Of a stretch of DNA of 64,000 nucleotides, positions 1 to 64,000 are shown piece after piece. Each line of letters opens with the position of its first letter. Within the stretch, counting starts at the first letter, position 1. A program made the position numbers and the translations under genes. The stretch covers positions 1 to 64,000 of the forward strand of contig SBEH01000001.1 in the NCBI GenBank assembly GCA_009668945.1. Reading direction: 5' to 3'. Source of the stretch: Actinomycetota bacterium (GTDB lineage: Bacteria > Actinomycetota > Coriobacteriia > Anaerosomatales > Anaerosomataceae). The notes below the pieces were generated by a model. The model saw nothing but the letters and a program-made list of their open reading frames with translations. It searched no databases and was not told the origin of the DNA.

Positions 1-50
1 CCAGATAGATGGTCGTCCTCGACAGAATCCGGCTTACAGGCCCACTCCCG

Positions 51-2009
51 CTATGCCGACAGCCGCTGCCGCACCGCCCCCGCGAGCGCGCCTCCGCCGA
101 CGTCCCCGAGCCGCACGTACTCCCCGCCCGCAGCCCGTGCCAGATCGCGTGCGGCAATTCCAGCGCCCGGTCCGGATGTGTCGACCACGAGCGTGTTGAT
201 CGCTGCATCACGCAGCCGCATCGCGGCCACTCGCGCGTCATCGCTGCCCAGCCCGGTGCCGATGCCAACGTTCGCACGGCCGTCCGTGAGCAGCACGAGC
301 CATGGGACGATACCGTCCTCGCGGCGGGTCTCGGCGGCGAGCACTTCGAGCGACGTGAGGATGCCGTGCGCGATGGGCGTGGCTCCGCCTGTCGGAAGCG
401 ACTTGAGCTTCAGCTGCGCCAGTTCCACGCTCGCGGTCGGCTGCAAGACGACTTGCGCTGACTCACCGCGGAACGCGACGAGACCCACCCTGTCCCGGCG
501 CTGGTACGCATCGACAAGCAACTCCAGGACAGCCGCCTTGGCGGCCTCCATGCGGTTCGACGCCCCCATGGACCCGCTCGCATCGACGCAGAACACGATC
601 GAGGCGCCCACCCTGCGCTTGCGCACCTTGGTGCGGATGTCATCTGGCTCGATCACGATCGCGAGTTCGCCGGTCCGAGCTGCTTGATGCGGGGCGGCCG
701 CACGGATGGTCGCATCGAGTGCAAGGTCGACTGGTTGACCGGCCCGTGCCGGCTCCGCCCGTACGTACTTGCCCGTACGGTCGTCTGACGTCGTTTCCTG
801 GCGCCGTCCCCCCTGAGCACGCCTCATCCGGTCCATCCCGGCCACCAGTTCGGCGGTTATCGCGTCAGGAGTCGCCGCGGCGTCTGCCGTGCTGACGTCC
901 CGTAGGACCGCAACAGGCGGCGCCTGTCCGTCCGATGGCTCCCCTCCTGCGTCACCGTGCGAATCGCCGGTTGCAGGGGAGCCAGCGCCGATGAGCTGCT
1001 CGAGGCGTTCCTCGTCGAACCTGCGCTCCTCGAATGGCGTCTTGCGCATGCGGTGGGCCAGAACCATCGGTGCAACCGCGCGCACGTCGGCGGCGGTGAC
1101 CTCACGGCGAGAATGAAGCACGGCGTACGCGACAGCCGCTCGCCCCATCACGAGATCGGCTCGGTGCCCGTCCACACCCATCGACACGCACACCGACGCG
1201 ATGAGGAACAGCAGGTCGTCGTCCAACTCGACATCAGGCAGGCTGCGGATAGCGGCCCGCACACATTCGATGAGCTCACCTTGCTCTCCGGCCCATTCCC
1301 GAGAGAAGGCCGCAGCATCATCCTCGAACGCGCGCCGGCGCTTGAGGATCTCGACACGCTCGCTCGGATCCTCTATGCCCTCAACATCCACGCACAGTCC
1401 GAAGCGGTCGAGAAGCTGCGGCCTCAGCTCGCCCTCCTCGGGGTTCATGGTCCCGACGAGCGAGAAGCGCGCCGGGTGCTCGTACCGGACGCCTTCGCGC
1501 TCCACGACGTTCACGCCGCTTGCGGCCGAGTCGAGCAGCGTATCGACCAGGTGATCGTCGAGGAGGTTGACCTCATCCACGTACAGCAGCCCGCGGTTGG
1601 CTTCGGCGAGCAGGCCGGCCTCGAACTTCCGCTCGCCGTGCTTGAGCGCTTGCTCGAGGTCGATGGTGCCGACGACACGGTCTTCGGTTGCTGAAACCGG
1701 AAGGTCGACGAGTCGCGGCCGACGACGCTCCTTCGGCAACTGTCCTTCGGCCTTCCGCTCTCGGCATTCGGGACAGAGTTCGGACGCAAGCCCCGGATGA
1801 CATCCGAAGCGGCAGCCCTCGACCACCTCGATCTCCGGAAGTATCCACTGGAGCGCACGGACGGCGGTGGACTTCGCCGTGCCCTTCTGGCCCCGGATGA
1901 GAACGCCGCCGACGCGCGGATCGACAGCGTTGATGAGAAGCGCTGTCTTCAGGGCCTCCTGTCCGACGATCGCCGAAAACGGATACGTCGAACGGTCCTC
2001 CCGCGCCAT
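51..2009 (-). CDS. Fused magnesium/cobalt chelatase ATPase subunits I and D (ChlI-ChlD type)
   Basis: The product is 652 aa. The N-terminal AAA+ half shows Walker A GQKGTAKST (residues about 40-48) and a Walker B-like LLYVDEVNLL near 150. The C-terminal half is a von Willebrand A domain with a MIDAS motif, DASGSMG. In this family I and D normally form the motor that drives metal insertion by a large ChlH/CobN subunit into a tetrapyrrole. The metal cannot be told from this gene, but cobalamin genes elsewhere in the window favour cobalt; that is inference. I chose the ATG at 2009 because AGGAGG lies 4 nt upstream. An in-frame GTG five codons earlier has no such site. No large subunit is in view. 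Confidence 0.9.
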   Translation of the reverse strand: MAREDRSTYPFSAIVGQEALKTALLINAVDPRVGGVLIRGQKGTAKSTAVRALQWILPEIEVVEGCRFGCHPGLASELCPECRERKAEGQLPKERRRPRLVDLPVSATEDRVVGTIDLEQALKHGERKFEAGLLAEANRGLLYVDEVNLLDDHLVDTLLDSAASGVNVVEREGVRYEHPARFSLVGTMNPEEGELRPQLLDRFGLCVDVEGIEDPSERVEILKRRRAFEDDAAAFSREWAGEQGELIECVRAAIRSLPDVELDDDLLFLIASVCVSMGVDGHRADLVMGRAAVAYAVLHSRREVTAADVRAVAPMVLAHRMRKTPFEERRFDEERLEQLIGAGSPATGDSHGDAGGEPSDGQAPPVAVLRDVSTADAAATPDAITAELVAGMDRMRRAQGGRRQETTSDDRTGKYVRAEPARAGQPVDLALDATIRAAAPHQAARTGELAIVIEPDDIRTKVRKRRVGASIVFCVDASGSMGASNRMEAAKAAVLELLVDAYQRRDRVGLVAFRGESAQVVLQPTASVELAQLKLKSLPTGGATPIAHGILTSLEVLAAETRREDGIVPWLVLLTDGRANVGIGTGLGSDDARVAAMRLRDAAINTLVVDTSGPGAGIAARDLARAAGGEYVRLGDVGGGALAGAVRQRLSA

Positions 2010-2040
2010 GCAACCTCCTGACACACTGCGGCTCGCCTAC

Positions 2041-2070
2041 AATATAGTGTAGACGAGCCGCATCTGTCAC
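2041..2070 (-). promoter_or_regulatory. Sigma-70-like promoter for the chelatase gene
   Basis: On the minus strand a -35 GTGACA (2065-2070) and a -10 TATATT (2041-2046) are separated by 18 bp. Each matches the vegetative consensus at 5 of 6 positions. Transcription would start near 2034, giving a leader of about 25 nt that contains the AGGAGG site. It lies between the upstream acidic protein gene and the chelatase gene, so the chelatase can be transcribed on its own. Confidence 0.55.
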
Positions 2071-2085
2071 CAAGAAGTTGTGGTT

Positions 2086-3147
2086 TCAGTCAGATTTCCA
2101 TTGAAACGAACCGCAGTCTGCGGGCGTGGCCTGACCTACCTTTGGGCAAGTGTTCGAGTACACGCAGTCATTGCAGGTGTACTCCGTCAGATCGAGCTCA
2201 CCCGTGGCCTCGTAACCTGGCTCTTCGCTGGCCTCTTCCGCAGCCTCGACAGCCAGGTCAGCCTCGGAGGGTTCCTCCTCGCCTTCCGAAGAACCGCCCT
2301 CCGTCGGCGCCGCCTCGATCTCTGCGAGCGAACTCTCCAGCTCCTCGTCGATCTCAGTCTCCTCGGCTGGCACGGCTGCCTCGACCTCTCCGCGGGCCGG
2401 CTGGTCGCCGTAGTCGCCGAGGATGACCGGGTGAGGCACGTACGCATCCTCGCCCTCAGGGGGTGCGCTCGTGATCAAGCTCCCGCCTTCCGCCCCTTCT
2501 TCGGCGTCCTCCGACTCGAACTCCATCGACGCGACAGCGGCCGCGAGTTCGGCCATCTCGTCCGATCCCGACTCATCGGCCTCGGGTTCTGCGGACTCCT
2601 CCGCGACCGCCGACTCCTCGCCCTCATACGCGTCGACGTTCGCCCACGGCCACGCCTTGTCGGCGGGCGGCTCGTCCACGACCGCGGCCAGACTCGCGGG
2701 CTCTGCGATCTCGGTAGCCGCCTCGGTCAGGCCCTGCGTCTCGTCGAGTGGCTCTACTTCTGCTGCCTCGGCCTCCTCGGCAAACGCCGAGACGCCCTCC
2801 CCCTCCGCTTCTTCGGGCTCGGGCTCCGCCTCGACGGATTCCGGGGCGACGATACCCTCGTCTTCGAGCGACGTTGCAGCTCGCTTCAGCGCCTCGGCAA
2901 GGACCGAGCCCTCGGGAGCCTCTGCCTGCACTGTTTCGGCGATTGCCGCCGGCGCGGCCTGCATCACGAGTACGGGCACCGCTGCGCCGAGGTCCGCGAT
3001 GAAGACCTCCCCCTCCAGCACGACCTCACCGGAGGATGTCGCCTCGGACAGCGCTGCGATCGCCGCTTCACGGGTCGGATACTCCTCCTTGAGCGGGATT
3101 CGGAGCGAGCCGTCCGCTCCGCTGCGTTCCACCACGAAGTAAGCCAT
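2086..3147 (-). CDS. Acidic Glu/Ala-rich protein with a C-terminal four-cysteine motif (unknown function)
   Basis: The product is 353 aa. The first 60 residues look folded (MAYFVVERSGADG start). They are followed by about 250 residues of low-complexity sequence dominated by Glu, Ala, Ser and Asp, probably disordered. The last 30 residues hold a compact C-x2-C-x5-C-x9-C motif ending CGSFQWKSD, a plausible Zn or Fe-S ligand set. I cannot name a family. The start at 3147 has GAGAGGTG 7 nt upstream; a longer frame to 3180 lacks one. The mirror frame on the plus strand is equally long, but it is an artefact of GAG/GCC-rich codons. The promoter found at 2041-2070 lies beyond this gene. Confidence 0.75.
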   Translation of the reverse strand: MAYFVVERSGADGSLRIPLKEEYPTREAAIAALSEATSSGEVVLEGEVFIADLGAAVPVLVMQAAPAAIAETVQAEAPEGSVLAEALKRAATSLEDEGIVAPESVEAEPEPEEAEGEGVSAFAEEAEAAEVEPLDETQGLTEAATEIAEPASLAAVVDEPPADKAWPWANVDAYEGEESAVAEESAEPEADESGSDEMAELAAAVASMEFESEDAEEGAEGGSLITSAPPEGEDAYVPHPVILGDYGDQPARGEVEAAVPAEETEIDEELESSLAEIEAAPTEGGSSEGEEEPSEADLAVEAAEEASEEPGYEATGELDLTEYTCNDCVYSNTCPKVGQATPADCGSFQWKSD

Positions 3148-3277
3148 CAGAGCACCTCTCAGATGAATGGATGACGGCAATATACGTCCGCTACATCATA
3201 GGCGATGTGCGCCCGTGCTGACGAGTGACGCACGTGGGTCGACATCGGACGCATGGTAGGATGGAACGAGCCGCAGG

Positions 3278-4978
3278 ATGACGGAAGACAGTATGCTCGG
3301 ACCCACATTGCTTGACAGAGGGCCTTTCGTCTCGGTCGATATCGAGACGACCGGATGCAGGCCCGGTACTTCATCGGTCATCGAGATCGGCGCTGCCCGC
3401 ATCGAGGATGGCGTTGTCACGGCGCACTTCACGTCCCTGGTTCGCCCCAACGATTCGATTCCCCCTGCGGTCGTCCATCTCACAGGCATCACCGAGGAAA
3501 TGGCGGCCGCAGCCCCGTCGATTGACGACGTGATGCTCGCGTTCCGCGACTTTGCCTCGGGTGCGGTGCTCATCGCCCACAATCACCGCTTCGACATGAG
3601 CTTCCTCGACTACGAGGCCGAGCGTGGTTGGGGTGCCCCCTTCGCACGGCCGGTGCTCGACACTCTCTCGCTCGCTCGCAGACTGCATCCCGAACTCGAT
3701 CGGCACAACCTCCGCGATCTCGCCGCGCATTACTCGATCACAACAGTCCCGAATCACCGGGCCCTTCCCGACGCACTCGCCACCGCCGAGGTCTTCTTGA
3801 GCATGCTACCGAAGCTCGATTCGAGCGAGCTCCGCACGGCAGCGGACCTCGCGAGGCTCTGCGGAGTCGCACAGCAAAGCCGCCTTGCAGGCAAACTCGC
3901 GCTTGCGACGCATCTCCCGGACAGCGCCGGTGTCTACGTGTTCCGGGACGAGACAGGTGCGGTCATCTACGTGGGTCGCGCCAGAAGCCTTCGTACTCGA
4001 GTTCGCAACCACTTCTACGCAGCAGATGACCTCGACTGCCCGAGTCCCGCCTCCGAGGTCGCCGCGATCACCTGCTACCCGATCGCCTCCACGCTCGACG
4101 CGATACTGCTCGAGCTTCATCTGCACGACCGTTACTCGCCTCCATTCAACCGAAACAAGCATGCGCGCAAACGGCCCCTGTACTTGCACATGGACGTCGA
4201 CTCGGCGTTCCCGTCGCTTCGGCCGACGCACCGGCGCCTGCGCTCGGGAGAACTCATCGGTCCGCTCGCCAACGAGTGGGCCGCGGCGACGATCGCCGAC
4301 GCCGTCTCAGAGCACTTCGGTCTGCGCATGTGCCGCCGGAACCTGGACGACTGCGCCAGTGCGAACTGCCGTGCGCGCGATCGTCATCTCTGTCACGCAC
4401 CGGAAGCGTACACCGCCGGCGAGCAGGCCTATGCCTCCGGAGTACGCGCAGCAATCGCCGTCTTCGGCGGGAACGGCTCCGCATTCCGCCAGGTCCTCCA
4501 GACCATGCAGGAGCAGTCCGCAAGTGCCGAACGGTTCGAGGATGCCGCGAAGTACCGGGACGCGGCCCGCGCTCTTGACAGGACGCTCGCCGCGCTCGCG
4601 ATGGCTCAGCGTGCGACAGCGGAGCCCGTCACGGTCATTCTCGAGGGAGACGAGTCGTTCGCCACCGTGATCGTTCTCGTCCGCGGCTGGCGCTTCACGA
4701 CTCTGCGCCTCACTCGATCGGACGTACAGAGCGGCGAGATCCGACAGCGCCTCGCGCGCGCCGTTCAGCATGCGCGAAAGACCGCGACCCGCGGCACCCC
4801 GCTCACGTCTGGCCGCCTGCGCGACATGGGAGTCATCGACTCGTACCGCCAGCAGCACGCCCCGATCGCGTTTCCGGTCGGCGCCAACACCGACGACGCC
4901 GTCGCCCAGCTTGCAGCCGCGATCAGGAAGCTGATGCGCGTTCCGAGGAAGCGGCACGCAGTCGCTTCAGGCGCCTGA
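3278..4978 (+). CDS. DEDDh exonuclease / GIY-YIG UvrC-like nuclease fusion
   Basis: The product is 566 aa. Residues about 17-175 form a DnaQ-type 3'-5' exonuclease (VSVDIETTG, then HNHRFDMSFLD and a late RALPDALAT block giving the DEDDh ligands). Residues about 215-300 form a GIY-YIG endonuclease (GVYVF...IYVGRARSLRTRV) as in UvrC/Cho. Near 420 a UVR-like segment (RFEDAAKYRDAAR) follows. This fusion is known from actinobacteria and is thought to act in excision repair or alternative incision; the exact substrate is not established here. The 3' end overlaps the convergent nfo gene by 56 bp. A start at the second ATG (MLGPTLL) is also possible. Confidence 0.9.
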   Translation: MTEDSMLGPTLLDRGPFVSVDIETTGCRPGTSSVIEIGAARIEDGVVTAHFTSLVRPNDSIPPAVVHLTGITEEMAAAAPSIDDVMLAFRDFASGAVLIAHNHRFDMSFLDYEAERGWGAPFARPVLDTLSLARRLHPELDRHNLRDLAAHYSITTVPNHRALPDALATAEVFLSMLPKLDSSELRTAADLARLCGVAQQSRLAGKLALATHLPDSAGVYVFRDETGAVIYVGRARSLRTRVRNHFYAADDLDCPSPASEVAAITCYPIASTLDAILLELHLHDRYSPPFNRNKHARKRPLYLHMDVDSAFPSLRPTHRRLRSGELIGPLANEWAAATIADAVSEHFGLRMCRRNLDDCASANCRARDRHLCHAPEAYTAGEQAYASGVRAAIAVFGGNGSAFRQVLQTMQEQSASAERFEDAAKYRDAARALDRTLAALAMAQRATAEPVTVILEGDESFATVIVLVRGWRFTTLRLTRSDVQSGEIRQRLARAVQHARKTATRGTPLTSGRLRDMGVIDSYRQQHAPIAFPVGANTDDAVAQLAAAIRKLMRVPRKRHAVASGA

Positions 4979-5792
4979 CGTTCTCCTCGTCCTTGAAGGG
5001 CACCTCTCCGGGCATCTCTGTGATGACCGGGATGCCCTGCAAAGCCGTCTGCTCGAACAGACGGCGGAACCCGTCGTACCCGATCGTCCCATCGCCGATC
5101 CACGCATGCCGGTCCCGGCGTAATCCTGCGCCGGACGCGCAGTCGTTCGCATGGACCGCCTCCGCCGGTGTGCCGCAACACGCGGAGATCGCGTCGAGCA
5201 GCCTCGGCCATCCGTCCTGCTCCGCGAGATCCCAACCGGCGGCGTGAGCGTGACAGCTGTCGATGCATATTCCGACGCATCCGGCGGCTGCTCTGAGATT
5301 CCGTAGGATATCGCCCAGCTCCTTCGGTCCGTCGCCGTAGGTCGTTCCCGCGCCGGCTGTGTTCTCCAACAGCAGGCGCACGCCGACGGGACGGGCCATC
5401 TCCCATGCCCGATCCACCGCCGACGCGATCCGCTCGGGCGTGCGCTCGGGCGCACCACGGTACTCGGTCCCGGTATGGGTGACCACGTGTGTCGCTCCCA
5501 GCATCTCGGCCCGCGACAACTCCTCTGCCAGGGCGACGTACGATTTGACCCACAGCACATCGTCGGCGCTACCGAGGTTGATGAGGTACGCCGTGTGCAC
5601 TAGCACCGGCCCCGCGAGCCGCCGCGCCACCGCGTCTCTGAACTCCGCCGCCACTCCGGCGTCCAGCGGCTTCGAGCCCCACTGGCGCGGGTTCTTCGCG
5701 AAGACCTGCATCGTCTCGCAGCCCACAGACACCGCGTACTCCACGGCCTTCGCATAGCCCGCCGCGACTCCAACGTGTGCACCTACCAGCAT
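4923..5792 (-). CDS. nfo: Deoxyribonuclease IV (AP endonuclease family 2)
   Basis: The product is 289 aa, the usual length of EndoIV. It is a TIM-barrel enzyme that cleaves 5' to abasic sites using three zinc ions. Characteristic segments are MLVGAHVG at the start, KNPRQW, LVHTAYLINL, THTGT, LLENTAG, CIDSCHAHAAG and the C-terminal ITEMPGE, which carry the His/Glu/Asp metal ligands. It is divergent from dinB with 57 bp between starts and convergent with the exonuclease/GIY-YIG gene, so three repair genes are packed together. No SOS box is visible in the nfo-dinB gap. Confidence 0.95.
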   Translation of the reverse strand: MLVGAHVGVAAGYAKAVEYAVSVGCETMQVFAKNPRQWGSKPLDAGVAAEFRDAVARRLAGPVLVHTAYLINLGSADDVLWVKSYVALAEELSRAEMLGATHVVTHTGTEYRGAPERTPERIASAVDRAWEMARPVGVRLLLENTAGAGTTYGDGPKELGDILRNLRAAAGCVGICIDSCHAHAAGWDLAEQDGWPRLLDAISACCGTPAEAVHANDCASGAGLRRDRHAWIGDGTIGYDGFRRLFEQTALQGIPVITEMPGEVPFKDEENVRRLKRLRAASSERASAS

Positions 5793-5849
5793 TCCCGCAC
5801 CTCCGCCCTCAGTCTATCGTTGCGCCTCGAACGCTCCTACACTCACTGC

Positions 5850-7049
5850 ATGACGCACTCCCCAAACAGCTGGCGCGGACGCGCGATCCTCCATGTTGAC
5901 ATGGACGCGTTCTTTGCCGCAGTCGAGCAGCTCGATCATCCCGAATGGCGCGGCAAGCCGGTGATCGTCGGCTCACCTGACGGACGGGGCGTGGTCTCCA
6001 CCGCCTCCTACGAGGCCCGGGCCTTCGGCATTCACTCGGCAATGCCGTCAGCGCAAGCGACGCGCCGCTGCCCCGACGCAGTCTGGGCGCGTCCTCGGTT
6101 CGCCAGATACGCCGAGATCTCCCAGGCCGTTTGCGAGATGCTCGAGACGTTCACGCCTTTCGTTCAACGCGTGTCGATCGACGAGGCGTACCTCGATGTG
6201 ACCCCGACGCACACCGATCCCACCGATCCGGTGGCGATCGCACATGGGATACGCGCCGCCGTCGACGACCTCGGCATCACCTGTTCGATCGGCGTCGCCA
6301 CTTCCAAGACCGTCGCGAAGATCGCATCGGACCACGACAAGCCGCACGGGATCACAGTCGTCAGGCCCGGTGACGAGTCGGCCTTCCTTGCTCCGCTTCC
6401 GGCGATCGCGATCCCCGGCGTGGGCGGTGCGACAGCCGAACGGCTCCGCGACGTCGGGATCCGCACGATCGGCGACCTCGCAGCCCTCGACGAGGCGAGC
6501 GCGCTGCAGCTTCTGGGATCGCACGGTCCGGAGCTCGTGATGCGGGCATCGGGCATCGATCCGCGACCGGCGTTAGAGGAGCACGGCGTGAAGTCGGTCT
6601 CCGCGGAACACACATTCGCGCGGGACGTCCGTGAGCGGACGGAGGTTGCCGGGGAGTTGAAGCTCCTTGTGGAGCGTGTGGCGAGGCGCCTCAGGAGCAA
6701 GGGCCTGAAGGGGCGCACCGTGAGCCTGAAACTCCGTTACGCGGACTTCACAACCAAGACGCCCAGCCGAACCATGGCGGTAGCCTCCGATATCGACGCC
6801 TCTCTGCTCCCTGTGGCCCTCGAACTCCTCTCGGAGGCATGGACCCCCGGCGCCGGACTCCGCCTGCTGGGCTTCGGCGTTTCCGGCTTTGCCGAGCGCG
6901 CGGAGCAACTCGACCTTCTCTCCGGCTCGCAGCCCGACGCCGATGATAGAGTCCGCTCACTTGCCCGCAGCATCGATGCTGTGAAGGCCCGCTTCGGCGA
7001 CTCCGCGATCGGCTACGGACACGCTGTGTCCGACGAACCGGACGAGTGA
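5850..7049 (+). CDS. dinB: DNA polymerase IV (Y-family translesion polymerase)
   Basis: The product is 399 aa from the ATG at 5850. The palm shows HVDMDAFFAAVEQ and SIDEAYLDV, which supply the catalytic acidic residues. Helix-hairpin-helix (IPGVGGATAERLRDVGI) and little-finger regions follow in the normal order. It extends primers past lesions and misaligned ends with low fidelity. The upstream frame extends to 5775 but overlaps nfo and has no conserved sequence, so it was not used. It converges on the dnaE gene with only 14 bp between stops, an arrangement that puts two error-prone-type polymerases side by side. Confidence 0.95.
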   Translation: MTHSPNSWRGRAILHVDMDAFFAAVEQLDHPEWRGKPVIVGSPDGRGVVSTASYEARAFGIHSAMPSAQATRRCPDAVWARPRFARYAEISQAVCEMLETFTPFVQRVSIDEAYLDVTPTHTDPTDPVAIAHGIRAAVDDLGITCSIGVATSKTVAKIASDHDKPHGITVVRPGDESAFLAPLPAIAIPGVGGATAERLRDVGIRTIGDLAALDEASALQLLGSHGPELVMRASGIDPRPALEEHGVKSVSAEHTFARDVRERTEVAGELKLLVERVARRLRSKGLKGRTVSLKLRYADFTTKTPSRTMAVASDIDASLLPVALELLSEAWTPGAGLRLLGFGVSGFAERAEQLDLLSGSQPDADDRVRSLARSIDAVKARFGDSAIGYGHAVSDEPDE

Positions 7050-7063
7050 GCGCCGCCCGCGAA

Positions 7064-10000
7064 CTACGCGGAGGAGGCCGCGCCCACCTCGTCGCACTCC
7101 TCTGCTCCCGCGCCTCCGAGCGTCGGCCCTAGCGGCCCGGCGCCGACACCGCGACGCAGGCGAACCAGCTGTCGGCCTTTGTCCCGCACGACGTAGGGCT
7201 CGATCCTGTCGGCGATGAGCGCGATCCCGCGCTGGCAGTTGTTCTGCAGTACGCCCTCCACGAGGTATGCGCGGTTCTTCACGATCACGTCGCCGAAGCG
7301 GTTCAGTGCATCTTCGAAGACGACGACGTCTATGAGCCCGGTGGGGTCCTCCAGCGTGAGGAAGCACGTGCGCTTTCCCGAGCGTGTCCGTGGCGTCTGC
7401 GCGCGCTCGCGCACCCCGCACACCCGGATGCGCGCGCGGTCCTCACATGCGGGCAGGTCGCGCGCCCACGTGACGCCGCGCCGCTCGAGGTCGGCACGAG
7501 CGAGTGCCAGGGGGTGCGCGGTGATCGCGAGCCCCAGGCACTCGAGCTCCGCGGAGACTCGCATCGCGGGCGTCCAGCCAGAGACGTGACCGGCGTCGAC
7601 AGGCCCCCGCGCACGCGCAGGTGCGATCAGCAGCGTGTCGTCACCGGCCACGCCCTGCCTGGCGATGACCGCCTTGAGCTCCGGTAGGAGCGCGAGCATC
7701 TCATCGCGCGTGGGAGGCCTGCCGGCATCGGTCACCCCCAGGCCGTCGAGAGCCCCGATGCGTATGAGGCTCCGTGCGGCTGGCTCCTCGGCGCGCGTCC
7801 TCTTGAGGAAGTCAGCGAGATCGGCGAACGGACGCACCGCCCTCTCGGCTTCCAGGACCCGAAGCAGACGCGAGGTCATCTCGAGCAGGCCCCCGAGGCC
7901 GACGCGCACTGCGCCCCCGTCCCGCTCGACGGTGAACTCCGCCGAGGATGCGTTCACGTGCGGCGGCAGCACGTCGATATCGTGGCGCCGCACGTCGTCG
8001 AGCACGAGACGCGGGCTGTAGAAGCCCATCGGCTCGTTGTTCAAGATCGCCGAGGCGAACTCGGCCGGAAAGTACGTCTTGAGCCACGCGGTGGCGTACG
8101 AGACGACCGCGAAGCACGCCGCATGCGCCTTGCAGAAGCCGTAGGCCGCAAAGCCCTCGAGCTGCCGGAAGACCTCCTCGGCCACCTCCTCCGAGGAGCC
8201 AAGCCCGCACGCCCGCTCCACGAAGTGCTTGCGGATCGCCTCCATCGCCTCGCGGCTGCGGCCCTTGGTCATCGCGCGGCGCAAGCTATCGGCCTCGGCG
8301 AGCGAGAACCCAGCTACCGCCTGGGCCACTTGCAGCACCTGCTCCTGGTAGACGATGACGCCATAGCTTGTGCGCAGCACCTCGCCCATGCCCGGATGCG
8401 GCACGGTGACCGGCTCAAGCCCGTGGCGGCGTCGTATGAAGGGCACGATCATCTCGGCCTCGAGCGGACCGGGGCGGAAGAGCGAGATTGCAGCGATGAT
8501 GTCCTCGAAGTCGCGCTCCTGTAAGCGCATCGCGAGATTGCGCTGGCCGCTGCTCTCGAGCTGGAACATCCCGACGGTGTCGGCAGATGCGATCTGTGCG
8601 TAGACACGCGGATCGTCGTGCGGCAACTCGAACGGTTCGGGAACGGCATCTTCGCCCACACGTTCGCGCGCCATGCGCACTGCATCCGTGATGGCCGAGT
8701 GCGTGCGCAAGCCTAGGATGTCCATCTTCACCAGCCCGAGCGCCTCGATGTCGTCCTTGTCGTACTGCGAGACCACCACGCCCTTGGCCGCCCACTGAAG
8801 CGGCATCCACGTCTCGATGGGCTCGCGCGTGATGATGAACCCGCCGAGGTGCGTGCCCAGGTGCATCGGCGTGTGGTTGAGCTCACTCGCAAGTTCAACG
8901 AGAAGGCGGTGCTCGGGCTGAAGCAGCGGATGGTCGCGGCACTCGGGATAGGTCGCGAGAACCTCAGGCAGATGGTGAGAGCTCACCCACGGGAGGTATC
9001 GCGAAAGCGCATTCACCTCCTCGGGCGCGTGTCCGAGCGCTTTAGCCGCCGTCCGCACCGCACTGCGCGCGGTCATCGTATTGACGGTGGCCACCATCGC
9101 TACATGCTCGTGCCCGAAACGCTCGTAGATGTATGCGATCACCTCGTCGCGGCGTCGCGAGTCGAAGTCCACATCGATATCCGGCATCTGCCGCCGCTCG
9201 GGGTTCAAGAAGCGCTCGAAGAGCAACTCGTGCGCAATCGGATCTGCGTCCGTGATGCCGAGGACGTAGGTGACGATCGAGTCTCCAGCGCTCCCCCGCC
9301 CGCTGCAGCGGATATCGCGCGACTTCGCGAAGTCCACGATGTCCTTCACGGTGAGGAAGTACTCCGGAAAGCCCAGGTCCTGGATCACCGAGAGCTCGTA
9401 CTGCAGGCGCCGGACCGCTTCGGGCGTGACCGGACGGTACCGCTGCTCAAGCCCATGCCAGGCGGCCTTCGAGAGCACCGAGTACGCGGTCTCTCCGGGC
9501 GGCACATAGGCTGCCGGGAAGTGGAACTCGCCCAGACCGAGATCGAGGTTGCAGCGCTCGGCTATCTCGAGCGTGGCGTCGCAGGCCTGCGGCACATCGG
9601 CGAACAGGTGCCGCATCTCTCCGGCGGGCTTGAGCCACAGCTCCGCGTTCTGGCGCTCGTACGGTCCCGGGAGCCCCGTGCGCGCGCCCGCCGAAGCGAG
9701 CACGTCATGGAGGCGGAACTGCGCCCGTTCGGCGTAGTGGACGTTGTTGGTGGCGACCACCGGCAGACCGCACCGCGCGGCCAGCGCGGTGAGCACCGAG
9801 ACGTAGCGTGGACTGTCAGGCGTCATGAGATGCATGATCTCGACGTAGAAGTCGCCGGGCGCAAAGCAGCGTGAAAGCCGCCTGAGTACACGCTCCGCAC
9901 GGCCGCCAAGACCGGCGAGTACCGCGGCGCCGGCCTCACCGCACGGGCAGCCCGACAAGCCGATCAGACCCTCGGAGCACTGCTCGAGATCGGCGATCGC

Positions 10001-10420
10001 GACCAACGAGGGATCATCTCCCGTACGCACGTGTGTGCGCGAAAGCAGCCGGCAGAGGTTGCGGTAACCGGTGATGTCCTTCGCAAGCAGCGTGAGGTGG
10101 AACCCGGCGCCCGCAGCACGGCCGAAGCCCACTGGAGCCGAGAGTGGAAGGCGCGCATCCGGCGGCAGATCGCCCTCGATGGCGTCCCCGCCCTCCAAAC
10201 CTGCGGCCTCAAGCACGATTTCCGCACCGACGATCGGTTTGATGCCCGCAGCCTGCGCTGCGCGGTAAAAGCGGATAGCGCCGTACAAGCCCTGGTGATC
10301 GGTGAGCGCAAGCGCGCTCATGCCATATGCGCCGGCGCGTTCGAGCAGCGCAGCGGGCGATGCCGCGCCATCCATTAAGCTGAAATGCGAATGCGTGTGA
10401 AGGTGCACGAAGCCCGCCAT
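7064..10420 (-). CDS. DNA polymerase III alpha subunit, probably the error-prone DnaE2-like type
   Basis: The product is 1118 aa. It begins with a PHP domain (FVHLHTHSHFSLMDGA). The C-family palm has catalytic PDIDVDF near residue 412 and KMDILGL near 562. Tandem HhH and an OB fold (about 990-1080, RTCFLTLEDPTGLIDVVVF) follow. The length and the absence of a long C-terminal tail fit DnaE2/ImuC or a short DnaE1. I favour an accessory, damage-inducible polymerase because it is the second gene of a unit starting with DUF6504 and preceded by a LexA box at 10913-10938, and dinB is adjacent. No imuA or imuB gene is present here, so this is not a canonical mutasome cassette. Confidence 0.85.
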   Translation of the reverse strand: MAGFVHLHTHSHFSLMDGAASPAALLERAGAYGMSALALTDHQGLYGAIRFYRAAQAAGIKPIVGAEIVLEAAGLEGGDAIEGDLPPDARLPLSAPVGFGRAAGAGFHLTLLAKDITGYRNLCRLLSRTHVRTGDDPSLVAIADLEQCSEGLIGLSGCPCGEAGAAVLAGLGGRAERVLRRLSRCFAPGDFYVEIMHLMTPDSPRYVSVLTALAARCGLPVVATNNVHYAERAQFRLHDVLASAGARTGLPGPYERQNAELWLKPAGEMRHLFADVPQACDATLEIAERCNLDLGLGEFHFPAAYVPPGETAYSVLSKAAWHGLEQRYRPVTPEAVRRLQYELSVIQDLGFPEYFLTVKDIVDFAKSRDIRCSGRGSAGDSIVTYVLGITDADPIAHELLFERFLNPERRQMPDIDVDFDSRRRDEVIAYIYERFGHEHVAMVATVNTMTARSAVRTAAKALGHAPEEVNALSRYLPWVSSHHLPEVLATYPECRDHPLLQPEHRLLVELASELNHTPMHLGTHLGGFIITREPIETWMPLQWAAKGVVVSQYDKDDIEALGLVKMDILGLRTHSAITDAVRMARERVGEDAVPEPFELPHDDPRVYAQIASADTVGMFQLESSGQRNLAMRLQERDFEDIIAAISLFRPGPLEAEMIVPFIRRRHGLEPVTVPHPGMGEVLRTSYGVIVYQEQVLQVAQAVAGFSLAEADSLRRAMTKGRSREAMEAIRKHFVERACGLGSSEEVAEEVFRQLEGFAAYGFCKAHAACFAVVSYATAWLKTYFPAEFASAILNNEPMGFYSPRLVLDDVRRHDIDVLPPHVNASSAEFTVERDGGAVRVGLGGLLEMTSRLLRVLEAERAVRPFADLADFLKRTRAEEPAARSLIRIGALDGLGVTDAGRPPTRDEMLALLPELKAVIARQGVAGDDTLLIAPARARGPVDAGHVSGWTPAMRVSAELECLGLAITAHPLALARADLERRGVTWARDLPACEDRARIRVCGVRERAQTPRTRSGKRTCFLTLEDPTGLIDVVVFEDALNRFGDVIVKNRAYLVEGVLQNNCQRGIALIADRIEPYVVRDKGRQLVRLRRGVGAGPLGPTLGGAGAEECDEVGAASSA

Positions 10421-10427
10421 GGCCGCT

Positions 10428-10844
10428 CTAATCGACCACGCCGACGAGGAGCCAACGGTCCTCGAGACGATCGTATGCGAGGTCGTAGAGCCCGCCGCGC
10501 GTAAGCACGCGGTAGCAGCGACGGCTCAACCGGCGCCTCGGGTCCCACCATGAACGCTCGACCGCCCACGCCTGGACGATCGCGTCCACCACGTAGCGCC
10601 GGCGGTCGAAGACAAACGAGCGAGGTGCTCCACGTCCGGCATCCCAGACGACCTCGATCTCACGCTCGTGACGCTTCCCGGCAAACCCGGATGTCGGAAA
10701 CGTGAGATCGGAGGCCCGGGCTACCCACGGGCTCTTCAGGAGCTCCAGGATGACCGGCGCGCGCGTATCGGTCGCTGTGAGCAGGTCGAGGGAGTCCCCG
10801 GTTCTTCGGGGGTCGAAAGCCTTGATCGCACGGTTGCGGCCCAT
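10428..10844 (-). CDS. DUF6504-like protein, partner of the damage-inducible polymerase
   Basis: The product is 138 aa. The C-terminal 75 residues have the pattern seen in actinobacterial DUF6504: a basic strand (RSFVFDRRRYVVDAIVQAW), a Trp-rich stretch (ERSWWDPRRR) and a tyrosine-rich end (CYRVLTRGGLYDLAYD). Its biochemical role is unknown. In actinobacteria such proteins are found beside dnaE2 or Y-family polymerase genes. The stop lies 7 nt before the polymerase start, so the two are co-transcribed. The LexA operator lies 69 bp upstream of its ATG. The family assignment is from memory of the pattern. Confidence 0.7.
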   Translation of the reverse strand: MGRNRAIKAFDPRRTGDSLDLLTATDTRAPVILELLKSPWVARASDLTFPTSGFAGKRHEREIEVVWDAGRGAPRSFVFDRRRYVVDAIVQAWAVERSWWDPRRRLSRRCYRVLTRGGLYDLAYDRLEDRWLLVGVVD

Positions 10845-10912
10845 GGGAGACGTCCTTCGAGTGTGAGGCCGGGTGCGGAAGGAGCTTCAGGGGTCCACAC
10901 CCGGCAAGTCGA

Positions 10913-10938
10913 GTATATCGAACGTATGTTCGATATAC
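10913..10938. promoter_or_regulatory. LexA operator (SOS box) upstream of DUF6504-dnaE
   Basis: The core TCGAACGTATGTTCGA matches the Gram-positive LexA consensus CGAAC-N4-GTTCG exactly (core 10919-10932). The symmetry extends further: 11-bp perfect arms from GTATATCGAAC to GTTCGATATAC around a 4-bp centre. It sits upstream of the DUF6504-dnaE unit on the minus strand and beyond the feoB stop, so the natural target is the polymerase unit. It implies repression by LexA and induction after DNA damage. Confidence 0.9.
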
Positions 10939-11003
10939 AAGACGTCTCTGACACCTCGCCGACGCGCCTCCTGCGCATCCCAGACCCTGAGAGCGAACGG
11001 CTC

Positions 11004-13007
11004 TTATGCGCCGAATCCAACGAACGCAAGGACGCGCGCCACGAGTCCCGCGACGACGACCGAAACCACGACGCTTCCGACGATCACGGCGATCGCAGCG
11101 CGCAAGCCCTCGCGCCGCCAGTAGACCGCAACCGATGAGATGCATGGCAGAGCAATGGTGTTCACCAGCGCGAAGACCACCAGCGCGATCGGGCTCATGA
11201 TCTCGCTGATGCCGGTGGCATGACCGGTGGTGGCCGCCGCGAGTGCGATCAGCAGCTGGAGCGACAACTCCGCGCGCAGGAAGCCCACGATCAGCGTGAT
11301 GCCCGCAACAGTCGGGAGCCCCAGCCACCCGCCGATGAGCGGCTCGAGTGGTTCGCTCAGCTTGAACAGCCACCCGGTCTCGTACAGCCCGCCGAGGATG
11401 ATGCTCCCGGCCACGACGATCGGAGTGGCCACGAACAGGAACTCCCTGAACTGCACCCACGACTTCTCGACGATGCGTCTGAGCGATGGGCGCCGGAACC
11501 CGAACATCTCCATCACGAGGCCCTGGGAGTCGCCCGGAAGGATGCGCTCCAGCGCGAGCGCGATACCGACCCACAGTGCGAGCACTATCCCGAGAACCAT
11601 CAGCGCTGCCTGCCAGCCGATGAACGCGCCCACCGAGCCCAGTATCACGGCCGTGCGCGCGCTGCACGGGATGAACAGTACCATCGTCGAAGCGATCTGC
11701 CGCTCTCGCTTGGTACCGAGCTGACCGGCGGCCATCAATGCCGGCACGTTGCACCCTGCAGCTGCGATCAGTGGCACGATCGCGCGGCCGTGCATACCCA
11801 GACGATGCATCACGCGGTCGGTCAGGAACGCAAGCGAGTTCAGATACCCGCTGTCTTCCATCAGTCCAAGGATGATGTAGAACGTGAGGATGTACGGGAT
11901 TCCCACGCCCAGCGCGGCTCCCACACCGGAGTCCAGCCCCCAGAGCAGCACCTTCGCGGTCATGCCCTGCCCGACCACCGCGTGCACCGCAGCCTGGATA
12001 GTAGGCGATGCAAACGTACCCCACAGCGAGGCGAGGCCTGTCGCCAGCAGATTGCCCACGAAGAACAGGAAGCCGAATACCGACGCCGCGACGACTAGAA
12101 CGAGCGGGATCCCCGTAAGCGGCGAAGTCGTGAGCGCCCATAAGTCACGGGTGATGACATGCCTCGGCGCACTGGAGTGGGTCACGAAGTCCCGCGCGAG
12201 TCTGACAGCCAGCTCGTGGCGCTCACGCGCGAGATGCACCCCGGCGTCCTCGCCGAACCGGCTGCGCACTGCCGAGCGGACCGACAGCGCTGCCTCCAGC
12301 GCCTCGGCGTCCATCTTCTTCTCGCACGCGTTGGCGTTCTCCAGCGCCTCCAGCCCCTCGATACCGCACGCACACGTGTCGCGGTCGCGTACCGGGCACG
12401 CCTCCGCCAGCGGTGCCACAAGCGCCTCGAAGTCGGCACTGTACGATGCATGCGTCTGAGGACCGGTGCCGGCCACTGCGAAGGCCTGCGAGACCACCTC
12501 GCCGATTCCGAGACCCCGGCTCGCGGTGGTTGAGACGACCGGGCAGCCCATCGCCTCGGCCAACCCGGCGTGGTCGACGGTCAGCCCGGCGCGTGCGGCC
12601 TCGTCGGCAAGGTTCACTGCAAGCACGACGCCGAACCCAAGGTCCTGGACCGCGAGGGCCAGTGGCAGGTTGCGCGCAAGGGTGGATGCATCCACGACCA
12701 CGACGACTACATCCGGATGCAGCTCCTGAAGCGCGCGCCGTACGACCTGCTCGTCTTCCCCGGTGCCGGACAAGCCGTAGGTCCCGGGCAGGTCGATCAA
12801 GCCGATGGCATGCTCCCCGGCCTGCGCTGTTGCGCTGTGGACCTCCCGGGTCGTGCCCGGATAGTGCGCCGTGGAGACCCCTAGCCCCGTCATCGCATTG
12901 AAGAGTGTGGACTTCCCGACGTTCGGATTGCCGGCGAGTGCGATGACGATCCTGCCCTCCGGACGCGTGACGTTCTCGTTGCAGCTGGCGTCGTGACAGG
13001 ACTTCAC
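11004..13007 (-). CDS. feoB: Ferrous iron transport GTPase/permease
   Basis: The product is 667 aa. The N-terminal G domain carries G1 GNPNVGKST, G3 DLPGTYGLSG and a G4-like NLADEA. The C-terminal part is a polytopic membrane domain with gate repeats (CSARTAVILGS, CISSVAVYW). It takes up Fe(II), typical of anaerobes. No separate feoA gene is adjacent; the partner FeoA-type SH3 domain is instead fused to the regulator encoded just upstream. The ATG overlaps the regulator's stop by 4 bp, showing translational coupling. Expression is therefore probably autoregulated by iron or manganese through that regulator. Confidence 0.95.
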   Translation of the reverse strand: MKSCHDASCNENVTRPEGRIVIALAGNPNVGKSTLFNAMTGLGVSTAHYPGTTREVHSATAQAGEHAIGLIDLPGTYGLSGTGEDEQVVRRALQELHPDVVVVVVDASTLARNLPLALAVQDLGFGVVLAVNLADEAARAGLTVDHAGLAEAMGCPVVSTTASRGLGIGEVVSQAFAVAGTGPQTHASYSADFEALVAPLAEACPVRDRDTCACGIEGLEALENANACEKKMDAEALEAALSVRSAVRSRFGEDAGVHLARERHELAVRLARDFVTHSSAPRHVITRDLWALTTSPLTGIPLVLVVAASVFGFLFFVGNLLATGLASLWGTFASPTIQAAVHAVVGQGMTAKVLLWGLDSGVGAALGVGIPYILTFYIILGLMEDSGYLNSLAFLTDRVMHRLGMHGRAIVPLIAAAGCNVPALMAAGQLGTKRERQIASTMVLFIPCSARTAVILGSVGAFIGWQAALMVLGIVLALWVGIALALERILPGDSQGLVMEMFGFRRPSLRRIVEKSWVQFREFLFVATPIVVAGSIILGGLYETGWLFKLSEPLEPLIGGWLGLPTVAGITLIVGFLRAELSLQLLIALAAATTGHATGISEIMSPIALVVFALVNTIALPCISSVAVYWRREGLRAAIAVIVGSVVVSVVVAGLVARVLAFVGFGA

Positions 13008-13690
13008 CTGAGGATGCCCTTCCTGACCCGACGCTTCTCAGTCACCGGTTCGCTGACGACGATCTTCTCGGCGACGTCGCGGCCCAGCGCATACCGCGCC
13101 TCGCCCACTTCCACCAGCAGCGGGCCCTTGAACGGAGCCACATCGCAGACCCGGACATTCGTGCCCGGGAACATTCCGAGCGACGAGAGGTACGAGAGCA
13201 TCTCGCCCTGTTCGTCCTCGATGCGTACGATCTCCACTACGTCGCCCGGGCCGTTCTCGCATAGCGGAACCCCCTGGGCCTCCGCTATGGAACCGTCCGC
13301 CCCGGGGATCGGGTGACCGTGGGGACACACCGAGGGATTCTCAAGGAACTCCTGAAGTGCGCGCTGTACCCTCGGAGAGAGCGCGTGCTCGAGCTGGCAC
13401 GCTTCCTCATGGACCTCGTCCCAGCGCAGTCCCAGCACATCGACGAGGAATCGCTCCGCCAGGCGATGACGCCTGACGATGTCAAGCGCGGCCTGTCGAC
13501 CCGTCAGCGTGAGTTCGATCGACCCATCCGCCCGCTCGACCAGCCCGCTCGCCTGGAGCCTGCCCAGGGTAGCGGTGACCGTCGGTGGCGAGACATCCAT
13601 CGCCTCCGCCAGTTGACTAGGCCGTACCTGGCCCTTCTCACTCAGTTTGTAGATCGACTCGAGGTACTCTTCCATGGTCGCACTAGGCAT
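13004..13690 (-). CDS. DtxR/MntR-family metal-dependent repressor with C-terminal FeoA domain
   Basis: The product is 228 aa. Residues 1-60 are a winged helix (ATMEEYLESIYKL, RPSQLAEAMDVSPPTV). They are followed by the DtxR dimerisation/metal domain (HRLAERFLVDVLG, CQLEHALSP, CPHGHPIPG). The final 75 residues are an SH3-like FeoA domain (SSLGMFPGTNVRV, GEARYALGRDVAEKIVV). The family represses metal uptake genes when loaded with Fe(II) or Mn(II). The start at 13690 is preferred over 13729 because homology begins there and GAGTGAGG is upstream. It is the first gene of an operon with feoB. Confidence 0.9.
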   Translation of the reverse strand: MPSATMEEYLESIYKLSEKGQVRPSQLAEAMDVSPPTVTATLGRLQASGLVERADGSIELTLTGRQAALDIVRRHRLAERFLVDVLGLRWDEVHEEACQLEHALSPRVQRALQEFLENPSVCPHGHPIPGADGSIAEAQGVPLCENGPGDVVEIVRIEDEQGEMLSYLSSLGMFPGTNVRVCDVAPFKGPLLVEVGEARYALGRDVAEKIVVSEPVTEKRRVRKGILR

Positions 13691-13908
13691 GCCTGATACC
13701 TCACTCCCATACGCACGTGTCTGATACAAAGACGCTGCATGAGTGTATGGTACAGTATCCGCTTAGTGTACACAAACTCGATGTGCAGAGCGGGTAGCCG
13801 TTCGTCGTTGGCCATCGTCGCCGTGATGCCGTCCGTCCGACTCCTGCGACCGCTGACGCTCGCTTCCGTGCCGTTCAGCAACTACCTGATGATTCTTCAG
13901 ATTCCCTG

Positions 13909-13937
13909 TTGACGGCTCACGGAGAGTCTCGTAGAGT
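13909..13937 (+). promoter_or_regulatory. Sigma-70-like promoter of the 6S-like RNA
   Basis: A -35 TTGACG (13909-13914) and a -10 TAGAGT (13932-13937) are separated by exactly 17 bp on the plus strand. The predicted start is about 13944, which is also where the closing stem of the RNA begins. No coding gene follows on this strand. Confidence 0.65.
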
Positions 13938-13943
13938 GTGGTT

Positions 13944-14152
13944 GTCCCGAGAAGTCGGGCCGAGCGGAACCTGAAAGCCAGCGTACCAGTAGCTGCTCGA
14001 AGGGGTCCTCGCGGGAAGGGTTTGCGCAAGCTGACCGGTACCGTAGGGGTTCTCGAGAGTAAGAAATGGGAAGCTTGGGGACTAGGGATCACGCAGGCTG
14101 GGTTTCTCGGGACACCTGCATTCTAAGGGGGGCCGCCAGCGCGGCCCCCCTT
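13944..14152 (+). ncRNA. Free-standing structured RNA, candidate 6S RNA
   Basis: This lies in the 505-bp gene-free gap between the DtxR-type gene and queD. Its ends pair perfectly: GTCCCGAGAA (13944-13953) with TTCTCGGGAC (14104-14113). The helix continues inward with AACC/GGTT, AGCC/GGCT and GCGT/ACGC separated by small internal loops, leaving a large apical region. A good promoter sits at the 5' end and a GC-rich hairpin at 14127-14150 closes the 3' end. A rod-like RNA of about 170-200 nt with its own promoter is what 6S RNA looks like; 6S binds housekeeping RNA polymerase. I cannot confirm homology. tmRNA, RNase P and SRP signatures are absent. Confidence 0.55.
14127..14152 (+). terminator. 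GC-rich hairpin ending the 6S-like RNA
   Basis: A perfect 10-bp stem, GGGGGGCCGC with GCGGCCCCCC, encloses loop CAGC and is followed by only two T residues on the plus strand. The stem is strong but the U-tract is poor, so termination efficiency is uncertain. It could also stop queD transcripts arriving from the minus strand. Confidence 0.55.
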
Positions 14153-14195
14153 CACGAATCCCTGCTCATTCAACTTGGCTTCTCGACCGCGCCTG

Positions 14196-14567
14196 CTAGT
14201 CCCCCGGCCGGAACGTGAGCCTGGCGATCGGCGACTCCCAGACCGATACCTCGACGACTGCCACGCGGATTCCGACGCGCGCTGACAAACCCTCGAAGAC
14301 GTGGCGCGCCAGATTCTCGGCTGTGGGATTGATGCCGTCGAACGGCGACACGTCGTTGAGCAGGCAGTGATCCAACGGAGCAAGCACCGCGGCGAGGTCC
14401 TCCTTGAGCGTCTTGAAATCGTAGAGAATGCCGACCTCATCGAGGCTCGAACCGCGCACCACGACCTCCACGTCCCAGGTGTGTCCGTGAAGCCCACTGC
14501 ACTCGCCCGGATACCCGTGCAGTTGGTGAGCAGCGTCGAAATGCCCGCGGATCATCAGGTCGTACAT
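14196..14567 (-). CDS. queD: 6-carboxy-5,6,7,8-tetrahydropterin synthase (6-pyruvoyl-tetrahydropterin synthase family)
   Basis: The product is 123 aa, the family's normal size. Zinc-binding histidines appear in HFDAAHQL and LHGHTWDVEV, with the catalytic Cys in GECSGLHGH. PLDHCLLND and NPTAENLARHV are the family's later motifs. It makes the 7-deazaguanine precursor for queuosine from dihydroneopterin triphosphate. No other queuosine gene is in the window. The start has a purine-rich AGAGGGAGAGCC upstream. The gene is 15 bp downstream of the RNase H gene and ends close to the 6S-like RNA terminator. Confidence 0.9.
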   Translation of the reverse strand: MYDLMIRGHFDAAHQLHGYPGECSGLHGHTWDVEVVVRGSSLDEVGILYDFKTLKEDLAAVLAPLDHCLLNDVSPFDGINPTAENLARHVFEGLSARVGIRVAVVEVSVWESPIARLTFRPGD

Positions 14568-14582
14568 CGCGGCTCTCCCTCT

Positions 14583-15041
14583 CTAGAACAGGCGGCTTGA
14601 CTCACCATGCGGGGGCTGAGGTGCATCGCCGACCATGCACCGGCCATCCATCGCGGCGTTCGCAAGCGCGTCCGCCTCGGCGTTCTCCTCTCTCGGGACG
14701 TGAACAAACGCCACCTCGTCGAAACCTCTGCGAAGCCCCTGCGCGGCGGTGAACAGGGGTTTCAGCCCCTCGTTCTTCACGCGGTACTCGCCGCGAAGCT
14801 GCTTTACCACAAGCTCGCTGTCCGCCTTCACCACCAGACGCTTCGCGCCTGCGTCCAGCGCCGCCCGGAGGCCCCACAGGAGCGCCTCATACTCCGCCAC
14901 GTTGTTCGTCACCGAACCCAGGAACGCGCCCCCACGCGCCACGATCGAGCCGCTGGGTCCCCGCAGGACCATCCCCGCTCCTCCCGGCCCCGGGTTTCCG
15001 CGCGCGCCGCCGTCGGTGTGGACGATCCAGACGTCACTCAT
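14583..15041 (-). CDS. Ribonuclease HI family protein
   Basis: The product is 152 aa. It has the RNase H fold motifs HTDGGARGNPGPGG (first catalytic Asp), NNVAEYEALLWGL (Glu), VKADSELVVKQLRGEY (Asp) and a late ENAEADALANAAMD (Asp). It cleaves the RNA strand of RNA:DNA hybrids. The ATG at 15041 overlaps the preceding stop by 4 bp, and the longer upstream frame is only a shadow of the zinc-ribbon gene. The sequence is of the short RnhA-like type found in actinobacteria and archaea, lacking the basic handle. Confidence 0.9.
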   Translation of the reverse strand: MSDVWIVHTDGGARGNPGPGGAGMVLRGPSGSIVARGGAFLGSVTNNVAEYEALLWGLRAALDAGAKRLVVKADSELVVKQLRGEYRVKNEGLKPLFTAAQGLRRGFDEVAFVHVPREENAEADALANAAMDGRCMVGDAPQPPHGESSRLF

Positions 15042-15760
15042 CGGGAATCGCGCCCCGCCACAAGAAGCCGTCTGCAGTTCGGGCACTCGGCGATCGGCGG
15101 ACCTGCCTGGATCGCCTGCGCTTCGTGGGCGGGGATCGCCGTGCGGCACGCACTGCACAAATCACCGACAAGCTCGCCCACGGCGATTCCGTGCTTCGTC
15201 TCGCGCAGAGACTCGTACCTGGCGAGCAGCAAGGGTGTCAGGTCCCCCGCAACCCGCGCACGCGTCTCTTTCAGCCGCACGATCTCGGTCTGGAGCTCGC
15301 CTCCTTTGGCCTTGAACTCCTCGATGAGCACCCGCTCCTTCTCGTAGCCCTCGGCGAGTGCGGCTTCCACCTTCGCGAGCTGGGCGAGCCCCTCCTCTGC
15401 CTTCTCCATCAGCCCGATCTCGGCATGCTCGACCGCGTCCTTCTTCCGCCTCAGCGCATCGATCTCGCGGGTCAGGTTCTGAAGCTCCTTCGGGTTGGTG
15501 ACCTCGCCCGACATCACCTTCGCCTGCTCGGCGTCGATCTTGAGCTGAATCGACTCCGCTTCGTCGTTGGACCGGTTGACCAGCGCATCGCTCTTGCGGC
15601 AGTAGGCCTCAGCCCTGTCCTTGACCGCCTCGATCTCGCGCAAGCGTTTCCGAAGCTGGAGCACTGCGCGCTTCTCAGGCACTTCGTCCAGCTGCTTCTC
15701 CGCCCGTGCGATCGCTAGGTCCTGTTCAGCAAGCGCTAGCAGGGCTTCACCCTCGGACAT
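15038..15760 (-). CDS. Coiled-coil protein with C-terminal C4 zinc ribbon (DUF164/CT398 family)
   Basis: The product is 240 aa. Residues about 10-180 form a long coiled coil rich in Glu, Lys, Arg and Ala. The C-terminus has CSACRTAI (C-x2-C) and CPNCRRLLV (C-x2-C), a zinc ribbon. Members are often encoded next to Nif3-like and RNase H genes, as here, but the function is unresolved; roles in protein secretion or assembly have been proposed. The start at 15760 has GGAGGGATCGG just upstream and overlaps the end of the Nif3 gene by 14 bp. Confidence 0.85.
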   Translation of the reverse strand: MSEGEALLALAEQDLAIARAEKQLDEVPEKRAVLQLRKRLREIEAVKDRAEAYCRKSDALVNRSNDEAESIQLKIDAEQAKVMSGEVTNPKELQNLTREIDALRRKKDAVEHAEIGLMEKAEEGLAQLAKVEAALAEGYEKERVLIEEFKAKGGELQTEIVRLKETRARVAGDLTPLLLARYESLRETKHGIAVGELVGDLCSACRTAIPAHEAQAIQAGPPIAECPNCRRLLVAGRDSR

Positions 15761-16868
15761 CCGATCCCTCCACTGTCCACCAGCCGGTCTTGGGGGACTC
15801 CACGGTGACCTCGACGTGTTCGCGCACGCTTGACCGCACCGCCTCCGAAAGCACCGCGACCAGCGGCCACTCGGTGGCATCATGGCCGGCCTCTATCACC
15901 GCCAATCCCGCTGCAGCTGCAGCCAGGGCGTCATGATACCGCACCTCCCCGGCAACCAGCGTGTCCGCCTTGGCGACCGCGTCCCCGATCAATGACGACG
16001 CGGATCCGTTCGCCACGGCCACCCTGCCGGCAAGCTTCGAACCGTCACCCCAGACCCTGCAGCGGACACCGAGGGAATCCGAGACATGGGCGGCGAGCTC
16101 TGAGACGGTCGCTGACTCTCTCCACGTGCAGATCCGTCCCAGACGCGCCGCCCCGCGCGGACGCACGCCAGGCACGGCCACGATCACCGGCTCCTCGTAC
16201 GGGTGCGCGTCTCTGGCCGAGTCAAGGACGGCCTCCGCGCAAGCGGAAGGCGCAACCATCTCGATCCGCGACTCCGGCGCACCTTCTCGTCCGGCCGACG
16301 TCACGGGGCGTGCGCCAGCAAGCGGCGTGAACCGGCCGGAACCGTCCGAGATGAACGCGCAGTCCGTGTAGTCGCCAAGTCTCCCCGCACCGGTGGCAGC
16401 CATGGCCGCCACCACGCGGTCAACAGCATCCTTCGGCACGTAGGTCACAACGAGTACGACATCTTCGGTACCGCACTCGAGCGGCTCCAGGATCGAAAGG
16501 CCAAGAGCCTTCGGGAGTGCGTCGCCTCCGGATGGTGCGCGGTCGAGGTTGGTGTGGGCCGAGATCACAGCGATTCCCAGCCGCAGCGCGGCCTCCGGGG
16601 TACCGGCCGGCCCCCCAACGCGCTCAGCATGCTCCGGACACTCCAGGAACGGCGGGTGGTGCGTGACGAGCACGTTCGCCCCCATCTCCGCCGCCCGTTC
16701 CACCGACTCTGCAGTCGCGTCCAGCGTCACGAGGACGCCGGTCACCGCGGCACCGGCCCCTCCCACTACCAGACCTACGCGGTCCCAGTCCTCGGCCCAC
16801 TGTGCGGGGAACGCGCGATCGAGTGCTGACACCAGCCCGCCTACGGTCGGAGCAGCATCAGATGTCAC
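15747..16868 (-). CDS. Nif3-like dinuclear metal centre protein
   Basis: The product is 373 aa, the long bacterial form with an inserted PII-like domain. Motifs are EDWDRVGLVVG at the start, THHPPF, AHTNLDRAPSGG and, near the C-terminus, GEVRYHDALAAA and EAGHDATEW, which supply the two-metal site. It is annotated as GTP cyclohydrolase 1 type 2-like in databases, but the physiological substrate is uncertain. It overlaps both neighbours (PHP gene upstream by 11 bp, zinc-ribbon gene downstream by 14 bp), so these genes form one transcription unit. Confidence 0.9.
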   Translation of the reverse strand: MTSDAAPTVGGLVSALDRAFPAQWAEDWDRVGLVVGGAGAAVTGVLVTLDATAESVERAAEMGANVLVTHHPPFLECPEHAERVGGPAGTPEAALRLGIAVISAHTNLDRAPSGGDALPKALGLSILEPLECGTEDVVLVVTYVPKDAVDRVVAAMAATGAGRLGDYTDCAFISDGSGRFTPLAGARPVTSAGREGAPESRIEMVAPSACAEAVLDSARDAHPYEEPVIVAVPGVRPRGAARLGRICTWRESATVSELAAHVSDSLGVRCRVWGDGSKLAGRVAVANGSASSLIGDAVAKADTLVAGEVRYHDALAAAAAGLAVIEAGHDATEWPLVAVLSEAVRSSVREHVEVTVESPKTGWWTVEGSDVRG

Positions 16869-17679
16869 TCAGAGCAACCTCCTCGGCGACTCGCTTGCGG
16901 TAGATGACAACCGATTGGTATCCCGCGTCCTCCAGCGCCTGCACCGCTTGTCGTCCTGCGGCGCCTACGTCCCCGGGCGCGTGCGCATCGGAGCCTACTG
17001 TGGCAGGAACGCCGGCGCGGTTTAGTTCCCGCAGGAACGCGGGTGCAGGGTAGATTTCGCCGCACGGCTTCCGCAGCCCCGCGGTGTTCACCTCCACCGC
17101 AACGCCGGCTTCGGCCAGAGAGTCGGCTGCGAACGCGTAGAGATGGCCTACCGCGCCCGTCGGATGGCTGTGGAACTTCTTCACGAGGTCCGCGTGCGCT
17201 ACCACGTCTGCAAGCCCCGAGCGTGCCGCATCGATCATCTCGCCGAAGTAGCGCTCCCAGAGATCCTCGAGGTTCCAATCCTCATACCGGCCGATCAGCT
17301 CGGGATCGTCGAACGCCCAATCGTCGATGAAGTGGACCGAGCCCAGGACAACATCGAACGGATGCCGCGAGAGCAGCTCCGACGCGTGCGCATACAACTC
17401 CGGCACGGCGTCGATCTCGATTCCGAGGAGGACCTCCACGCCGATCTGGTTGCCGAGGTCTCCAGCCCGGCCCACCTCCTCCACGTACTCGCCTAGCTCT
17501 CCGAGCGGCATAGCGTACTCCCGCGCCGAGGGTATCCGGTCGAGCAAGGTCGGTGGCAGCGGCAGATGGTCCGTGATGCCAAGAGTGCGCACGCCGCAGG
17601 ACGCGGCCGCCCGGACGTACTGGTCGGCGGTCCCCTCCGCGTGCCGACATCGCCACGTGTGCACGTGGAGGTCGATCAT
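16858..17679 (-). CDS. PHP-domain phosphoesterase, histidinol-phosphatase (HisJ-like)
   Basis: The product is 273 aa. It opens with MIDLHVHTWRCRHAEGT (first metal motif) and has ITDHLPLP, GIEIDAVPE, GSVHFIDDWAFDD, AHADLVKKF and SDAHAPGDVG, the ordered metal ligands of PHP enzymes. GSVHF and the overall length are typical of class III histidinol-phosphate phosphatase, the penultimate step of histidine synthesis. It might instead act on another phosphate ester. It ends inside the start of the Nif3 gene. Confidence 0.8.
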   Translation of the reverse strand: MIDLHVHTWRCRHAEGTADQYVRAAASCGVRTLGITDHLPLPPTLLDRIPSAREYAMPLGELGEYVEEVGRAGDLGNQIGVEVLLGIEIDAVPELYAHASELLSRHPFDVVLGSVHFIDDWAFDDPELIGRYEDWNLEDLWERYFGEMIDAARSGLADVVAHADLVKKFHSHPTGAVGHLYAFAADSLAEAGVAVEVNTAGLRKPCGEIYPAPAFLRELNRAGVPATVGSDAHAPGDVGAAGRQAVQALEDAGYQSVVIYRKRVAEEVALSDI

Positions 17680-17682
17680 GTA

Positions 17683-18366
17683 TCAGACCTCGCCGGAGGT
17701 TTCAGGGCCGCCCCTGGTCAGCACCGACAGCATCTCACCCACGTTGATGTCCGCTATGGGCGCCAGCAGAACGAGCACGCGCCTGTGATCAAGCCGTCCT
17801 TCGCTCTGGAGTGCGGCCATCTGCTCGAGAGTGTCGATTGCAACCGTCCGCATGAGGTGATGCAGCTTGCGCTGCCTGATCGCGAGCTTGAATGCTTCAG
17901 CGGTGACCTCGTCTACGACCACGAACAGCACCGCACTCGACTCCGGAAGACGGTCGGTGACCGCCGCCACCTCGGTCACATAGTGTGCCGCCGCCGCCGC
18001 GGTCAGGGGACGTTCGATCGTGCGCATGACGATATCGATACCCCTCGGGGACTCCCACGTTCCGTCCGAGTCGACATCGAACCCCAACTGCCCGGCGAGT
18101 TCGTTAGCGCGGCTGCGGAACTCGCGTCTGGCGCGGTCTGCCTGCTCCGAGTGCGGCGTCGGCATCGAGATCACTACGTCCGGCAGGGCCTCTTCTATCG
18201 CGCGCCTGTCCGAACTCACAAGATCCCGGACGTCGGTCGCGAGCGCGTCCGTCGCGTCCATCGTCAGCAGCTCCGCGAGGCGCGGGTTCGTCACCTCGAG
18301 GGTGATGCCGAACACGTCGAGAACCGCGAACTTACCGTCACGCGGCTCGCTTGGGCCGTCGGACAC
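17683..18366 (-). CDS. Conserved-looking protein of unknown function
   Basis: The product is 227 aa and soluble. I recognise no family. The N-terminal part has an acidic start and a segment GITLEVTNPRLAELLTMD; the middle is helical. The last 90 residues alternate hydrophobic strands (SAVLFVVVDEV, RRVLVLLAPIADINV) with helices, suggesting an alpha/beta sandwich. It lies 3 bp upstream of the PHP gene and is probably co-transcribed with it. Codon use is like its neighbours, so the frame looks real. A hairpin at 18412-18432 (GCCCGCTT/AAGCGGGC) lies in its upstream region. Confidence 0.65.
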   Translation of the reverse strand: MSDGPSEPRDGKFAVLDVFGITLEVTNPRLAELLTMDATDALATDVRDLVSSDRRAIEEALPDVVISMPTPHSEQADRARREFRSRANELAGQLGFDVDSDGTWESPRGIDIVMRTIERPLTAAAAAHYVTEVAAVTDRLPESSAVLFVVVDEVTAEAFKLAIRQRKLHHLMRTVAIDTLEQMAALQSEGRLDHRRVLVLLAPIADINVGEMLSVLTRGGPETSGEV

Positions 18367-18531
18367 CGCCGCTCCTCTCCTACGTGCGTCGCGTCCACAT
18401 TACCCGACCGCGCCCGCTTTGGTGAAGCGGGCTATGGCGCACGTCTGTCGTTCAGTTCTTGCCGCCGCCTCCCTCTTGTCCTCCGACCAACGCCGAATGT
18501 CTACCGTTCGTCGAAACGAACAAAGGGTCGC

Positions 18532-18560
18532 TTGTGGGCGGTATGCCGGTCTGCTATTGT
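18532..18560 (+). promoter_or_regulatory. Promoter-like sequence of an intergenic RNA
   Basis: TTGTGG (18532-18537) and TATTGT (18555-18560) are spaced by 17 bp on the plus strand. Each hexamer matches consensus at about 4 positions, so it is moderate on its own. It gains weight from the hairpin-rich segment and terminator directly downstream. Confidence 0.4.
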
Positions 18561-18565
18561 GACCT

Positions 18566-18700
18566 TCCCCGCAGAGGCCGACAGGCCTCGGGTGCGTGAG
18601 GACAGGACGTCCACGGTTGATAGCCACAGGGTGGCGAGAACCCTCTGGATTGCCCAGCGGAACGCCCGGCGGCCGGAAACGGCCCACCGGGCGTTCTCTT
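18566..18700 (+). ncRNA. Candidate small RNA with four hairpins
   Basis: The 380-bp gap between ribH and the unknown gene at 17683-18366 has no coding signal. Downstream of the promoter-like site come three hairpins: GAGGCC-GACA-GGCCTC, GGAC-AGGAC-GTCC and AGGGT-GGCGAGA-ACCCT. A terminator-like hairpin at 18660-18700 follows. The RNA would be about 135 nt. It fits no family I know. It shares the 13-mer TGAGGACAGGACG with the leader RNA of the integrative element (53933-53945), on the same strand. A minus-strand role as the ribH operon end is an alternative, but the T-rich side is on plus. Confidence 0.4.
18660..18700 (+). terminator. Terminator hairpin of the intergenic RNA
   Basis: AACGCCCGG (18661-18669) pairs with CCGGGCGTT (18687-18695), with an inner GGCCG-GAAA-CGGCC hairpin, followed by CTCTT on the plus strand. 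The stem is strong and the U-tract weak. On the minus strand no T-run follows, so it is unlikely to be a strong terminator of the riboflavin operon. Confidence 0.5.
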
Positions 18701-18746
18701 GCGTTCACGGCCCGTGCGGCTTGCGCCGGGCTTCCTCTTCCCAGGC

Positions 18747-19217
18747 CTAGGCCTGCTTGAGCACCTGCATCACCTTGGCGGTCTCGATGCCCGCAAGGGC
18801 CGCGTCCCAGCCCTTGTTCCCGTGCTTGGTACCTGCCCGCTCCACAGCCTGCTCGATCGTGTCGGCGGTGATCACGCCGAACATGACCGGAACGCCCGTG
18901 TCGAGCGAGATCTTCGCAATCCCCTTGGACACCTCGGCGGCGACATAGTCGAAGTGCGGCGTGCCGCCCCGGATGACGACGCCCAGCGCGAGAACGGTGT
19001 CGTACTTGCCCGATGACGCCATCTTGCCTGCAACCAGCGGAATCTCGAACGCGCCCGGAACCCAGGCGACGTCCACGTCGGCCTCATCGACCCCGTGGCG
19101 CGTCAGGGCGTCCATGGCTCCGCCGAGCAGCCTTGACGACAGCAGCTCGTTGAACCTGCTCACGCAGATGCCGATCTTGAGCCCGCTCCCCACTAGATCT
19201 CCTTGGAACTGTGCCAT
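18747..19217 (-). CDS. ribH: 6,7-dimethyl-8-ribityllumazine synthase
   Basis: The product is 156 aa, the normal length. It condenses 5-amino-6-ribitylaminouracil with 3,4-dihydroxy-2-butanone 4-phosphate. Family motifs are [43 protein letters not shown] (catalytic His region) and [25 protein letters not shown]-rich ribosome site precedes the ATG. It is the last gene of the riboflavin operon, 11 bp after ribBA. Confidence 0.97.
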
Positions 19218-19228
19218 GCCGATCCCCC

Positions 19229-20449
19229 CTACTCCTCGCCCGGCAACTCAAGCCGGTGTGCAAGCTTGTCCTTCTTCGTCCTCAGGTAACGCAGGTTCTC
19301 CGGCTTGCAGCCCACCTGAAGCGGTACCTGTTCGGTCACGTGCAGGCCGTAGCCTTCTAGTCCCACTAGCTTCTTGGGGTTGTTCGTCAGCAGGCGCACC
19401 GAACTCAGACCGAGGTCCGCCAGGATCTGCGCCCCGATTCCGTAGTCCCGCAGATCCGCGGGGAAGCCGAGTGCCTCATTCGCCTCGACGGTATCAGCGC
19501 CGTCCTCTTGAAGACGGTACGCCATCAGCTTGTTCGCGAGCCCGATACCGCGCCCCTCATGGCCGACGAGGTACAGCACTACCCCTCGGCCTTCCTCCTG
19601 CACGCGACGCATGGCCTCAGCGAGCTGCTCGCCACAGTCGCAGCGCAGCGAGTGGAAGACGTCGCCGGTAAGGCACTCGGAATGCACGCGGACAAGCACG
19701 TCGCTCGCGCCGGCGACCTCGCCCGCGACCAGCGCGACGTGCGTCGAGTCGTCGAGCACCGAGCGGTACCCGTACGCGGTGAACTCGCCGAACTCGGTCG
19801 GAAGCGAAACGCTCGTGATCCGCTCGACGAGCCGTTCGGTACGACGGCGGTACCGGATGAGGTCCTCGACGGTGATCATCTTCAGTCCGTGTTCGCGTGC
19901 AACGTCCTCGAGCTGCGCGCGCCTCGCCATCGTCCCGTCGGCGTTCATAATCTCGCAGATGACCCCGGCGGGGTACAGCCCCGCCAGGCGCGCGAGATCG
20001 ACCGCTGCCTCGGTGTGACCCGCACGCTCCAGCACGCCTCCGGGACGGGCCCTCAGCGGGAAGACGTGGCCAGGCCTCGAGATGTCCTCGGGCACGCTTG
20101 AAGGATCGATGGCCGCCTGGATGGTCGCCGACCTGTCCGCAGCGCTGATACCGGTCGAGATCCTCCCCTTCGCGCCGATCGAGACATGGAAGGCGGTACC
20201 TTGCTCAGACGTGTTCCGCTCGGTCATCGGAGGGATCGCCAGCTCGTCCAGACGCTCGGCGGTCATCGGGAGACAGATGAGCCCACGGCCGTGCGTGGCC
20301 ATGAAGTTCACGGTCTCGGGGGTGGCCGCCGAGGCCGCCATGACGAAGTCGCCCTCGTTCTCGCGACCCTCGTCGTCGACCACGATGAGCATCCGCCCGG
20401 CAGCAATCTCCGCTACCCCTTCTTCGATTGTCGCGAACGGGCCGCTCAT
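19229..20449 (-). CDS. ribBA: Bifunctional DHBP synthase / GTP cyclohydrolase II
   Basis: The product is 406 aa. Residues 1-200 are the RibB domain ([15 protein letters not shown] metal motif, [19 protein letters not shown]). Residues about 205-400 are the RibA domain, with the zinc site in a [18 protein letters not shown] segment and GHEGRGIGL. It feeds both precursor branches of riboflavin synthesis. The ATG at 20449 has AGGTGAG 6 nt upstream; a GTG three codons earlier overlapping the ribE stop is the alternative start. Confidence 0.97.
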
Positions 20450-20454
20450 GTTGC

Positions 20455-21123
20455 TCACCTGCTGCCGTCGGCGAAGTCGCGGATCATCTCGCCGAGACCC
20501 TTCCGCTCCCGCGGGGCATCCTCTGCACCGGTGTAGCCGGCCACGAACCGTTCGACGTACTTCGCGAGCATGTCGGCCTCAAGGTTCACGGGCGCGCCCA
20601 CCGGCTTGTCCTTGAGCGTCGTGACTTCCTCGGTCTGCGGGATGATGGCGACCGTGAAGCCCTGCGGCCCCATCTTCGCCACGGTGAGCGAGATGCCGTC
20701 CACGGCTATCGAACCCTTCTCCACCACGTAGCGCATCACGTTCGGAGGAGCCTGGAACTGGTAGACAGTGAACTTGCCGGCCGGCTGCCGCAACTCGAGC
20801 TTGCCCACGCCGTCCACGTGCCCGGACACGAGATGGCCGCCGAGGCGGTCCGAAAGCCTGAGCGCGCGCTCGAGGTTGACCTTCCCGCCCTGCTGCAGCC
20901 CGCCGAGGGTGGTGCGCTCCATCGTCTCCCCGCTCACGTCGGTCAGGAATGCCCCCCGGATGAACTTCACTACCGTCAGGCACACGCCGTCGACCGCGAT
21001 GGAGTCGCCTATCGCCATGTCCCTGCCGAATTCCGGCGAGTACACCTCAAGGCGCATACCTCCGCCGCCCACCCGTTCAGCGCGAGTGATGATGCCCTCG
21101 CACTCGATCAACCCTGTGAACAT
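20455..21123 (-). CDS. ribE: Riboflavin synthase alpha chain
   Basis: The product is 222 aa. It begins [10 protein letters not shown] and carries two lumazine-binding repeats with [11 protein letters not shown] and [11 protein letters not shown], the hallmark duplicated active-site motifs. [12 protein letters not shown] is also present. It dismutates two molecules of 6,7-dimethyl-8-ribityllumazine into riboflavin. The charged C-terminal tail after residue 205 is slightly longer than usual. It lies between ribD and ribBA in the operon. Confidence 0.97.
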
Positions 21124-21162
21124 CTCGAGACACTCCCCTTTCCGGGTATTCCACTCGGCCGC

Positions 21163-22278
21163 TCAGACTCTCGGCCGCCAAACCGTCACTGCATCGCCGT
21201 CCGCCAGCCCCGTCTCGACCGCGTAGAACACGGGCGCAAGATCGGCTCCTTCGGCATCCGCTTGTCCGAGGAAGAGCGGTGGCGCTGCATTGCCGCTCAT
21301 GCCACCCGCCGTCACTAGCACGAGTTCGTCGATCAGTCTGCCGCGCCAGAGTGCCGAGAACAGCGAGGGACCGGACTCCACGAGGACGTCATTGACGCCG
21401 TCGGTCGCCACCGCCCTGAGAGCGCCTGCCAGTCCTTCGGCATACGCGTACCGCAGGACGCGCACGCCTGCCCTCTCGACGTCCGCCAGCGCCGATTCCG
21501 GCACCGCGTCCGATATCACGAGTGTGGATCCGCCGCTGTCGCAGACCACTTTCATGCGCGTGTCGGGGACGCAGGTCCGCGCGAGGACGATCCTTTGGGG
21601 CGAGCGGCCCTGAGGCTGCTCGTCGGCGTCACGCACCGTCAGCTCCGGGTCGTCGATCTGGACGGTCGACACACCCACGCACACGGCCGTCGTGCGCGAG
21701 CGTAGCAGCATGGTGATCCGTCGGCCTCCCGCTCCCGTGATCCTCGAACGGCGCCGCGCCGCAAGCGCCGGACGCCCGTCGAGTGTCAGTGCGACCTTCA
21801 CACGAACGAACGGACGGCCCAGTCGTATGCGGGTGAGCCATCCCTCGTTCTGCACCTCGAAGGGCCGGGGGTCCTCGGCGAAACGCACCTGGACGCCAGC
21901 TGCCTCGAGCGCCTCCGCACCGCCTCCGGAGACGTTCGTGTCCGGGTCGCGCATGCCGATCGTCACCGATGAGACGCCGTCGGCCAGGAGCCTGTCGACG
22001 CAGGGCGGAGTTCGCCCGAAGTGGTTGCACGGCTCGAGTGTCACGTACAGGTCGCCGCCCCTGGCGCGTTCGCCCGCCTCGTCGAGTGCGACGACTTCCG
22101 CGTGCGGGCCCCCTGCGCGTTCGTGGAAGCCCTCACCTACGATCTCGCCGTCGCGCACGACCACGCATCCGACAAGCGGATTCGGTGATGTCGTGCCGCG
22201 CCCGCGTTCAGCGAGCGCGAACGCCCGGCGCAGGTACGGGTCAGCGATTCCGACCGCGGGGTCGGAGAACAGCGTCAT
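21163..22278 (-). CDS. ribD: Bifunctional diaminohydroxyphosphoribosylaminopyrimidine deaminase / uracil reductase
   Basis: The product is 371 aa. The N-terminal deaminase has zinc motifs GGPHAEVVAL and TLEPCNHFGRTPPC. The C-terminal reductase begins PFVRVKVALTLDGR. It performs the second and third steps of the pyrimidine branch. The start at 22278 is set by the conserved N-terminus and an AGGAAGG site upstream, and that site sits at the 3' edge of the FMN riboswitch. A longer frame to 22332 runs through the riboswitch and is rejected. Confidence 0.97.
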   Translation of the reverse strand: MTLFSDPAVGIADPYLRRAFALAERGRGTTSPNPLVGCVVVRDGEIVGEGFHERAGGPHAEVVALDEAGERARGGDLYVTLEPCNHFGRTPPCVDRLLADGVSSVTIGMRDPDTNVSGGGAEALEAAGVQVRFAEDPRPFEVQNEGWLTRIRLGRPFVRVKVALTLDGRPALAARRRSRITGAGGRRITMLLRSRTTAVCVGVSTVQIDDPELTVRDADEQPQGRSPQRIVLARTCVPDTRMKVVCDSGGSTLVISDAVPESALADVERAGVRVLRYAYAEGLAGALRAVATDGVNDVLVESGPSLFSALWRGRLIDELVLVTAGGMSGNAAPPLFLGQADAEGADLAPVFYAVETGLADGDAVTVWRPRV

Positions 22279-22290
22279 GCGAAGAACCTT

Positions 22291-22407
22291 CCTCTTCCAT
22301 CCAGACTGTGACTGTCGGCTCCGGAATCTCACCGGATCGGCCCCTTATCGGGGTTCGCGGGCTGTCTACCGCCGGTGGGGACTTGCACCCCGCCCTGAAG
22401 AAAGTCG
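22291..22407 (-). promoter_or_regulatory. FMN riboswitch (RFN element)
   Basis: On the minus strand the conserved RFN sequence is plain: TTCTTCAGGGCGGGGTGCAA, then CCCCACCGGCGGTAGACAGC, GATCCGGTGAGATTCCGGAG and GCCGACAGTCACAGTCTGG. Its 3' end abuts and partly overlaps the AGGAAGG ribosome site of ribD. No terminator hairpin with a T-run separates it from the gene. Control is therefore most simply at translation initiation, with FMN closing the site. It lies only about 12 bp after the rpe stop. Confidence 0.97.
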
Positions 22408-22418
22408 CAAGCGTAAGT

Positions 22419-23093
22419 CTACACCAAGTGCGCCTCGGCGCGAGCGCGGATCTCCCTGAGCGCGGCCGCAGGATCCGCCGCGCCGAAAATCGCATTGCCG
22501 GCGACGAGCGTGTCCGCCCCGGCTGATACGACCCGGGGCGCGGTGAGCGCATCGATCCCCCCGTCGACCTCGATTCTCGGCGAGGCTCCCGCCTCTTCGC
22601 ACATCGAAGCGATCTCGGCGACTTTGGCCACCGAGGACTCGATGAAGGACTGCCCCCCGAAGCCCGGGTTCACGCTCATGACCAGCACGAGTCCCACGAT
22701 GGGCAGGACCTCGCGGATCGTCGAGACCGGCGTGTCAGGGTTGAGCGTCACACCGGGAGTGACGCCGGCGGCTCCGATGGCTTGAAGCGTATGGCGAAGG
22801 TCGGCGGACGCCTCGACGTGCACGGTCACGATGTCCGCGCCTGCGTCGACGTACCACTGCGCGGTGCTGTCCGGGTCGGAGACCATCAGGTGCACGTCCA
22901 GCGGTCGGCGGGCGACCCGCTTGAGCGCGCGCACCACCGGAGGGCCGATCGTAAGGTTCGGCACGAAGTGGCCGTCCATGACGTCCACGTGGATTAGATC
23001 GGCTCCCGCGTCCTCGACAAGCGCCACCGCTTCCGCGAGCCGGGTGAAGTCCGCCGAGAGTATCGACGGGGCTATGAAGAGCTCGTGTCCCAT
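22419..23093 (-). CDS. rpe: Ribulose-phosphate 3-epimerase
   Basis: The product is 224 aa. It is a TIM barrel with PSILSADFTRLAEAV, HVDVMDGHFVPNLTIGP, DVHLMVSDP, VMSVNPGFGGQSF and IEVDGGID, which carry the metal ligands and catalytic Asp residues. It interconverts ribulose-5-P and xylulose-5-P in the pentose phosphate pathway, and ribulose-5-P is also a riboflavin precursor. It follows gpsA by 5 bp and precedes the FMN riboswitch. Confidence 0.97.
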   Translation of the reverse strand: MGHELFIAPSILSADFTRLAEAVALVEDAGADLIHVDVMDGHFVPNLTIGPPVVRALKRVARRPLDVHLMVSDPDSTAQWYVDAGADIVTVHVEASADLRHTLQAIGAAGVTPGVTLNPDTPVSTIREVLPIVGLVLVMSVNPGFGGQSFIESSVAKVAEIASMCEEAGASPRIEVDGGIDALTAPRVVSAGADTLVAGNAIFGAADPAAALREIRARAEAHLV

Positions 23094-23098
23094 GCCGG

Positions 23099-24121
23099 CT
23101 ACTCCTCGTCGTCCACAAGCCCCATGCCGTGCAGCTCATCTGCGGCGGAACGCCCCATCAGCACGGCACCCGCTTCGGATGGACTGTGTCCCTCGAAGAG
23201 TATCGAGCGCACCTGATGCGTGATGGGTATCTCCATCCCGATGCTGTGGGCGAGGTCGTCGAGCGAAACGGCGCTCTTGGCGCCCTCAGCGACCATGTGG
23301 GTCTCGGCAGAGTAGCTCTCAACCGTGCCGCCCTTCGCCACCCACTCGCCGAGCGCACGGTTGCGGCTGTGCCTGGACGTGCAGGTGACGATGAGGTCGC
23401 CCATGCCCGCGAGACCCATGTACGTGAACGGGTTCGCTCCGAGGTGTGCCCCAAGCCGGCTCATCTCAGCAAGCCCACGGGTCATCAACGTCGCCTTCGT
23501 ATTGTCTCCGTACCCGAGACCGTCGCTCATCCCGGCGGCGACGGCGATCACGTTCTTCGATGCCCCTCCGAGTTCAACGCCTACGACGTCCTGGTTCGTG
23601 TACACGCGGAAGAACGGCGTCATGAACAAGTCCTGCAGGAGTCGCCCGACGTCCTCGCGATATGCGGCAACGCATGTCGCAGAAGGAACGCCTTTCGAGA
23701 CCTCCTCCGCGTGGTTGGGACCGGAGAGCGCGGCAAGACGGTCGCGGTTGCCGATGACCTCTTCGAGCACCTGAGTCATCCGCATGAGACTGCCCTGCTC
23801 GACACCTTTGGCGAGGTTGACCACCGGAACATCCGACGGCAGTGACGTGCTCATGCCCTCGCCAACGCCACGCACACCGTGGCTTGGCGTCACGACGACG
23901 ACCGCCTCCGCTCCGTAGACCGCCCGGTCTATCTCGTGGGTGGCCTGGACACGGGCATCGAGAATGACGTCCTTGAGGAACATGGGGTTGCGGTGCTCGG
24001 CGTTGATGCCTTCGGCGATCTCGGGCTCGCGCGCCCAAAGCGTCACGTCGTAACCCTTGCCGCCAAGCAGCCAGGCGACAGCCGTGCCCCAGGAACCCGC
24101 GCCAACGACCGCGACTCTCAT
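23099..24121 (-). CDS. gpsA: Glycerol-3-phosphate dehydrogenase [NAD(P)+]
   Basis: The product is 340 aa. The N-terminal Rossmann motif VAVVGAGSWGTAVAWLL binds NAD(P). NLAKGVE, LSGPNHAEEV, GGASKNVIAVAAGM (catalytic Lys) and TCTSRHSRNRALGEW are family signatures. It makes sn-glycerol-3-phosphate for phospholipid synthesis. It is 3 bp from plsY, whose product uses the same metabolite, and plsC lies further upstream in the same run. Confidence 0.97.
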   Translation of the reverse strand: MRVAVVGAGSWGTAVAWLLGGKGYDVTLWAREPEIAEGINAEHRNPMFLKDVILDARVQATHEIDRAVYGAEAVVVVTPSHGVRGVGEGMSTSLPSDVPVVNLAKGVEQGSLMRMTQVLEEVIGNRDRLAALSGPNHAEEVSKGVPSATCVAAYREDVGRLLQDLFMTPFFRVYTNQDVVGVELGGASKNVIAVAAGMSDGLGYGDNTKATLMTRGLAEMSRLGAHLGANPFTYMGLAGMGDLIVTCTSRHSRNRALGEWVAKGGTVESYSAETHMVAEGAKSAVSLDDLAHSIGMEIPITHQVRSILFEGHSPSEAGAVLMGRSAADELHGMGLVDDEE

Positions 24122-24124
24122 GAG

Positions 24125-24796
24125 CTACGCGCTCCCCTCGTCCCGGCGCTTCTTCAGCTCGTCCCACGTGCGTCGCCGGAAGGTGATCCTCGACTCTTCA
24201 CCGCGACGGATGCGCCGGATGTTGGCGCGATGCCTCCAGATGACCATTCCGGAGGCGAGCAGTGCGAACAGCAGAAGGGCGTGCCGGTCTGGATACAGCA
24301 ACCAGCATATACCCGGGAACAGAGCCGCGATGACCACAGAACCGAGCGATACGTACTTCCATATCGCCACCACTACAACGAAGACGATCGCGAGTGGAAT
24401 GATCGCAAGCGGCGCCAGTGTGACTATCGCGCCCGCAGCGGTCGCCACGCCCTTTCCGCCCTTGAATCCGATGAACGGCGAGAACGAATGCCCCAGGATC
24501 GCCGACAGCGCACCCAGAACCATGAACCAGTCCTTGCCGTCGGCAGCCCACGCAGGGGGGACGAACAGCGTGGCAAGCCAAACGCCGACGGCGCCCTTGA
24601 CGACGTCTAGGGCCAGCACGGCCAGTCCGGGCGCAGTGCCGAACACGCGCAACACATTGGTCGCTCCGGTGTTGCCACTGCCGAGGGTACGGATGTCCTG
24701 TCGCCAGAAGACCCGCACCACGATGACGGCCCACGGGACCGACCCGACCGCGTACGCGCTGACTGCGGCCGCCACTATCCGAAGTGCTGACTCCAT
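24125..24796 (-). CDS. plsY: Acyl-phosphate:glycerol-3-phosphate acyltransferase
   Basis: The product is 223 aa, a polytopic membrane protein with about five hydrophobic segments. PlsY motifs are GSVPWAVIV, SGNTGATNVLR (phosphate loop), GHSFSPFIGFKGGKGVATAAG and the late LFALLASGMVIWRHRANI. It acylates glycerol-3-phosphate at position 1, the first phospholipid step. The C-terminus carries a basic tail of about 25 residues. It is separated from der by one base. Confidence 0.95.
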   Translation of the reverse strand: MESALRIVAAAVSAYAVGSVPWAVIVVRVFWRQDIRTLGSGNTGATNVLRVFGTAPGLAVLALDVVKGAVGVWLATLFVPPAWAADGKDWFMVLGALSAILGHSFSPFIGFKGGKGVATAAGAIVTLAPLAIIPLAIVFVVVVAIWKYVSLGSVVIAALFPGICWLLYPDRHALLLFALLASGMVIWRHRANIRRIRRGEESRITFRRRTWDELKKRRDEGSA

Positions 24797-24797
24797 C

Positions 24798-26108
24798 TCA
24801 GCCCTTCTGACGGAACTTGAGACGGATGGGGGTGCCGACCAGGTCGAACGACTCCCGCAGACGGTTCTCCAGGTAGCGCTGGTAGTTGGCGTCGACCAGT
24901 CTGGGGTGGTTCGCGAAGAACGTGAACACCGGAGGCCTCGAACCGGTCTGCGTCACATACTGCAGCCGCAGCATCTTGCCGCCCTTCGAGACGCTGTGAC
25001 CGCTCGCTCGAAGCTCGGTGAGCAATGCGTTGAGCTTGCTGGTCGGCACGGAACGTGAGTAGGCCTCGTAGACGCTCTTCACCATCGGCAGGACCTTGTG
25101 CACGCCAGTCCCGGTCAGCGCGCTCACCCGGACAACAGGCGCGTAGCCGACGAACCCTAGCTTCTCCGGCAGGCGCGCGACAAGCTCGATCTTCTCCTCC
25201 GGTGCCCCGATGAGGTCCCACTTGTTGAGCGCGATGACGATGCCGCAGCCGCGCTCCTCGGCGAACCGGGCCACACGCTGGTCCTGATCGGTCACGCCCG
25301 TCGACGCGTCTATCACCAGCACGGCCACGTCCGCGCGATCGATTGCGCGCATGGCCCGGACGAAGCCGTAGTACTCGACCGACTCGTCGATCTGCGACTT
25401 GCGGCGCAGCCCTGCAGTGTCTACAAGCCGGAAGGCCGTTTCTCCGTCTGCAAGAACCGTGTCGATGGCATCGCGAGTCGTCCCCGCCACTTCCGAGACG
25501 ATAGCGCGCTCTCGCCCCAGAAGCTTGTTGTACAGCGATGACTTGCCGGCGTTAGGCTTCCCGATGATCGCCACACCGATAGCCTCATCTTCGCCGCGCT
25601 CGTCATCGACGTCGGGCAGTGCCTCCACTATCGCGTCGAGCAGATCGCCCGATCCGTGGCCGTGCAACGCGGAAACCGGCCACGGCTGGTCGAGCCCGAG
25701 GCTCCAGAACTCGTGGATGGCCTCCTCGCGACCCGGAGTGTCGAGCTTGTTGACCGCCAGGAACACCGGCGTCTTCTGGCGCCTGAGCAGACCTGCGACT
25801 TCCTTATCACCCGGAGCCACTCCGACGGTGCCGTCTACCAGAAACACCACCACGTCTGCTTCGTTTGCAGCCACGACAGCCTGCTCGCGGATCGAATCAC
25901 CGAACGCATCGTCGGTCGTGAACTCGATCCCGCCGGTATCGACAAGCATGAACTCGCGGCCGTTCCAGTCGGCACGGTGATAGCTGCGGTCGCGCGTCAC
26001 GCCGCTCTGGGCGTGCACGATGGCGTCTTGCGTCTGGATCATTCGATTCACGAACGTCGACTTCCCCACATTGGGCCTGCCGACCACCGCGACGATGGGA
26101 AGCGTCAT
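24798..26108 (-). CDS. der: Ribosome biogenesis GTPase Der (EngA)
   Basis: The product is 436 aa with two tandem G domains. The first has GRPNVGKST, DTGG and NKLD. The second has GKPNAGKSS, DTAG and NKWD. A C-terminal KH-like domain follows (FTFFANHPRLVDANYQRYLENRLR split over the end). It assists 50S assembly. I took the ATG at 26108 where homology begins; the frame extends to 26138 into the preceding gene without support. Confidence 0.97.
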   Translation of the reverse strand: MTLPIVAVVGRPNVGKSTFVNRMIQTQDAIVHAQSGVTRDRSYHRADWNGREFMLVDTGGIEFTTDDAFGDSIREQAVVAANEADVVVFLVDGTVGVAPGDKEVAGLLRRQKTPVFLAVNKLDTPGREEAIHEFWSLGLDQPWPVSALHGHGSGDLLDAIVEALPDVDDERGEDEAIGVAIIGKPNAGKSSLYNKLLGRERAIVSEVAGTTRDAIDTVLADGETAFRLVDTAGLRRKSQIDESVEYYGFVRAMRAIDRADVAVLVIDASTGVTDQDQRVARFAEERGCGIVIALNKWDLIGAPEEKIELVARLPEKLGFVGYAPVVRVSALTGTGVHKVLPMVKSVYEAYSRSVPTSKLNALLTELRASGHSVSKGGKMLRLQYVTQTGSRPPVFTFFANHPRLVDANYQRYLENRLRESFDLVGTPIRLKFRQKG

Positions 26109-26124
26109 CTGCCGGAATCCGTTC

Positions 26125-27396
26125 CTACCGAACGGCAAGCGCGGCCGTCAGACTCGCCGCATCGCTGCCGATGAACCGCACTTGGACACCTGCGCTTTGT
26201 GCCAGCTCCTCGGCACGCATGTCATCGAGTAGCAGCCCGTCGGAGTTTACTACAACGTCCGGCACGAGGTAGACACCCGAACCCCCGTCGGCAGTGATCG
26301 CCGCTACTATGTCCGCGCCGCAGAGGAGCCCGGTGACACACACGTTGCCCCCGAAGAGCCGGTTCGCAACCGGCAACACCCCGACATCCGACCAGCCCGC
26401 GTGTGCCATCGCGTCGACAAGCACAGGCGCGAAGAGCTCGCCGGTCACCAGTGTCGCAGAGCGGTGGGGCCCGGCCGGGGCGAACTCGTCCAAGAAAGCC
26501 GCGGTCATTCCGATCCCGTTCTCGTACTGCGGGAATCCATCGTATTCCCCAGCTGAGGGCAGCTCGCGAGCAGCGGCAAGGTACAGTTCATCGGCGGCGT
26601 AGACCCATCCGACACCTCGCCCGGCGCGAGCACGCTCCTGCCAGGCCGCGATCTGCGCCAGCGTCCCTTCGGCAGTCTCGGGACCGAACGAGGCCGTGAA
26701 GCGGCTCTGGTGGGCTGTGAAGCCCATCGGCACCGTTCCAACCGACAGCACGCCCTCGCGGGCGTACAGATACTCGAGGGTCTCCTCCAGTACCGCCGCG
26801 TCATTCACGCCTGGTACGAGCACGATCTGCACGTGCGCCTCTATACCGCGCGCCAAGAGGGTATCGAGGATCTCAAGTGCGCGGTCCTCCACGGTGGGAC
26901 ACATGAGGTGTGACCGTACCGCCGGATCAACGGAGTGAACGGAGACGTGCAGCGGTGACAGCCGCTGTGCGACAATCCGCTCGACATCTTCTTCGGTCGT
27001 GTTCGTCAGTGTGATGAAGTTGCCCGAAAGAAACGACAGTCGAAAGTCGTCGTCACGGACGTACAACGACGGACGCAGGCCTGCCGGGACGCCCGAGACG
27101 AAGCAGAACGCACAGGCGTTCTCGCACTGCCGAACCGGCGTGAAGAGCGGGCTTACGAACGTGACTCCGAGGGGCTCGCCAGAGCGCCTGCGGACCGTCA
27201 GGTCATGACGATCGGCGCCCCGCAAGACACCCACCGTGAATGTCGGATCGTCCGTCAGCCACATCCAGTCGATGACGTCTTCCGGGGCCTGGCCGTCCAC
27301 GGTGAGGACGACATCGCCCGGCCTGATGCCCGCCGTGCGCGCCGCGCCGTCATCCACCGAGGCTACAACGGCCCCCGGATCCGCCGGGTCACTCAT
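26125..27396 (-). CDS. PDZ-containing DUF512 radical-SAM-like Fe-S protein
   Basis: The product is 423 aa. Residues 1-65 form a PDZ-like domain (AARTAGIRPGDVVLTVDG). Then comes a CENACAFCFV (C-x3-C-x2-C) cluster motif and a TIM-barrel region of radical SAM type. The C-terminal DUF512 domain includes GVYLVPDVVVN. The family is widespread in anaerobes and usually sits next to der, as here, but its reaction is unknown. The ATG at 27396 overlaps the ispH stop by 8 bp; a TTG three codons upstream is possible. Confidence 0.9.
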   Translation of the reverse strand: MSDPADPGAVVASVDDGAARTAGIRPGDVVLTVDGQAPEDVIDWMWLTDDPTFTVGVLRGADRHDLTVRRRSGEPLGVTFVSPLFTPVRQCENACAFCFVSGVPAGLRPSLYVRDDDFRLSFLSGNFITLTNTTEEDVERIVAQRLSPLHVSVHSVDPAVRSHLMCPTVEDRALEILDTLLARGIEAHVQIVLVPGVNDAAVLEETLEYLYAREGVLSVGTVPMGFTAHQSRFTASFGPETAEGTLAQIAAWQERARAGRGVGWVYAADELYLAAARELPSAGEYDGFPQYENGIGMTAAFLDEFAPAGPHRSATLVTGELFAPVLVDAMAHAGWSDVGVLPVANRLFGGNVCVTGLLCGADIVAAITADGGSGVYLVPDVVVNSDGLLLDDMRAEELAQSAGVQVRFIGSDAASLTAALAVR

Positions 27397-28231
27397 CGCC
27401 GGCAAGCGCCTCGATCGCGGAGATCACGCCACGGATCTGCTCGTCCGGGGTCGACGCGCCGGCGGTCACGCCCACGACCTCCGCACCACGGAACCACGCC
27501 TCGTCCAACTCATCGGCCGTCTCGACGTGGTGCGTACGCTCGTTGCGGACCAGGCATATCTCGGCAAGCCGCGTCGTGTTCCCGGAGTTGTGACCGCCTA
27601 CCACGACGATGACGTCCACCTCGTCTGCAAGCCTTGCCGCGGACTCTTGTCGCTTCGCCGTGGCGCTGCAGATGGTGTTGCAGACGCGCAGTTCCGACAC
27701 TCTCGGCAGCAGTGCGTCCACGACCTCGGCCAGCACCGCGGGAGGCTGCGTCGTCTGTACCACCACGCCGATGCGGCGCGCGGGCAGACGGGAGGGCAGG
27801 TCCGACGCACGCTGAACGATGATCGCCTCGCCCCCGGCGTGCGCGAGAATGCCCTCAACTTCAGGATGATCGGACTCGCCCACGATGACCACCGCATACC
27901 CCCCCGCCGCCAGGTCCGCTGCGCACGCGTGCGCAGCTCCCACGAAGGGGCACGTTGCGTCGATCACGTTGAGTCCGCGGCGCTCCGCTGAGCGGATGAC
28001 TGCGGGGTCGACCCCATGCGTGCGTATCACCAGCGTGCCCGAAGACACTTCGTCGAGAGACTTCGCGACGCCCACGCCGCTACGCTCGAGAGCGGCCACG
28101 GCCTGGGGATTGTGGATCAGAGGCCCGAGCGTCGTGACTTCGCCGCCAGCAGCCGCCGCCTCACCCACGAGCTTCAGCGCGCGCTCCACGCCGTAGCACA
28201 CTCCCGCGTGCTTGGCGACGACCACCCTCAC
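27389..28231 (-). CDS. ispH: 4-hydroxy-3-methylbut-2-enyl diphosphate reductase
   Basis: The product is 280 aa. Three conserved cysteines that ligate the 4Fe-4S cluster appear in AGVCYGVERAL, DATCPFVGAAH and [24 protein letters not shown] and GGHNSGNTTRLAEIC are further signatures. It catalyses the last step of the MEP isoprenoid pathway. The GTG start has AAGGAGG 7 nt upstream and overlaps the plsC stop by 4 bp (GTGA). Confidence 0.97.
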   Translation of the reverse strand: MRVVVAKHAGVCYGVERALKLVGEAAAAGGEVTTLGPLIHNPQAVAALERSGVGVAKSLDEVSSGTLVIRTHGVDPAVIRSAERRGLNVIDATCPFVGAAHACAADLAAGGYAVVIVGESDHPEVEGILAHAGGEAIIVQRASDLPSRLPARRIGVVVQTTQPPAVLAEVVDALLPRVSELRVCNTICSATAKRQESAARLADEVDVIVVVGGHNSGNTTRLAEICLVRNERTHHVETADELDEAWFRGAEVVGVTAGASTPDEQIRGVISAIEALAGDE

Positions 28232-28869
28232 GTAGCGGCCTCCTTGGACCGGTCGAGGACCTCACCGATCCGTTCCATCATAACCGTCGTCACCGCGGCA
28301 ACGCGCTCCTTCCTGCCACCTTCCGGGAGCACGTGCTCCGGTACGATCGGCTCGCCCACGGCGATCCACGTTCGGACCAGCCTGGGCGCCTTCGCCCCCT
28401 TCGGCCACGCGCGCTCGGTGCCGACGAATGCGACGGGAACAATCGGGACGCCGGCGCGCAGCGCGAGGAACGCCGCCCCTCCGTGGGCCTCACGAAGCTC
28501 CGTTCGTCCCTCCCTCGAGCGTCCGCCCTCAGGAAACACGCCGACCAGCTCGCCTGTGTTCAGGAGGTCGGTCGCCGTGGTTATCGCGGCGCGATCGGGC
28601 TCGCCGCGGTTCACTGGAAAGCCCCACAGCCTTGGAAGGGCCCAGGCGATGATCGGTGTGTCCCAGAGTTCGCGCTTGGCCATGAAGTGCACCGGTCTAG
28701 GGCAGGCACACCACATCAGCATGGGATCGAGGTACGACACGTGGTTGCCGGCGAGAATCGCTCCGCCGCAGGGGATGTTCTCAGCGCCCGTCAGCCTCGT
28801 GCGGAACGCCAACCGCAGTAGACGTCCGGCTGTAGCCTTCACGAAGCGCGCGAGCAAGAACCGCTTCAC
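28228..28869 (-). CDS. plsC: 1-acyl-sn-glycerol-3-phosphate acyltransferase
   Basis: The product is 213 aa. The acyltransferase motif NHVSYLDP (an NHxSxxD form of HX4D) is followed by GFPVNRGEPDR, VGVFPEGGRSREG and VPIVPVAFVGT. An N-terminal hydrophobic stretch anchors it at the membrane. It adds the second acyl chain to lysophosphatidate. The GTG start overlaps the cmk stop by 4 bp. The cmk-plsC-ispH order recurs in Gram-positive genomes. Confidence 0.95.
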   Translation of the reverse strand: MKRFLLARFVKATAGRLLRLAFRTRLTGAENIPCGGAILAGNHVSYLDPMLMWCACPRPVHFMAKRELWDTPIIAWALPRLWGFPVNRGEPDRAAITTATDLLNTGELVGVFPEGGRSREGRTELREAHGGAAFLALRAGVPIVPVAFVGTERAWPKGAKAPRLVRTWIAVGEPIVPEHVLPEGGRKERVAAVTTVMMERIGEVLDRSKEAAT

Positions 28870-29534
28870 CGCGCTGCCTCGGCACGACGCACGATCTCGT
28901 CGACGACCTGTTCCACCGACAGCCCGGTGGTGTCCAGTATCTCCGCATCAGCGGCGGCCTCAAGCGGGCTCGCTTCCCGCGTCGAGTCATGAGTGTCGCG
29001 CTTCTCGAGGCGCTGCTGGACCTCGTCTTGCCCTACCTCGTGACCCTGGTTGGCCAGGTCGATCCGCCGGCGCCTCGCACGCTCCTCGGGAGAGGCGGTG
29101 AGGAAGACCTTCACCTCCGCCGACGGGAACACGACGGTGCCGATATCCCTGCCTTCGGCGACCATGTCCCGCGCCTCGGCGAGTATCCGCTGCTGGCAGA
29201 CGAGTGCGGCGCGCACCCCGGGCACGGCGGCGACCGCGCTCACGTTGGCATCCACTACCGGGTACCGGATCTCGGCGGTGACATCCCTTCCCGCGATCCG
29301 GACAGACGTGGCGATGGCCTCGCCTTCTTCGTACTCGAACGTCACAGGGTTCGCTTCAGCGAGTGCCGTGAGCACGACCGCATCCCCAAGCGGCACCTCC
29401 CCCTCGAGCGCGAGCCACGCGACGGCACGGTACATCGCACCCGTGTCGAGATGCCGCACGCCAAGACGGCGGGCGACGGCCTTGGCAACCGTGGACTTCC
29501 CGCTTGCGGCGGGGCCGTCGATGGCGATGATCAC
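28866..29534 (-). CDS. cmk: Cytidylate kinase
   Basis: The product is 222 aa. It starts VIIAIDGPAASGKST (P-loop), then HLDTGAMYRAVAW, VAEGRDIGTVVFP (CMP binding) and RRRRIDLANQG (lid). It phosphorylates CMP and dCMP. The reading frame is open far upstream to 30668, but that part is the antisense-free shadow of aroA with no homology. The GTG at 29534 with GGAGA 8 nt upstream is the only start consistent with the family. It sits 50 bp after aroA. Confidence 0.95.
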   Translation of the reverse strand: MIIAIDGPAASGKSTVAKAVARRLGVRHLDTGAMYRAVAWLALEGEVPLGDAVVLTALAEANPVTFEYEEGEAIATSVRIAGRDVTAEIRYPVVDANVSAVAAVPGVRAALVCQQRILAEARDMVAEGRDIGTVVFPSAEVKVFLTASPEERARRRRIDLANQGHEVGQDEVQQRLEKRDTHDSTREASPLEAAADAEILDTTGLSVEQVVDEIVRRAEAAR

Positions 29535-29584
29535 GTGAAGTGTCTCCGGCGTCGCGGTGGGCAGCAAGGGGATTCTAGCACGCG

Positions 29585-30907
29585 CTAGAGCGCTTCGACG
29601 CCAGCGCCAAGCTCTCGCAACCGATCGGTGAACGACGGGAATGAAACGCTCACCGCTTCGGCATCCCGGACGATCGTCTCCCCTTCTGCGACAAGCCCCG
29701 CGATCATCCAGGTCATCGCCATCCGGTGGTCTCCGAGTGAGGACACGCGGCATCCCTGAAGCGACGCGGGTCCGTCGACTTCGAGCCAGTCGTCGCCGGC
29801 CCGGACGGCCGCGCCGAATTCGGCGAGTCCGGCGCGGATGGCCTCCAGGCGGTCGCTCTCTTTCACGCGAAGCTCCCCGATGCCCTCGAAGCGAGTCGTG
29901 CCCGCTGCCTGAGTAGCCGCGAGCGCGAGGACCGGCAACTCGTCGATGAGTCCGGGCACCTCGTCGGCGCCTACGACGGTCGCCCTCAGTGCTCCGGCGT
30001 GCTCGGCGTGAAGCGTCGCGACATCCTCCGTGCCCAGTGACTCGAACCCTTCTTCCAGCACTCGCGCGCCCATGCGCCGCAAGACGCGGACGAAGCCCGC
30101 GCGCGTCGGGTTCAACGACACCCGCGCGGCATGGATGCGACTGCCCGCAACGATGGCCGCCGCGACCACGAAGAACGCCGCTGACGAGGGATCCGACGGT
30201 ATGCACAACTCGCAGCTGGACGGTACCGACGGGCCGGCAACGGAGACCCGGAGCGACTCCGGCTCCGTTTCGACAGGAACGCCGAATGCGGGAAGCATCC
30301 GCTCGGTGTGGTCGCGACTCCGCGCGGGCTCGGTCACGGACGTGCGCCCGCGCGCCCGGAGGCCGGCGAGCAGCACCGCTGACTTCACCTGTGCACTCGC
30401 CACCGGCGACAGGTACTCGATGCCGGCAAGCCCTCCACCCTTCACCCGCGCTGGCAGAGTGCCCCCTTCGGCGGTCTCGATACGGGCGCCCATCGCCCGA
30501 AGAGGCTCCGCGATCCGCAACATCGGACGCGTCGACAGGGACGCGTCGCCAGTGAAGGCCACCTCCACGGGCCACCCGGCGACAAGCCCCATGAGCAGCC
30601 GCGCCGTCGTGCCCGAGTTGCCGCAGCCGATCGGCGCCTTGGGCTCCAGCGGTCCACGGGCGCCCCAACCGGCGACTTCCAGCGTCAGCCCGTCGGCCGT
30701 GACGTCCAAGATGCTCACGGCCGCGCCAAGTGCACTGACGGCATCGAGGGTGGACCTGACATCGGCGCTATCGAGTACGCATCGCAGATGCGAGACGCCG
30801 TCGGCGGCGGCCGCGAATATCACCGCGCGGTGCGACATCGACTTGTCCGACGGAATGCGCACTCTGCCTGAGAGCGGCGATGCTGCTGTCCACACCCGAA
30901 CGTCCAC
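29585..30907 (-). CDS. aroA: 3-phosphoshikimate 1-carboxyvinyltransferase (EPSP synthase)
   Basis: The product is 440 aa. Motifs are IPSDKSMSHRAVIFAA, GNSGTTARLLMG, LSTRPM, SAQVKSAVLLAGL, RDHTERML, DELPVLALAA, RVKESDRL and LGDHRMAM, covering both substrate sites. This is the sixth step of the shikimate pathway. The GTG start overlaps the TAG stop of tyrA by one base. The GNSGTT form is class I-like in that motif. Confidence 0.97.
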   Translation of the reverse strand: MDVRVWTAASPLSGRVRIPSDKSMSHRAVIFAAAADGVSHLRCVLDSADVRSTLDAVSALGAAVSILDVTADGLTLEVAGWGARGPLEPKAPIGCGNSGTTARLLMGLVAGWPVEVAFTGDASLSTRPMLRIAEPLRAMGARIETAEGGTLPARVKGGGLAGIEYLSPVASAQVKSAVLLAGLRARGRTSVTEPARSRDHTERMLPAFGVPVETEPESLRVSVAGPSVPSSCELCIPSDPSSAAFFVVAAAIVAGSRIHAARVSLNPTRAGFVRVLRRMGARVLEEGFESLGTEDVATLHAEHAGALRATVVGADEVPGLIDELPVLALAATQAAGTTRFEGIGELRVKESDRLEAIRAGLAEFGAAVRAGDDWLEVDGPASLQGCRVSSLGDHRMAMTWMIAGLVAEGETIVRDAEAVSVSFPSFTDRLRELGAGVEAL

Positions 30908-32037
30908 TATGCCTCGTCCTCTTCTAGCGCGCGCAGCTGGGGCGCGAACCCGCGTGCCTCAAGATCGGCTACGAGCACTGCCGAATCGCCCTCGTCCGTG
31001 AGCACCAGTCTCAGCACGGCGCTGTCTTCGGACTGGTGATCGATCTCGATGTCCTCGATGTTACATCCCGCCCGGCTCACCGCCGTCGCAACTACTCCGA
31101 CCACACCCGGCCGATCGATCACCGGTACCGTCAGCTCGCGCAGTCGCGTCGTAGCGGGCACCCACTGCGCCGGAAGTGAGCGCCGTACCTCGGCCGCTCC
31201 CGCCAGCCACCCGCGGACGGCGTCCGCGTCGCCAGACGCCACAAGGTGCCGGAACTCCGCGAGCACGCCTTCCAGCCCGCCGATGCCCGCGACGATCGCT
31301 TCGGCATTGTCCAGGCAGATCCCCGTCCACAGGTCCGCTGAACCCGCTGCAATCCGCGTCATGTCCTTGAACCCGCCCGCGGCCAGCCTCAGAAGATCGG
31401 CGCCGGCGCCTTCCGCGCGACCGCTGGCGAGCTCGACGAGTGCCGCTGCGGCCACGTGCGGGACGTGACTCACGATGGCCACGGCTTCGTCGTGCGCCGC
31501 TGCGTCGACCGAGACCACCCTTGCCCCCAGCGACGTCACGAACGCGTGCACGCGCCGGTATGCGTCCATGTCGGTGCTCGCAGTCGGGGTGAGGATGTAG
31601 TACGCGCCGTCGAAGAGAGTCGGTGTGGCAGCCACAACGCCGCTCCGTTCGGATCCCGCCATAGGGTGCCCGCCCACGAACCGGTACCCACCGCCGGCCG
31701 ATTCGGCCGCGGCAACCACAGCACGCTTCGTGGAGGCGACATCGCTCACGATCCCGGTGAAGCCGAGTTCGGCGAGCCACTTGAGCCACTCAACCGTCGC
31801 GGCCACCGGCGTACCGAGCAGCACGAGGTCCGACGCGTCACCGGCGAACCAGCCGGTCTCGGCGGCCTGCTCCGGCGAGAGCGCCTCATCCACGATATGC
31901 TCGGCGACCGCGAAGCCGAGGGTCTCGGCGTCGGGGTCGACCGCGCGCACGCGCTTCACGCCCGCGCGACGCGCTGCCGCGGCGACCGATCCGCCGATGA
32001 GCCCGAGCCCGACCACCGTCAGGCGCTGTACCGTCAC
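30907..32037 (-). CDS. tyrA: Prephenate dehydrogenase with C-terminal ACT domain
   Basis: The product is 376 aa. The Rossmann start is [32 protein letters not shown] and [12 protein letters not shown] are TyrA signatures. The last 75 residues form an ACT domain ([19 protein letters not shown]), suggesting feedback by tyrosine. It makes 4-hydroxyphenylpyruvate. I chose the GTG at 32037, which overlaps the aroF stop by 4 bp and has GGGAGC upstream. The frame extends to 32139 without homology. Confidence 0.95.
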
Positions 32038-33059
32038 GATGCCGCTCCCATCGTCTTCTCCTCGAGGGCGATCCGCGGGCCCAGGTCGCTCATCAGCGCG
32101 GCGAAGTCCGCCGGGGTGAGCGACTGCGGACCGTCGCACCGGGCATGCTCAGGGTCAGGATGCACCTCGATCATAAGGCCGTCGGCGCCGGCGGCGATAC
32201 CGGCTTTGCACATCGGGCCTATCAGGTCTCGCCGTCCGGTCGCGTGCGAAGGATCCACCATCACCGGCAGATGCGTCAGTGACTTGAGCGCCGCAACCGC
32301 CGAAAGGTCGAGCGTGTTGCGCGTGTACGTCTCGAACGTGCGGATTCCGCGCTCGCACAAGATGACGTCGCGGTTCCCGCCCTTGAGGATGTACTCGGCC
32401 GCCGAAAGCAGCTCCTCGATGGTGGCCGAGAGCCCGCGCTTGAGCAGGACCGGCTTCGCCATGGTGCCGAGCTCGTCGAGCATCATGAAGTTCTGCATGT
32501 TGCGCGCGCCGACTTGCATGACGTCCGCGTATTCGGCCACGACTTCGGCATCGCGAACGTCGAGCACCTCGGTGACTACCGGCAGACCGACCTCGTCTCC
32601 GGCGGCGCGGAGCAGCTTGAGCCCTTCCACCCCCATGCCCTGGAACGCGTACGGGCTCGACCTCGGCTTGAATGCACCGCCGCGCAACATGTTCGCTCCG
32701 GCGTCTGCGGCCGCACGAGCGGTCGAGAACATCTGCTCCTCGGACTCGATCGAGCACGGACCTGCAACGACGGCGAACGCACCGCCGCCGATCGCCGTTC
32801 CTCTCGCGCGCACAACGGTGTCTTCGGGCTGGAAGTCGCGGCTTACCAGCTTGAACGGCTTGAGCACGCGTACGACCTGCTCGACGCCGGGCAGTCCCTC
32901 GAACTCGAGCGAGTAGATGACCTCGCGGTCGCCGATCACGCCGATGATCGTCTTGACCTCGCCCCGTGAGAGATGCGCTTCAGCGCCCGCCTCAGTCAGG
33001 AGGTCGACGACGTGCTGTACGTCGGCAGCTGACGCATGGTCGCGCATGATGACCAGCAT
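32034..33059 (-). CDS. aroF: 3-deoxy-7-phosphoheptulonate synthase, type I-beta with N-terminal regulatory domain
   Basis: The product is 341 aa. Residues 1-70 form a ferredoxin-like domain ([20 protein letters not shown]), as in the Thermotoga-type enzyme. The barrel has [69 protein letters not shown] and [11 protein letters not shown], the metal and PEP ligands. It commits carbon to aromatic amino acids. It heads the aroF-tyrA-aroA run. Confidence 0.95.
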
Positions 33060-33139
33060 GGCTCCATCACCCCTTCAGCACGCCCGCGGCGTGCATGCTC
33101 GACGGTACCGGCGAGGTGACCGTCAGGATCCTGCAGCCT

Positions 33140-34240
33140 CTAGATGCTGCCGAACCGGGCGACGGCCGCCTCGAACGCCTCGATCGTCCTCTTCGAGTCC
33201 TCGGCGGTCCCGATGCCGACCCTGAGAGCCGGCACGTTGCCGAACCCGCGGACGATCACGCCCTGCCCGAGCAGGGCCTCGAACACTTCGACCGGCTTCT
33301 CCGTCTTGACCCAGACGAAGTTCGTCTCCGACGGCACCCACGAGATGCCGAGCCGGTCGAAGCCCGAATAGAGGTACGTCTTCTGTTCTTGGTTCTCGGC
33401 GCGGCGGCGGGAGACTTCGGCATCATCATCGAGCGAAGCAGCCGCTGCGGCCTGGGCAACCGAGTTCACGTTGAACGGCTCGCGGATGCAGTCCACCGCG
33501 TGCACGAGCGGAGCAGGCGCGAAGCCGTAGCCCACGCGAAGACCCGCGAGGGAGTAGATCTTCGAGAACGTCCGGAGCACGACAACGCGGCCCCCGGCCT
33601 CGTAGTACGTAAGCCCGTCCGGGTACTCCGGTGCTGTGACGAACTCGAAGTACGCCTCATCGAGCACGAGCAAGACGTGCTCCGGCAGCCGCGTGAAGAA
33701 GCGGTCGAACGCCTCACGCGTGTAGTACGTGCCGGTGGGGTTGTTGGGATTGCACAGGAAGACGAGGCGCGTCTTGTCGGTCACGGCCGCGAGCATCGCA
33801 TCGAGATCGTGCGTCGCCGACGCGTCCAGCGGGACCTTCACGTGCACCGCGCCGAACATCGTCGTCACCATCGGGTAGACGATGAACGAGGGCCACGCGT
33901 AGACGACCTCGTCGCCCGGCCGAAGGACGGCCTGGGCGATCAGGCGCAGAAGCTCGTTGCTGCCGCTACCAACCAGGATCTGCTCGACGGGCACGTCGTG
34001 GCGCGCCGACAGCTTCTCTTTGAGCGCGAGCGATGCGCCCTCGGGATAGCGGTTCAACTCGGCCAACTCGCGCTCCATCGCCGCGATCGCCGCGGGAAAC
34101 GGGCCGAACGGGCTTTCGTTGCTGGAGAGCTTGCAGATGTCGTCACGGCCTGACCGCTCGCGCACCTGCTCTTCGCGCAGGCCGGGGGCGTAGGGCACGA
34201 GCGTCCCGAGCTCCTCGCGTATCATGCGGTCCCAGTCCAC
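33140..34240 (-). CDS. hisC: Histidinol-phosphate aminotransferase-family enzyme
   Basis: The product is 366 aa, a fold-type I PLP enzyme. It has KLSSNESPFGP, VGSGSNELLRL, NPNNPTGTYYT, VLDEAYFEF, RTFSKIYSLAGLRVGYG (the PLP lysine) and a late LRVGIGT. HisC enzymes also transaminate aromatic keto acids, and its place 80 bp before aroF-tyrA suggests a tyrosine/phenylalanine role as well. That is inference. The GTG start has GGGAGG 6 nt upstream. Confidence 0.9.
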   Translation of the reverse strand: MDWDRMIREELGTLVPYAPGLREEQVRERSGRDDICKLSSNESPFGPFPAAIAAMERELAELNRYPEGASLALKEKLSARHDVPVEQILVGSGSNELLRLIAQAVLRPGDEVVYAWPSFIVYPMVTTMFGAVHVKVPLDASATHDLDAMLAAVTDKTRLVFLCNPNNPTGTYYTREAFDRFFTRLPEHVLLVLDEAYFEFVTAPEYPDGLTYYEAGGRVVVLRTFSKIYSLAGLRVGYGFAPAPLVHAVDCIREPFNVNSVAQAAAAASLDDDAEVSRRRAENQEQKTYLYSGFDRLGISWVPSETNFVWVKTEKPVEVFEALLGQGVIVRGFGNVPALRVGIGTAEDSKRTIEAFEAAVARFGSI

Positions 34241-34319
34241 GGTGCGCCTCCCGGCCCGAAAGGTTGCCGAGGATTCTCCCGCACGCGGGCCGTGCGCGCA
34301 AGCGCATGGGCACGGGTGG

Positions 34320-34925
34320 CTATGCGCGGTCGTCGCTCAAGTCGGGTGGCGGAGTGAGGCTCTCGAGCACCGCCCCGCCGTCGTGGAGCCGCAGGACGGC
34401 CACCGCAGCGTTCGGCATCCCAAACCGCCACGATGTCTCCACCGGCAGTTCGAGGAAGTGGACCAGCAGCCTGCGGACGACCCCTCCGTGCGTGACGACC
34501 ACGGAACGCTCGGGACCGGCTGCGATCGAAGCCGCGGCGCGGCCTACGCGCATGTCGAACTCCTTGCCGCTCTCGCCGTCCGGTGCGATCGGCCCGCCGC
34601 CCGTGTAGTCGATCTCGATCCCCGCCGCAATGATCTCGTCGAAGGTGAGGCCCTCCGCCATGCCGAAATCGATCTCGGCGAGATCATCGAGTACCGTCAC
34701 ATCGACGCCTTGCGGTGCGATTCCCCGTGCAGGCTCCAGCGCCCTGCCGAGAGGTGACGCATACACCGCATCGGCTCCCCACACACGAACGATCTTCTCG
34801 AGCCACGCTGTCTGGCGCTTTCCTCTGGCCGACAGTGGTGAATCGATGCGACCGATGTAGCGGCCCTCGATGTTGGCCTCCGTCTCGGGGTGACGGACGA
34901 ACATGATGTTGCGCGCTGCGCTCAC
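34320..34925 (-). CDS. Histidine phosphatase family protein, probable alpha-ribazole phosphatase
   Basis: The product is 201 aa. The phosphoglycerate mutase-like motif is FVRHPETEAN (RHP rather than the usual RHG) with SPLGRALEPAR and VVVTHGGVVRRLL, giving the two catalytic histidines. Located directly after cobS with a GTGA overlap, it most likely dephosphorylates alpha-ribazole phosphate in cobalamin lower-ligand assembly (CobC role). Sequence alone cannot exclude another phosphatase. Confidence 0.8.
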   Translation of the reverse strand: MSAARNIMFVRHPETEANIEGRYIGRIDSPLSARGKRQTAWLEKIVRVWGADAVYASPLGRALEPARGIAPQGVDVTVLDDLAEIDFGMAEGLTFDEIIAAGIEIDYTGGGPIAPDGESGKEFDMRVGRAAASIAAGPERSVVVTHGGVVRRLLVHFLELPVETSWRFGMPNAAVAVLRLHDGGAVLESLTPPPDLSDDRA

Positions 34926-35668
34926 AGTCCACCTCCCACAAGCGCTCCCACGACCAGCACGAAAGTCTCGGTTAGCAGGATCGATGCGCCCAGGACGTCA
35001 CCCGTGATCCCGCCGAAACGGCGCGCGAAGAAGCCCGGTATCGCCAGTGCCGCCAGCACGAAGAGCGCAAAGGTGAGGACGCGTGCGCCGATTGCGGCAG
35101 CCGGCGCCACGAGCAGCGGCACCAGCGGGGCGGCGCCGAGCATCAGACCTTGAGCCCCCTCACGCGAGGAGAAGCGTGCCGCTAGTCCGTCACGGCGCGC
35201 GGGTTCCCACAGAGACATCGCAGCTCCCGCACTCCATCGGCCCACGATTGGCGCCACGCCCAGCGCCCACCACGAGCGGCTCTCTACGATCGCCGCCGCG
35301 CAGACGACCTGAGCGATCGCGACCAACACCACTCCTACGACGCCGAACGCGCCCGTCGAGCTGTCGCGCATCACGTCGAGTCGCCGGTCGGCTCCCCCTC
35401 GGGCGCCCAGCCCGTCAGCGCAGTCGGCAAGACCGTCCCAGTGCAGGAATCCGGACAGCAGCCCCCACGCGCCGACGATCAGCACCGCAACTACCGTAGC
35501 GAAGGGCTCGTCCGCGCGTCCCAGCGCAACGGCGGCCGAGGCGATGCCGACAGCGGCCCCGGCGAACACCCACCCCACGAGGGCGAAATACCGCGACGGA
35601 TGCGCGCCGTCGTGCTTCCCGAGCGGAACGATCGTCAGCAGCCGGACGGCCGTGCTCAGATCACCCAT
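34922..35668 (-). CDS. cobS: Adenosylcobinamide-GDP ribazoletransferase
   Basis: The product is 248 aa, an integral membrane protein. Motifs include LLTIVPLGK near the start, FLHWDGLADCADGLGARGGADRR split by the active-site acidic residues (DGLADCADGL), and MRDSSTGAFGVVGVVL. It joins activated cobinamide to alpha-ribazole. The ATG at 35668 overlaps the cobT stop by one base (TGATG). The longer frame upstream to 35959 is a cobT shadow. Confidence 0.93.
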   Translation of the reverse strand: MGDLSTAVRLLTIVPLGKHDGAHPSRYFALVGWVFAGAAVGIASAAVALGRADEPFATVVAVLIVGAWGLLSGFLHWDGLADCADGLGARGGADRRLDVMRDSSTGAFGVVGVVLVAIAQVVCAAAIVESRSWWALGVAPIVGRWSAGAAMSLWEPARRDGLAARFSSREGAQGLMLGAAPLVPLLVAPAAAIGARVLTFALFVLAALAIPGFFARRFGGITGDVLGASILLTETFVLVVGALVGGGL

Positions 35669-36768
35669 CACGTGACCGGGTTCTCGCCTTCGCTCACGCC
35701 CGCCTGCTCGAAGGTGGCCATGCCGCTCATCACGGCACATGCCGCTCCCATGGCGCCGATTCCCAGCGCGGCCCCGGTGCCCTCGCCAAGCCGCATGTTC
35801 AGCTCCATGTACGGCTCGAGACCGAGCGCCACCATGGCCACGTGATGGCCGGGTTCCGCAGACAGGTGCGACGGGAACATGAAGTGCCTGCACGGCGGGC
35901 ATAGAGCCGCGGCTGCAAGCGCCGCTGCCGAGGAGATGAACCCGTCTGCGACCGCACACACACCCGCAGCCGCCGCGCCGACGAATATGCCGGCCATCGC
36001 CGCGATCTCCAGACCGCCGAGCGCCGCCAGTGTGGCCAGAAGGTCGCCACGCTCGGCCAGGTGGAACTGCAGCGCGTTCTCTACTACCTTGGTCTTTCGG
36101 GCCAGCGCCGCATCGTCGATCCCGGTCCCCCGTCCGACCACCCGGTTCACCGGGACGTTCGTGTACGCGGCGACCAGAGCCGACGCGGAGGTGGTGTTCC
36201 CGATACCCATCTCGCCGGTCCCCACCACCTTCACACCCTCGTTCGCGAGCATCCGCACCATCCGTGCGCCCACCAGGAACGCCTCTGCCGCTTCTTCGCG
36301 CGTCATCGCGGCTTCTTCGGCGAAGTTCCTGGTCCCCGCTCGCACTTTCGCCTGCACGACGCCACCGAGAGCGCTGGTATCTGACACCACGCCGACGTCC
36401 ACGAGCACCAGCCTGACTCCGGTGTAGCGGGCGATCTGGTTGATTGCCGCGCCGCCGGACACGAAGTTCGCGACCATCTGCCCGGTGACTTCTTGCGGCC
36501 AGGCGGACACGCCCTCGGCGACGATGCCGTGATCACCCGCGCAGAGTACTATCGCGGCGGGCGTTGCCACAGGACGGTCGGTCTGTTGCGCCAGCGCCAT
36601 CTTCGCCGCCATCTCCTCGAGCCTGCCGAGGCTTTTCGGCGGCTTCGTGAGCGAGTCAAGCCGGCGCCACGCACGTTCCAGCCACACCTGATCCGGCTCA
36701 CGTATGGAAGATATGAGCGCCCGCAACTCCGTCTCGAATCGGCCTGGCGCTACTCCGTTGTCGGCCAC
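35668..36768 (-). CDS. cobT: Nicotinate-nucleotide--dimethylbenzimidazole phosphoribosyltransferase
   Basis: The product is 366 aa. LDSLTKPPKSLGRLE, AGDHGIVAEGVSAWPQEVT, GGAAINQIAR, GEMGIGNTTSASAL, VGRGTGIDD and EPYMELNMRLGEGTGA are CobT signatures, with the catalytic Glu in the last. It forms alpha-ribazole phosphate. The GTG start at 36768 is chosen for its AGGAGG 4 nt upstream; the first ATG further up lies in the cobU coding region. It overlaps the end of cobU by 19 bp. Confidence 0.95.
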   Translation of the reverse strand: MADNGVAPGRFETELRALISSIREPDQVWLERAWRRLDSLTKPPKSLGRLEEMAAKMALAQQTDRPVATPAAIVLCAGDHGIVAEGVSAWPQEVTGQMVANFVSGGAAINQIARYTGVRLVLVDVGVVSDTSALGGVVQAKVRAGTRNFAEEAAMTREEAAEAFLVGARMVRMLANEGVKVVGTGEMGIGNTTSASALVAAYTNVPVNRVVGRGTGIDDAALARKTKVVENALQFHLAERGDLLATLAALGGLEIAAMAGIFVGAAAAGVCAVADGFISSAAALAAAALCPPCRHFMFPSHLSAEPGHHVAMVALGLEPYMELNMRLGEGTGAALGIGAMGAACAVMSGMATFEQAGVSEGENPVT

Positions 36769-37325
36769 GATACCTCCTGTATCCGGGTGTGAAGCGGCAT
36801 TGCCCGCCCAGCAACCACGAGCCACGCCGCATCTGCTGCATCCACAAGGGCGCGGTTCGCCCTCCCCATCACGTCACGGAACAGTCTCCCGAGTGCCGAA
36901 GCTGGAACGACTCCCCAGCCTACTTCGTTCGTCACCACAACGGTAGGCGCCTTGCGAGCCGTGATCCACTCGACGAGTGATGCCGCGATCGCATCCGCGC
37001 GTTCCTCGGCCGTGGCATCTGCGAGTGAGGCGTCACCTTCCGCGAGACCCACAAGCTCGGCTCCCAGCACGCTCCCGAGGCAGTCGATCAGCAAGCACGC
37101 CTCCGGGGCCACGTGTTCCTTCCACCCGGGGTCGCGAGCCGTCTCGATGACGGTCATCTCCTCGGGCCGCTCCGCCTGGTGCTTCGCGATCCTGCGCGCC
37201 ATCTCCGCGTCGTCCGCCGAACCGCCCACGGCTACAACGACCGGGCGGCCCGAGCCGAGGGCCAGCGTCACCGCGCGCTGCGACTTGCCGCTGCGTACCG
37301 GTCCGGTAAGCACCGCGAGCATCAT
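36750..37325 (-). CDS. cobU: Adenosylcobinamide kinase / adenosylcobinamide-phosphate guanylyltransferase
   Basis: The product is 191 aa. The P-loop TGPVRSGKSQRA, RRIAKHQAERP (active-site His), LLIDCLG and VVVTNEVGWGVVP are standard CobU motifs. It activates cobinamide with GTP, upstream of CobS. It starts inside the end of rluB (4-bp overlap). The cobU-cobT-cobS-cobC order gives the full nucleotide-loop assembly module. No cobalamin riboswitch is visible before it. Confidence 0.95.
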   Translation of the reverse strand: MMLAVLTGPVRSGKSQRAVTLALGSGRPVVVAVGGSADDAEMARRIAKHQAERPEEMTVIETARDPGWKEHVAPEACLLIDCLGSVLGAELVGLAEGDASLADATAEERADAIAASLVEWITARKAPTVVVTNEVGWGVVPASALGRLFRDVMGRANRALVDAADAAWLVVAGRAMPLHTRIQEVSWPTTE

Positions 37326-38134
37326 CGGCCGCCTGTCGCAGACGCCCGGAGTGCCGCGACCTCGGCGTCGCTGAGCGCGCGGACGGACCCCTCGGCCAGC
37401 CGGCCCAGAGCGATCGGGCCGTACCCCACGCGCGTGAGCAGGCGGACGGGGTGACCGACGGCGGATAGCATGCGCCGGACCTGCCGCTTCCGTCCTTCGC
37501 GTAGCGTGATCTCGACAACGGACGAGTCCGAAAGCGCGCGCACCACGCGCGCCTCGGCGGGCGCCGTCTTGCCGTCGTCCAGATCGACCCCCTCTCGCAG
37601 CATCCGCAGGTCCTCCGCATCGGGAACGCCGTCCGCTTCGGCGCGGTACACCTTCGGCACGTGGTGGCGTGGATGCATCAGAAGGTGCGCGAACTCACCG
37701 TCATTGGTGAGCAGCAGCAGGCCTGTCGTGGCGTAGTCAAGGCGCCCCACCGGGAACAGCCGCGGAGCGCCGTCAGGTATGAAGCGCGCGACGGTCGTAC
37801 GGCCCTGCGGGTCGTCGAGGGTGGTCACGACTCCCGGGGGCTTGTTGAGTGCGAGGTACCACAGAGCGGTCGGGGGATCGACACGCGCACCGTCCACACG
37901 GACCTCATCGGTGCCTGGGCAGACCTTGTCACCGAGCGTGCAGACGACCTGTCCGTTCACCGTCACCCGCCCCGCCCGGATCATCTCCTCGGCACCGCGG
38001 CGAGAAGCCACGCCGGCGCGCGATAGGTACTTCTGCACGCGCTCGGCCGTCGCGGCGGACGCGCTAGCGCCAGCACCCGCGGACTCTGCCGGCAGGGGCG
38101 ATGCGGCCTCAGTCGACTTCGTCGGCTTCGTCAC
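37322..38134 (-). CDS. rluB: 23S rRNA pseudouridine synthase, RluB/RsuA family
   Basis: The product is about 270 aa. A low-complexity Ser/Ala-rich N-terminal tail precedes an S4 RNA-binding domain (RVQKYLSRAGVASRRGAEEMI). The catalytic domain has LFPVGRLDYATTGLLLLTNDG with the catalytic Asp, then REGRKRQVRRML. It probably modifies helix 89 of 23S rRNA. The start is uncertain: GTG at 38134 with GGACGAGA upstream is preferred over ATG at 38161. It overlaps the scpB 3' end by 26 bp. Confidence 0.9.
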   Translation of the reverse strand: MTKPTKSTEAASPLPAESAGAGASASAATAERVQKYLSRAGVASRRGAEEMIRAGRVTVNGQVVCTLGDKVCPGTDEVRVDGARVDPPTALWYLALNKPPGVVTTLDDPQGRTTVARFIPDGAPRLFPVGRLDYATTGLLLLTNDGEFAHLLMHPRHHVPKVYRAEADGVPDAEDLRMLREGVDLDDGKTAPAEARVVRALSDSSVVEITLREGRKRQVRRMLSAVGHPVRLLTRVGYGPIALGRLAEGSVRALSDAEVAALRASATGGR

Positions 38135-38756
38135 TCTCGTCCTCGTCCGCCACCCCGTCATCGTCGCCGATGTCGAGCATGCTGCCGTCCAGGGCGTTCA
38201 AGCGCTCTCGTATCGCACGTTCGGTCTCCGGGTCCGGTGCGAACTCCTCGAGCGGCGGCAACTCGGAGAGGTCCTTCAGGCCGAAGCGCTCCAGGAACGT
38301 CCTAGTCGTGCCGTAGAGGATGGCGTTGCCGGCGTTCTTGTCGCGGCCCGCCTCGCGCACGAGGCCCTTCTCGATCAGCGACGAGATGACCGCCTCACTG
38401 TTGACGCCGCGAATAGCGTTCACGCCCTGACGTGCGACCGGCTGGTGGTAGGCGATGACTGCGAGCGCCTCGAGGGCGGCCTGCGACAAGCGTCTCGTAT
38501 CCCATGAGAGTACGTACTCCTCGACGAAGTCGTGAAACCCGGGGTGGGTGTACAGACGCCACCCGCCAGCGACTTCGCGCAGCTGAAAGCCGCGGTTCTC
38601 ATCGGCGTATTCTGCGGCGAGCGCCTTGAGCGCGGACTCGACCTCGTTCTGTCCCGCTTCCAGGACCTTCGCCAGACGGCTTGCCGGCACCGGCTCGTCG
38701 GAGACGAACAACAGGGCCTCGATCGCGCCTCGCACGTCATCGTTCTTCCGGCTCAC
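38109..38756 (-). CDS. scpB: Segregation and condensation protein B
   Basis: The product is 215 aa with two winged helices. AIEALLFVSDEPV begins the first, and ALAVIAYHQPVARQGVNAIRG is the conserved second-domain signature. It ends with a very acidic tail of about 25 residues. ScpB binds ScpA in the SMC condensin complex. The GTG at 38756 has AGGA 6 nt upstream and overlaps scpA by 20 bp. Confidence 0.95.
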   Translation of the reverse strand: MSRKNDDVRGAIEALLFVSDEPVPASRLAKVLEAGQNEVESALKALAAEYADENRGFQLREVAGGWRLYTHPGFHDFVEEYVLSWDTRRLSQAALEALAVIAYHQPVARQGVNAIRGVNSEAVISSLIEKGLVREAGRDKNAGNAILYGTTRTFLERFGLKDLSELPPLEEFAPDPETERAIRERLNALDGSMLDIGDDDGVADEDESDEADEVD

Positions 38757-39498
38757 GTGCTTCCTCTCCCGTACCGACGATCTCGATGTCTCCGAACTCC
38801 TCACGCTGCTCCAGCCGAACCAGCCCTCGCTTGTAGAGCTCGAGGATCGCGAGGAACGTCACGACGAGCTCCTCTATCGGTGCGCCCGCGGCGACCAGCT
38901 CGTGAAAGGTCGTGCGCGTAGCGCCGCGCATGATCCGCGCGACGCCCTCCATGTGCAGTTCGAGAGAGATCGGCGCGGACGCGACGTGGTCCGCCTCCAG
39001 CAAGAACACCTCGCGCCGATGCACGAGGTCGGCACAGATCACCGCGAGGCCGTGCAGCGTGATCCCCTCGAGATAGTCCGGCATCAGCTTGAGGAACGGC
39101 TCCTCCAGCCCCGCCGCACGCGAGTGCATGAGCGCTTCTGACTCGTAGCGCGCCGAAAGCTCGGCCGCTGCGTTCTTGATCTGCTTGTACGCGAGCAGCC
39201 GCGCTACGAGGAGCTCGCGTGCCTCCTCGGGCGACATGTCCTCGAACTCGACCATCTCGATCGGTTCGTCACGCGGCAGAAGCGCTGCCGCCTTGATCTC
39301 GAGAAGCGTCGCAGCGACCAGCAGGAAGTCGCTCGCGACGTCCAGGTCCAGGTCCTGCATCCCCTCCACGTACTCAAGGTACTGGTCGGCGATGTCCGCG
39401 ATCGACAGGCCGGCGATGTCCACCTTCTGCTTTGCGACGAGCTGCAGGAGCAGGTCGAAGGGACCCTCGAACGCCTCTGTCCGGACGCGGTAGGACAT
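38737..39498 (-). CDS. scpA: Segregation and condensation protein A (kleisin)
   Basis: The product is 253 aa. Its N-terminus FEGPFDLLLQLVAKQKVDIAG and the following ADIADQYLEY are the kleisin signature that contacts SMC. LVAATLLEIKAAALLP is also conserved. The C-terminal winged helix (TFLAILELYKRGLVRLEQ) contacts the other SMC head. It lies 3 bp downstream of trpS. The trpS-scpA-scpB-rluB order is common in Gram-positive bacteria. Confidence 0.96.
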   Translation of the reverse strand: MSYRVRTEAFEGPFDLLLQLVAKQKVDIAGLSIADIADQYLEYVEGMQDLDLDVASDFLLVAATLLEIKAAALLPRDEPIEMVEFEDMSPEEARELLVARLLAYKQIKNAAAELSARYESEALMHSRAAGLEEPFLKLMPDYLEGITLHGLAVICADLVHRREVFLLEADHVASAPISLELHMEGVARIMRGATRTTFHELVAAGAPIEELVVTFLAILELYKRGLVRLEQREEFGDIEIVGTGEEAREPEER

Positions 39499-39501
39499 GC
39501 G

Positions 39502-40500
39502 CTACCCCTCGGCGTCGACGTGCATCGCGCGCCGCACGTCGGCCATGAGCTCCTCGACGGCCGGTCGCACCTTCGCCGCACCGTCCGCCAGAACCTCCCA
39601 CGCGTACCCCGGCTCACCGGCGAGCTCCGCCCTTCGGGCGCGGAAGTCGCGCAGGTAGGCGTTCAGGTCCTCCACGAGCTTGCGCTTGTGGGCCACGCAC
39701 CCGCACTCGGCCACCCGGCAGCAGCGATCCCACTCGGCGGTCTCGGAACCGTCGCCGATCAGCTTGTGGATCTGCTGCAGCGGGCAGATGTCCGGGTTGC
39801 CCGGGTCGGTCTTGAGCTTCCGCGCCGGGTCGGTGACCATGCCCATCACCTTCGCCGCAGTCTCGTCTTCGCTCTCCGAGAGGTAGATCGCGTTTCCATA
39901 GCTCTTCGACATCTTGCGGCCGTCGGTCCCCGGAACGCGTGCCCCCTCTCTGGCAATGAGGGATGCCGGCTCGGGCAACAGCTCGCCGTACTGGTTGTTG
40001 AACCGGCGGACGATCTCTCGAGTGAGCTCCAGGTGGGGCAGCTGGTCCTCGCCCACCGGCACCACGTCGCCGCGCACGATGGTGATGTCAGCCGCCTGGA
40101 GCAGCGGGTACAGGAAGAAGCCGACGTTACCGAGGTCCTTCTCCGAGATCTGCTCGCGCTGCTCCTTGTAGCTCGGCACCCGCTCGAGCCACGGCATCGG
40201 CGTGACCATCGACAGATACATCGTGAGTTCGGCGACCTCCGGGACGTCGCTCTGTCGGTAGATCGTCGACTTCGCCGGGTCGATGCCTGCGGCGACCCAG
40301 TCGAGCACCATCTCCTCGGTGTACTGCCGGATCGCATGCGTGTCCTGCCAGTCGCTGGTGAGCGCGTGCCAATCGGCCACGAAGTAGTACGCCTCGAACT
40401 GCTCCTGCAGTTCGCGCATGTTCATGAGGTTCCCGAACCAGTGTCCGAGGGTCAGACGACCTGTGGGGCGGTACCCGGTGAGCACGCGCTTCTTCGTCAT
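39502..40500 (-). CDS. trpS: Tryptophanyl-tRNA synthetase
   Basis: The product is 332 aa, a class I synthetase. The HIGH-like motif is in RPTGRLTLGHWFGNL, and KMSKS is present as GRKMSKSYGN. A CGCVAHKRKLVEDLN segment near residue 285 and the nearby cysteine cluster (CCRVAECGC) are as in the clostridial/Thermotoga-type enzymes that bind an Fe-S cluster. The start at 40500 has GAGAGG upstream. No T-box or trp leader is visible upstream. Confidence 0.95.
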   Translation of the reverse strand: MTKKRVLTGYRPTGRLTLGHWFGNLMNMRELQEQFEAYYFVADWHALTSDWQDTHAIRQYTEEMVLDWVAAGIDPAKSTIYRQSDVPEVAELTMYLSMVTPMPWLERVPSYKEQREQISEKDLGNVGFFLYPLLQAADITIVRGDVVPVGEDQLPHLELTREIVRRFNNQYGELLPEPASLIAREGARVPGTDGRKMSKSYGNAIYLSESEDETAAKVMGMVTDPARKLKTDPGNPDICPLQQIHKLIGDGSETAEWDRCCRVAECGCVAHKRKLVEDLNAYLRDFRARRAELAGEPGYAWEVLADGAAKVRPAVEELMADVRRAMHVDAEG

Positions 40501-40555
40501 GCGAGGCCTCTCGGACAGCAGTGGCGGAACTCGAACATGATAGCGCACACGGGTC

Positions 40556-41221
40556 TCAGGACACGCCGGTCATGAGCCTCAAGAGCGGGTAGACCGTCGC
40601 GTTGAAGTAGGCCCCCACAGGATCGACGTGGAAGATGTCGGGGACTAGCCACAGCACGCCGAAGAGGATCACGAAGCCGTACCGCTCCCACTTGTGGTAC
40701 GCGACCATCGCCCTGTCCGACAGGAACAGCGGCAGGACGCGTGAGCCGTCGAGCGGCGGTATCGGGATCAGGTTGAAGAACATCAGCACGAGGTTCACGA
40801 GTGCGAACAGATACGCGCCGGCCGCGATCCACTTCGCGATCGCAGCACCGGGCAGCAGCGCGACGCGCACGACCATGGACGCGAGGAGCGCCATCAGCAG
40901 GTTCGACGCCGGCCCGGCAATGCCCGTGAGGAACATGCCCTTCCTGCGGTCACGGAATCGCCGAGGGTCGATCGGTACCGGCTTGGCGTAGCCGAAGCCC
41001 GCGCCGAACATCCATGTCAGCAGCAGCGGGAGCAGTATCGTGCCCCAGGGGTCGACGTGCTTCAGCGGATTGAGCGATAGCCGACCGGCGTCCCTGGCAG
41101 TGGTGTCGCCAAGCCAGAGCGCGGCGTACCCGTGAGCCACCTCGTGGAACACGATCGCGGGTATCAGGAGCGCGAAGCGCAGGATCACGCCGAGTACGTC
41201 AACACTGCCCATGGGGCGCAT
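40556..41221 (-). CDS. Site-2 protease family (M50) membrane metalloprotease
   Basis: The product is 221 aa with about five membrane segments. The zinc motif HEVAHG (residues about 26-31) and the second motif NLIPIPPLDGSRVL with its ligand Asp are intact, and NPLKHVDPWGT is typical of the short group 3 family. Such proteins cleave membrane-embedded substrates, but no substrate is suggested here. It starts right at the stop of the tRNA nucleotidyltransferase fusion. Confidence 0.9.
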   Translation of the reverse strand: MRPMGSVDVLGVILRFALLIPAIVFHEVAHGYAALWLGDTTARDAGRLSLNPLKHVDPWGTILLPLLLTWMFGAGFGYAKPVPIDPRRFRDRRKGMFLTGIAGPASNLLMALLASMVVRVALLPGAAIAKWIAAGAYLFALVNLVLMFFNLIPIPPLDGSRVLPLFLSDRAMVAYHKWERYGFVILFGVLWLVPDIFHVDPVGAYFNATVYPLLRLMTGVS

Positions 41222-43876
41222 TCACCCTTCGTTCTGAGTACCTTTGCGCGCGAGGCGCTTGATGTTCGCCAACTCGGCCTCGCGTCCGACGGCTTTTCCG
41301 TCCAGGCGGTCGGCGCGAGCCTGAGCAAGGATAGCAGCAAACGCCGGACCCGGCGTGAGGCCGAGCTCGATCAGATCTGCGCCCGTGACACCCGGTCTCG
41401 TGGCAGACAAGACGGCCACGTACTCTTGTACGCGCTCGCCCACTTCGGCGCTCCCGACCGCCCATAGGTACAGCAGGGTCTCCGGCGGGAGCGCTTCGAG
41501 CAGGGCGAATAGCCTGCTGGCGCGCATCTTGCGACGGTCCTGCAGTCGCGCCAGCACAGCCCGCCGACGCTCCGCGGTCACGACCGCGGGCTCCGCGTAC
41601 TCGCGCCCGAAGCGAAGCCACCGGCACCAGTGTTCGGCCTCCGCACGCGTCGCGCTTGCTGTCAGAGCGGTCACCAGCGACGTCCGGCGCCGCGGAGGCC
41701 TCGTGAACGCCGGGGCGTGGGTGTCGAAGGCGGTAGCGCTGGCGCGCAGGTCACCGATCGCATCCGCACTCCGCACCCCGTCCGGCAGGAGGCCGGCCAG
41801 CGCTCCGAGTTCCTCGAGACGCTCGAGGATGTCCGCCGGCGCCTCCTCGTCGATGATGTCGAGCAGCTCCTCGCGTATGCGCGCCCCGCTGACCTCGTCG
41901 AGCATGCCCATGTCGACCGCTTGCCGCAGCAGCGCCTCGGTCGACGGGTCGAGCGCAAACCCGAAGCGCCGCTCGAAGCGCGCTGCACGCAGGATGCGGG
42001 TGGGGTCCTCGACGAACGAGAGCGAGTGGAGCGCGCGCACCGCCCCGCGTTCGAGGTCGAAGAGGCCCCCGAACGGGTCTGCGATCTGCCCGAAACACTC
42101 GGGATTGACGCACACGGCCATGGCATTGACGGAGAAGTCCCGCCGAAAGAGGTCCTGCCGGAGCGACGATCGCTCGACCGTCGGCAGGGCACCCGGACGC
42201 TGGTAGTACTCGGTCCTGGCGCTCGTGATGTCTACGTGGAGCGTGCGGGACCAGACCAGCACCGCCGTGCCGAACCGCCGATGCACCTTGACGCGCTTCC
42301 CGAGCCTTTCCGCTGTCTCAAGGGCAAACGTGAGGCCGTCGCCCTCGATCACGATGTCGAGGTCCAGATTCTCGCGCCCGAGCAGCATGTCGCGAACGAA
42401 TCCCCCTACGGCGTGCGCGCGCAGCCCTGCCTCATCGGCCATGCGACCGATGGTCCGCACCGCGTCCCGTGCGTCCTGGGGCAGCAGCTCGAGTGAGTCC
42501 GTGAACCGCCGGGAAGCCTCCTGGTGCTGCCGAGTGAGCTTGCGGTCCAGGTACGACTCGCCGTGCTCGGCGCGGAGCAGGTCCTTGCGGGTGACGATGC
42601 CGACGAGCTCGCCGTCGGCGACTACAGGGACGCGCCCGATGCCGGTGCGCACGAGCAAGCGCTCCAGCTCGGAGAGGTCCGTGTCCGGCGACACTGTGAT
42701 TGGGTCGCGCGCCATGAATCCCGTGGCCGGCGCGTGGCCGAGTCCGTGCCGTGCCGCCTTGTCGACGTCCTTGCGCGTCACGAGTCCGACCAGGCGCCCG
42801 TTCTCGATCACCGGCAAACCGCCGTGCCCCCAGGTCGCCATGATCCGGCCGGCTTCGGCCATCGGAGTCTCCGGCGCGATGAAGCGCACCGGTGTAGAGG
42901 CGATATCACCTGCCGTGACCGGCGGCGACACCTCCGCGAGCAGCGCATCCCGCAGCCGCGGCAGCAGCTGGCCGATCGAGCCCTCCCTTAGCGCCGCGGC
43001 AGCCGCCTGTGGATGCCCTCCGCCGCCGATGCGCTTGAGGACGGCGCCGATGTCCACGTCGGCGAGCCGGCTCCGACCTACCACCTGCAGCCGCTCGGGC
43101 ATCGCCACAATGGCGACCGCTACACGGTAGCCGAGGTCCTCGCAGATGTGGTGAGTAAGAACGGACGCCGAGTCGATGTACTCCTCGGCAGAAGCGGTCC
43201 CGACCGCCACCTCCTGGCCGTGTATGTCCCATATCTCCAGCGTGTCGAGCAGCATGTCGAGCACGTGTCGCTGTGCCGGCGACAGCGTTCGTGAGAGGAA
43301 CTGGTTCAGGACCTCCATCTCCGCGCCGGACGCCATGAGGAACGCCGCCGCTTCCGCATCGTATGCGGTGGTGCCCGGATACGTCAGTGACCCGGTGTCC
43401 TCGTGTATGCCGAGCAGCATGACCGTCGCCTCGAGCGGGGTGATCGGAATGCCGCGGTCTTGGATCTCGTGGACGAGGATCGAGGTCGTGGCGCCGACGC
43501 TCATCGACCGGTCCTCGTTTGGGACGATGTCTCCCGGTTGCCGCGGATGGTGGTCGTAGACGATCACCTCGACGCCCTCTCGCTTCACCACGGCGCCGAG
43601 TTCCCCGACCCGGCCCGGCTCCCGGGTGTCGACCATGATGACGCGCTTCACAGAACTCAGGTCGAGCGTCTTCAGGTCGGTGAATCGGACGAAGTCTTCG
43701 TGCAGGTTGTGGAACTCACGCACGTTCGCATTCTGGGAGCCGAGATACACCGCACAGGACTCGTCGAAGAGCTTGGTAGCCGCGACCATCGCCGCATAGG
43801 CGTCGAAGTCCGGATTCGCGTGACCGACGACGATCTCGGTTAGATGCGTGCTCCGTCGCGGAGAACGGCGCGTCAT
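41222..43876 (-). CDS. DHH phosphoesterase / CBS / tRNA nucleotidyltransferase fusion
   Basis: The product is 884 aa with four modules. A DHH-DHHA1 phosphoesterase (GHANPDFDAYAA, DTREPGRV, YDHHPRQ, GGGGHPQAAAA) spans about 1-310. Two CBS repeats follow at about 320-440. The poly(A) polymerase/CCA head has GGFVRDMLLGRENLDLDIVIEG near 490-510, and RDFSVNAMA and EDPTRILRAARFERR follow. Its head adds C, A or CCA to tRNA 3' ends. The fused DHH part resembles oligoribonucleases. This architecture is known in several phyla, with the modules' interplay unresolved. Confidence 0.93.
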   Translation of the reverse strand: MTRRSPRRSTHLTEIVVGHANPDFDAYAAMVAATKLFDESCAVYLGSQNANVREFHNLHEDFVRFTDLKTLDLSSVKRVIMVDTREPGRVGELGAVVKREGVEVIVYDHHPRQPGDIVPNEDRSMSVGATTSILVHEIQDRGIPITPLEATVMLLGIHEDTGSLTYPGTTAYDAEAAAFLMASGAEMEVLNQFLSRTLSPAQRHVLDMLLDTLEIWDIHGQEVAVGTASAEEYIDSASVLTHHICEDLGYRVAVAIVAMPERLQVVGRSRLADVDIGAVLKRIGGGGHPQAAAAALREGSIGQLLPRLRDALLAEVSPPVTAGDIASTPVRFIAPETPMAEAGRIMATWGHGGLPVIENGRLVGLVTRKDVDKAARHGLGHAPATGFMARDPITVSPDTDLSELERLLVRTGIGRVPVVADGELVGIVTRKDLLRAEHGESYLDRKLTRQHQEASRRFTDSLELLPQDARDAVRTIGRMADEAGLRAHAVGGFVRDMLLGRENLDLDIVIEGDGLTFALETAERLGKRVKVHRRFGTAVLVWSRTLHVDITSARTEYYQRPGALPTVERSSLRQDLFRRDFSVNAMAVCVNPECFGQIADPFGGLFDLERGAVRALHSLSFVEDPTRILRAARFERRFGFALDPSTEALLRQAVDMGMLDEVSGARIREELLDIIDEEAPADILERLEELGALAGLLPDGVRSADAIGDLRASATAFDTHAPAFTRPPRRRTSLVTALTASATRAEAEHWCRWLRFGREYAEPAVVTAERRRAVLARLQDRRKMRASRLFALLEALPPETLLYLWAVGSAEVGERVQEYVAVLSATRPGVTGADLIELGLTPGPAFAAILAQARADRLDGKAVGREAELANIKRLARKGTQNEG

Positions 43877-43879
43877 CGC

Positions 43880-45193
43880 TCAGGCCTCGAGGAACAGCGG
43901 CGGGGGCTCGATCTCCTCGTCACCGACATGGATGGCATCTAGCAGCCGCCGCTCGGCCTCGTCGAGGCGGGACGGGTCGTTGGTGAAGAGCGTAGCGAGC
44001 GGCGACCCCTCGTCGACCCGATCGCCCGTCTTCACCCCGAGTTCGAGGCCCGCGCCCGGATCGATGGGGTCCTCCTTGCGCGCGCGGCCGGCGCCGAGTT
44101 CCATCGCCGCACGTCCGACGCCTTCTGCGTCGAATCCGCTCACCCATCCGGTCCGCGGCGCACGCACCACCCGCGTGTGCGCGGCTGCGGGCAGAAGCGA
44201 CACGTCGTCCGCCACCGCCGGATCGCCACCCTGCGATGCCACCCACGCCCGGAACGTGTCGAGCGCTCGTCCGGAAGCGATCGCGCTCATCAGCAGGTCG
44301 CGCGCCTCGCGCTCGTCCCCGGCGACCCGCCCGAGCACCAGCATCTTCGCGCCGAGAACGAGGCACAGTTCGGTGAGGTCGGCGGGTCCTTCGCCCTTTA
44401 GCGTGGCGATCGCCTCGCGCACCTCGAGTGCGTTTCCGACGGCACGTCCGAGCGGCTGGTCCATGTCGGTCAGGATGCAGACCACGCGGCGGCCGAGCAG
44501 CTGCCCGACTCGCGCAAGCTCGGCGGCAAGCGCACGGGCATCGGCTTCGGTCTTCATGAACGCTCCGGAGCCGACCTTCACGTCGAGCACGATCGCGTCG
44601 GCACCGCCCGCCACCTTCTTCGAGATGATCGAGCCCACGATGAGCGGTACCGACGGCACGGTGGCCGTCACATCCCGGAGCGCGTACATCTTCTTGTCCG
44701 CCGGGTCGATGTCGGGAGACTGGGCGATGACCGCAAGCCCCGTCACCTGCACCATCTTCACGAACGCGTCGACGTCCCACTCGACCCGGAAGCCCGGGAT
44801 CGACTCGAGCTTGTCGAGCGTGCCACCGGTGAACCCAAGACCGCGTCCGCTCATCTTGGCCACCGGCACGCCGCAACTTGCCACCAGCGGCGCCAGCACA
44901 AGAGTGGTCGTGTCGCCCACGCCGCCCGTCGAGTGCTTGTCGACCTTCACTCCCGGCACGCCCGAGAGGTCGATCACGCGCCCCGAGTGCGCCATCGCCT
45001 CGGTGAGCCATGCTGTCTCGTCGCTGCTCATGCCCCGAATGAAGGCAGCCATCAGCCACGCCGCCATCTGGTAGTCGGGCATCTCCCCGGACACAAACGC
45101 ATCTACCAGGCGCCTCAGTTCGTCGGCCGAGTGCGATCCCCCATCGCGCTTGACCTCGATGAGCTCCTCGATGGACTTCATCTCGTTGGCCAC
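43880..45193 (-). CDS. Pyrimidine-nucleoside (thymidine) phosphorylase
   Basis: The product is 437 aa. It has VDKHSTGGVGDTTTL (the phosphate/nucleoside signature), KMSGRGLGFTGGTLDKLESI and a Lys/Ser-rich loop SGAFMKTEADA. The C-terminal lobe (RVVRAPRTGWVSGFDAEGVG, GVKTGDRVDEGSPLATL) is the biotinyl-like fold. It phosphorolyses thymidine, uridine or deoxyuridine to a base and a pentose-1-phosphate, which deoB next door converts to the 5-phosphate. It is 3 bp from the following gene. Confidence 0.94.
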   Translation of the reverse strand: MANEMKSIEELIEVKRDGGSHSADELRRLVDAFVSGEMPDYQMAAWLMAAFIRGMSSDETAWLTEAMAHSGRVIDLSGVPGVKVDKHSTGGVGDTTTLVLAPLVASCGVPVAKMSGRGLGFTGGTLDKLESIPGFRVEWDVDAFVKMVQVTGLAVIAQSPDIDPADKKMYALRDVTATVPSVPLIVGSIISKKVAGGADAIVLDVKVGSGAFMKTEADARALAAELARVGQLLGRRVVCILTDMDQPLGRAVGNALEVREAIATLKGEGPADLTELCLVLGAKMLVLGRVAGDEREARDLLMSAIASGRALDTFRAWVASQGGDPAVADDVSLLPAAAHTRVVRAPRTGWVSGFDAEGVGRAAMELGAGRARKEDPIDPGAGLELGVKTGDRVDEGSPLATLFTNDPSRLDEAERRLLDAIHVGDEEIEPPPLFLEA

Positions 45194-45242
45194 TCTCCCG
45201 TCATGACGCGGTCACGCCGCGTGCCGGCAACGCTCAAGCGGT

Positions 45243-46448
45243 TCAACCTGCGTGCATCGCTTCCGGCAGAAATGACTGTCCCCGCCCGCAGCGGTCGCGC
45301 AAACCGTAGAAGTCGAGCACGGTCTCTCCGATATCGCCGAAGGTCGCCCGCGTGCCGAGGTCGACGCCGGCGTCCACGCCCTTGACCTTCACGATCAGCG
45401 GCGTGTACTCGCGGCTGTGGTCAGTCGACTCGGTGGTCGGATCGCATCCGTGGTCCGCCGTGACGATCAGCAAGTCACCGTCGACCATCGCGTCGAGCAG
45501 CTCGGGCATCCGCCGGTCCACCGCCTCGAGCCCGTCAGCGTATGCCCGCGCATCGTTGCGGTGCCCCCAGAGCATGTCGAAGTCCACGAGATTGCAGAAC
45601 ACGAAGCCCTGTTCCGGGCGGCATACTTCGCGAAGAAGGTGGTCGAAGCCGTCCATGTTGTCCGTGACGTGCGGCGAGGACGTGACGCCCTGCCACGCGA
45701 AGATGTCACCGATCTTCCCAACACCGAATACCGGTATTCTGGCGTCCTGCAGCATGTCGAGCACGGTCGGCTCGAACGGCTTCACGGCGTAGTCGCGCCG
45801 GCGGTGGGTGCGGGTGTACATCCCGTCTTCGTCCGGTCCCACGAAGGGCCGCGCGATGACTCGCCCCACGCAGTGCTCGCCGGTGAGCATCCCGCGTGCG
45901 ATCTCGCAGGCATCGTAGAGTCTATCGAGTCCGAAGCGCTCCTCGTGAGCGGCGATCTGGAACACCGAGTCCGCCGAGGTGTACACAATGGGCAGTCCGG
46001 TCGCCATGTGCTCGTCGCCCAGCTCGTTGATGATGACGGTTCCGCTGGCCACCGTGTTTCCGAGCACGCCTGCATACCCGGTCCGGCGATGGAACTCGTC
46101 TATCACCTCTGGCGGAAAGCCATGCGGGTACGTCGGGAACGGGCGTTCCAGCACAAGGCCCATCATCTCCCAATGCCCGGTGGTGGTGTCCTTGCCCGCG
46201 GAACGCTCGGCGCTGCGACCCCACGAGGCGGTCGGACGCGCCACGGGCGGCACACCTTCGATGGCCGTGACGTTGCCGAGCCCCGCCGCGCCGAGCACGG
46301 GCATCTCAAGACCGCCGACGGCCCGCGAGGTGTTGCTGAGCGTGTTTGACCCCTCGTCGCCGTAGTCCGCAGCGTCCGGAAGAGCACCCGCGCCGACGCT
46401 GTCCAGCACGAGCACGATCGCGCGCGGAGTTCGGACCCTGTCGGCCAC
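45243..46448 (-). CDS. deoB: Phosphopentomutase
   Basis: The product is 401 aa, an alkaline-phosphatase-superfamily enzyme. [25 protein letters not shown] gives the first metal Asp and the phosphothreonine region. [34 protein letters not shown] split over the metal site, and FGDIGETV are further signatures. It isomerises (deoxy)ribose-1-phosphate to the 5-phosphate. The GTG start has AGGAGG 5 nt upstream. Confidence 0.96.
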
Positions 46449-46471
46449 GGTTCCTCCTGACGCAGCGGGCT

Positions 46472-48145
46472 CTACAGCACTACCCGGGCGACTTCGTCGA
46501 GACTCGTGACCCCTGCGGCCACCTTGTCGAGCCCGTCGGCGCGCAGTGTCTTCATCCCTGCCGCGAGCGCGGCGGACCGAATGGCCTCCGATGGCGCTGA
46601 CGCAAGGAAGAGCCTCTCAAGCTCGCTGTCCATCGGCATGATCTCGAACACCCCAGTACGGCCGCGGAATCCCGTGCCGTGGCATTTGTCACAACCGCCG
46701 TCGCGCTTCTCGTACACGCTCTTGACCCGCAGCTCGTCGAACGCGAATCCACGATCGGTGAGCATCACGCGATTGAGACGCTTGAGTTCCTTGCACGAGG
46801 AGCACAGCTTGCGCACCAGCCGCTGCGCGACTACGCCGATAAGCGCGCTCGAGGCCACGAACGGAGCGACCTCCATGTCGGTGAGTCTGGTAAGCGCGGA
46901 GGGAGCGTCGTTGGTGTGGATCGAGGAGAGCACCAGGTGCCCCGTGAGCGCGGCGCGCGTGGCGATCTGCGCCGTTTCCACGTCCCGGATCTCCCCCACC
47001 ATCACCACGTCAGGGTCCGACCGGAGCACCGTGCGAAGCAGGCTTGCGAACGTCAGACCGATGCTGGCGTGCACTGCCATCTGCGTGATGCCGGCGATCT
47101 GGTACTCGATCGGGTCCTCGATGGTGATGATCTTGCGGGTCGGCGAGTTCAGATGCATCAGAGCCGCGTACAGGGACGTCGACTTCCCCGAGCCAGTGGG
47201 CCCGGAGATCAGGATCTCGCCATACGAACGAGAGAGGAACTTCTCGACCATCTCCAGGTGCTCGGCGGACATCCCGAGGTCTCCGAGCGTTTGCTGCGAT
47301 GCCTCGTGGTTGAGCAGCCGGATCACGATGTTCTCGCCGAATGGAGTGGGCAGCGCCGCCACCCGCATGTCCACGGGACGCTCGTTCACCACCAGCCCGA
47401 TGCGGCCGTCCTGCGGACGGCGCCGCTCGGCGATGTCCATCTCAGCCATGACCTTCACGCGGCTGATCAGCCCAGCACGCGCCGAGCTCGGGGCCGTCAT
47501 GACCTCGTGGAGCACGCCGTCGACGCGGAATCTCACCCGGACGCCGTGCGCTCCGGGCTCGATGTGTATGTCGCTCGCCTGGTCGAGCACCGCTTCGCGG
47601 ATCAGCTGGTTCACGAGCCTGACGATCGGGACATCTTCGTCCCCGACCGCGACGGCCGGCGCCTCGGCCTCGTCGGCCTCGTCGGCCGGTACGATTCCTT
47701 CGAACGCATCCGCGGAAGTGATGAACTTCTCAATCGCGTATTGTATCTGGGTCGCCGTCGCGACCACAGGAACGACTGTCTTGTTCGTCCGCAGGTGAAC
47801 GTCGTCGATCGCCTCGACGTCGAGCGGATCGGCCATCGCCAGGACGAGCGACCCATCCCGGAAGCCGACGGGGATTACCAGCGAGCGCTCGGCCACCCGT
47901 GCGGGGATCATAGATGCCGCCTCACGGTCGATCGGGAACATGGCCAGGCTGATGAACTCCAGCCCCTTCTGCTCGGCGAGCGTCCGCGCGATGACATCTT
48001 CGTCCACAGCGAGGTTCTGTACCAGGATCTGCCCGAGCTTCCCGCCCGATATCTGCTGTTGAGCCAGAGCGTCCAACAGCTGGTCTTCGGTGATGACACC
48101 GGCGCGGAGCAGCAATTCCCCGAGCCGGTCTCTCGTGTACTGCAT
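46472..48145 (-). CDS. pilB: Type IV pilus assembly / type II secretion ATPase
   Basis: The product is 557 aa. The N-terminal T2SSE_N domain ([19 protein letters not shown]) is followed by the ATPase. That domain has [15 protein letters not shown] (about 310), an Asp box [29 protein letters not shown] and a tetracysteine zinc site (CSSCKEL and CDKCHGTG, about 450-500). It powers pilin polymerisation. Other pilus genes are not in the window. The ATG at 48145 has AGGAGGGG upstream; the open frame to 48373 is not homologous. Confidence 0.93.
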
Positions 48146-48272
48146 CAGACCCCTCCTGCGCGTGGCGTCCCGGCAGCCGCAGACGGACGCGTCCCCGTCC
48201 ACCGGTCTCCATGCTAACAGAAGCGCGGGCCTCCCCTTGAGGGGGACCCGCGCGAAACCGGTGCAACTCGCA

Positions 48273-48554
48273 CTAGCGGATGGAGTCCGACACGACCCTT
48301 CCGATGAGCTTCGTCGCCAGCTCACCCGACGACGGAAGCGCCTCGTCCATGAGAACGCGTGCGTGCTCGACACGATCTTCCCGGATGTCCGGAAGCTCCC
48401 TCAGCGCTTCGACCACGCGGTCGACAAGCTCGGCGCGCCCGGGCTCGCTTCCCTCCGGGAGAGGCTCCGTATGTTCATCTGATGTCCGCAGGTATTCGAC
48501 AGCTCGCCGTACCTGCTCTTCTGAAATCATCATCTCGGGTGCATGTATCGGCAC
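48273..48554 (-). CDS. Small FlgM-like protein (tentative)
   Basis: The product is up to 93 aa (GTG start; ATG codons at 48533 and 48530 are alternatives giving 86 or 85 aa). The C-terminal half, ELPDIREDRVEHARVLMDEA then ELATKLIGRVVSDSI, has the spacing of anti-sigma-28 FlgM proteins: R-x2-R-V...helix...A-x-K-L. The family call is weak, since no flagellar genes are present. It lies 127 bp before pilB on the same strand. The intervening stretch contains a GC-rich arm pair that may attenuate read-through. Confidence 0.5.
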   Translation of the reverse strand: MPIHAPEMMISEEQVRRAVEYLRTSDEHTEPLPEGSEPGRAELVDRVVEALRELPDIREDRVEHARVLMDEALPSSGELATKLIGRVVSDSIR

Positions 48555-48620
48555 CGGAGCGCGTGTCTTTAACGTTCCGTGCCAGACACCTGACCAACGG
48601 CATCATCGTGATTCCTGATA

Positions 48621-48657
48621 CAAAAGGGAGAGCCCCAAGGCCGGCACCTTGAGGCTC
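48621..48657 (-). terminator. Intrinsic terminator in the leader of the FlgM-like gene, also downstream of the ABC-F gene
   Basis: On the minus strand GAGCCTCAAGG pairs with CCTTGGGGCTC around a 6-nt loop and is followed by TCCCTTTTG. It lies 144 bp after the ABC-F stop and 67 bp before the FlgM-like start. A promoter (48694-48722) sits between the ABC-F stop and this hairpin, so besides ending ABC-F transcripts it would act on a short leader of about 65 nt. Confidence 0.7.
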
Positions 48658-48693
48658 AGGGGTAAGGGGTTGCCGAAGCAACTCTCTGCGGGA

Positions 48694-48722
48694 ATCATAC
48701 GGCAGAAGATTCGTTCATGCAA
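48694..48722 (-). promoter_or_regulatory. Sigma-70-like promoter for a short terminator-containing leader
   Basis: TTGCAT (48717-48722) and TATGAT (48694-48699) are spaced by exactly 17 bp on the minus strand. Transcription starting near 48687 would produce a leader with a GTTGC-TTCG-GCAAC hairpin (48669-48682) and then the terminator at 48621-48657. The first CCCC run and the GGGG in the terminator arm could pair alternatively. This looks like an attenuator or a short RNA; the ligand or signal, if any, is not known. Confidence 0.5.
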
Positions 48723-48800
48723 GAGTGAATTCGTTCACAATCGGCGGTCCTATATGCAGTCCCCTGCCCGCCCGTACCGCAGTGTATGCGATTCGCGGGT

Positions 48801-50810
48801 TCACTCGTGCGATTCTCCGCGCTCGACCTCCTCGATCCGCTCGGAGATCTCGAGCCATTCTGCCTCGAGCGCCCCTATCCGCTCTTTCAGCGCCGAGTAC
48901 TCCTCCATGGTGGCGCCGAAGTTGTCCTTGTCCGCATAGAGACCCGTGTCGCCGAGTGCATCCAGAAGCTCTGCGTAGCGGGCATTCGCGCCCTCCAGCT
49001 CCCGCTCGATCGAGGCAAGCCGGCGCTTGGCGTCACGCGTTCCACGGTACAACCGGTTGCGGGATTCCGCCTCTTCGCGCTTCGCCTCTTTCCCCTTGCG
49101 CGCGGCGGGCTCTCTTGGCGTGACTTCGGCCCTGCTGGCGGTCGCCGATGTGGCCCTGGCCATGCTTCCGCGCCCGCCGGCCTGCCCCGCTGCTGCCGGG
49201 CCGCTCTCGATCTCGGTCCGCTTGTATGCGTAGTACTCGTAGTCGCCCTCGTAGATCCGTACCTGGCCGTCGCGCACGTCGGCAATCCTATTGCAGACGC
49301 CCCGGATCAGGTGCCGGTCGTGCGTGATAAGCGCGAGCGTGCCGCTGTACTGACGGAGCGCCGCCTCGAGCACGTCTCGGCCCTGGATATCCAGGTGGTT
49401 CGTCGGCTCGTCCAGGCACAGGAACGAAGCCGGACGCACCAGCATCTTCGCCAGCGCGAGCCGGGCGCGCTCGCCTCCGGAGAGCACCTTGACGAGCTTC
49501 CGTACGTCGTCGCCGTGGAACAGGAACGTGCCGAGAAGCGTCCGCGCCTGCTCTTGTGTCCAATCCGGCGCTGCCGTCAGCAGCTCGTTGAGCACCGTGT
49601 TCCCGAGGCCCAGGGCTTCGAGCTGGTGCTGGGCGAAGTACGCCACAGTTGCCTTGTGGCCGAGGATGCGATCACCTGAGTCTGCCGCCAGTTCCCCCGC
49701 AAGAATCCGCAGGAGAGTGGACTTCCCCGCCCCGTTCGGACCGACGAGCGCCACCTTGTCTCCGCGATAGAGCGCGACCGAGAGGTCCTCGTATACGACG
49801 TTGTCACCGTAGGCCTTCGCGACGTGCTCGAGACGAATGACCTCGTTTCCCGTGCGCTCCGGTTGAGGGAATGCGAATCGGACGGCCTTGCGGGCCTCCG
49901 GAAGCTCGATCCGCTTCACCCGCTCGAGCGCCTTGATCCGGCTCTGGACGGCCTTCGCCTTCGTGTTCTTGTACCGAAAGCGCTCGATGAAGCGCTCCTG
50001 CTGAGCGACGTACAGGTCCTGCTGCTTCTTCGCGGCCTCGAGACGCTCGACGTCACCCGACTTCTGCGCCTCGTATTCGCTGTAGGTGCCGTGGAAGACG
50101 GTGAGCGACTTGCGCTCGAGCTCGGCCACCCGGCTCACAAGCGAATCCATGAAGGACCGGTCGTGGCTCACGAGCAGCACCGCACCCTCGTAGGCCTTCA
50201 GGAAGCCTTCCAGCCAGGTCACGCTTTCCAGGTCCAGGTGGTTGGTCGGTTCGTCGAGAAGCAGCACATCAGGTTCGGCCAGAAGCAGCTTCGCGAGCGC
50301 CACCCTCATGAGCCACCCGCCCGAAAGCTCGCCGACGTCGCGAGCCAGATCTCGCTCTTTGAACCCCAGGCCGGTGAGGACAGCGCGCGCTTCGGACTCC
50401 ACCGCATATCCGCCGAGGTGCTCGAAGCGCTCCTGCAGCCGTCCGTACTCGGCGAGCAGCACCTCGGTCTCTTCAGGAGATGCCGACGCGAGTTCGTCCC
50501 CCAGCATTCGGATCCGGTGCTCCAGACCCCGAATCCCCGACGCCTCCGAGAGAACCTCCTCGAGGACCGCGCGTCCGCGCATCTCGATCGCCTCCTGGCG
50601 CAGGTACCCCACAGTGGCGCCCTTGGCGCGCGACACGCTCCCGCTGTCTGGCTCCTGGTTGCCGGCCAACACCTCTAGCAGCGTCGTCTTGCCGGTACCG
50701 TTGGCGCCCACGAGCGCTACGCGGTCGCGTGCGCCCACGCGGAGGAACGCGTCTGCGAACAGGACGCGCTCACCGATGGTCTTGGTCACGTGGTCGGCGG
50801 TGATGATCAC
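48801..50810 (-). CDS. ABC-F family ATPase (translation factor / ribosome protection type)
   Basis: The product is 669 aa with two ABC cassettes and no membrane domain. P-loops are GANGTGKTT and GPNGAGKST. Signature motifs are [16 protein letters not shown] and [15 protein letters not shown], and both Walker B regions end DEPTNHLD. The linker ([21 protein letters not shown]) is the P-site tRNA interaction motif. A basic/acidic coiled C-terminal domain of about 110 residues resembles Uup. Its role is on the ribosome; antibiotic protection cannot be inferred. Confidence 0.93.
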
Positions 50811-50876
50811 GCCGAACAGGATAGCAGTGGCGACGCGCCGGGTGGCATCCGGCGGGAGGCGCTGCGTCCGCCGCGC

Positions 50877-51275
50877 CTAGTTCGGGCTATGCGGAATCTG
50901 CCCCGGGGATTGCATCAGCTCGAATCGACCGATGTGTCGGGTCATCGCGCAGTGCTGCTCGAAGACTTCGTCGGCACTCGCGCCCCACGACAAGGCGCGC
51001 TCGGCCATCACGTTCACAACCTTCATGAGCGTCTCGCTCGTGGGCGCGTCGTACGAACCGCCCGACGTGTGGAACGCCAGGCGCACGATGCCCTCGACGC
51101 TCGCGCGAACCGCCTTCTCGTCGTGCTCGAGTCCGAGATCCATCCGCGACCTGCCGAAGCGCTCTCCCTGCGTGGCGTACAGACAGTCGACCACGCGATT
51201 GCGCAAGTCGAACAGAGTGAGCGATTCGCCCAGCACCGCTTCGCCTTCTCTCGCTCGGTCGGCACAGTCGTCCAT
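50877..51275 (-). CDS. Small soluble protein of unknown function
   Basis: The product is 132 aa, unrecognised and mostly helical. It contains SLTLFDLRNRVVDCLYATQGERFG, shown here in parts: a hydrophobic first half and ALSWGASADEVFEQHCAM in the second. The ATG at 51275 is supported by GGAGG 6 nt upstream. The frame also opens to 51362 and a competing frame exists, but neither has a ribosome site. It precedes the ABC-F gene by 66 bp and may be co-transcribed. A palindrome ATGCGAATTCTCGCAT lies at 51361-51376 upstream. Confidence 0.6.
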   Translation of the reverse strand: MDDCADRAREGEAVLGESLTLFDLRNRVVDCLYATQGERFGRSRMDLGLEHDEKAVRASVEGIVRLAFHTSGGSYDAPTSETLMKVVNVMAERALSWGASADEVFEQHCAMTRHIGRFELMQSPGQIPHSPN

Positions 51276-51672
51276 GTCTTCCTCCGGGGTCCAGGGGCCC
51301 CTTCTTGCGCCTGTTATCGGCAGTTGCGTTGCACGGTCTTGGTGACGAATCGCACATAACATGCGAATTCTCGCATCATGTAGTCACTGCCTGACGAACG
51401 GACAAACGCGTCCACACCTGCCCCATCCAGCGCGAATGCCGCTCCGTTCGTCGCCGGAAACGCGCGCTCAGGCGATGCGTCCTACCGTTCGTCGGCGGCG
51501 CAGGGCGTAGAAATCCGAGGCGCCGTCCGCAAGCGTGCCAATCACTAGGCCTCTGAACGTATGCCCCGCCATCTCGATCCGTGCGCCGTCAGCGTTTCCG
51601 AGGAAACCGGCCGGAATGCGGGTACGTTCTTCGTACGAGAATGGGCAAGACCCGGCATCAGGGAGGTACGTG
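51276..51672. other. 397-bp intergenic region with repeated CCGTTCGTCG motif and a palindrome
   Basis: No convincing gene. It holds a 6-bp-arm palindrome at 51361-51376 (ATGCGA/TCGCAT). It also holds CCGTTCGTCG at 51444-51453 and 51485-51494, with an inverted near-copy at 51392-51401. The first and second form a 10-bp inverted repeat around 40 nt. A minus-strand open frame ending at 51468 (last 35 residues AGHTFRGLVIGTLADGASDF-like) is possible but has no start site that I trust. Confidence 0.4.
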
Positions 51673-51873
51673 ATGCAACCCGAGCCCAAGAAGAGCGAGC
51701 ACTGGCCGTTCACCGAGGGCGCATCCGAGACCGATGCGGCCGCAGGATTCCGCGAAGCGCTCGAGCGCAAGCACGCGAGAGAGAGCGTGCGCGCAGCCGG
51801 GCGCGAACACATGCGTCACGACCGGCTCATCGTCGGCGGACGCGCTCACGCGAAGAAGCGGGGTTTGAGCTAG
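51673..51873 (+). CDS. Small basic/charged protein of unknown function
   Basis: The product is 66 aa and hydrophilic. Acidic and basic residues alternate, and it ends RAHAKKRGLS. It has no family that I recognise. The start is well supported: GGGAGG lies 6 nt before the ATG. A hairpin at 51884-51910 follows the stop by about 10 nt. The frame opens further upstream to 51535, but that part overlaps no good ribosome site. It lies just outside the left boundary proposed for the integrative element, so before insertion it would have been the neighbour of tRNA-Val. Confidence 0.6.
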   Translation: MQPEPKKSEHWPFTEGASETDAAAGFREALERKHARESVRAAGREHMRHDRLIVGGRAHAKKRGLS

Positions 51874-51880
51874 TGCAACG

Positions 51881-51910
51881 TGAAAGGCCCCGGCGGTTCA
51901 CCGAGGCCTT
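51881..51910 (-). terminator. Hairpin terminator, probably the displaced original terminator of tRNA-Val
   Basis: On the minus strand AAGGCCTCGG (51910-51901) pairs with CCGGGGCCTT (51893-51884) with one mismatch around a 7-nt loop, followed by a short T-run (CCTTTCACG). It begins 10 nt downstream, in minus-strand sense, of the 11-bp tRNA 3'-end copy at 51920-51930. It can also serve the small plus-strand gene that ends at 51873. Confidence 0.6.
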
Positions 51911-51919
51911 CGGAGTGTG

Positions 51920-51930
51920 TGGTGGGCGAT
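51920..51930. other. Proposed left attachment site (attL) of the integrative element
   Basis: The 11-mer TGGTGGGCGAT is identical to 56692-56702, that is, the complement of the tRNA-Val 3' acceptor strand plus ACCA. Flanking bases differ on both sides. A minus-strand terminator lies 10 nt to its left, exactly where a tRNA terminator would be expected. Short shared cores are usual for serine recombinases. Confidence 0.55.
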
Positions 51931-52164
51931 TCTTGAGGAGCTTCGAACGGCCTGAGTGCGGTAAGTCCTCAGGCCTCTGCGCGTGCCGCTCCAGGCGAGC
52001 ACGGATTCGGGCCATAGGACCCGGGGTCGAGGGTGGCAGTCGTGGACTCGTAGTGCGTGAGGCCGCCCCACTGAATTCATTACCGCAGAAGACACGCCGG
52101 AGGTCGCCTGGCGTATGCTGAGAGCAGATGGCAGGGTGACCGGCTCGACCTTGGGGGGGTCAAC

Positions 52165-52788
52165 ATGGATGACACTGGGACGCCAACTCAACCGGTTAGC
52201 GGCGACACCGGGACGCCGATTCAGCCCGTAGGTCCTTACCCCGGGACGCCGCCCGAGTCCAAGAGCAGCATGGCGGTGGCTGGGTGGGTCTGTTTCGGCA
52301 TCGGTCTGGGACTCATGTTCGCGTCGCTAGCCACGTTCTTCCTGTATGGACCTCTATTCCTCGTCGCGTTCGTGCTGAGCATCGTAGCAATGACCAAGGG
52401 CAAGGTGGGCGCGGGAATCGCATTGATGCTCTGCACCCTGATCATCCCTGGAGTGATGTGGTTCAGCCTCGTTGCGGTCAACATCGCTGAGGCAAATGAG
52501 GAGGAGCAGGCTGCTCTCGCCGCGCTAGAGTTTGAGGACCTCACCGGTGGACTCGACGGCAACTACATGACGTGCGAGGGCAAGGTTCGCAACCACGGCT
52601 CGACGACGGTGGAGTTCGTGAAGGTGGGCGTGGATTGGATAGGCGCTGGCGACATCGTCCTCGACACTGACTGGACCTACGTTGTGGGCGGTGAGGGCCT
52701 CGCTCCTGGGGCCGCCAAGTCCTTCAGTATCATGTCGCCCGCCGACAAGAAGATGCGGAAGTACCGCGCCTACATCATGGAGGACTGA
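52165..52788 (+). CDS. Membrane-anchored protein with a C-terminal FxLYD-like domain
   Basis: The product is 207 aa. The first 33 residues are Pro/Thr/Gly-rich (TGTPTQPVSGDTGTPIQPV). Two or three hydrophobic segments follow (about 34-60, 62-80 and 83-110), as in DUF4190-type proteins. After an acidic helix, the last 80 residues form a beta domain. It contains MTCEGKVRNHGSTTVEFVKV and a late KSFSIMSP, matching FxLYD/DUF4352-like extracellular modules. The start has a G-run ribosome site (GGGGGG). It lies inside the proposed element as cargo; function unknown. Confidence 0.75.
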   Translation: MDDTGTPTQPVSGDTGTPIQPVGPYPGTPPESKSSMAVAGWVCFGIGLGLMFASLATFFLYGPLFLVAFVLSIVAMTKGKVGAGIALMLCTLIIPGVMWFSLVAVNIAEANEEEQAALAALEFEDLTGGLDGNYMTCEGKVRNHGSTTVEFVKVGVDWIGAGDIVLDTDWTYVVGGEGLAPGAAKSFSIMSPADKKMRKYRAYIMED

Positions 52789-52982
52789 GCTTGCGGAAGC
52801 GGCGGACGTCGGTGCTCAGTTCCAAGCAGTCAGTAGTGACGACGATACCTGGACCCTATCTGTACTTCACAACTCCCGGCCAAAGGTTAGGGGTCGGTCG
52901 CGGTTGCCCGAACACAGCCCCTCACCTGCGGTTCTGATGGTAGGCCATTCTCTAGGGGCCTCGAACGACCTGACTGTTTGGC

Positions 52983-53010
52983 GCTTCGGCTGACGTGACC
53001 CGTCAGAAGC
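52983..53010 (-). other. SECIS-like hairpin just after the TGA of the stalk protein gene
   Basis: In minus-strand sense GCTTC-TGACG-GGTCA-CGTCA-GCC-GAAGC folds with outer and inner 5-bp stems, a 3-nt bulge on the 3' side and a 5-nt loop GGTCA. The loop starts 17 nt after the TGA at 53018-53020, about where the apical GGUCU loop lies in bacterial SECIS elements. It may equally be a plain terminator without a U-tract. Confidence 0.3.
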
Positions 53011-53017
53011 AGCGAGA

Positions 53018-53608
53018 TCAAGCGTCGTAGCCTTGCGCCTGAGCGGCCGAGAGGCTGATTGGAATCTTGCTCTGTGACAGGTAGCTGCAGCTTCCTCGGT
53101 GGTACTTGGCGCCGGTGTTCGTGATGTACACCGTCGTGCCGCTCGATGATGCAGAAGCCTTCGCCGCTGCTGCTGCCGCCTGAGCTGCCGCCTGAGCTGC
53201 CGCCTGTTCTGCGGCTGCCTTAGCAGCGGCCTCAGCGGCTGCTTGCTCTGCGGCTGCCTTAGCAGCGGCCTCGGCGGCTGCTTGCTCTGCGGCTGCCTGC
53301 TCCGCTGCGGCCTTGAGAGCACTGACAGCGGCGTCGGCGTCTGCAGCTGAGTCCTCAGGAATCGAAACGCCTCCTGGAATCTCCTGGGTGTCGCTCGTCG
53401 CGCTAGCGGTGCACGCCGACAGCAGGGCGGCCGCCAGCAGCAGGACAATCAACAGACACGGCAGGAGGCACCCGCCGCCAGTGACCATCCGACCGACTTT
53501 TCGTTGCCGACCCGACTTCGTGAGCGGAACGCCGATCGCGCGCGAGACCCGCGACTTAGCCGCACTCACTCCCAGGGCACGCTTCCACGAGAACCCGCCT
53601 CTGTTCAT
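53018..53608 (-). CDS. Secreted or lipid-anchored Ala-rich stalk protein, C-terminal domain cut at a TGA
   Basis: The product is 196 aa from the ATG at 53608. A basic N-terminal region leads to one hydrophobic segment (LLPCLLIVLLLAAALLSAC, lipobox-like LLSAC). A 75-residue Ala/Glu/Lys helical stalk follows, encoded by 39-bp tandem repeats. The C-terminal domain reads TVYITNTGAKYHRGSCSYLS then IPISLSAAQAQGYDA. In relatives this small module continues C-x2-C after GYTP; here the frame has TGA at the first Cys, then TCT CGC TGC TTC and a second TGA. It is either a nonsense change or a UxxC selenocysteine site. Confidence 0.7.
   Translation of the reverse strand: MNRGGFSWKRALGVSAAKSRVSRAIGVPLTKSGRQRKVGRMVTGGGCLLPCLLIVLLLAAALLSACTASATSDTQEIPGGVSIPEDSAADADAAVSALKAAAEQAAAEQAAAEAAAKAAAEQAAAEAAAKAAAEQAAAQAAAQAAAAAAKASASSSGTTVYITNTGAKYHRGSCSYLSQSKIPISLSAAQAQGYDA
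53207..53299. repeat. 39-bp tandem repeat, about 2.4 copies, in the stalk coding region
   Basis: Copies at 53207-53245 and 53246-53284 differ at only two positions, and a partial third copy runs to 53299. The unit encodes 13 residues of the Ala/Glu/Gln/Lys helix (minus strand). A shorter 12-bp repeat (GCCGCCTGAGCT) lies just to the left. Copy number is likely variable by slippage. Confidence 0.85.
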
Positions 53609-53784
53609 CCGTTCCCCCAGACCTTCAGTACGGCGGCAGGAGGTTGCTTCCACATTGGGGTCTTGACCTTGCGGCAGGTCCGACACGGTCGTGGGCGCCC
53701 TCTTGGAATCGGATCGCCTGGCCTGCGATTTTCCCCCAGCGTGTGAGCTTCCGTTGACAGCTTACCAGACCGACGATTCTGTGC

Positions 53785-53813
53785 TTCTCATACGAACAGG
53801 CGTTTGCTAGTAT
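53785..53813 (+). promoter_or_regulatory. Element promoter with a LexA-type operator in its spacer
   Basis: TTCTCA (53785-53790) and TAGTAT (53808-53813) are separated by exactly 17 bp. The spacer contains CGAACAGGCGTTTG (53793-53806), which fits the Gram-positive LexA pattern CGAAC-N4-GTTYG and differs from the chromosomal box arms at 10919-10932 by one base. LexA bound there would block RNA polymerase. It drives the leader RNA and, beyond the terminator, the rep/recombinase genes. Confidence 0.55.
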
Positions 53814-53819
53814 CGAAGA

Positions 53820-53964
53820 AGGCCCGGGTGCTGAAGCCGTCCTTGCAGCCCGGGGATGGATTAGTAAGGCCGCCGTGGTGATGATGGCCCGCTAGACGAG
53901 GGGGCCCGGTAGAGAAAAGGCCAGTGTAGAGATGAGGACAGGACGGCGAAGGTGCCGTCCTTTT
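53820..53964 (+). ncRNA. Structured leader / small RNA of the integrative element
   Basis: The 375-bp gap between the stalk gene and the 75-aa ORF contains no other gene. After the promoter comes a hairpin CCCGGGTGC...GCAGCCCGGG, a GGCC-rich middle and then the terminator at 53941-53964. The RNA would be about 140 nt, and the 75-aa ORF and rep follow. In pT181-type plasmids, which use related Rep proteins, rep is controlled by terminator formation in such a leader; applying this here is inference. I saw no clear antisense promoter. It contains TGAGGACAGGACG, also found in the RNA at 18566-18700. Confidence 0.5.
53941..53964 (+). terminator. Intrinsic terminator at the end of the element leader
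   Basis: GGACGGC (53941-53947) and GCCGTCC (53954-53960) form a perfect 7-bp stem around GAAGGT, followed directly by TTTT. It lies 20 bp before the 75-aa ORF, so it is placed to stop or attenuate transcription into the rep genes. Confidence 0.8.
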
Positions 53965-53983
53965 CATTTCTGCGAGGCCTCAG

Positions 53984-54211
53984 GTGTCAGGCTCTACTCA
54001 TGATTCGCAACAGGCGGTAGCGGGCGCAGCGCTTCGGGCAGCCCTCGAGGAGCGCGGATGCGCCCTCGAGGCGCACGAGGCGCGCGCACTGGCCGATGCG
54101 CTCATCGATCTCATCTGCTCAGGCGTGATCGTTGCCGACACCCCGCAGACTGCCCCCGCCTATAACATGGGCAGTCTGTTTGCATTTGAGGGGTCAGAGC
54201 ATGACTCCTAG
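53984..54211 (+). CDS. 75-aa ORF upstream of rep
   Basis: The GTG-initiated frame encodes a mostly helical, acidic protein with repeated Ala/Glu/Leu (VAGAALRAALEERG, HEARALADALIDLICSGVIV). It overlaps the rep start by 11 bp, which suggests translational coupling. I do not recognise it; it could be a copy-control or accessory protein. The ribosome site is weak (GAGGCCTCAG). Confidence 0.5.
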   Translation: MSGSTHDSQQAVAGAALRAALEERGCALEAHEARALADALIDLICSGVIVADTPQTAPAYNMGSLFAFEGSEHDS

Positions 54212-55246
54212 CGTCATTCGTTCGGCCTTCGATTGGTTCCAGGCCTCCTTCGTGGGGGACCTCAAGGCAGAGGCCGAGGCGCGGCTTTCTAAGCTCAAGG
54301 CACGCGCCCAGGAACGCAACACCCCTGAGCCCTTCGAGGTGGGGCTTATAGAGATGTTCGTTCAGCCCAAGGCGCACGGCTTCTGGACGTATGGGCTCAC
54401 GCATCCGGAGTTCGACATTCTGCTGGCCCCCAAGGCTCCTCCGGGCGCACCTAAGGCGAGCGTGAGGCTATCCGCGTTCGGATGCTCTCACAACAACGTT
54501 GCGGTCCTGTGGGAGGTCGCGCAGTGCTGCCTCGACGACCTCGGGGACTTCCTTCCGCAGTGTGTCAGCCGGGCTGACGTCGCTGTCGACTTTCAGGGAT
54601 GGGAGCCGACACCGGAGGATATGGCACAGGTCGTCTGTCCTGCGTCCTACCGCGCTACGCATGGCAGCGAAGCGGCTGTAGGGAGCTTCTACTTCGGCAA
54701 GGGGCAGATCGTCCTTCGCCTCTATGACAAGAGCACCGAGATCGTCTTGAAGAAGAAGGTCTGGGTTCCCGACGTGTGGAGGGCTACCGGGCGCTACGAT
54801 GCCAGGCTCCCAGTGTGGCGCGCGGAAGTCCAGTTCCGTACGCAAGTCCTCCAGGAGCTTGGTCTTACACACCTGCGGCCGTGCTCGCGAACCCCGGTGA
54901 GCTGCTCTCATACGGTCTTACGTGGGCGCAGATGCGGGTGCCGACAAATGACAAGACCAAGACTCGCTGGCCTGAGGACCCGCGCTGGACTCCCCTTCGC
55001 ACCGCTGCCTTCGATGGGATCGCTCTCGAGCGTACCGCGAGGGTCTCCGAGCTCATGAGACTCGACGATGCGGTCTCGCGCATGATCGGGCTCGTGGCGA
55101 CCGCTGCTGCTTATTACGAAACAAGCGACTTCATCCTCACTCTCGAACGCCTTCTTTGGGCAGCCGAGTTGCGTATGATTGAGAACAAGACCGACTTCGC
55201 TGCTCTCGCGGAGACCAAGCGCCGTCGCATCATGGGGAGGCTCTAG
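54201..55246 (+). pseudogene. Replication initiation factor (Rep_trans family), disrupted by a -1 frameshift
   Basis: The N-terminal frame from the ATG at 54201 has SRADVAVDFQGW, GSFYFGKGQIVLRLYDKSTEI and WRAEVQFRTQVLQELGL, the core of the Rep_trans (PF02486) plasmid/phage initiators. Near 54861-54880 (GGTCTTACACACCTGCGGCC) homology jumps to the -1 frame. There it continues PAAVLANPGELLSYGLTWAQ to the stop at 55246. One missing base, programmed slippage or a read error could explain it; no classic slippery heptamer is visible. The stop is 2 nt before the recombinase ATG. Confidence 0.75.
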
Positions 55247-55248
55247 AC

Positions 55249-56721
55249 ATGGCCCAGTGCGTGATCTACGCCCGTGTGAGCACCAAAGAGCAGCAATCCG
55301 AGGGCTACTCCATCCCGGCGCAACTGAAGGCTATGCGCGAGTTCTGCGCGCGTGAGAGCCTCTCCCCTGTCGCTGAGTTCGTGGAGGCCGAGTCCGCTGG
55401 CAAAGCGGGGCGCACACAGTTCGGGGCGATGGTCGCCTACCTCTCCGAGCATCCCGAGGTCGGCATCGTCGTGGCGCACAAGCTCGATCGCCTCTACCGC
55501 AACTTCCGCGACCAGATCACGCTTGAGGACCTGGGCATCCGCGCGCGCTATGTCGTCGGGGATATCCCCGACACTCCGCAGGGCGAGCTCCTGCGTGACG
55601 TGAACCTATCGGTCGCCAAGTTCTACCTCGGGAATCTGCGCGAAGAGGTCAAGAAGGGCATGGATGAGAAAGTCGCTCAGGGCGGCTGGCCTCACATGGC
55701 GCCGAGCGGTTATCTCAACGATCGGGCAACCCGCTCTTTGGTTGCCGATCCGGTGAGATCCCCGCTCGTGCGCTACGCCTTCGAGCGGTACGCGACAGGT
55801 GCGGTCTCGCTCTCGATGCTCGCAGGCGAGCTCAAGAGTCGCGGCTTCACCTCGCGTTCGGGTGCAGACGTCGGCCCTTCGGCGCTTCACCTGATGCTCA
55901 AGAATCCGATCTACTGCGGTCTTATCCGCTACAAGGGGAAGACCTATCCCGGCACGCATGAGCCGATCATCACGCCCGAGCTCTTCGCCGCAGTCCAGCG
56001 GGTCTTCGAGCCCAACCGAAACGGCGTGAAGGAGACCAAACACGTCTTCGCGCTTCGGGACTTCCTGACCTGCGGCGAGTGCGGCTGTAAGATCACCGCA
56101 GAACGCCAGCGCGGCCACGCCTACTACCGCTGTACGCACGGCAAGGGCAAAGGCACGTGTACGCAGGCGACCTACGCACGCGAAGAGAAGCTCTCCGGTG
56201 AGCTCGCGGCGATTCTTGCCGAGGTCGAGATCACGCCCGACATCATCGAAGCACTCGTGCGGGATTCGGATGCCTTCGACGCCCAAGCGACCACGAACAA
56301 CACGCAGGAGGCAGGACGTCTCAAGCGCGAGGTCGCTGCAGCCGACCAGCGGGCCTCACGCCTCCTTGAGGGGTTTCTCGACGGCGTGGTTACAGCTGAG
56401 GTCTACCACGCGAAAGCCGAAGAGCTCGCAGCCGCCAAGCGCACTCTCGAACGTTCGCTGCGCGAGCTCTCAACAGCTCAAGCGCAGCGAACTTCGCAGG
56501 TCAGGGCCCTCGCCGAGACCGCAGCAACCGCGCGCATCGCGTTTGAGGCCGCTGACACCGAGGGCAGGCGTCAGGTGCTCGCAACGGTGCTCTCGAACGC
56601 TACCGTCGAAGGGGGCTCCATAGCCTCCTACCAGCTAAAACGCCCCTTCGAGTATCTCCGGAGAGACCCCAAAGGGGCGTTCTATCATTCATGGTGGGCG
56701 ATACAAGATTTGAACTTGTGA
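55249..56721 (+). CDS. Large serine recombinase (site-specific integrase)
   Basis: The product is 490 aa. The N-terminal resolvase domain has VIYARVSTKEQ with the nucleophilic Ser at about 11 and HKLDRLYRN. A recombinase domain (about 150-260) and a zinc ribbon (CGECGCKI...YYRC...GTC, about 275-305) follow. A coiled coil (about 345-425) and a YQLKRPFEYL end complete it. The last nine residues WWAIQDLNL are encoded by the tRNA-Val antisense strand, so the C-terminus depends on the integration site. It is downstream of rep by 2 nt. Confidence 0.93.
   Translation: MAQCVIYARVSTKEQQSEGYSIPAQLKAMREFCARESLSPVAEFVEAESAGKAGRTQFGAMVAYLSEHPEVGIVVAHKLDRLYRNFRDQITLEDLGIRARYVVGDIPDTPQGELLRDVNLSVAKFYLGNLREEVKKGMDEKVAQGGWPHMAPSGYLNDRATRSLVADPVRSPLVRYAFERYATGAVSLSMLAGELKSRGFTSRSGADVGPSALHLMLKNPIYCGLIRYKGKTYPGTHEPIITPELFAAVQRVFEPNRNGVKETKHVFALRDFLTCGECGCKITAERQRGHAYYRCTHGKGKGTCTQATYAREEKLSGELAAILAEVEITPDIIEALVRDSDAFDAQATTNNTQEAGRLKREVAAADQRASRLLEGFLDGVVTAEVYHAKAEELAAAKRTLERSLRELSTAQAQRTSQVRALAETAATARIAFEAADTEGRRQVLATVLSNATVEGGSIASYQLKRPFEYLRRDPKGAFYHSWWAIQDLNL
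56635..56681 (-). terminator. Terminator for tRNA-Val lying inside the recombinase 3' end
   Basis: On the minus strand AACGCCCCTT (56681-56672) pairs with AAGGGGCGTT (56648-56639), followed by TTTAG. It begins 10 nt after the tRNA 3' end, the same spacing as the hairpin left of attL. The element therefore seems to supply a replacement terminator for the tRNA gene, and it is coding sequence for the recombinase at the same time. Confidence 0.7.
56692..56702. other. Proposed right attachment site (attR), 3' end of tRNA-Val
   Basis: This is the second copy of TGGTGGGCGAT. It is the complement of the last 11 nt of the tRNA including the encoded CCA, so integration leaves the tRNA gene intact. Confidence 0.55.
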
Positions 56722-56766
56722 CTTCTTCCGTGTGAAGGAAGCGCTCTCCCACTGAGCTAATCGCCC
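56692..56766 (-). tRNA. tRNA-Val (anticodon CAC)
   Basis: The minus strand starts GGGCGATTAGCTCAGTGGGA and folds into a standard 75-nt cloverleaf with CCA encoded. The acceptor stem is GGGCGAT/ATCGCCC, the D stem GCTC/GAGC, the anticodon stem CTTCC/GGAAG with loop TTCACAC (CAC, reading GUG) and the T arm ACAAG-TTCAAAT-CTTGT. It is the only tRNA in the window. The serine recombinase coding region overlaps its last 30 bp on the opposite strand. Confidence 0.97.
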
Positions 56767-56817
56767 GAATGCCGCCTGAAGCGACGCCGACCATTGTAGC
56801 AGTCCGCGTCCGGGGCG

Positions 56818-57813
56818 CTACCCCTGTGCCGTGGACGCATCCCCGTAGCCGTCGGGGTGTCCGGAGTGCCAGCGCCAGGCGTCCTCGACCATCGTGCGCA
56901 GGTCGCGCGCGGGATGCCAGCCGAGCGTGTCCTTCGCCCTGGCGTTCGACGCGATGAGGGTCGCGGGATCACCGACACGCCGCGGGCCCACGCGCACGTC
57001 CACTGCGGCCCCGGTCACCTCCTCGCACATGCGGACGACCTCGCGGTTGGAGTAGCCGCACCCACTGCCGAGGTTGCATGCGAGGCTCTCCCCGCCCTCA
57101 TGCAGGCGCTCGAGCGCACGAAGGTGCGCGTCGGCAAGGTCCATGACGTGAAGGTAGTCGCGCACGCACGTGCCGTCGGGCGTCGGATAGTCATCGCCAT
57201 GCAGTGTGAAGGGCGTGCCGGCCGATGCGGCGCGCAGAACGAGCGGGATGATGTGCGACTCGTTCGGGTGATCTTCACCGAGCGCACCGTCGGGGGACGC
57301 ACCGGCTGCGTTGAAGTAGCGCAGGACGATAGCGTTCATCAGGCCCGACGACCGGGTGATGTCGATCATGCGCTCGAAGGAGAGCTTGGAGGCGCCGTAC
57401 ACGTTCAGGGGCGCCAATGGCGCGTCTTCGGTGATGGGCATCTGTTCCGGCTGTCCGTATACGGCGGCGGTGGAGGAGAACACCAGGTTGCGGATTCCGT
57501 GAGTCGTCATCCGGTCGAGCATCATCGAGGGCTCGGCCAGGTTCTTGCGGTAGTAGAGGTCGGGGTCGCGGCGCGACTCGGCGACCTCGATGTATCCCGC
57601 GCAGTGCAGGACGGCGTCGATTCCGGGGAGGATGGAGTCCAGCACCTCACGGTCGCCGACGCTCGCCACGATCAGCGTCGCGCGCGGATCGACGGCCTGC
57701 CGGTGGCCGCGCTCGAGCGAGTCGAGCACGAGGACCTCGTGGCCCGAGTCGAGCAGCACGCAGGTGGTGATGCTGCCGATGTACCCGGCGCCGCCGGTCA
57801 CAAGGATGCGCAT
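56818..57813 (-). CDS. galE: UDP-glucose 4-epimerase
   Basis: The product is 331 aa, a short-chain dehydrogenase. MRILVTGGAGYIGS binds NAD, and FSSTAAVYGQP and the YGASKLSFERM catalytic YxxxK are present. NAAGASPDGALGEDH, TPDGTCVRDYLHVMDLADAH (in parts) and NLGSGCGYSNREVV are GalE signatures. It interconverts UDP-glucose and UDP-galactose. It precedes the glycosylphosphotransferase gene's stop by 12 bp in the opposite order of transcription, so the two belong to one minus-strand unit. Confidence 0.94.
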   Translation of the reverse strand: MRILVTGGAGYIGSITTCVLLDSGHEVLVLDSLERGHRQAVDPRATLIVASVGDREVLDSILPGIDAVLHCAGYIEVAESRRDPDLYYRKNLAEPSMMLDRMTTHGIRNLVFSSTAAVYGQPEQMPITEDAPLAPLNVYGASKLSFERMIDITRSSGLMNAIVLRYFNAAGASPDGALGEDHPNESHIIPLVLRAASAGTPFTLHGDDYPTPDGTCVRDYLHVMDLADAHLRALERLHEGGESLACNLGSGCGYSNREVVRMCEEVTGAAVDVRVGPRRVGDPATLIASNARAKDTLGWHPARDLRTMVEDAWRWHSGHPDGYGDASTAQG

Positions 57814-57825
57814 CGGGCGTCCATC

Positions 57826-59289
57826 CTAGTACGCTCCCCTTGCGAAGAGCGCGGCCGGCACGGTCCGCAGAAGCAGCGCGATGTCGAAGCCGACGCTCCA
57901 GTTCTCGATGTAGTAGAGATCCAGGCGGATCATCTCGTCGAACGTGAGCGCCGAGCGGCCGGAGACCTGCCAGAGCCCTGTGATCCCCGGCGGGACCTCC
58001 ATACGGCGCCAGTGGTGTTCCGTGTACTGCACCGTCTCGCGCGGAAGCGGCGGGCGCGGGCCCACGAGCGACATCTCGCCGCGAAGCACGTTCAGGAGCT
58101 GCGGGAACTCGTCGAGCGAGAACTTGCGCATCCACTTCCCCACACGCGTGACGCGCGGGTCGTCCTTCATCTTGAAGAGCGGCCCTGTGGCCTCGTTCTG
58201 CTTCTCGAGTTCCTTGAGGCGTTCGTCGGCATCCGGGTACATCGAGCGGAACTTGAACATGCCGAACTCGGTGCCGTCCTGACCGATGCGCCTCTGGCGG
58301 TATAGGATCGGCCCGCGCGAGTCGAGCTTGATCGCGAGAATCAGGACAAGCCACAGAGGGATGCCGACGAACAGCACGAACGCCGAGACCGCGATGTCGA
58401 AGACGCGCTTGGTGCGCAGGTTCGCCGGTGAGAGCGACACGCCCTTCACGGTCATCAGTGGGATGCCGGCGATGTCGCGCACGAGCACGCGCGATGTGAG
58501 CACGTCGAAGAGGCCCGATGAAACGTGGATTGAGACGTCGATGCCGCGCAGCTCGTTGATGATGCGCGAGATCACTTCGTGATCGAACGCCGATCCCGCG
58601 ATGATGACGGTGTCGATCTCGTTGTCTAGCACGATCTCGGCCACATCGCGCGCCACACCCAGGTGCGGCACGATGTCCGAGCAGTAGTCGAGACCGAGCT
58701 CGTCCGCCTTGGAGGATGCGAGGCAGCCGACCGGCGTGAGTCCCTGCTCGGGGGCGTCCAGGAGGCGGCGGATGATGCGCTCCCCCTCGTCGTTGCTGCC
58801 GACGATGAGGGTCCGGCGATGCATGCGGCCCTTCGCGCGGGCACGCTGGAGCCAGGTGCGGACGAGCAGGCGGCCGAGGGTCACGAACACGGTGGCGAAC
58901 GCGAAAGCGAGGAGTGTCCAGGCGCGAGAGAGGCCGGGGGTCTTCAGGGCGTACGTGATGAGGATGAACACCACCACGCCCAGACCCAGTGCGCGCACGA
59001 CGCGCGAGAACTCGCCCGCGCCCCAGGTGAGCCGTTCGAGGTCGTATAGGCGCTCGTTGGCGAGCATGAGAAGCCAGAGCGCCGAGACCAGGAGCGAGAT
59101 CTCCCAGTACGTAACGTTCGCGGAGATGTTCTCGATGCTGGCGCCAGCCTCAAGCTCGCCGAAACGAAGCCAGGTAGCGAGGAAGGTAGAGGCGAGGAGG
59201 GCTACGACATCCGCCGCAAGGAGCACGCCGAGCACCCGGCGCTTGCGGCCGGCGCGGGTCAGGAACTGCGGGGCTACCGTTGGCGTCAC
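57826..59289 (-). CDS. Polyprenyl glycosylphosphotransferase (exopolysaccharide initiating enzyme)
   Basis: The product is 487 aa. Four to five N-terminal membrane segments and a CoA-binding-like domain (RTLIVGSNDEGERIIRRLL) come first. After a further membrane segment (DIAVSAFVLFVGIPLWLVL), the catalytic bacterial sugar transferase domain has RQRRIGQDG, FKFRSM, RKFSLDEFPQLLNVLRGEMS (split here) and GPRPPLPRE. It transfers a sugar-1-phosphate to undecaprenyl phosphate, starting EPS or capsule units. I used the GTG at 59289 with GGAGA upstream; the longer frame is unsupported. Confidence 0.92.
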   Translation of the reverse strand: MTPTVAPQFLTRAGRKRRVLGVLLAADVVALLASTFLATWLRFGELEAGASIENISANVTYWEISLLVSALWLLMLANERLYDLERLTWGAGEFSRVVRALGLGVVVFILITYALKTPGLSRAWTLLAFAFATVFVTLGRLLVRTWLQRARAKGRMHRRTLIVGSNDEGERIIRRLLDAPEQGLTPVGCLASSKADELGLDYCSDIVPHLGVARDVAEIVLDNEIDTVIIAGSAFDHEVISRIINELRGIDVSIHVSSGLFDVLTSRVLVRDIAGIPLMTVKGVSLSPANLRTKRVFDIAVSAFVLFVGIPLWLVLILAIKLDSRGPILYRQRRIGQDGTEFGMFKFRSMYPDADERLKELEKQNEATGPLFKMKDDPRVTRVGKWMRKFSLDEFPQLLNVLRGEMSLVGPRPPLPRETVQYTEHHWRRMEVPPGITGLWQVSGRSALTFDEMIRLDLYYIENWSVGFDIALLLRTVPAALFARGAY

Positions 59290-59374
59290 GGGCGGTCTCC
59301 GGGTTGAGATGCGCTGCCAAGCGCGACCCAGACCATGGTACGCACCGCACACGGACCTAACAATGCACAGCCGT

Positions 59375-61125
<1,751 letters not shown>

Positions 61126-61358
61126 TCACGGGTGATCGTTCATTGACCGACAGGCGGTCACATGCAAGAGCGTCGGCCCGCCTAGGCAGCCTCGGTCACA
61201 GAGAACCCTCACTTGCATGGTAGCAGGAGAGAGTTCGTGCAGGCGACCAGAAGAGCAGGCACTCCTGCGTCTCTCAGACGACACGCGCACGCTGCTGATA
61301 TGATGGGCGGTGCCATGAGGCAAGCCGAGTTCGCATAGAATCCTAGGAGCTGTGGCCG

Positions 61359-62309
61359 TTGAGCAAGACCGTGCTAGTGACCGGAGGCGCCGGGTTCATC
61401 GGATCGCACACCGTCGAGGGACTGATTGCAGAGGGACTGTACGACGTTCGGGTGTTGGACAACTTCGCAACAGGTCACAGGCACAATATCGCTCCCTTGG
61501 CCGGCTCGATAGAGCTATTCGAGGGCGACATCCGGGACATGGAAACGGTGGAGGAGGCGGTCAAGGGCGTAGACGCCGTGATACACCTCGCGGCGTTGCC
61601 GTCCGTGCCGAGGTCGGTCAAGGCCCCCGTCACCTCCAATGACGTGAACGCCGGCGGCACACTGAAGCTGCTCAGCGCTGCGCATCGTGCAGGGGTCAGC
61701 CGTGTCATCCTCGCGTCTTCCTCATCCGTGTACGGGGCCAATCCCGTCCTACCGAAGAGCGAGGACATGCTTCCAGCGCCTGTCTCACCGTATGCCGCAT
61801 CCAAGCTCGCGGCGGAACACTACATCGGAGTGTTCGCGCGAACCTACGGGATGGACACACTCTCGATTCGGTACTTCAACGTCTTCGGACCGCGACAGGA
61901 TCCTCACTCGCAGTACTCAGGAGTGGTGGCCAAGTTCATGCTTGACGCACTTCATGGTGACACCTGCACGGTGTACGGTGACGGCACGCAATCTCGTGAC
62001 TTCACGTACGTCGACAACGTCGTGGCCGCAAATCTCTCCGCACTTGTTGCCAACGGACTACACGGACAGGCAGTCAACGTGGCCTGCGGAGCGGCGTCGA
62101 CGGTGAACGACCTCGTGGAGGCAATTTCCACAGCACTTGGGTCCGTGGTCAAGACACAGTACGTCGAGTCTCGCTCCGCAGATGTTCCCCATTCCCAGGC
62201 GGACATCGAACGCGCTGCTCGCTTGCTCGACTACAGCCCGCGAATCGCCTTTCAGGAGGGTATCCGCCGGACACTCGCGTGGTACCGGGACCCTGCCAAC
62301 ACACGGTAA
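61359..62309 (+). CDS. NAD-dependent sugar-nucleotide epimerase (UDP-glucose/GlcNAc 4-epimerase type)
   Basis: The product is 316 aa. TVLVTGGAGFIGSHTV, HLAALPSVPRSV, ASSSSVYGANPVLPKSE, SPYAASKLAAEHY (catalytic YxxxK) and YFNVFGPRQDPHSQYSGVV define a WbpP/GalE-like extended SDR. The start codon is TTG at 61359, preceded by AGGAGC; no in-frame ATG or GTG is closer to the conserved N-terminus. It is the only plus-strand gene of the sugar locus and is divergent from the fcl-like gene. Confidence 0.88.
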   Translation: MSKTVLVTGGAGFIGSHTVEGLIAEGLYDVRVLDNFATGHRHNIAPLAGSIELFEGDIRDMETVEEAVKGVDAVIHLAALPSVPRSVKAPVTSNDVNAGGTLKLLSAAHRAGVSRVILASSSSVYGANPVLPKSEDMLPAPVSPYAASKLAAEHYIGVFARTYGMDTLSIRYFNVFGPRQDPHSQYSGVVAKFMLDALHGDTCTVYGDGTQSRDFTYVDNVVAANLSALVANGLHGQAVNVACGAASTVNDLVEAISTALGSVVKTQYVESRSADVPHSQADIERAARLLDYSPRIAFQEGIRRTLAWYRDPANTR

Positions 62310-62352
62310 TCCTTGCTCGGTTCGACCAACACACCCCGCGAAGCCGCCAGCG

Positions 62353-63108
62353 TCATCCAGTCCATGCGTGAACGTCGTACCAACCGCTGAGTCTCCCACG
62401 CCTCCTCTCAGTGGAGAGCGCGGATAGCACCTCCTCGGCCGATGACCACTTTCCTTCGCCAAGCCAGGGCAGTGGTCCGGATGAATGCCCGGACGCGAAG
62501 AAGCGGCCTCCTCGCCTGACTTGCGTCGGATTCCGATACCCGATTGCACCCATTAGTCGCAACGCCAATCGGTCGCGGAGGCAACGCTGTCTGGAAAGCT
62601 CGCGGAAGGACACTTGGTTGACGACTTTGAAATGCCGATACCCTACGCTCGCGGCATGATCAAGCAGCTCTTCAACGTCCTCACCAATCTCGAATGACAG
62701 GTAGTCGGGGTGCTGTGTTGGCGTCAACGCAAGAACGCACAACCGGTCTGCGCCTTCGATATCCACCTTCAAGTAGTCCGGCACCCCGTACGTCTCGAAG
62801 AGCCCTGCAAGCGTCACGCCCGGCACGGTCAACGAGCCAACCGGGGACTGATCCACCACCCGCTCAGCGAACACCGAGCTCGAACCAAGATCCTTCCCTG
62901 ACAGCGTGAGTTCGACTTCGCCGCCGTCGGACGTGACTGCCGCGTTGACGCATACGAACTGCCCTGATTGGAGCTCCTGTGCAAAGCGCTTGCATGCGCT
63001 TGCCGCAAGGTATTGGTTCGCCTCAACTGCGACTACTCGGAGACCGCACTGGAGGTAGTACTCAGAGTCCGCACCGTCGTACATGCCCACATCGAAGACC
63101 AGGTTCAT
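62353..63108 (-). CDS. FkbM-family methyltransferase
   Basis: The product is 251 aa. NLVFDVGMYDGADSEYYL is the SAM-binding start. VVAVEANQ, VDIEGADRLCVLAL and LSFEIGEDVEEL match the FkbM fold, including the acidic residue before the sugar site. It probably O-methylates a glycan sugar. The ATG at 63108 has GAGGTG upstream. It starts 7 bp after the glycosyltransferase gene and converges on the epimerase. Confidence 0.85.
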   Translation of the reverse strand: MNLVFDVGMYDGADSEYYLQCGLRVVAVEANQYLAASACKRFAQELQSGQFVCVNAAVTSDGGEVELTLSGKDLGSSSVFAERVVDQSPVGSLTVPGVTLAGLFETYGVPDYLKVDIEGADRLCVLALTPTQHPDYLSFEIGEDVEELLDHAASVGYRHFKVVNQVSFRELSRQRCLRDRLALRLMGAIGYRNPTQVRRGGRFFASGHSSGPLPWLGEGKWSSAEEVLSALSTERRRGRLSGWYDVHAWTG

Positions 63109-63115
63109 ATGCACC

Positions 63116-64000
63116 TCACTCGCCGTTGCCGACAGGCGCACCTAGAGCAGTGCCGCGCTTCTCACCAGAAGCGTACAGTCCATGGTGTTCCACTGATGCG
63201 GTCAGGATCGTTGACAGACGCCTCGAAACCTCCGAGAGCTCGAACTGACCGAGGACCCCACCTTCGCGCTGGCGCGTGTCATGAACGTGACCAGCAAGCT
63301 CAGCCACAATCATCGCTGTCTCCGTGGCAGTCCCTTCCCCCACAACGATTCCGTCGGCAGCACGGACCACCTCTGCAGTCAGTCCAGACGAGTCAGTGAA
63401 TGCGAGGATTGGGCGCCGAGTAGGTAGATAGTCGACGACCTTTGACGGGAGGAAGAGCGCCCTCCCGTCGACCAGCGCATCGAACAGAACGAGCACATCG
63501 GCTGAGCACGCCAACTCCAGCGACTCTAGGTATGTAACAGGAGGACGAATCACCGCCACGCCCAACTCGACATATGGTCGAAGTGCCGCGCTAGCCTCCG
63601 GTCCTGTATGCCCGATGAACTCGAACCGCACGCTCTCAAGCAGCTCGGGTGTCCGTGATGCCAAATCGTCGAGCCCAGCGACGAGCTGGCCTACACCTCT
63701 CAGACCGTACAGGCTGCCGATGTGTCTGAAGCACAGGCGGCTGTCCGCAGCGCGCTCCTGCGGTTTCGGATACCACTCGGGCACGTACGCGTGCGGAATG
63801 ACCACACCCTTACTGGAGATCTCCGGACGGTACTTCCCCATCACCAGGTCACGAGTGCGCTCGCTCACGAACACGACGGAGCAGGCGGACTCCAAGACCT
63901 TACGCTCGAGTCGCCCGTTTCTCGCACGGCTTGCTGATGTCCACGACCTGAACGGATTGTCTACCCAAGGGTCGCTGAAGTGGGCAACTAGCGGCAGGTC
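63116..64000 (-). CDS. Glycosyltransferase (GT4-like), 5' end beyond the window
   Basis: At least 294 codons are visible. The frame is open to the window edge and reads LPLVAHFSDPWVDNPFR, so the start lies to the right of 64000. Features of a GT-B enzyme include VVFVSERTRDLVMGKY, VIPHAYVPEW, FRHIGSLYGLRGVGQLV and the donor-site region FLPSKVVDYLPTRRPILA (related to the E-x7-E region). It likely extends the capsule or EPS repeat. A Met at 63895 is actually a TTG Leu inside the gene. Confidence 0.85.
   Translation of the reverse strand, partial: DLPLVAHFSDPWVDNPFRSWTSASRARNGRLERKVLESACSVVFVSERTRDLVMGKYRPEISSKGVVIPHAYVPEWYPKPQERAADSRLCFRHIGSLYGLRGVGQLVAGLDDLASRTPELLESVRFEFIGHTGPEASAALRPYVELGVAVIRPPVTYLESLELACSADVLVLFDALVDGRALFLPSKVVDYLPTRRPILAFTDSSGLTAEVVRAADGIVVGEGTATETAMIVAELAGHVHDTRQREGGVLGQFELSEVSRRLSTILTASVEHHGLYASGEKRGTALGAPVGNGE

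Follow-up and report, generated by a model that had tools for sequence, protein, structure and literature searches.

A small integrative element inserted at a tRNA-Val gene, with a serine recombinase reading frame that runs into the tRNA

Genes for tRNA are seldom used as integration targets by serine recombinases (PMC3218068). An exchange of the integrase C-terminus on integration is known from the streptococcal serine integrases that insert into rumA (PMC4701971), and proteins of the Rep_trans family can also be relaxases (PMC7563843). The window, i.e. the whole 64,000-nucleotide stretch of DNA analyzed here, contains a mobile element of 4.8 kb at the end of a tRNA-Val(CAC) gene. We consider it very probable that this is an integrative replicon that has its attP within the final recombinase codons, uses the tRNA 3' end as attB and replaces the terminator of the tRNA. 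The kind itself, an integrative rolling-circle replicon with a serine integrase, is known, but the tRNA-targeting family is apparently undescribed. We found no description in the open-licence literature of a serine integrase open reading frame (ORF) that overlaps a tRNA gene together with terminator replacement, and earlier reports may exist.

According to the original prediction, a compact integrative element carrying a serine recombinase and an initiator of the Rep_trans type occupies the tRNA-Val 3' end, and the sequence bears this out. The 11-mer TGGTGGGCGAT has only two exact copies in the window, at 51920 and 56692, and a chance origin of the repeat was rejected from this exact-copy search. 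The right copy (56692–56702, strand not assigned) equals the tRNA 3' end including CCA, as had been noted. It belongs to a tRNA-Val(CAC) gene called by ARAGORN on the minus strand (56692–56766); this gene, the integration target, is intact with its CCA encoded. The left end (51920–51948, plus strand) consists of the 11-bp repeat and the attP right arm, and reads TGGTGGGCGAT-N10-CTTCGAAC. Just outside it, the predicted minus-strand terminator was found at 51883–51911 as a terminator-like stem (−22.2 kcal/mol, z −2.8). In alignments this stem matches the terminators next to the tRNA in element-free relatives, and from fold and alignment we assign it as the original terminator of tRNA-Val, now displaced.

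Many relatives have galE, tRNA-Val(CAC) and an ABC-F ATPase gene as markers of the locus. The element is absent from G003 of the same genus, where the order is galE-tRNA-82 bp-ABC-F, and from G013, where the tRNA is followed by ~190 bp, a homolog of orf161 of the window and then ABC-F. A terminator-like hairpin lies directly behind the tRNA in element-free relatives. The left flank of the window up to 51919 aligns with several of these (z of 7.0 for G013, 5.5 for G004 and 5.0 for G012), and the flanks of the relatives fit the predicted empty site joining 51919 to 56692. Flanks without the element thus exist in G003 and G013, although a strain-level empty site was not found among the relatives.

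The large serine recombinase (490 aa; 55249–56721, plus strand) has Resolvase, Recombinase and Zn-ribbon domains and a catalytic Ser11 within ARVST. Its ORF is intact, and a tyrosine-integrase island was rejected since the recombinase is of the serine type. Upstream lie rep (54201–55246, plus strand) and a 75-aa ORF (53984–54211, plus strand) that is conserved upstream of rep in relatives, with 53–56% identical matches in L023 and L040; copy control and excision factor are guesses at its role. The cargo comprises a 207-aa membrane protein with an FxLYD domain (52165–52788, plus strand), which has no homolog in any relative searched, and a 222-aa protein (53018–53686, minus strand) with a transmembrane segment, an Ala-rich linker, a small C-terminal domain and a match to phrog_14556. 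In keeping with the original prediction, no conjugation or FtsK/SpoIIIE-type Tra genes were matched among the window ORFs, and virion genes (Zot/pI morphogenesis ATPase, coat protein) were recognised neither in the window nor in the complete relatives G010, G060 and G015. The satellite type also considered in that prediction is not supported, since genes for virions or related to a helper were not found.

In the window, rep consists of two ORFs in different frames, with a 1-nt shift at ~54875–54881. Most relatives have a single rep ORF of ~345–370 aa; a programmed frameshift is therefore disfavored and a mutation or an assembly error likelier. Because of the shift, the window element may be unable to replicate. 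Pfam Rep_trans matches six of six homologs, weakly and below the gathering score (best 3e-5, first member 0.0036). An AlphaFold model of the G015 Rep (pLDDT 87) has Geobacillus GstRep (4cij, E 4e-11) and RepDE (4cwc, 3e-7) as its top PDB matches, while its best matches among viral models are Inoviridae initiators. From this model we infer a pT181/GstRep-type Rep_trans initiator with a predicted role in replication. The expected Rep_trans initiator is thus supported by fold and Pfam in the intact relatives, and the window copy is split. In the Gaiellales element the Rep_trans gene is replaced by a REP_ORF2-G2P (HUH) initiator (E 1.4e-15), and G037 has a weaker match of this type (0.0014) in the rep position. 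That two types of rolling-circle initiator stand in for each other speaks for a replicon and is still compatible with a relaxase role.

The last 30 nt of the recombinase ORF, with its final codons, lie within the tRNA gene; the ORF does not stop before the repeat as had been assumed. It follows that the replacement hairpin proposed next to the tRNA is part of the coding sequence of the recombinase itself. The hairpin as such is strong (56636–56684, minus strand, i.e. the tRNA strand; −36.3 kcal/mol, z −5.5), and we assign the stretch as the attP left arm and putative replacement terminator of the tRNA. With attP in the last codons, integration is expected to exchange the protein C-terminus. 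The tail of the virtual circular form ends in WWAILEELRTA before the stop codon, and that of the integrated form, read from the antisense strand of the tRNA, in WWAIQDLNL. The circular-form tail of G060 is WWAIVDALRTG; similar tails are found in most arms, and attP arms encode a conserved LRT(A/G/V) tail. Exchange of an integrase C-terminus with tRNA genes is not described in the papers we found.

The well-preserved left ends of the family follow the arrangement seen in the window with small variations. The T-arm motif lies 5 bp closer in tRNA genes than in attP arms, i.e. attP looks like a tRNA 3' end that has gained 5 bp ahead of the T-loop motif. When gaps of 0–8 bp were allowed, a gap of 5 bp was best in all 13 well-preserved arms and in 14 of 18 arms overall (ties shared), compared with 14% for the shuffled arms that served as control. 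Serine integrases tell attP from attB by a zinc-ribbon motif that is shifted by 5 bp (PMC3783163). The spacing and this rule together predict that attB consists of the CCA end, the acceptor stem and the T-arm of the tRNA gene and that attP is a tRNA-like sequence enlarged by 5 bp. The shared repeat must contain the crossover, for which a mirror-symmetry analysis gave several comparable candidate centers. As the attP arm also codes for LRT, selection at the DNA level and at the protein level is incompletely separated.

Relatives of the element are found throughout the order. Nine further full-length recombinases were aligned (49–78% identity). Eight of them come from seven other genomes of this order, the ninth from an assembly that bears the label Gaiellales, and all nine end in or at an opposite-strand gene for tRNA-Val (GAC, CAC, TAC), tRNA-Ile or tRNA-Ala. 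A Rep homolog lies directly upstream of the recombinase in G010, G060, G015, G050 and G044 (decayed recombinase in the last), and recombinase-rep pairs, for which the original prediction had suggested a search, are thereby seen in five relatives. In a phylum-wide sample, 16 of 29 further recombinase loci overlap a called tRNA gene (Ala, Val, Pro, Met, Arg, Ile, Asn or Lys). At a Geobacter locus, a Rep_trans-like gene precedes a recombinase of 25% identity that overlaps tRNA-Asn, and in two gut contigs labelled phage the recombinases overlap tRNA-Leu and tRNA-Glu. Searches of viral contigs, phages and plasmids returned only recombinases of <42% identity. Published work is in line with the statement that serine integrases seldom use tRNA genes (PMC3218068), but such use is common among the recombinases of this group.

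Conservation of the hairpin was followed in 29 aligned copies, where 84% of cells are paired; slid partners reach 40–63%. Double changes number 28, compared with 13 in shuffles (0 of 500 shuffles reach the observed value). A covariance model of the stretch has matches in 35 of the 69 genomes of the order. Among 40 hairpin sites, 23 abut the 3' end of a called tRNA without any gap and 4 are at a tRNA-like sequence without an ARAGORN call; 6 are followed by a clear and 5 by a degenerate attP arm, and 2 are seemingly unrelated, these last classes being assigned by eye. Partial recombinase matches in relatives are nearly all C-terminal, and the hairpin, with paired changes, persists behind the tRNA in scars that lack the recombinase (e.g. 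G008, G016, G024 and G004). Judged from sequence, the recombinase-end hairpin appears to replace the tRNA terminator, and the C-terminal matches and scar positions suggest that this terminator part is retained after element decay and that arrays arise by repeated insertion at the same end.

We propose the following course of events, in which boundaries, gene content, tRNA overlap, hairpin conservation, 5-bp spacing, scars and arrays are seen at the sequence level and excision, replication, termination and the crossover dinucleotide are deduced. The recombinase would join attP, with the hairpin-forming coding stretch as left arm and the tRNA-3'-end-like sequence plus 5 bp as right arm, to the tRNA 3' end (attB) within the shared TGGTGGGCGAT. 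The tRNA would stay intact and gain the recombinase-end hairpin as its new terminator, its old terminator would be moved to the far side of the element, and the native protein tail would give way to the tRNA-antisense tail. Replication of the excised circle would then depend on the Rep_trans initiator. As the element decays, the need of the tRNA for a terminator would preserve that part as a scar of ~60 bp, and later elements could insert at the same tRNA end to form tandem arrays.

Two other readings concern the hairpin and the left part of the element. The hairpin is part of both the coding sequence and the attP left arm, and it might be conserved solely for protein coding or integrase binding and not for termination of the tRNA. 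We regard this as quite improbable, as scars in which the recombinase is otherwise gone still keep it, with paired changes, immediately after the tRNA, a position that in element-free relatives is taken by a terminator hairpin of their own. An internal, degenerate attP-like arm on the plus strand (52938–52966), recognised by its resemblance to the arm at 51920 (31 of 40 positions identical, best in nine other 4.7-kb stretches 25 of 40), allows for more than one unit of movement. Two stacked elements, an older remnant (51920–52937) and a newer element (52938–56691), would explain this arm, and tandem insertions with internal scars do occur in L022, L030, L092 and L105. Yet it is the inner arm that carries a stop and mismatches while the outer arm is intact, opposite to what such ages would lead one to expect, and left of 52938 there is no recombinase scar and no significant hairpin (z 0.03). 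Stacking is thus rather unlikely in our view, and the state of the two arms leads us to favor composite ancestry, with 51920 and 56691 as the present ends, over two independent insertions.

Other readings concern the way of life of the element. In streptococcal integrative mobilizable elements (IMEs) Rep_trans relaxases do occur (PMC7563843; PMC5704250), and the Rep_trans protein might likewise be a MobT-like relaxase that nicks an oriT for transfer by a helper conjugation system, with replication secondary. This is unlikely given that the closest solved folds are the plasmid replication initiators GstRep and RepDE, that no coupling protein was identified, and that the REP_ORF2-G2P-type HUH protein which two relatives with a like recombinase-tRNA arrangement have in the place of rep (strong in L015, weak in L026) fits a replication module. 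An inovirus prophage was rejected on the absence of virion genes. That the element is a degenerate filamentous-phage (inovirus) prophage which has lost these genes would agree with the viral fold matches of its initiator and with phiRSM1, which uses a serine recombinase at tRNA-Ser (PMC4471427). It is nevertheless very improbable, since several independent members of 4–7 kb are all without virion genes, with no morphogenesis ATPase or coat-like gene recognised in the window, G010, G060 or G015.

An integrative replicon thus remains our preferred reading. Whether it stands for a large unrecognised group of serine integrases dedicated to tRNA genes, with a coding attP that mimics tRNA, a 3' end in triple use and a terminator kept by the hosts, we see as evenly balanced. 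If so, the swapped C-terminal tail could act as a switch between integrated and free states, and the tail swap makes control of integrase activity directly testable. The group would bring together many tRNA-using serine integrases, though these are described as rare, and the CCA end and T-arm suggest a basis for recognising different tRNAs. As attB sites are predicted in most bacteria, the enzymes could be tested as tools for integration. The conserved scars would show by example that host genes can retain a regulatory part of a mobile element after its death, and they provide a fossil record of earlier integration events.

Among known systems, the AICEs of the pSAM2/pMR2 type share the tRNA 3' end, a rolling-circle-type Rep and an integrase at one end, and a minority of them, including Mycobacterium AICEs in tRNA-Leu, have serine recombinases (PMC3218068). 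They use RepSA, whereas the present element has another Rep type, no recognised FtsK/SpoIIIE-type Tra, a length of <7 kb and a recombinase ORF that runs into the tRNA. The serine integrases of streptococcal ICEs in rumA also have att inside the integrase gene and exchange 3' ends with the target (PMC4701971), but that target is a protein gene and no tRNA terminator is replaced. phiRSM1 is similar in its serine recombinase at a 13-bp tRNA-Ser end and its small rolling-circle genome (PMC4471427), and differs in its full set of virion genes, a smaller resolvase-type recombinase and an attP between two ORFs. The IMEs with Rep_trans relaxases likewise combine a Rep_trans-family protein and an integrase in a compact integrated element (PMC7563843); most of them target the oriT of ICEs, while here the protein might be an initiator or a relaxase.

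A protein family without a Pfam match (246–313 aa, 23–31% identity) is encoded upstream of rep in four relatives, at 12144–13082 in L023, 11446–12237 in L025, 11295–12113 in L026 and 8128–8865 in L040. This family is absent from the window's element. The cargo is not constant from element to element, since L023 (genome G060) carries a Mrr-type restriction endonuclease (13785–15548), whereas a radical SAM/SPASM protein (8958–10127) is found in L040 (genome G044). Where the Rep_trans gene would be expected, the Gaiellales-labelled element L015 has a REP_ORF2-G2P-type (HUH) initiator (7084–7926, strong match), and so does L026 (9973–10908, weak match). This exchange of initiators is a swap of the replication module.

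The tRNA-Val gene of the window (56692–56766) differs from those of the relatives in a single T-stem pair, which is altered on both sides (ACAAG...CTTGT versus ACAGG...CCTGT), and pairing is therefore preserved. At L146 (contig C19 of genome G056, near 88410–88474) the scar left by the 3' end of a recombinase gene precedes a stretch that resembles tRNA-Val but receives no ARAGORN call. This stretch may be a tRNA gene in broken form, remaining as a relic of integration.

Serine recombinase genes also overlap tRNA-Leu (L111, MT837677, 835–2403) and tRNA-Glu (L112, MT836653, 7574–9145) in two gut contigs labelled as phage. MT837677 may be a bacterial fragment and not a phage, because its remaining genes look chromosomal.

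Three serine recombinase genes and one Rep_trans-like gene lie together in Geobacter sp. AOG1 (L016, 5565–15774). The last recombinase gene overlaps tRNA-Asn, and its product resembles that of the middle gene in its tail (WLPLAD in the middle one against WLPSAD in the last). This cluster looks like a tandem integration in a phylum other than that of the window.
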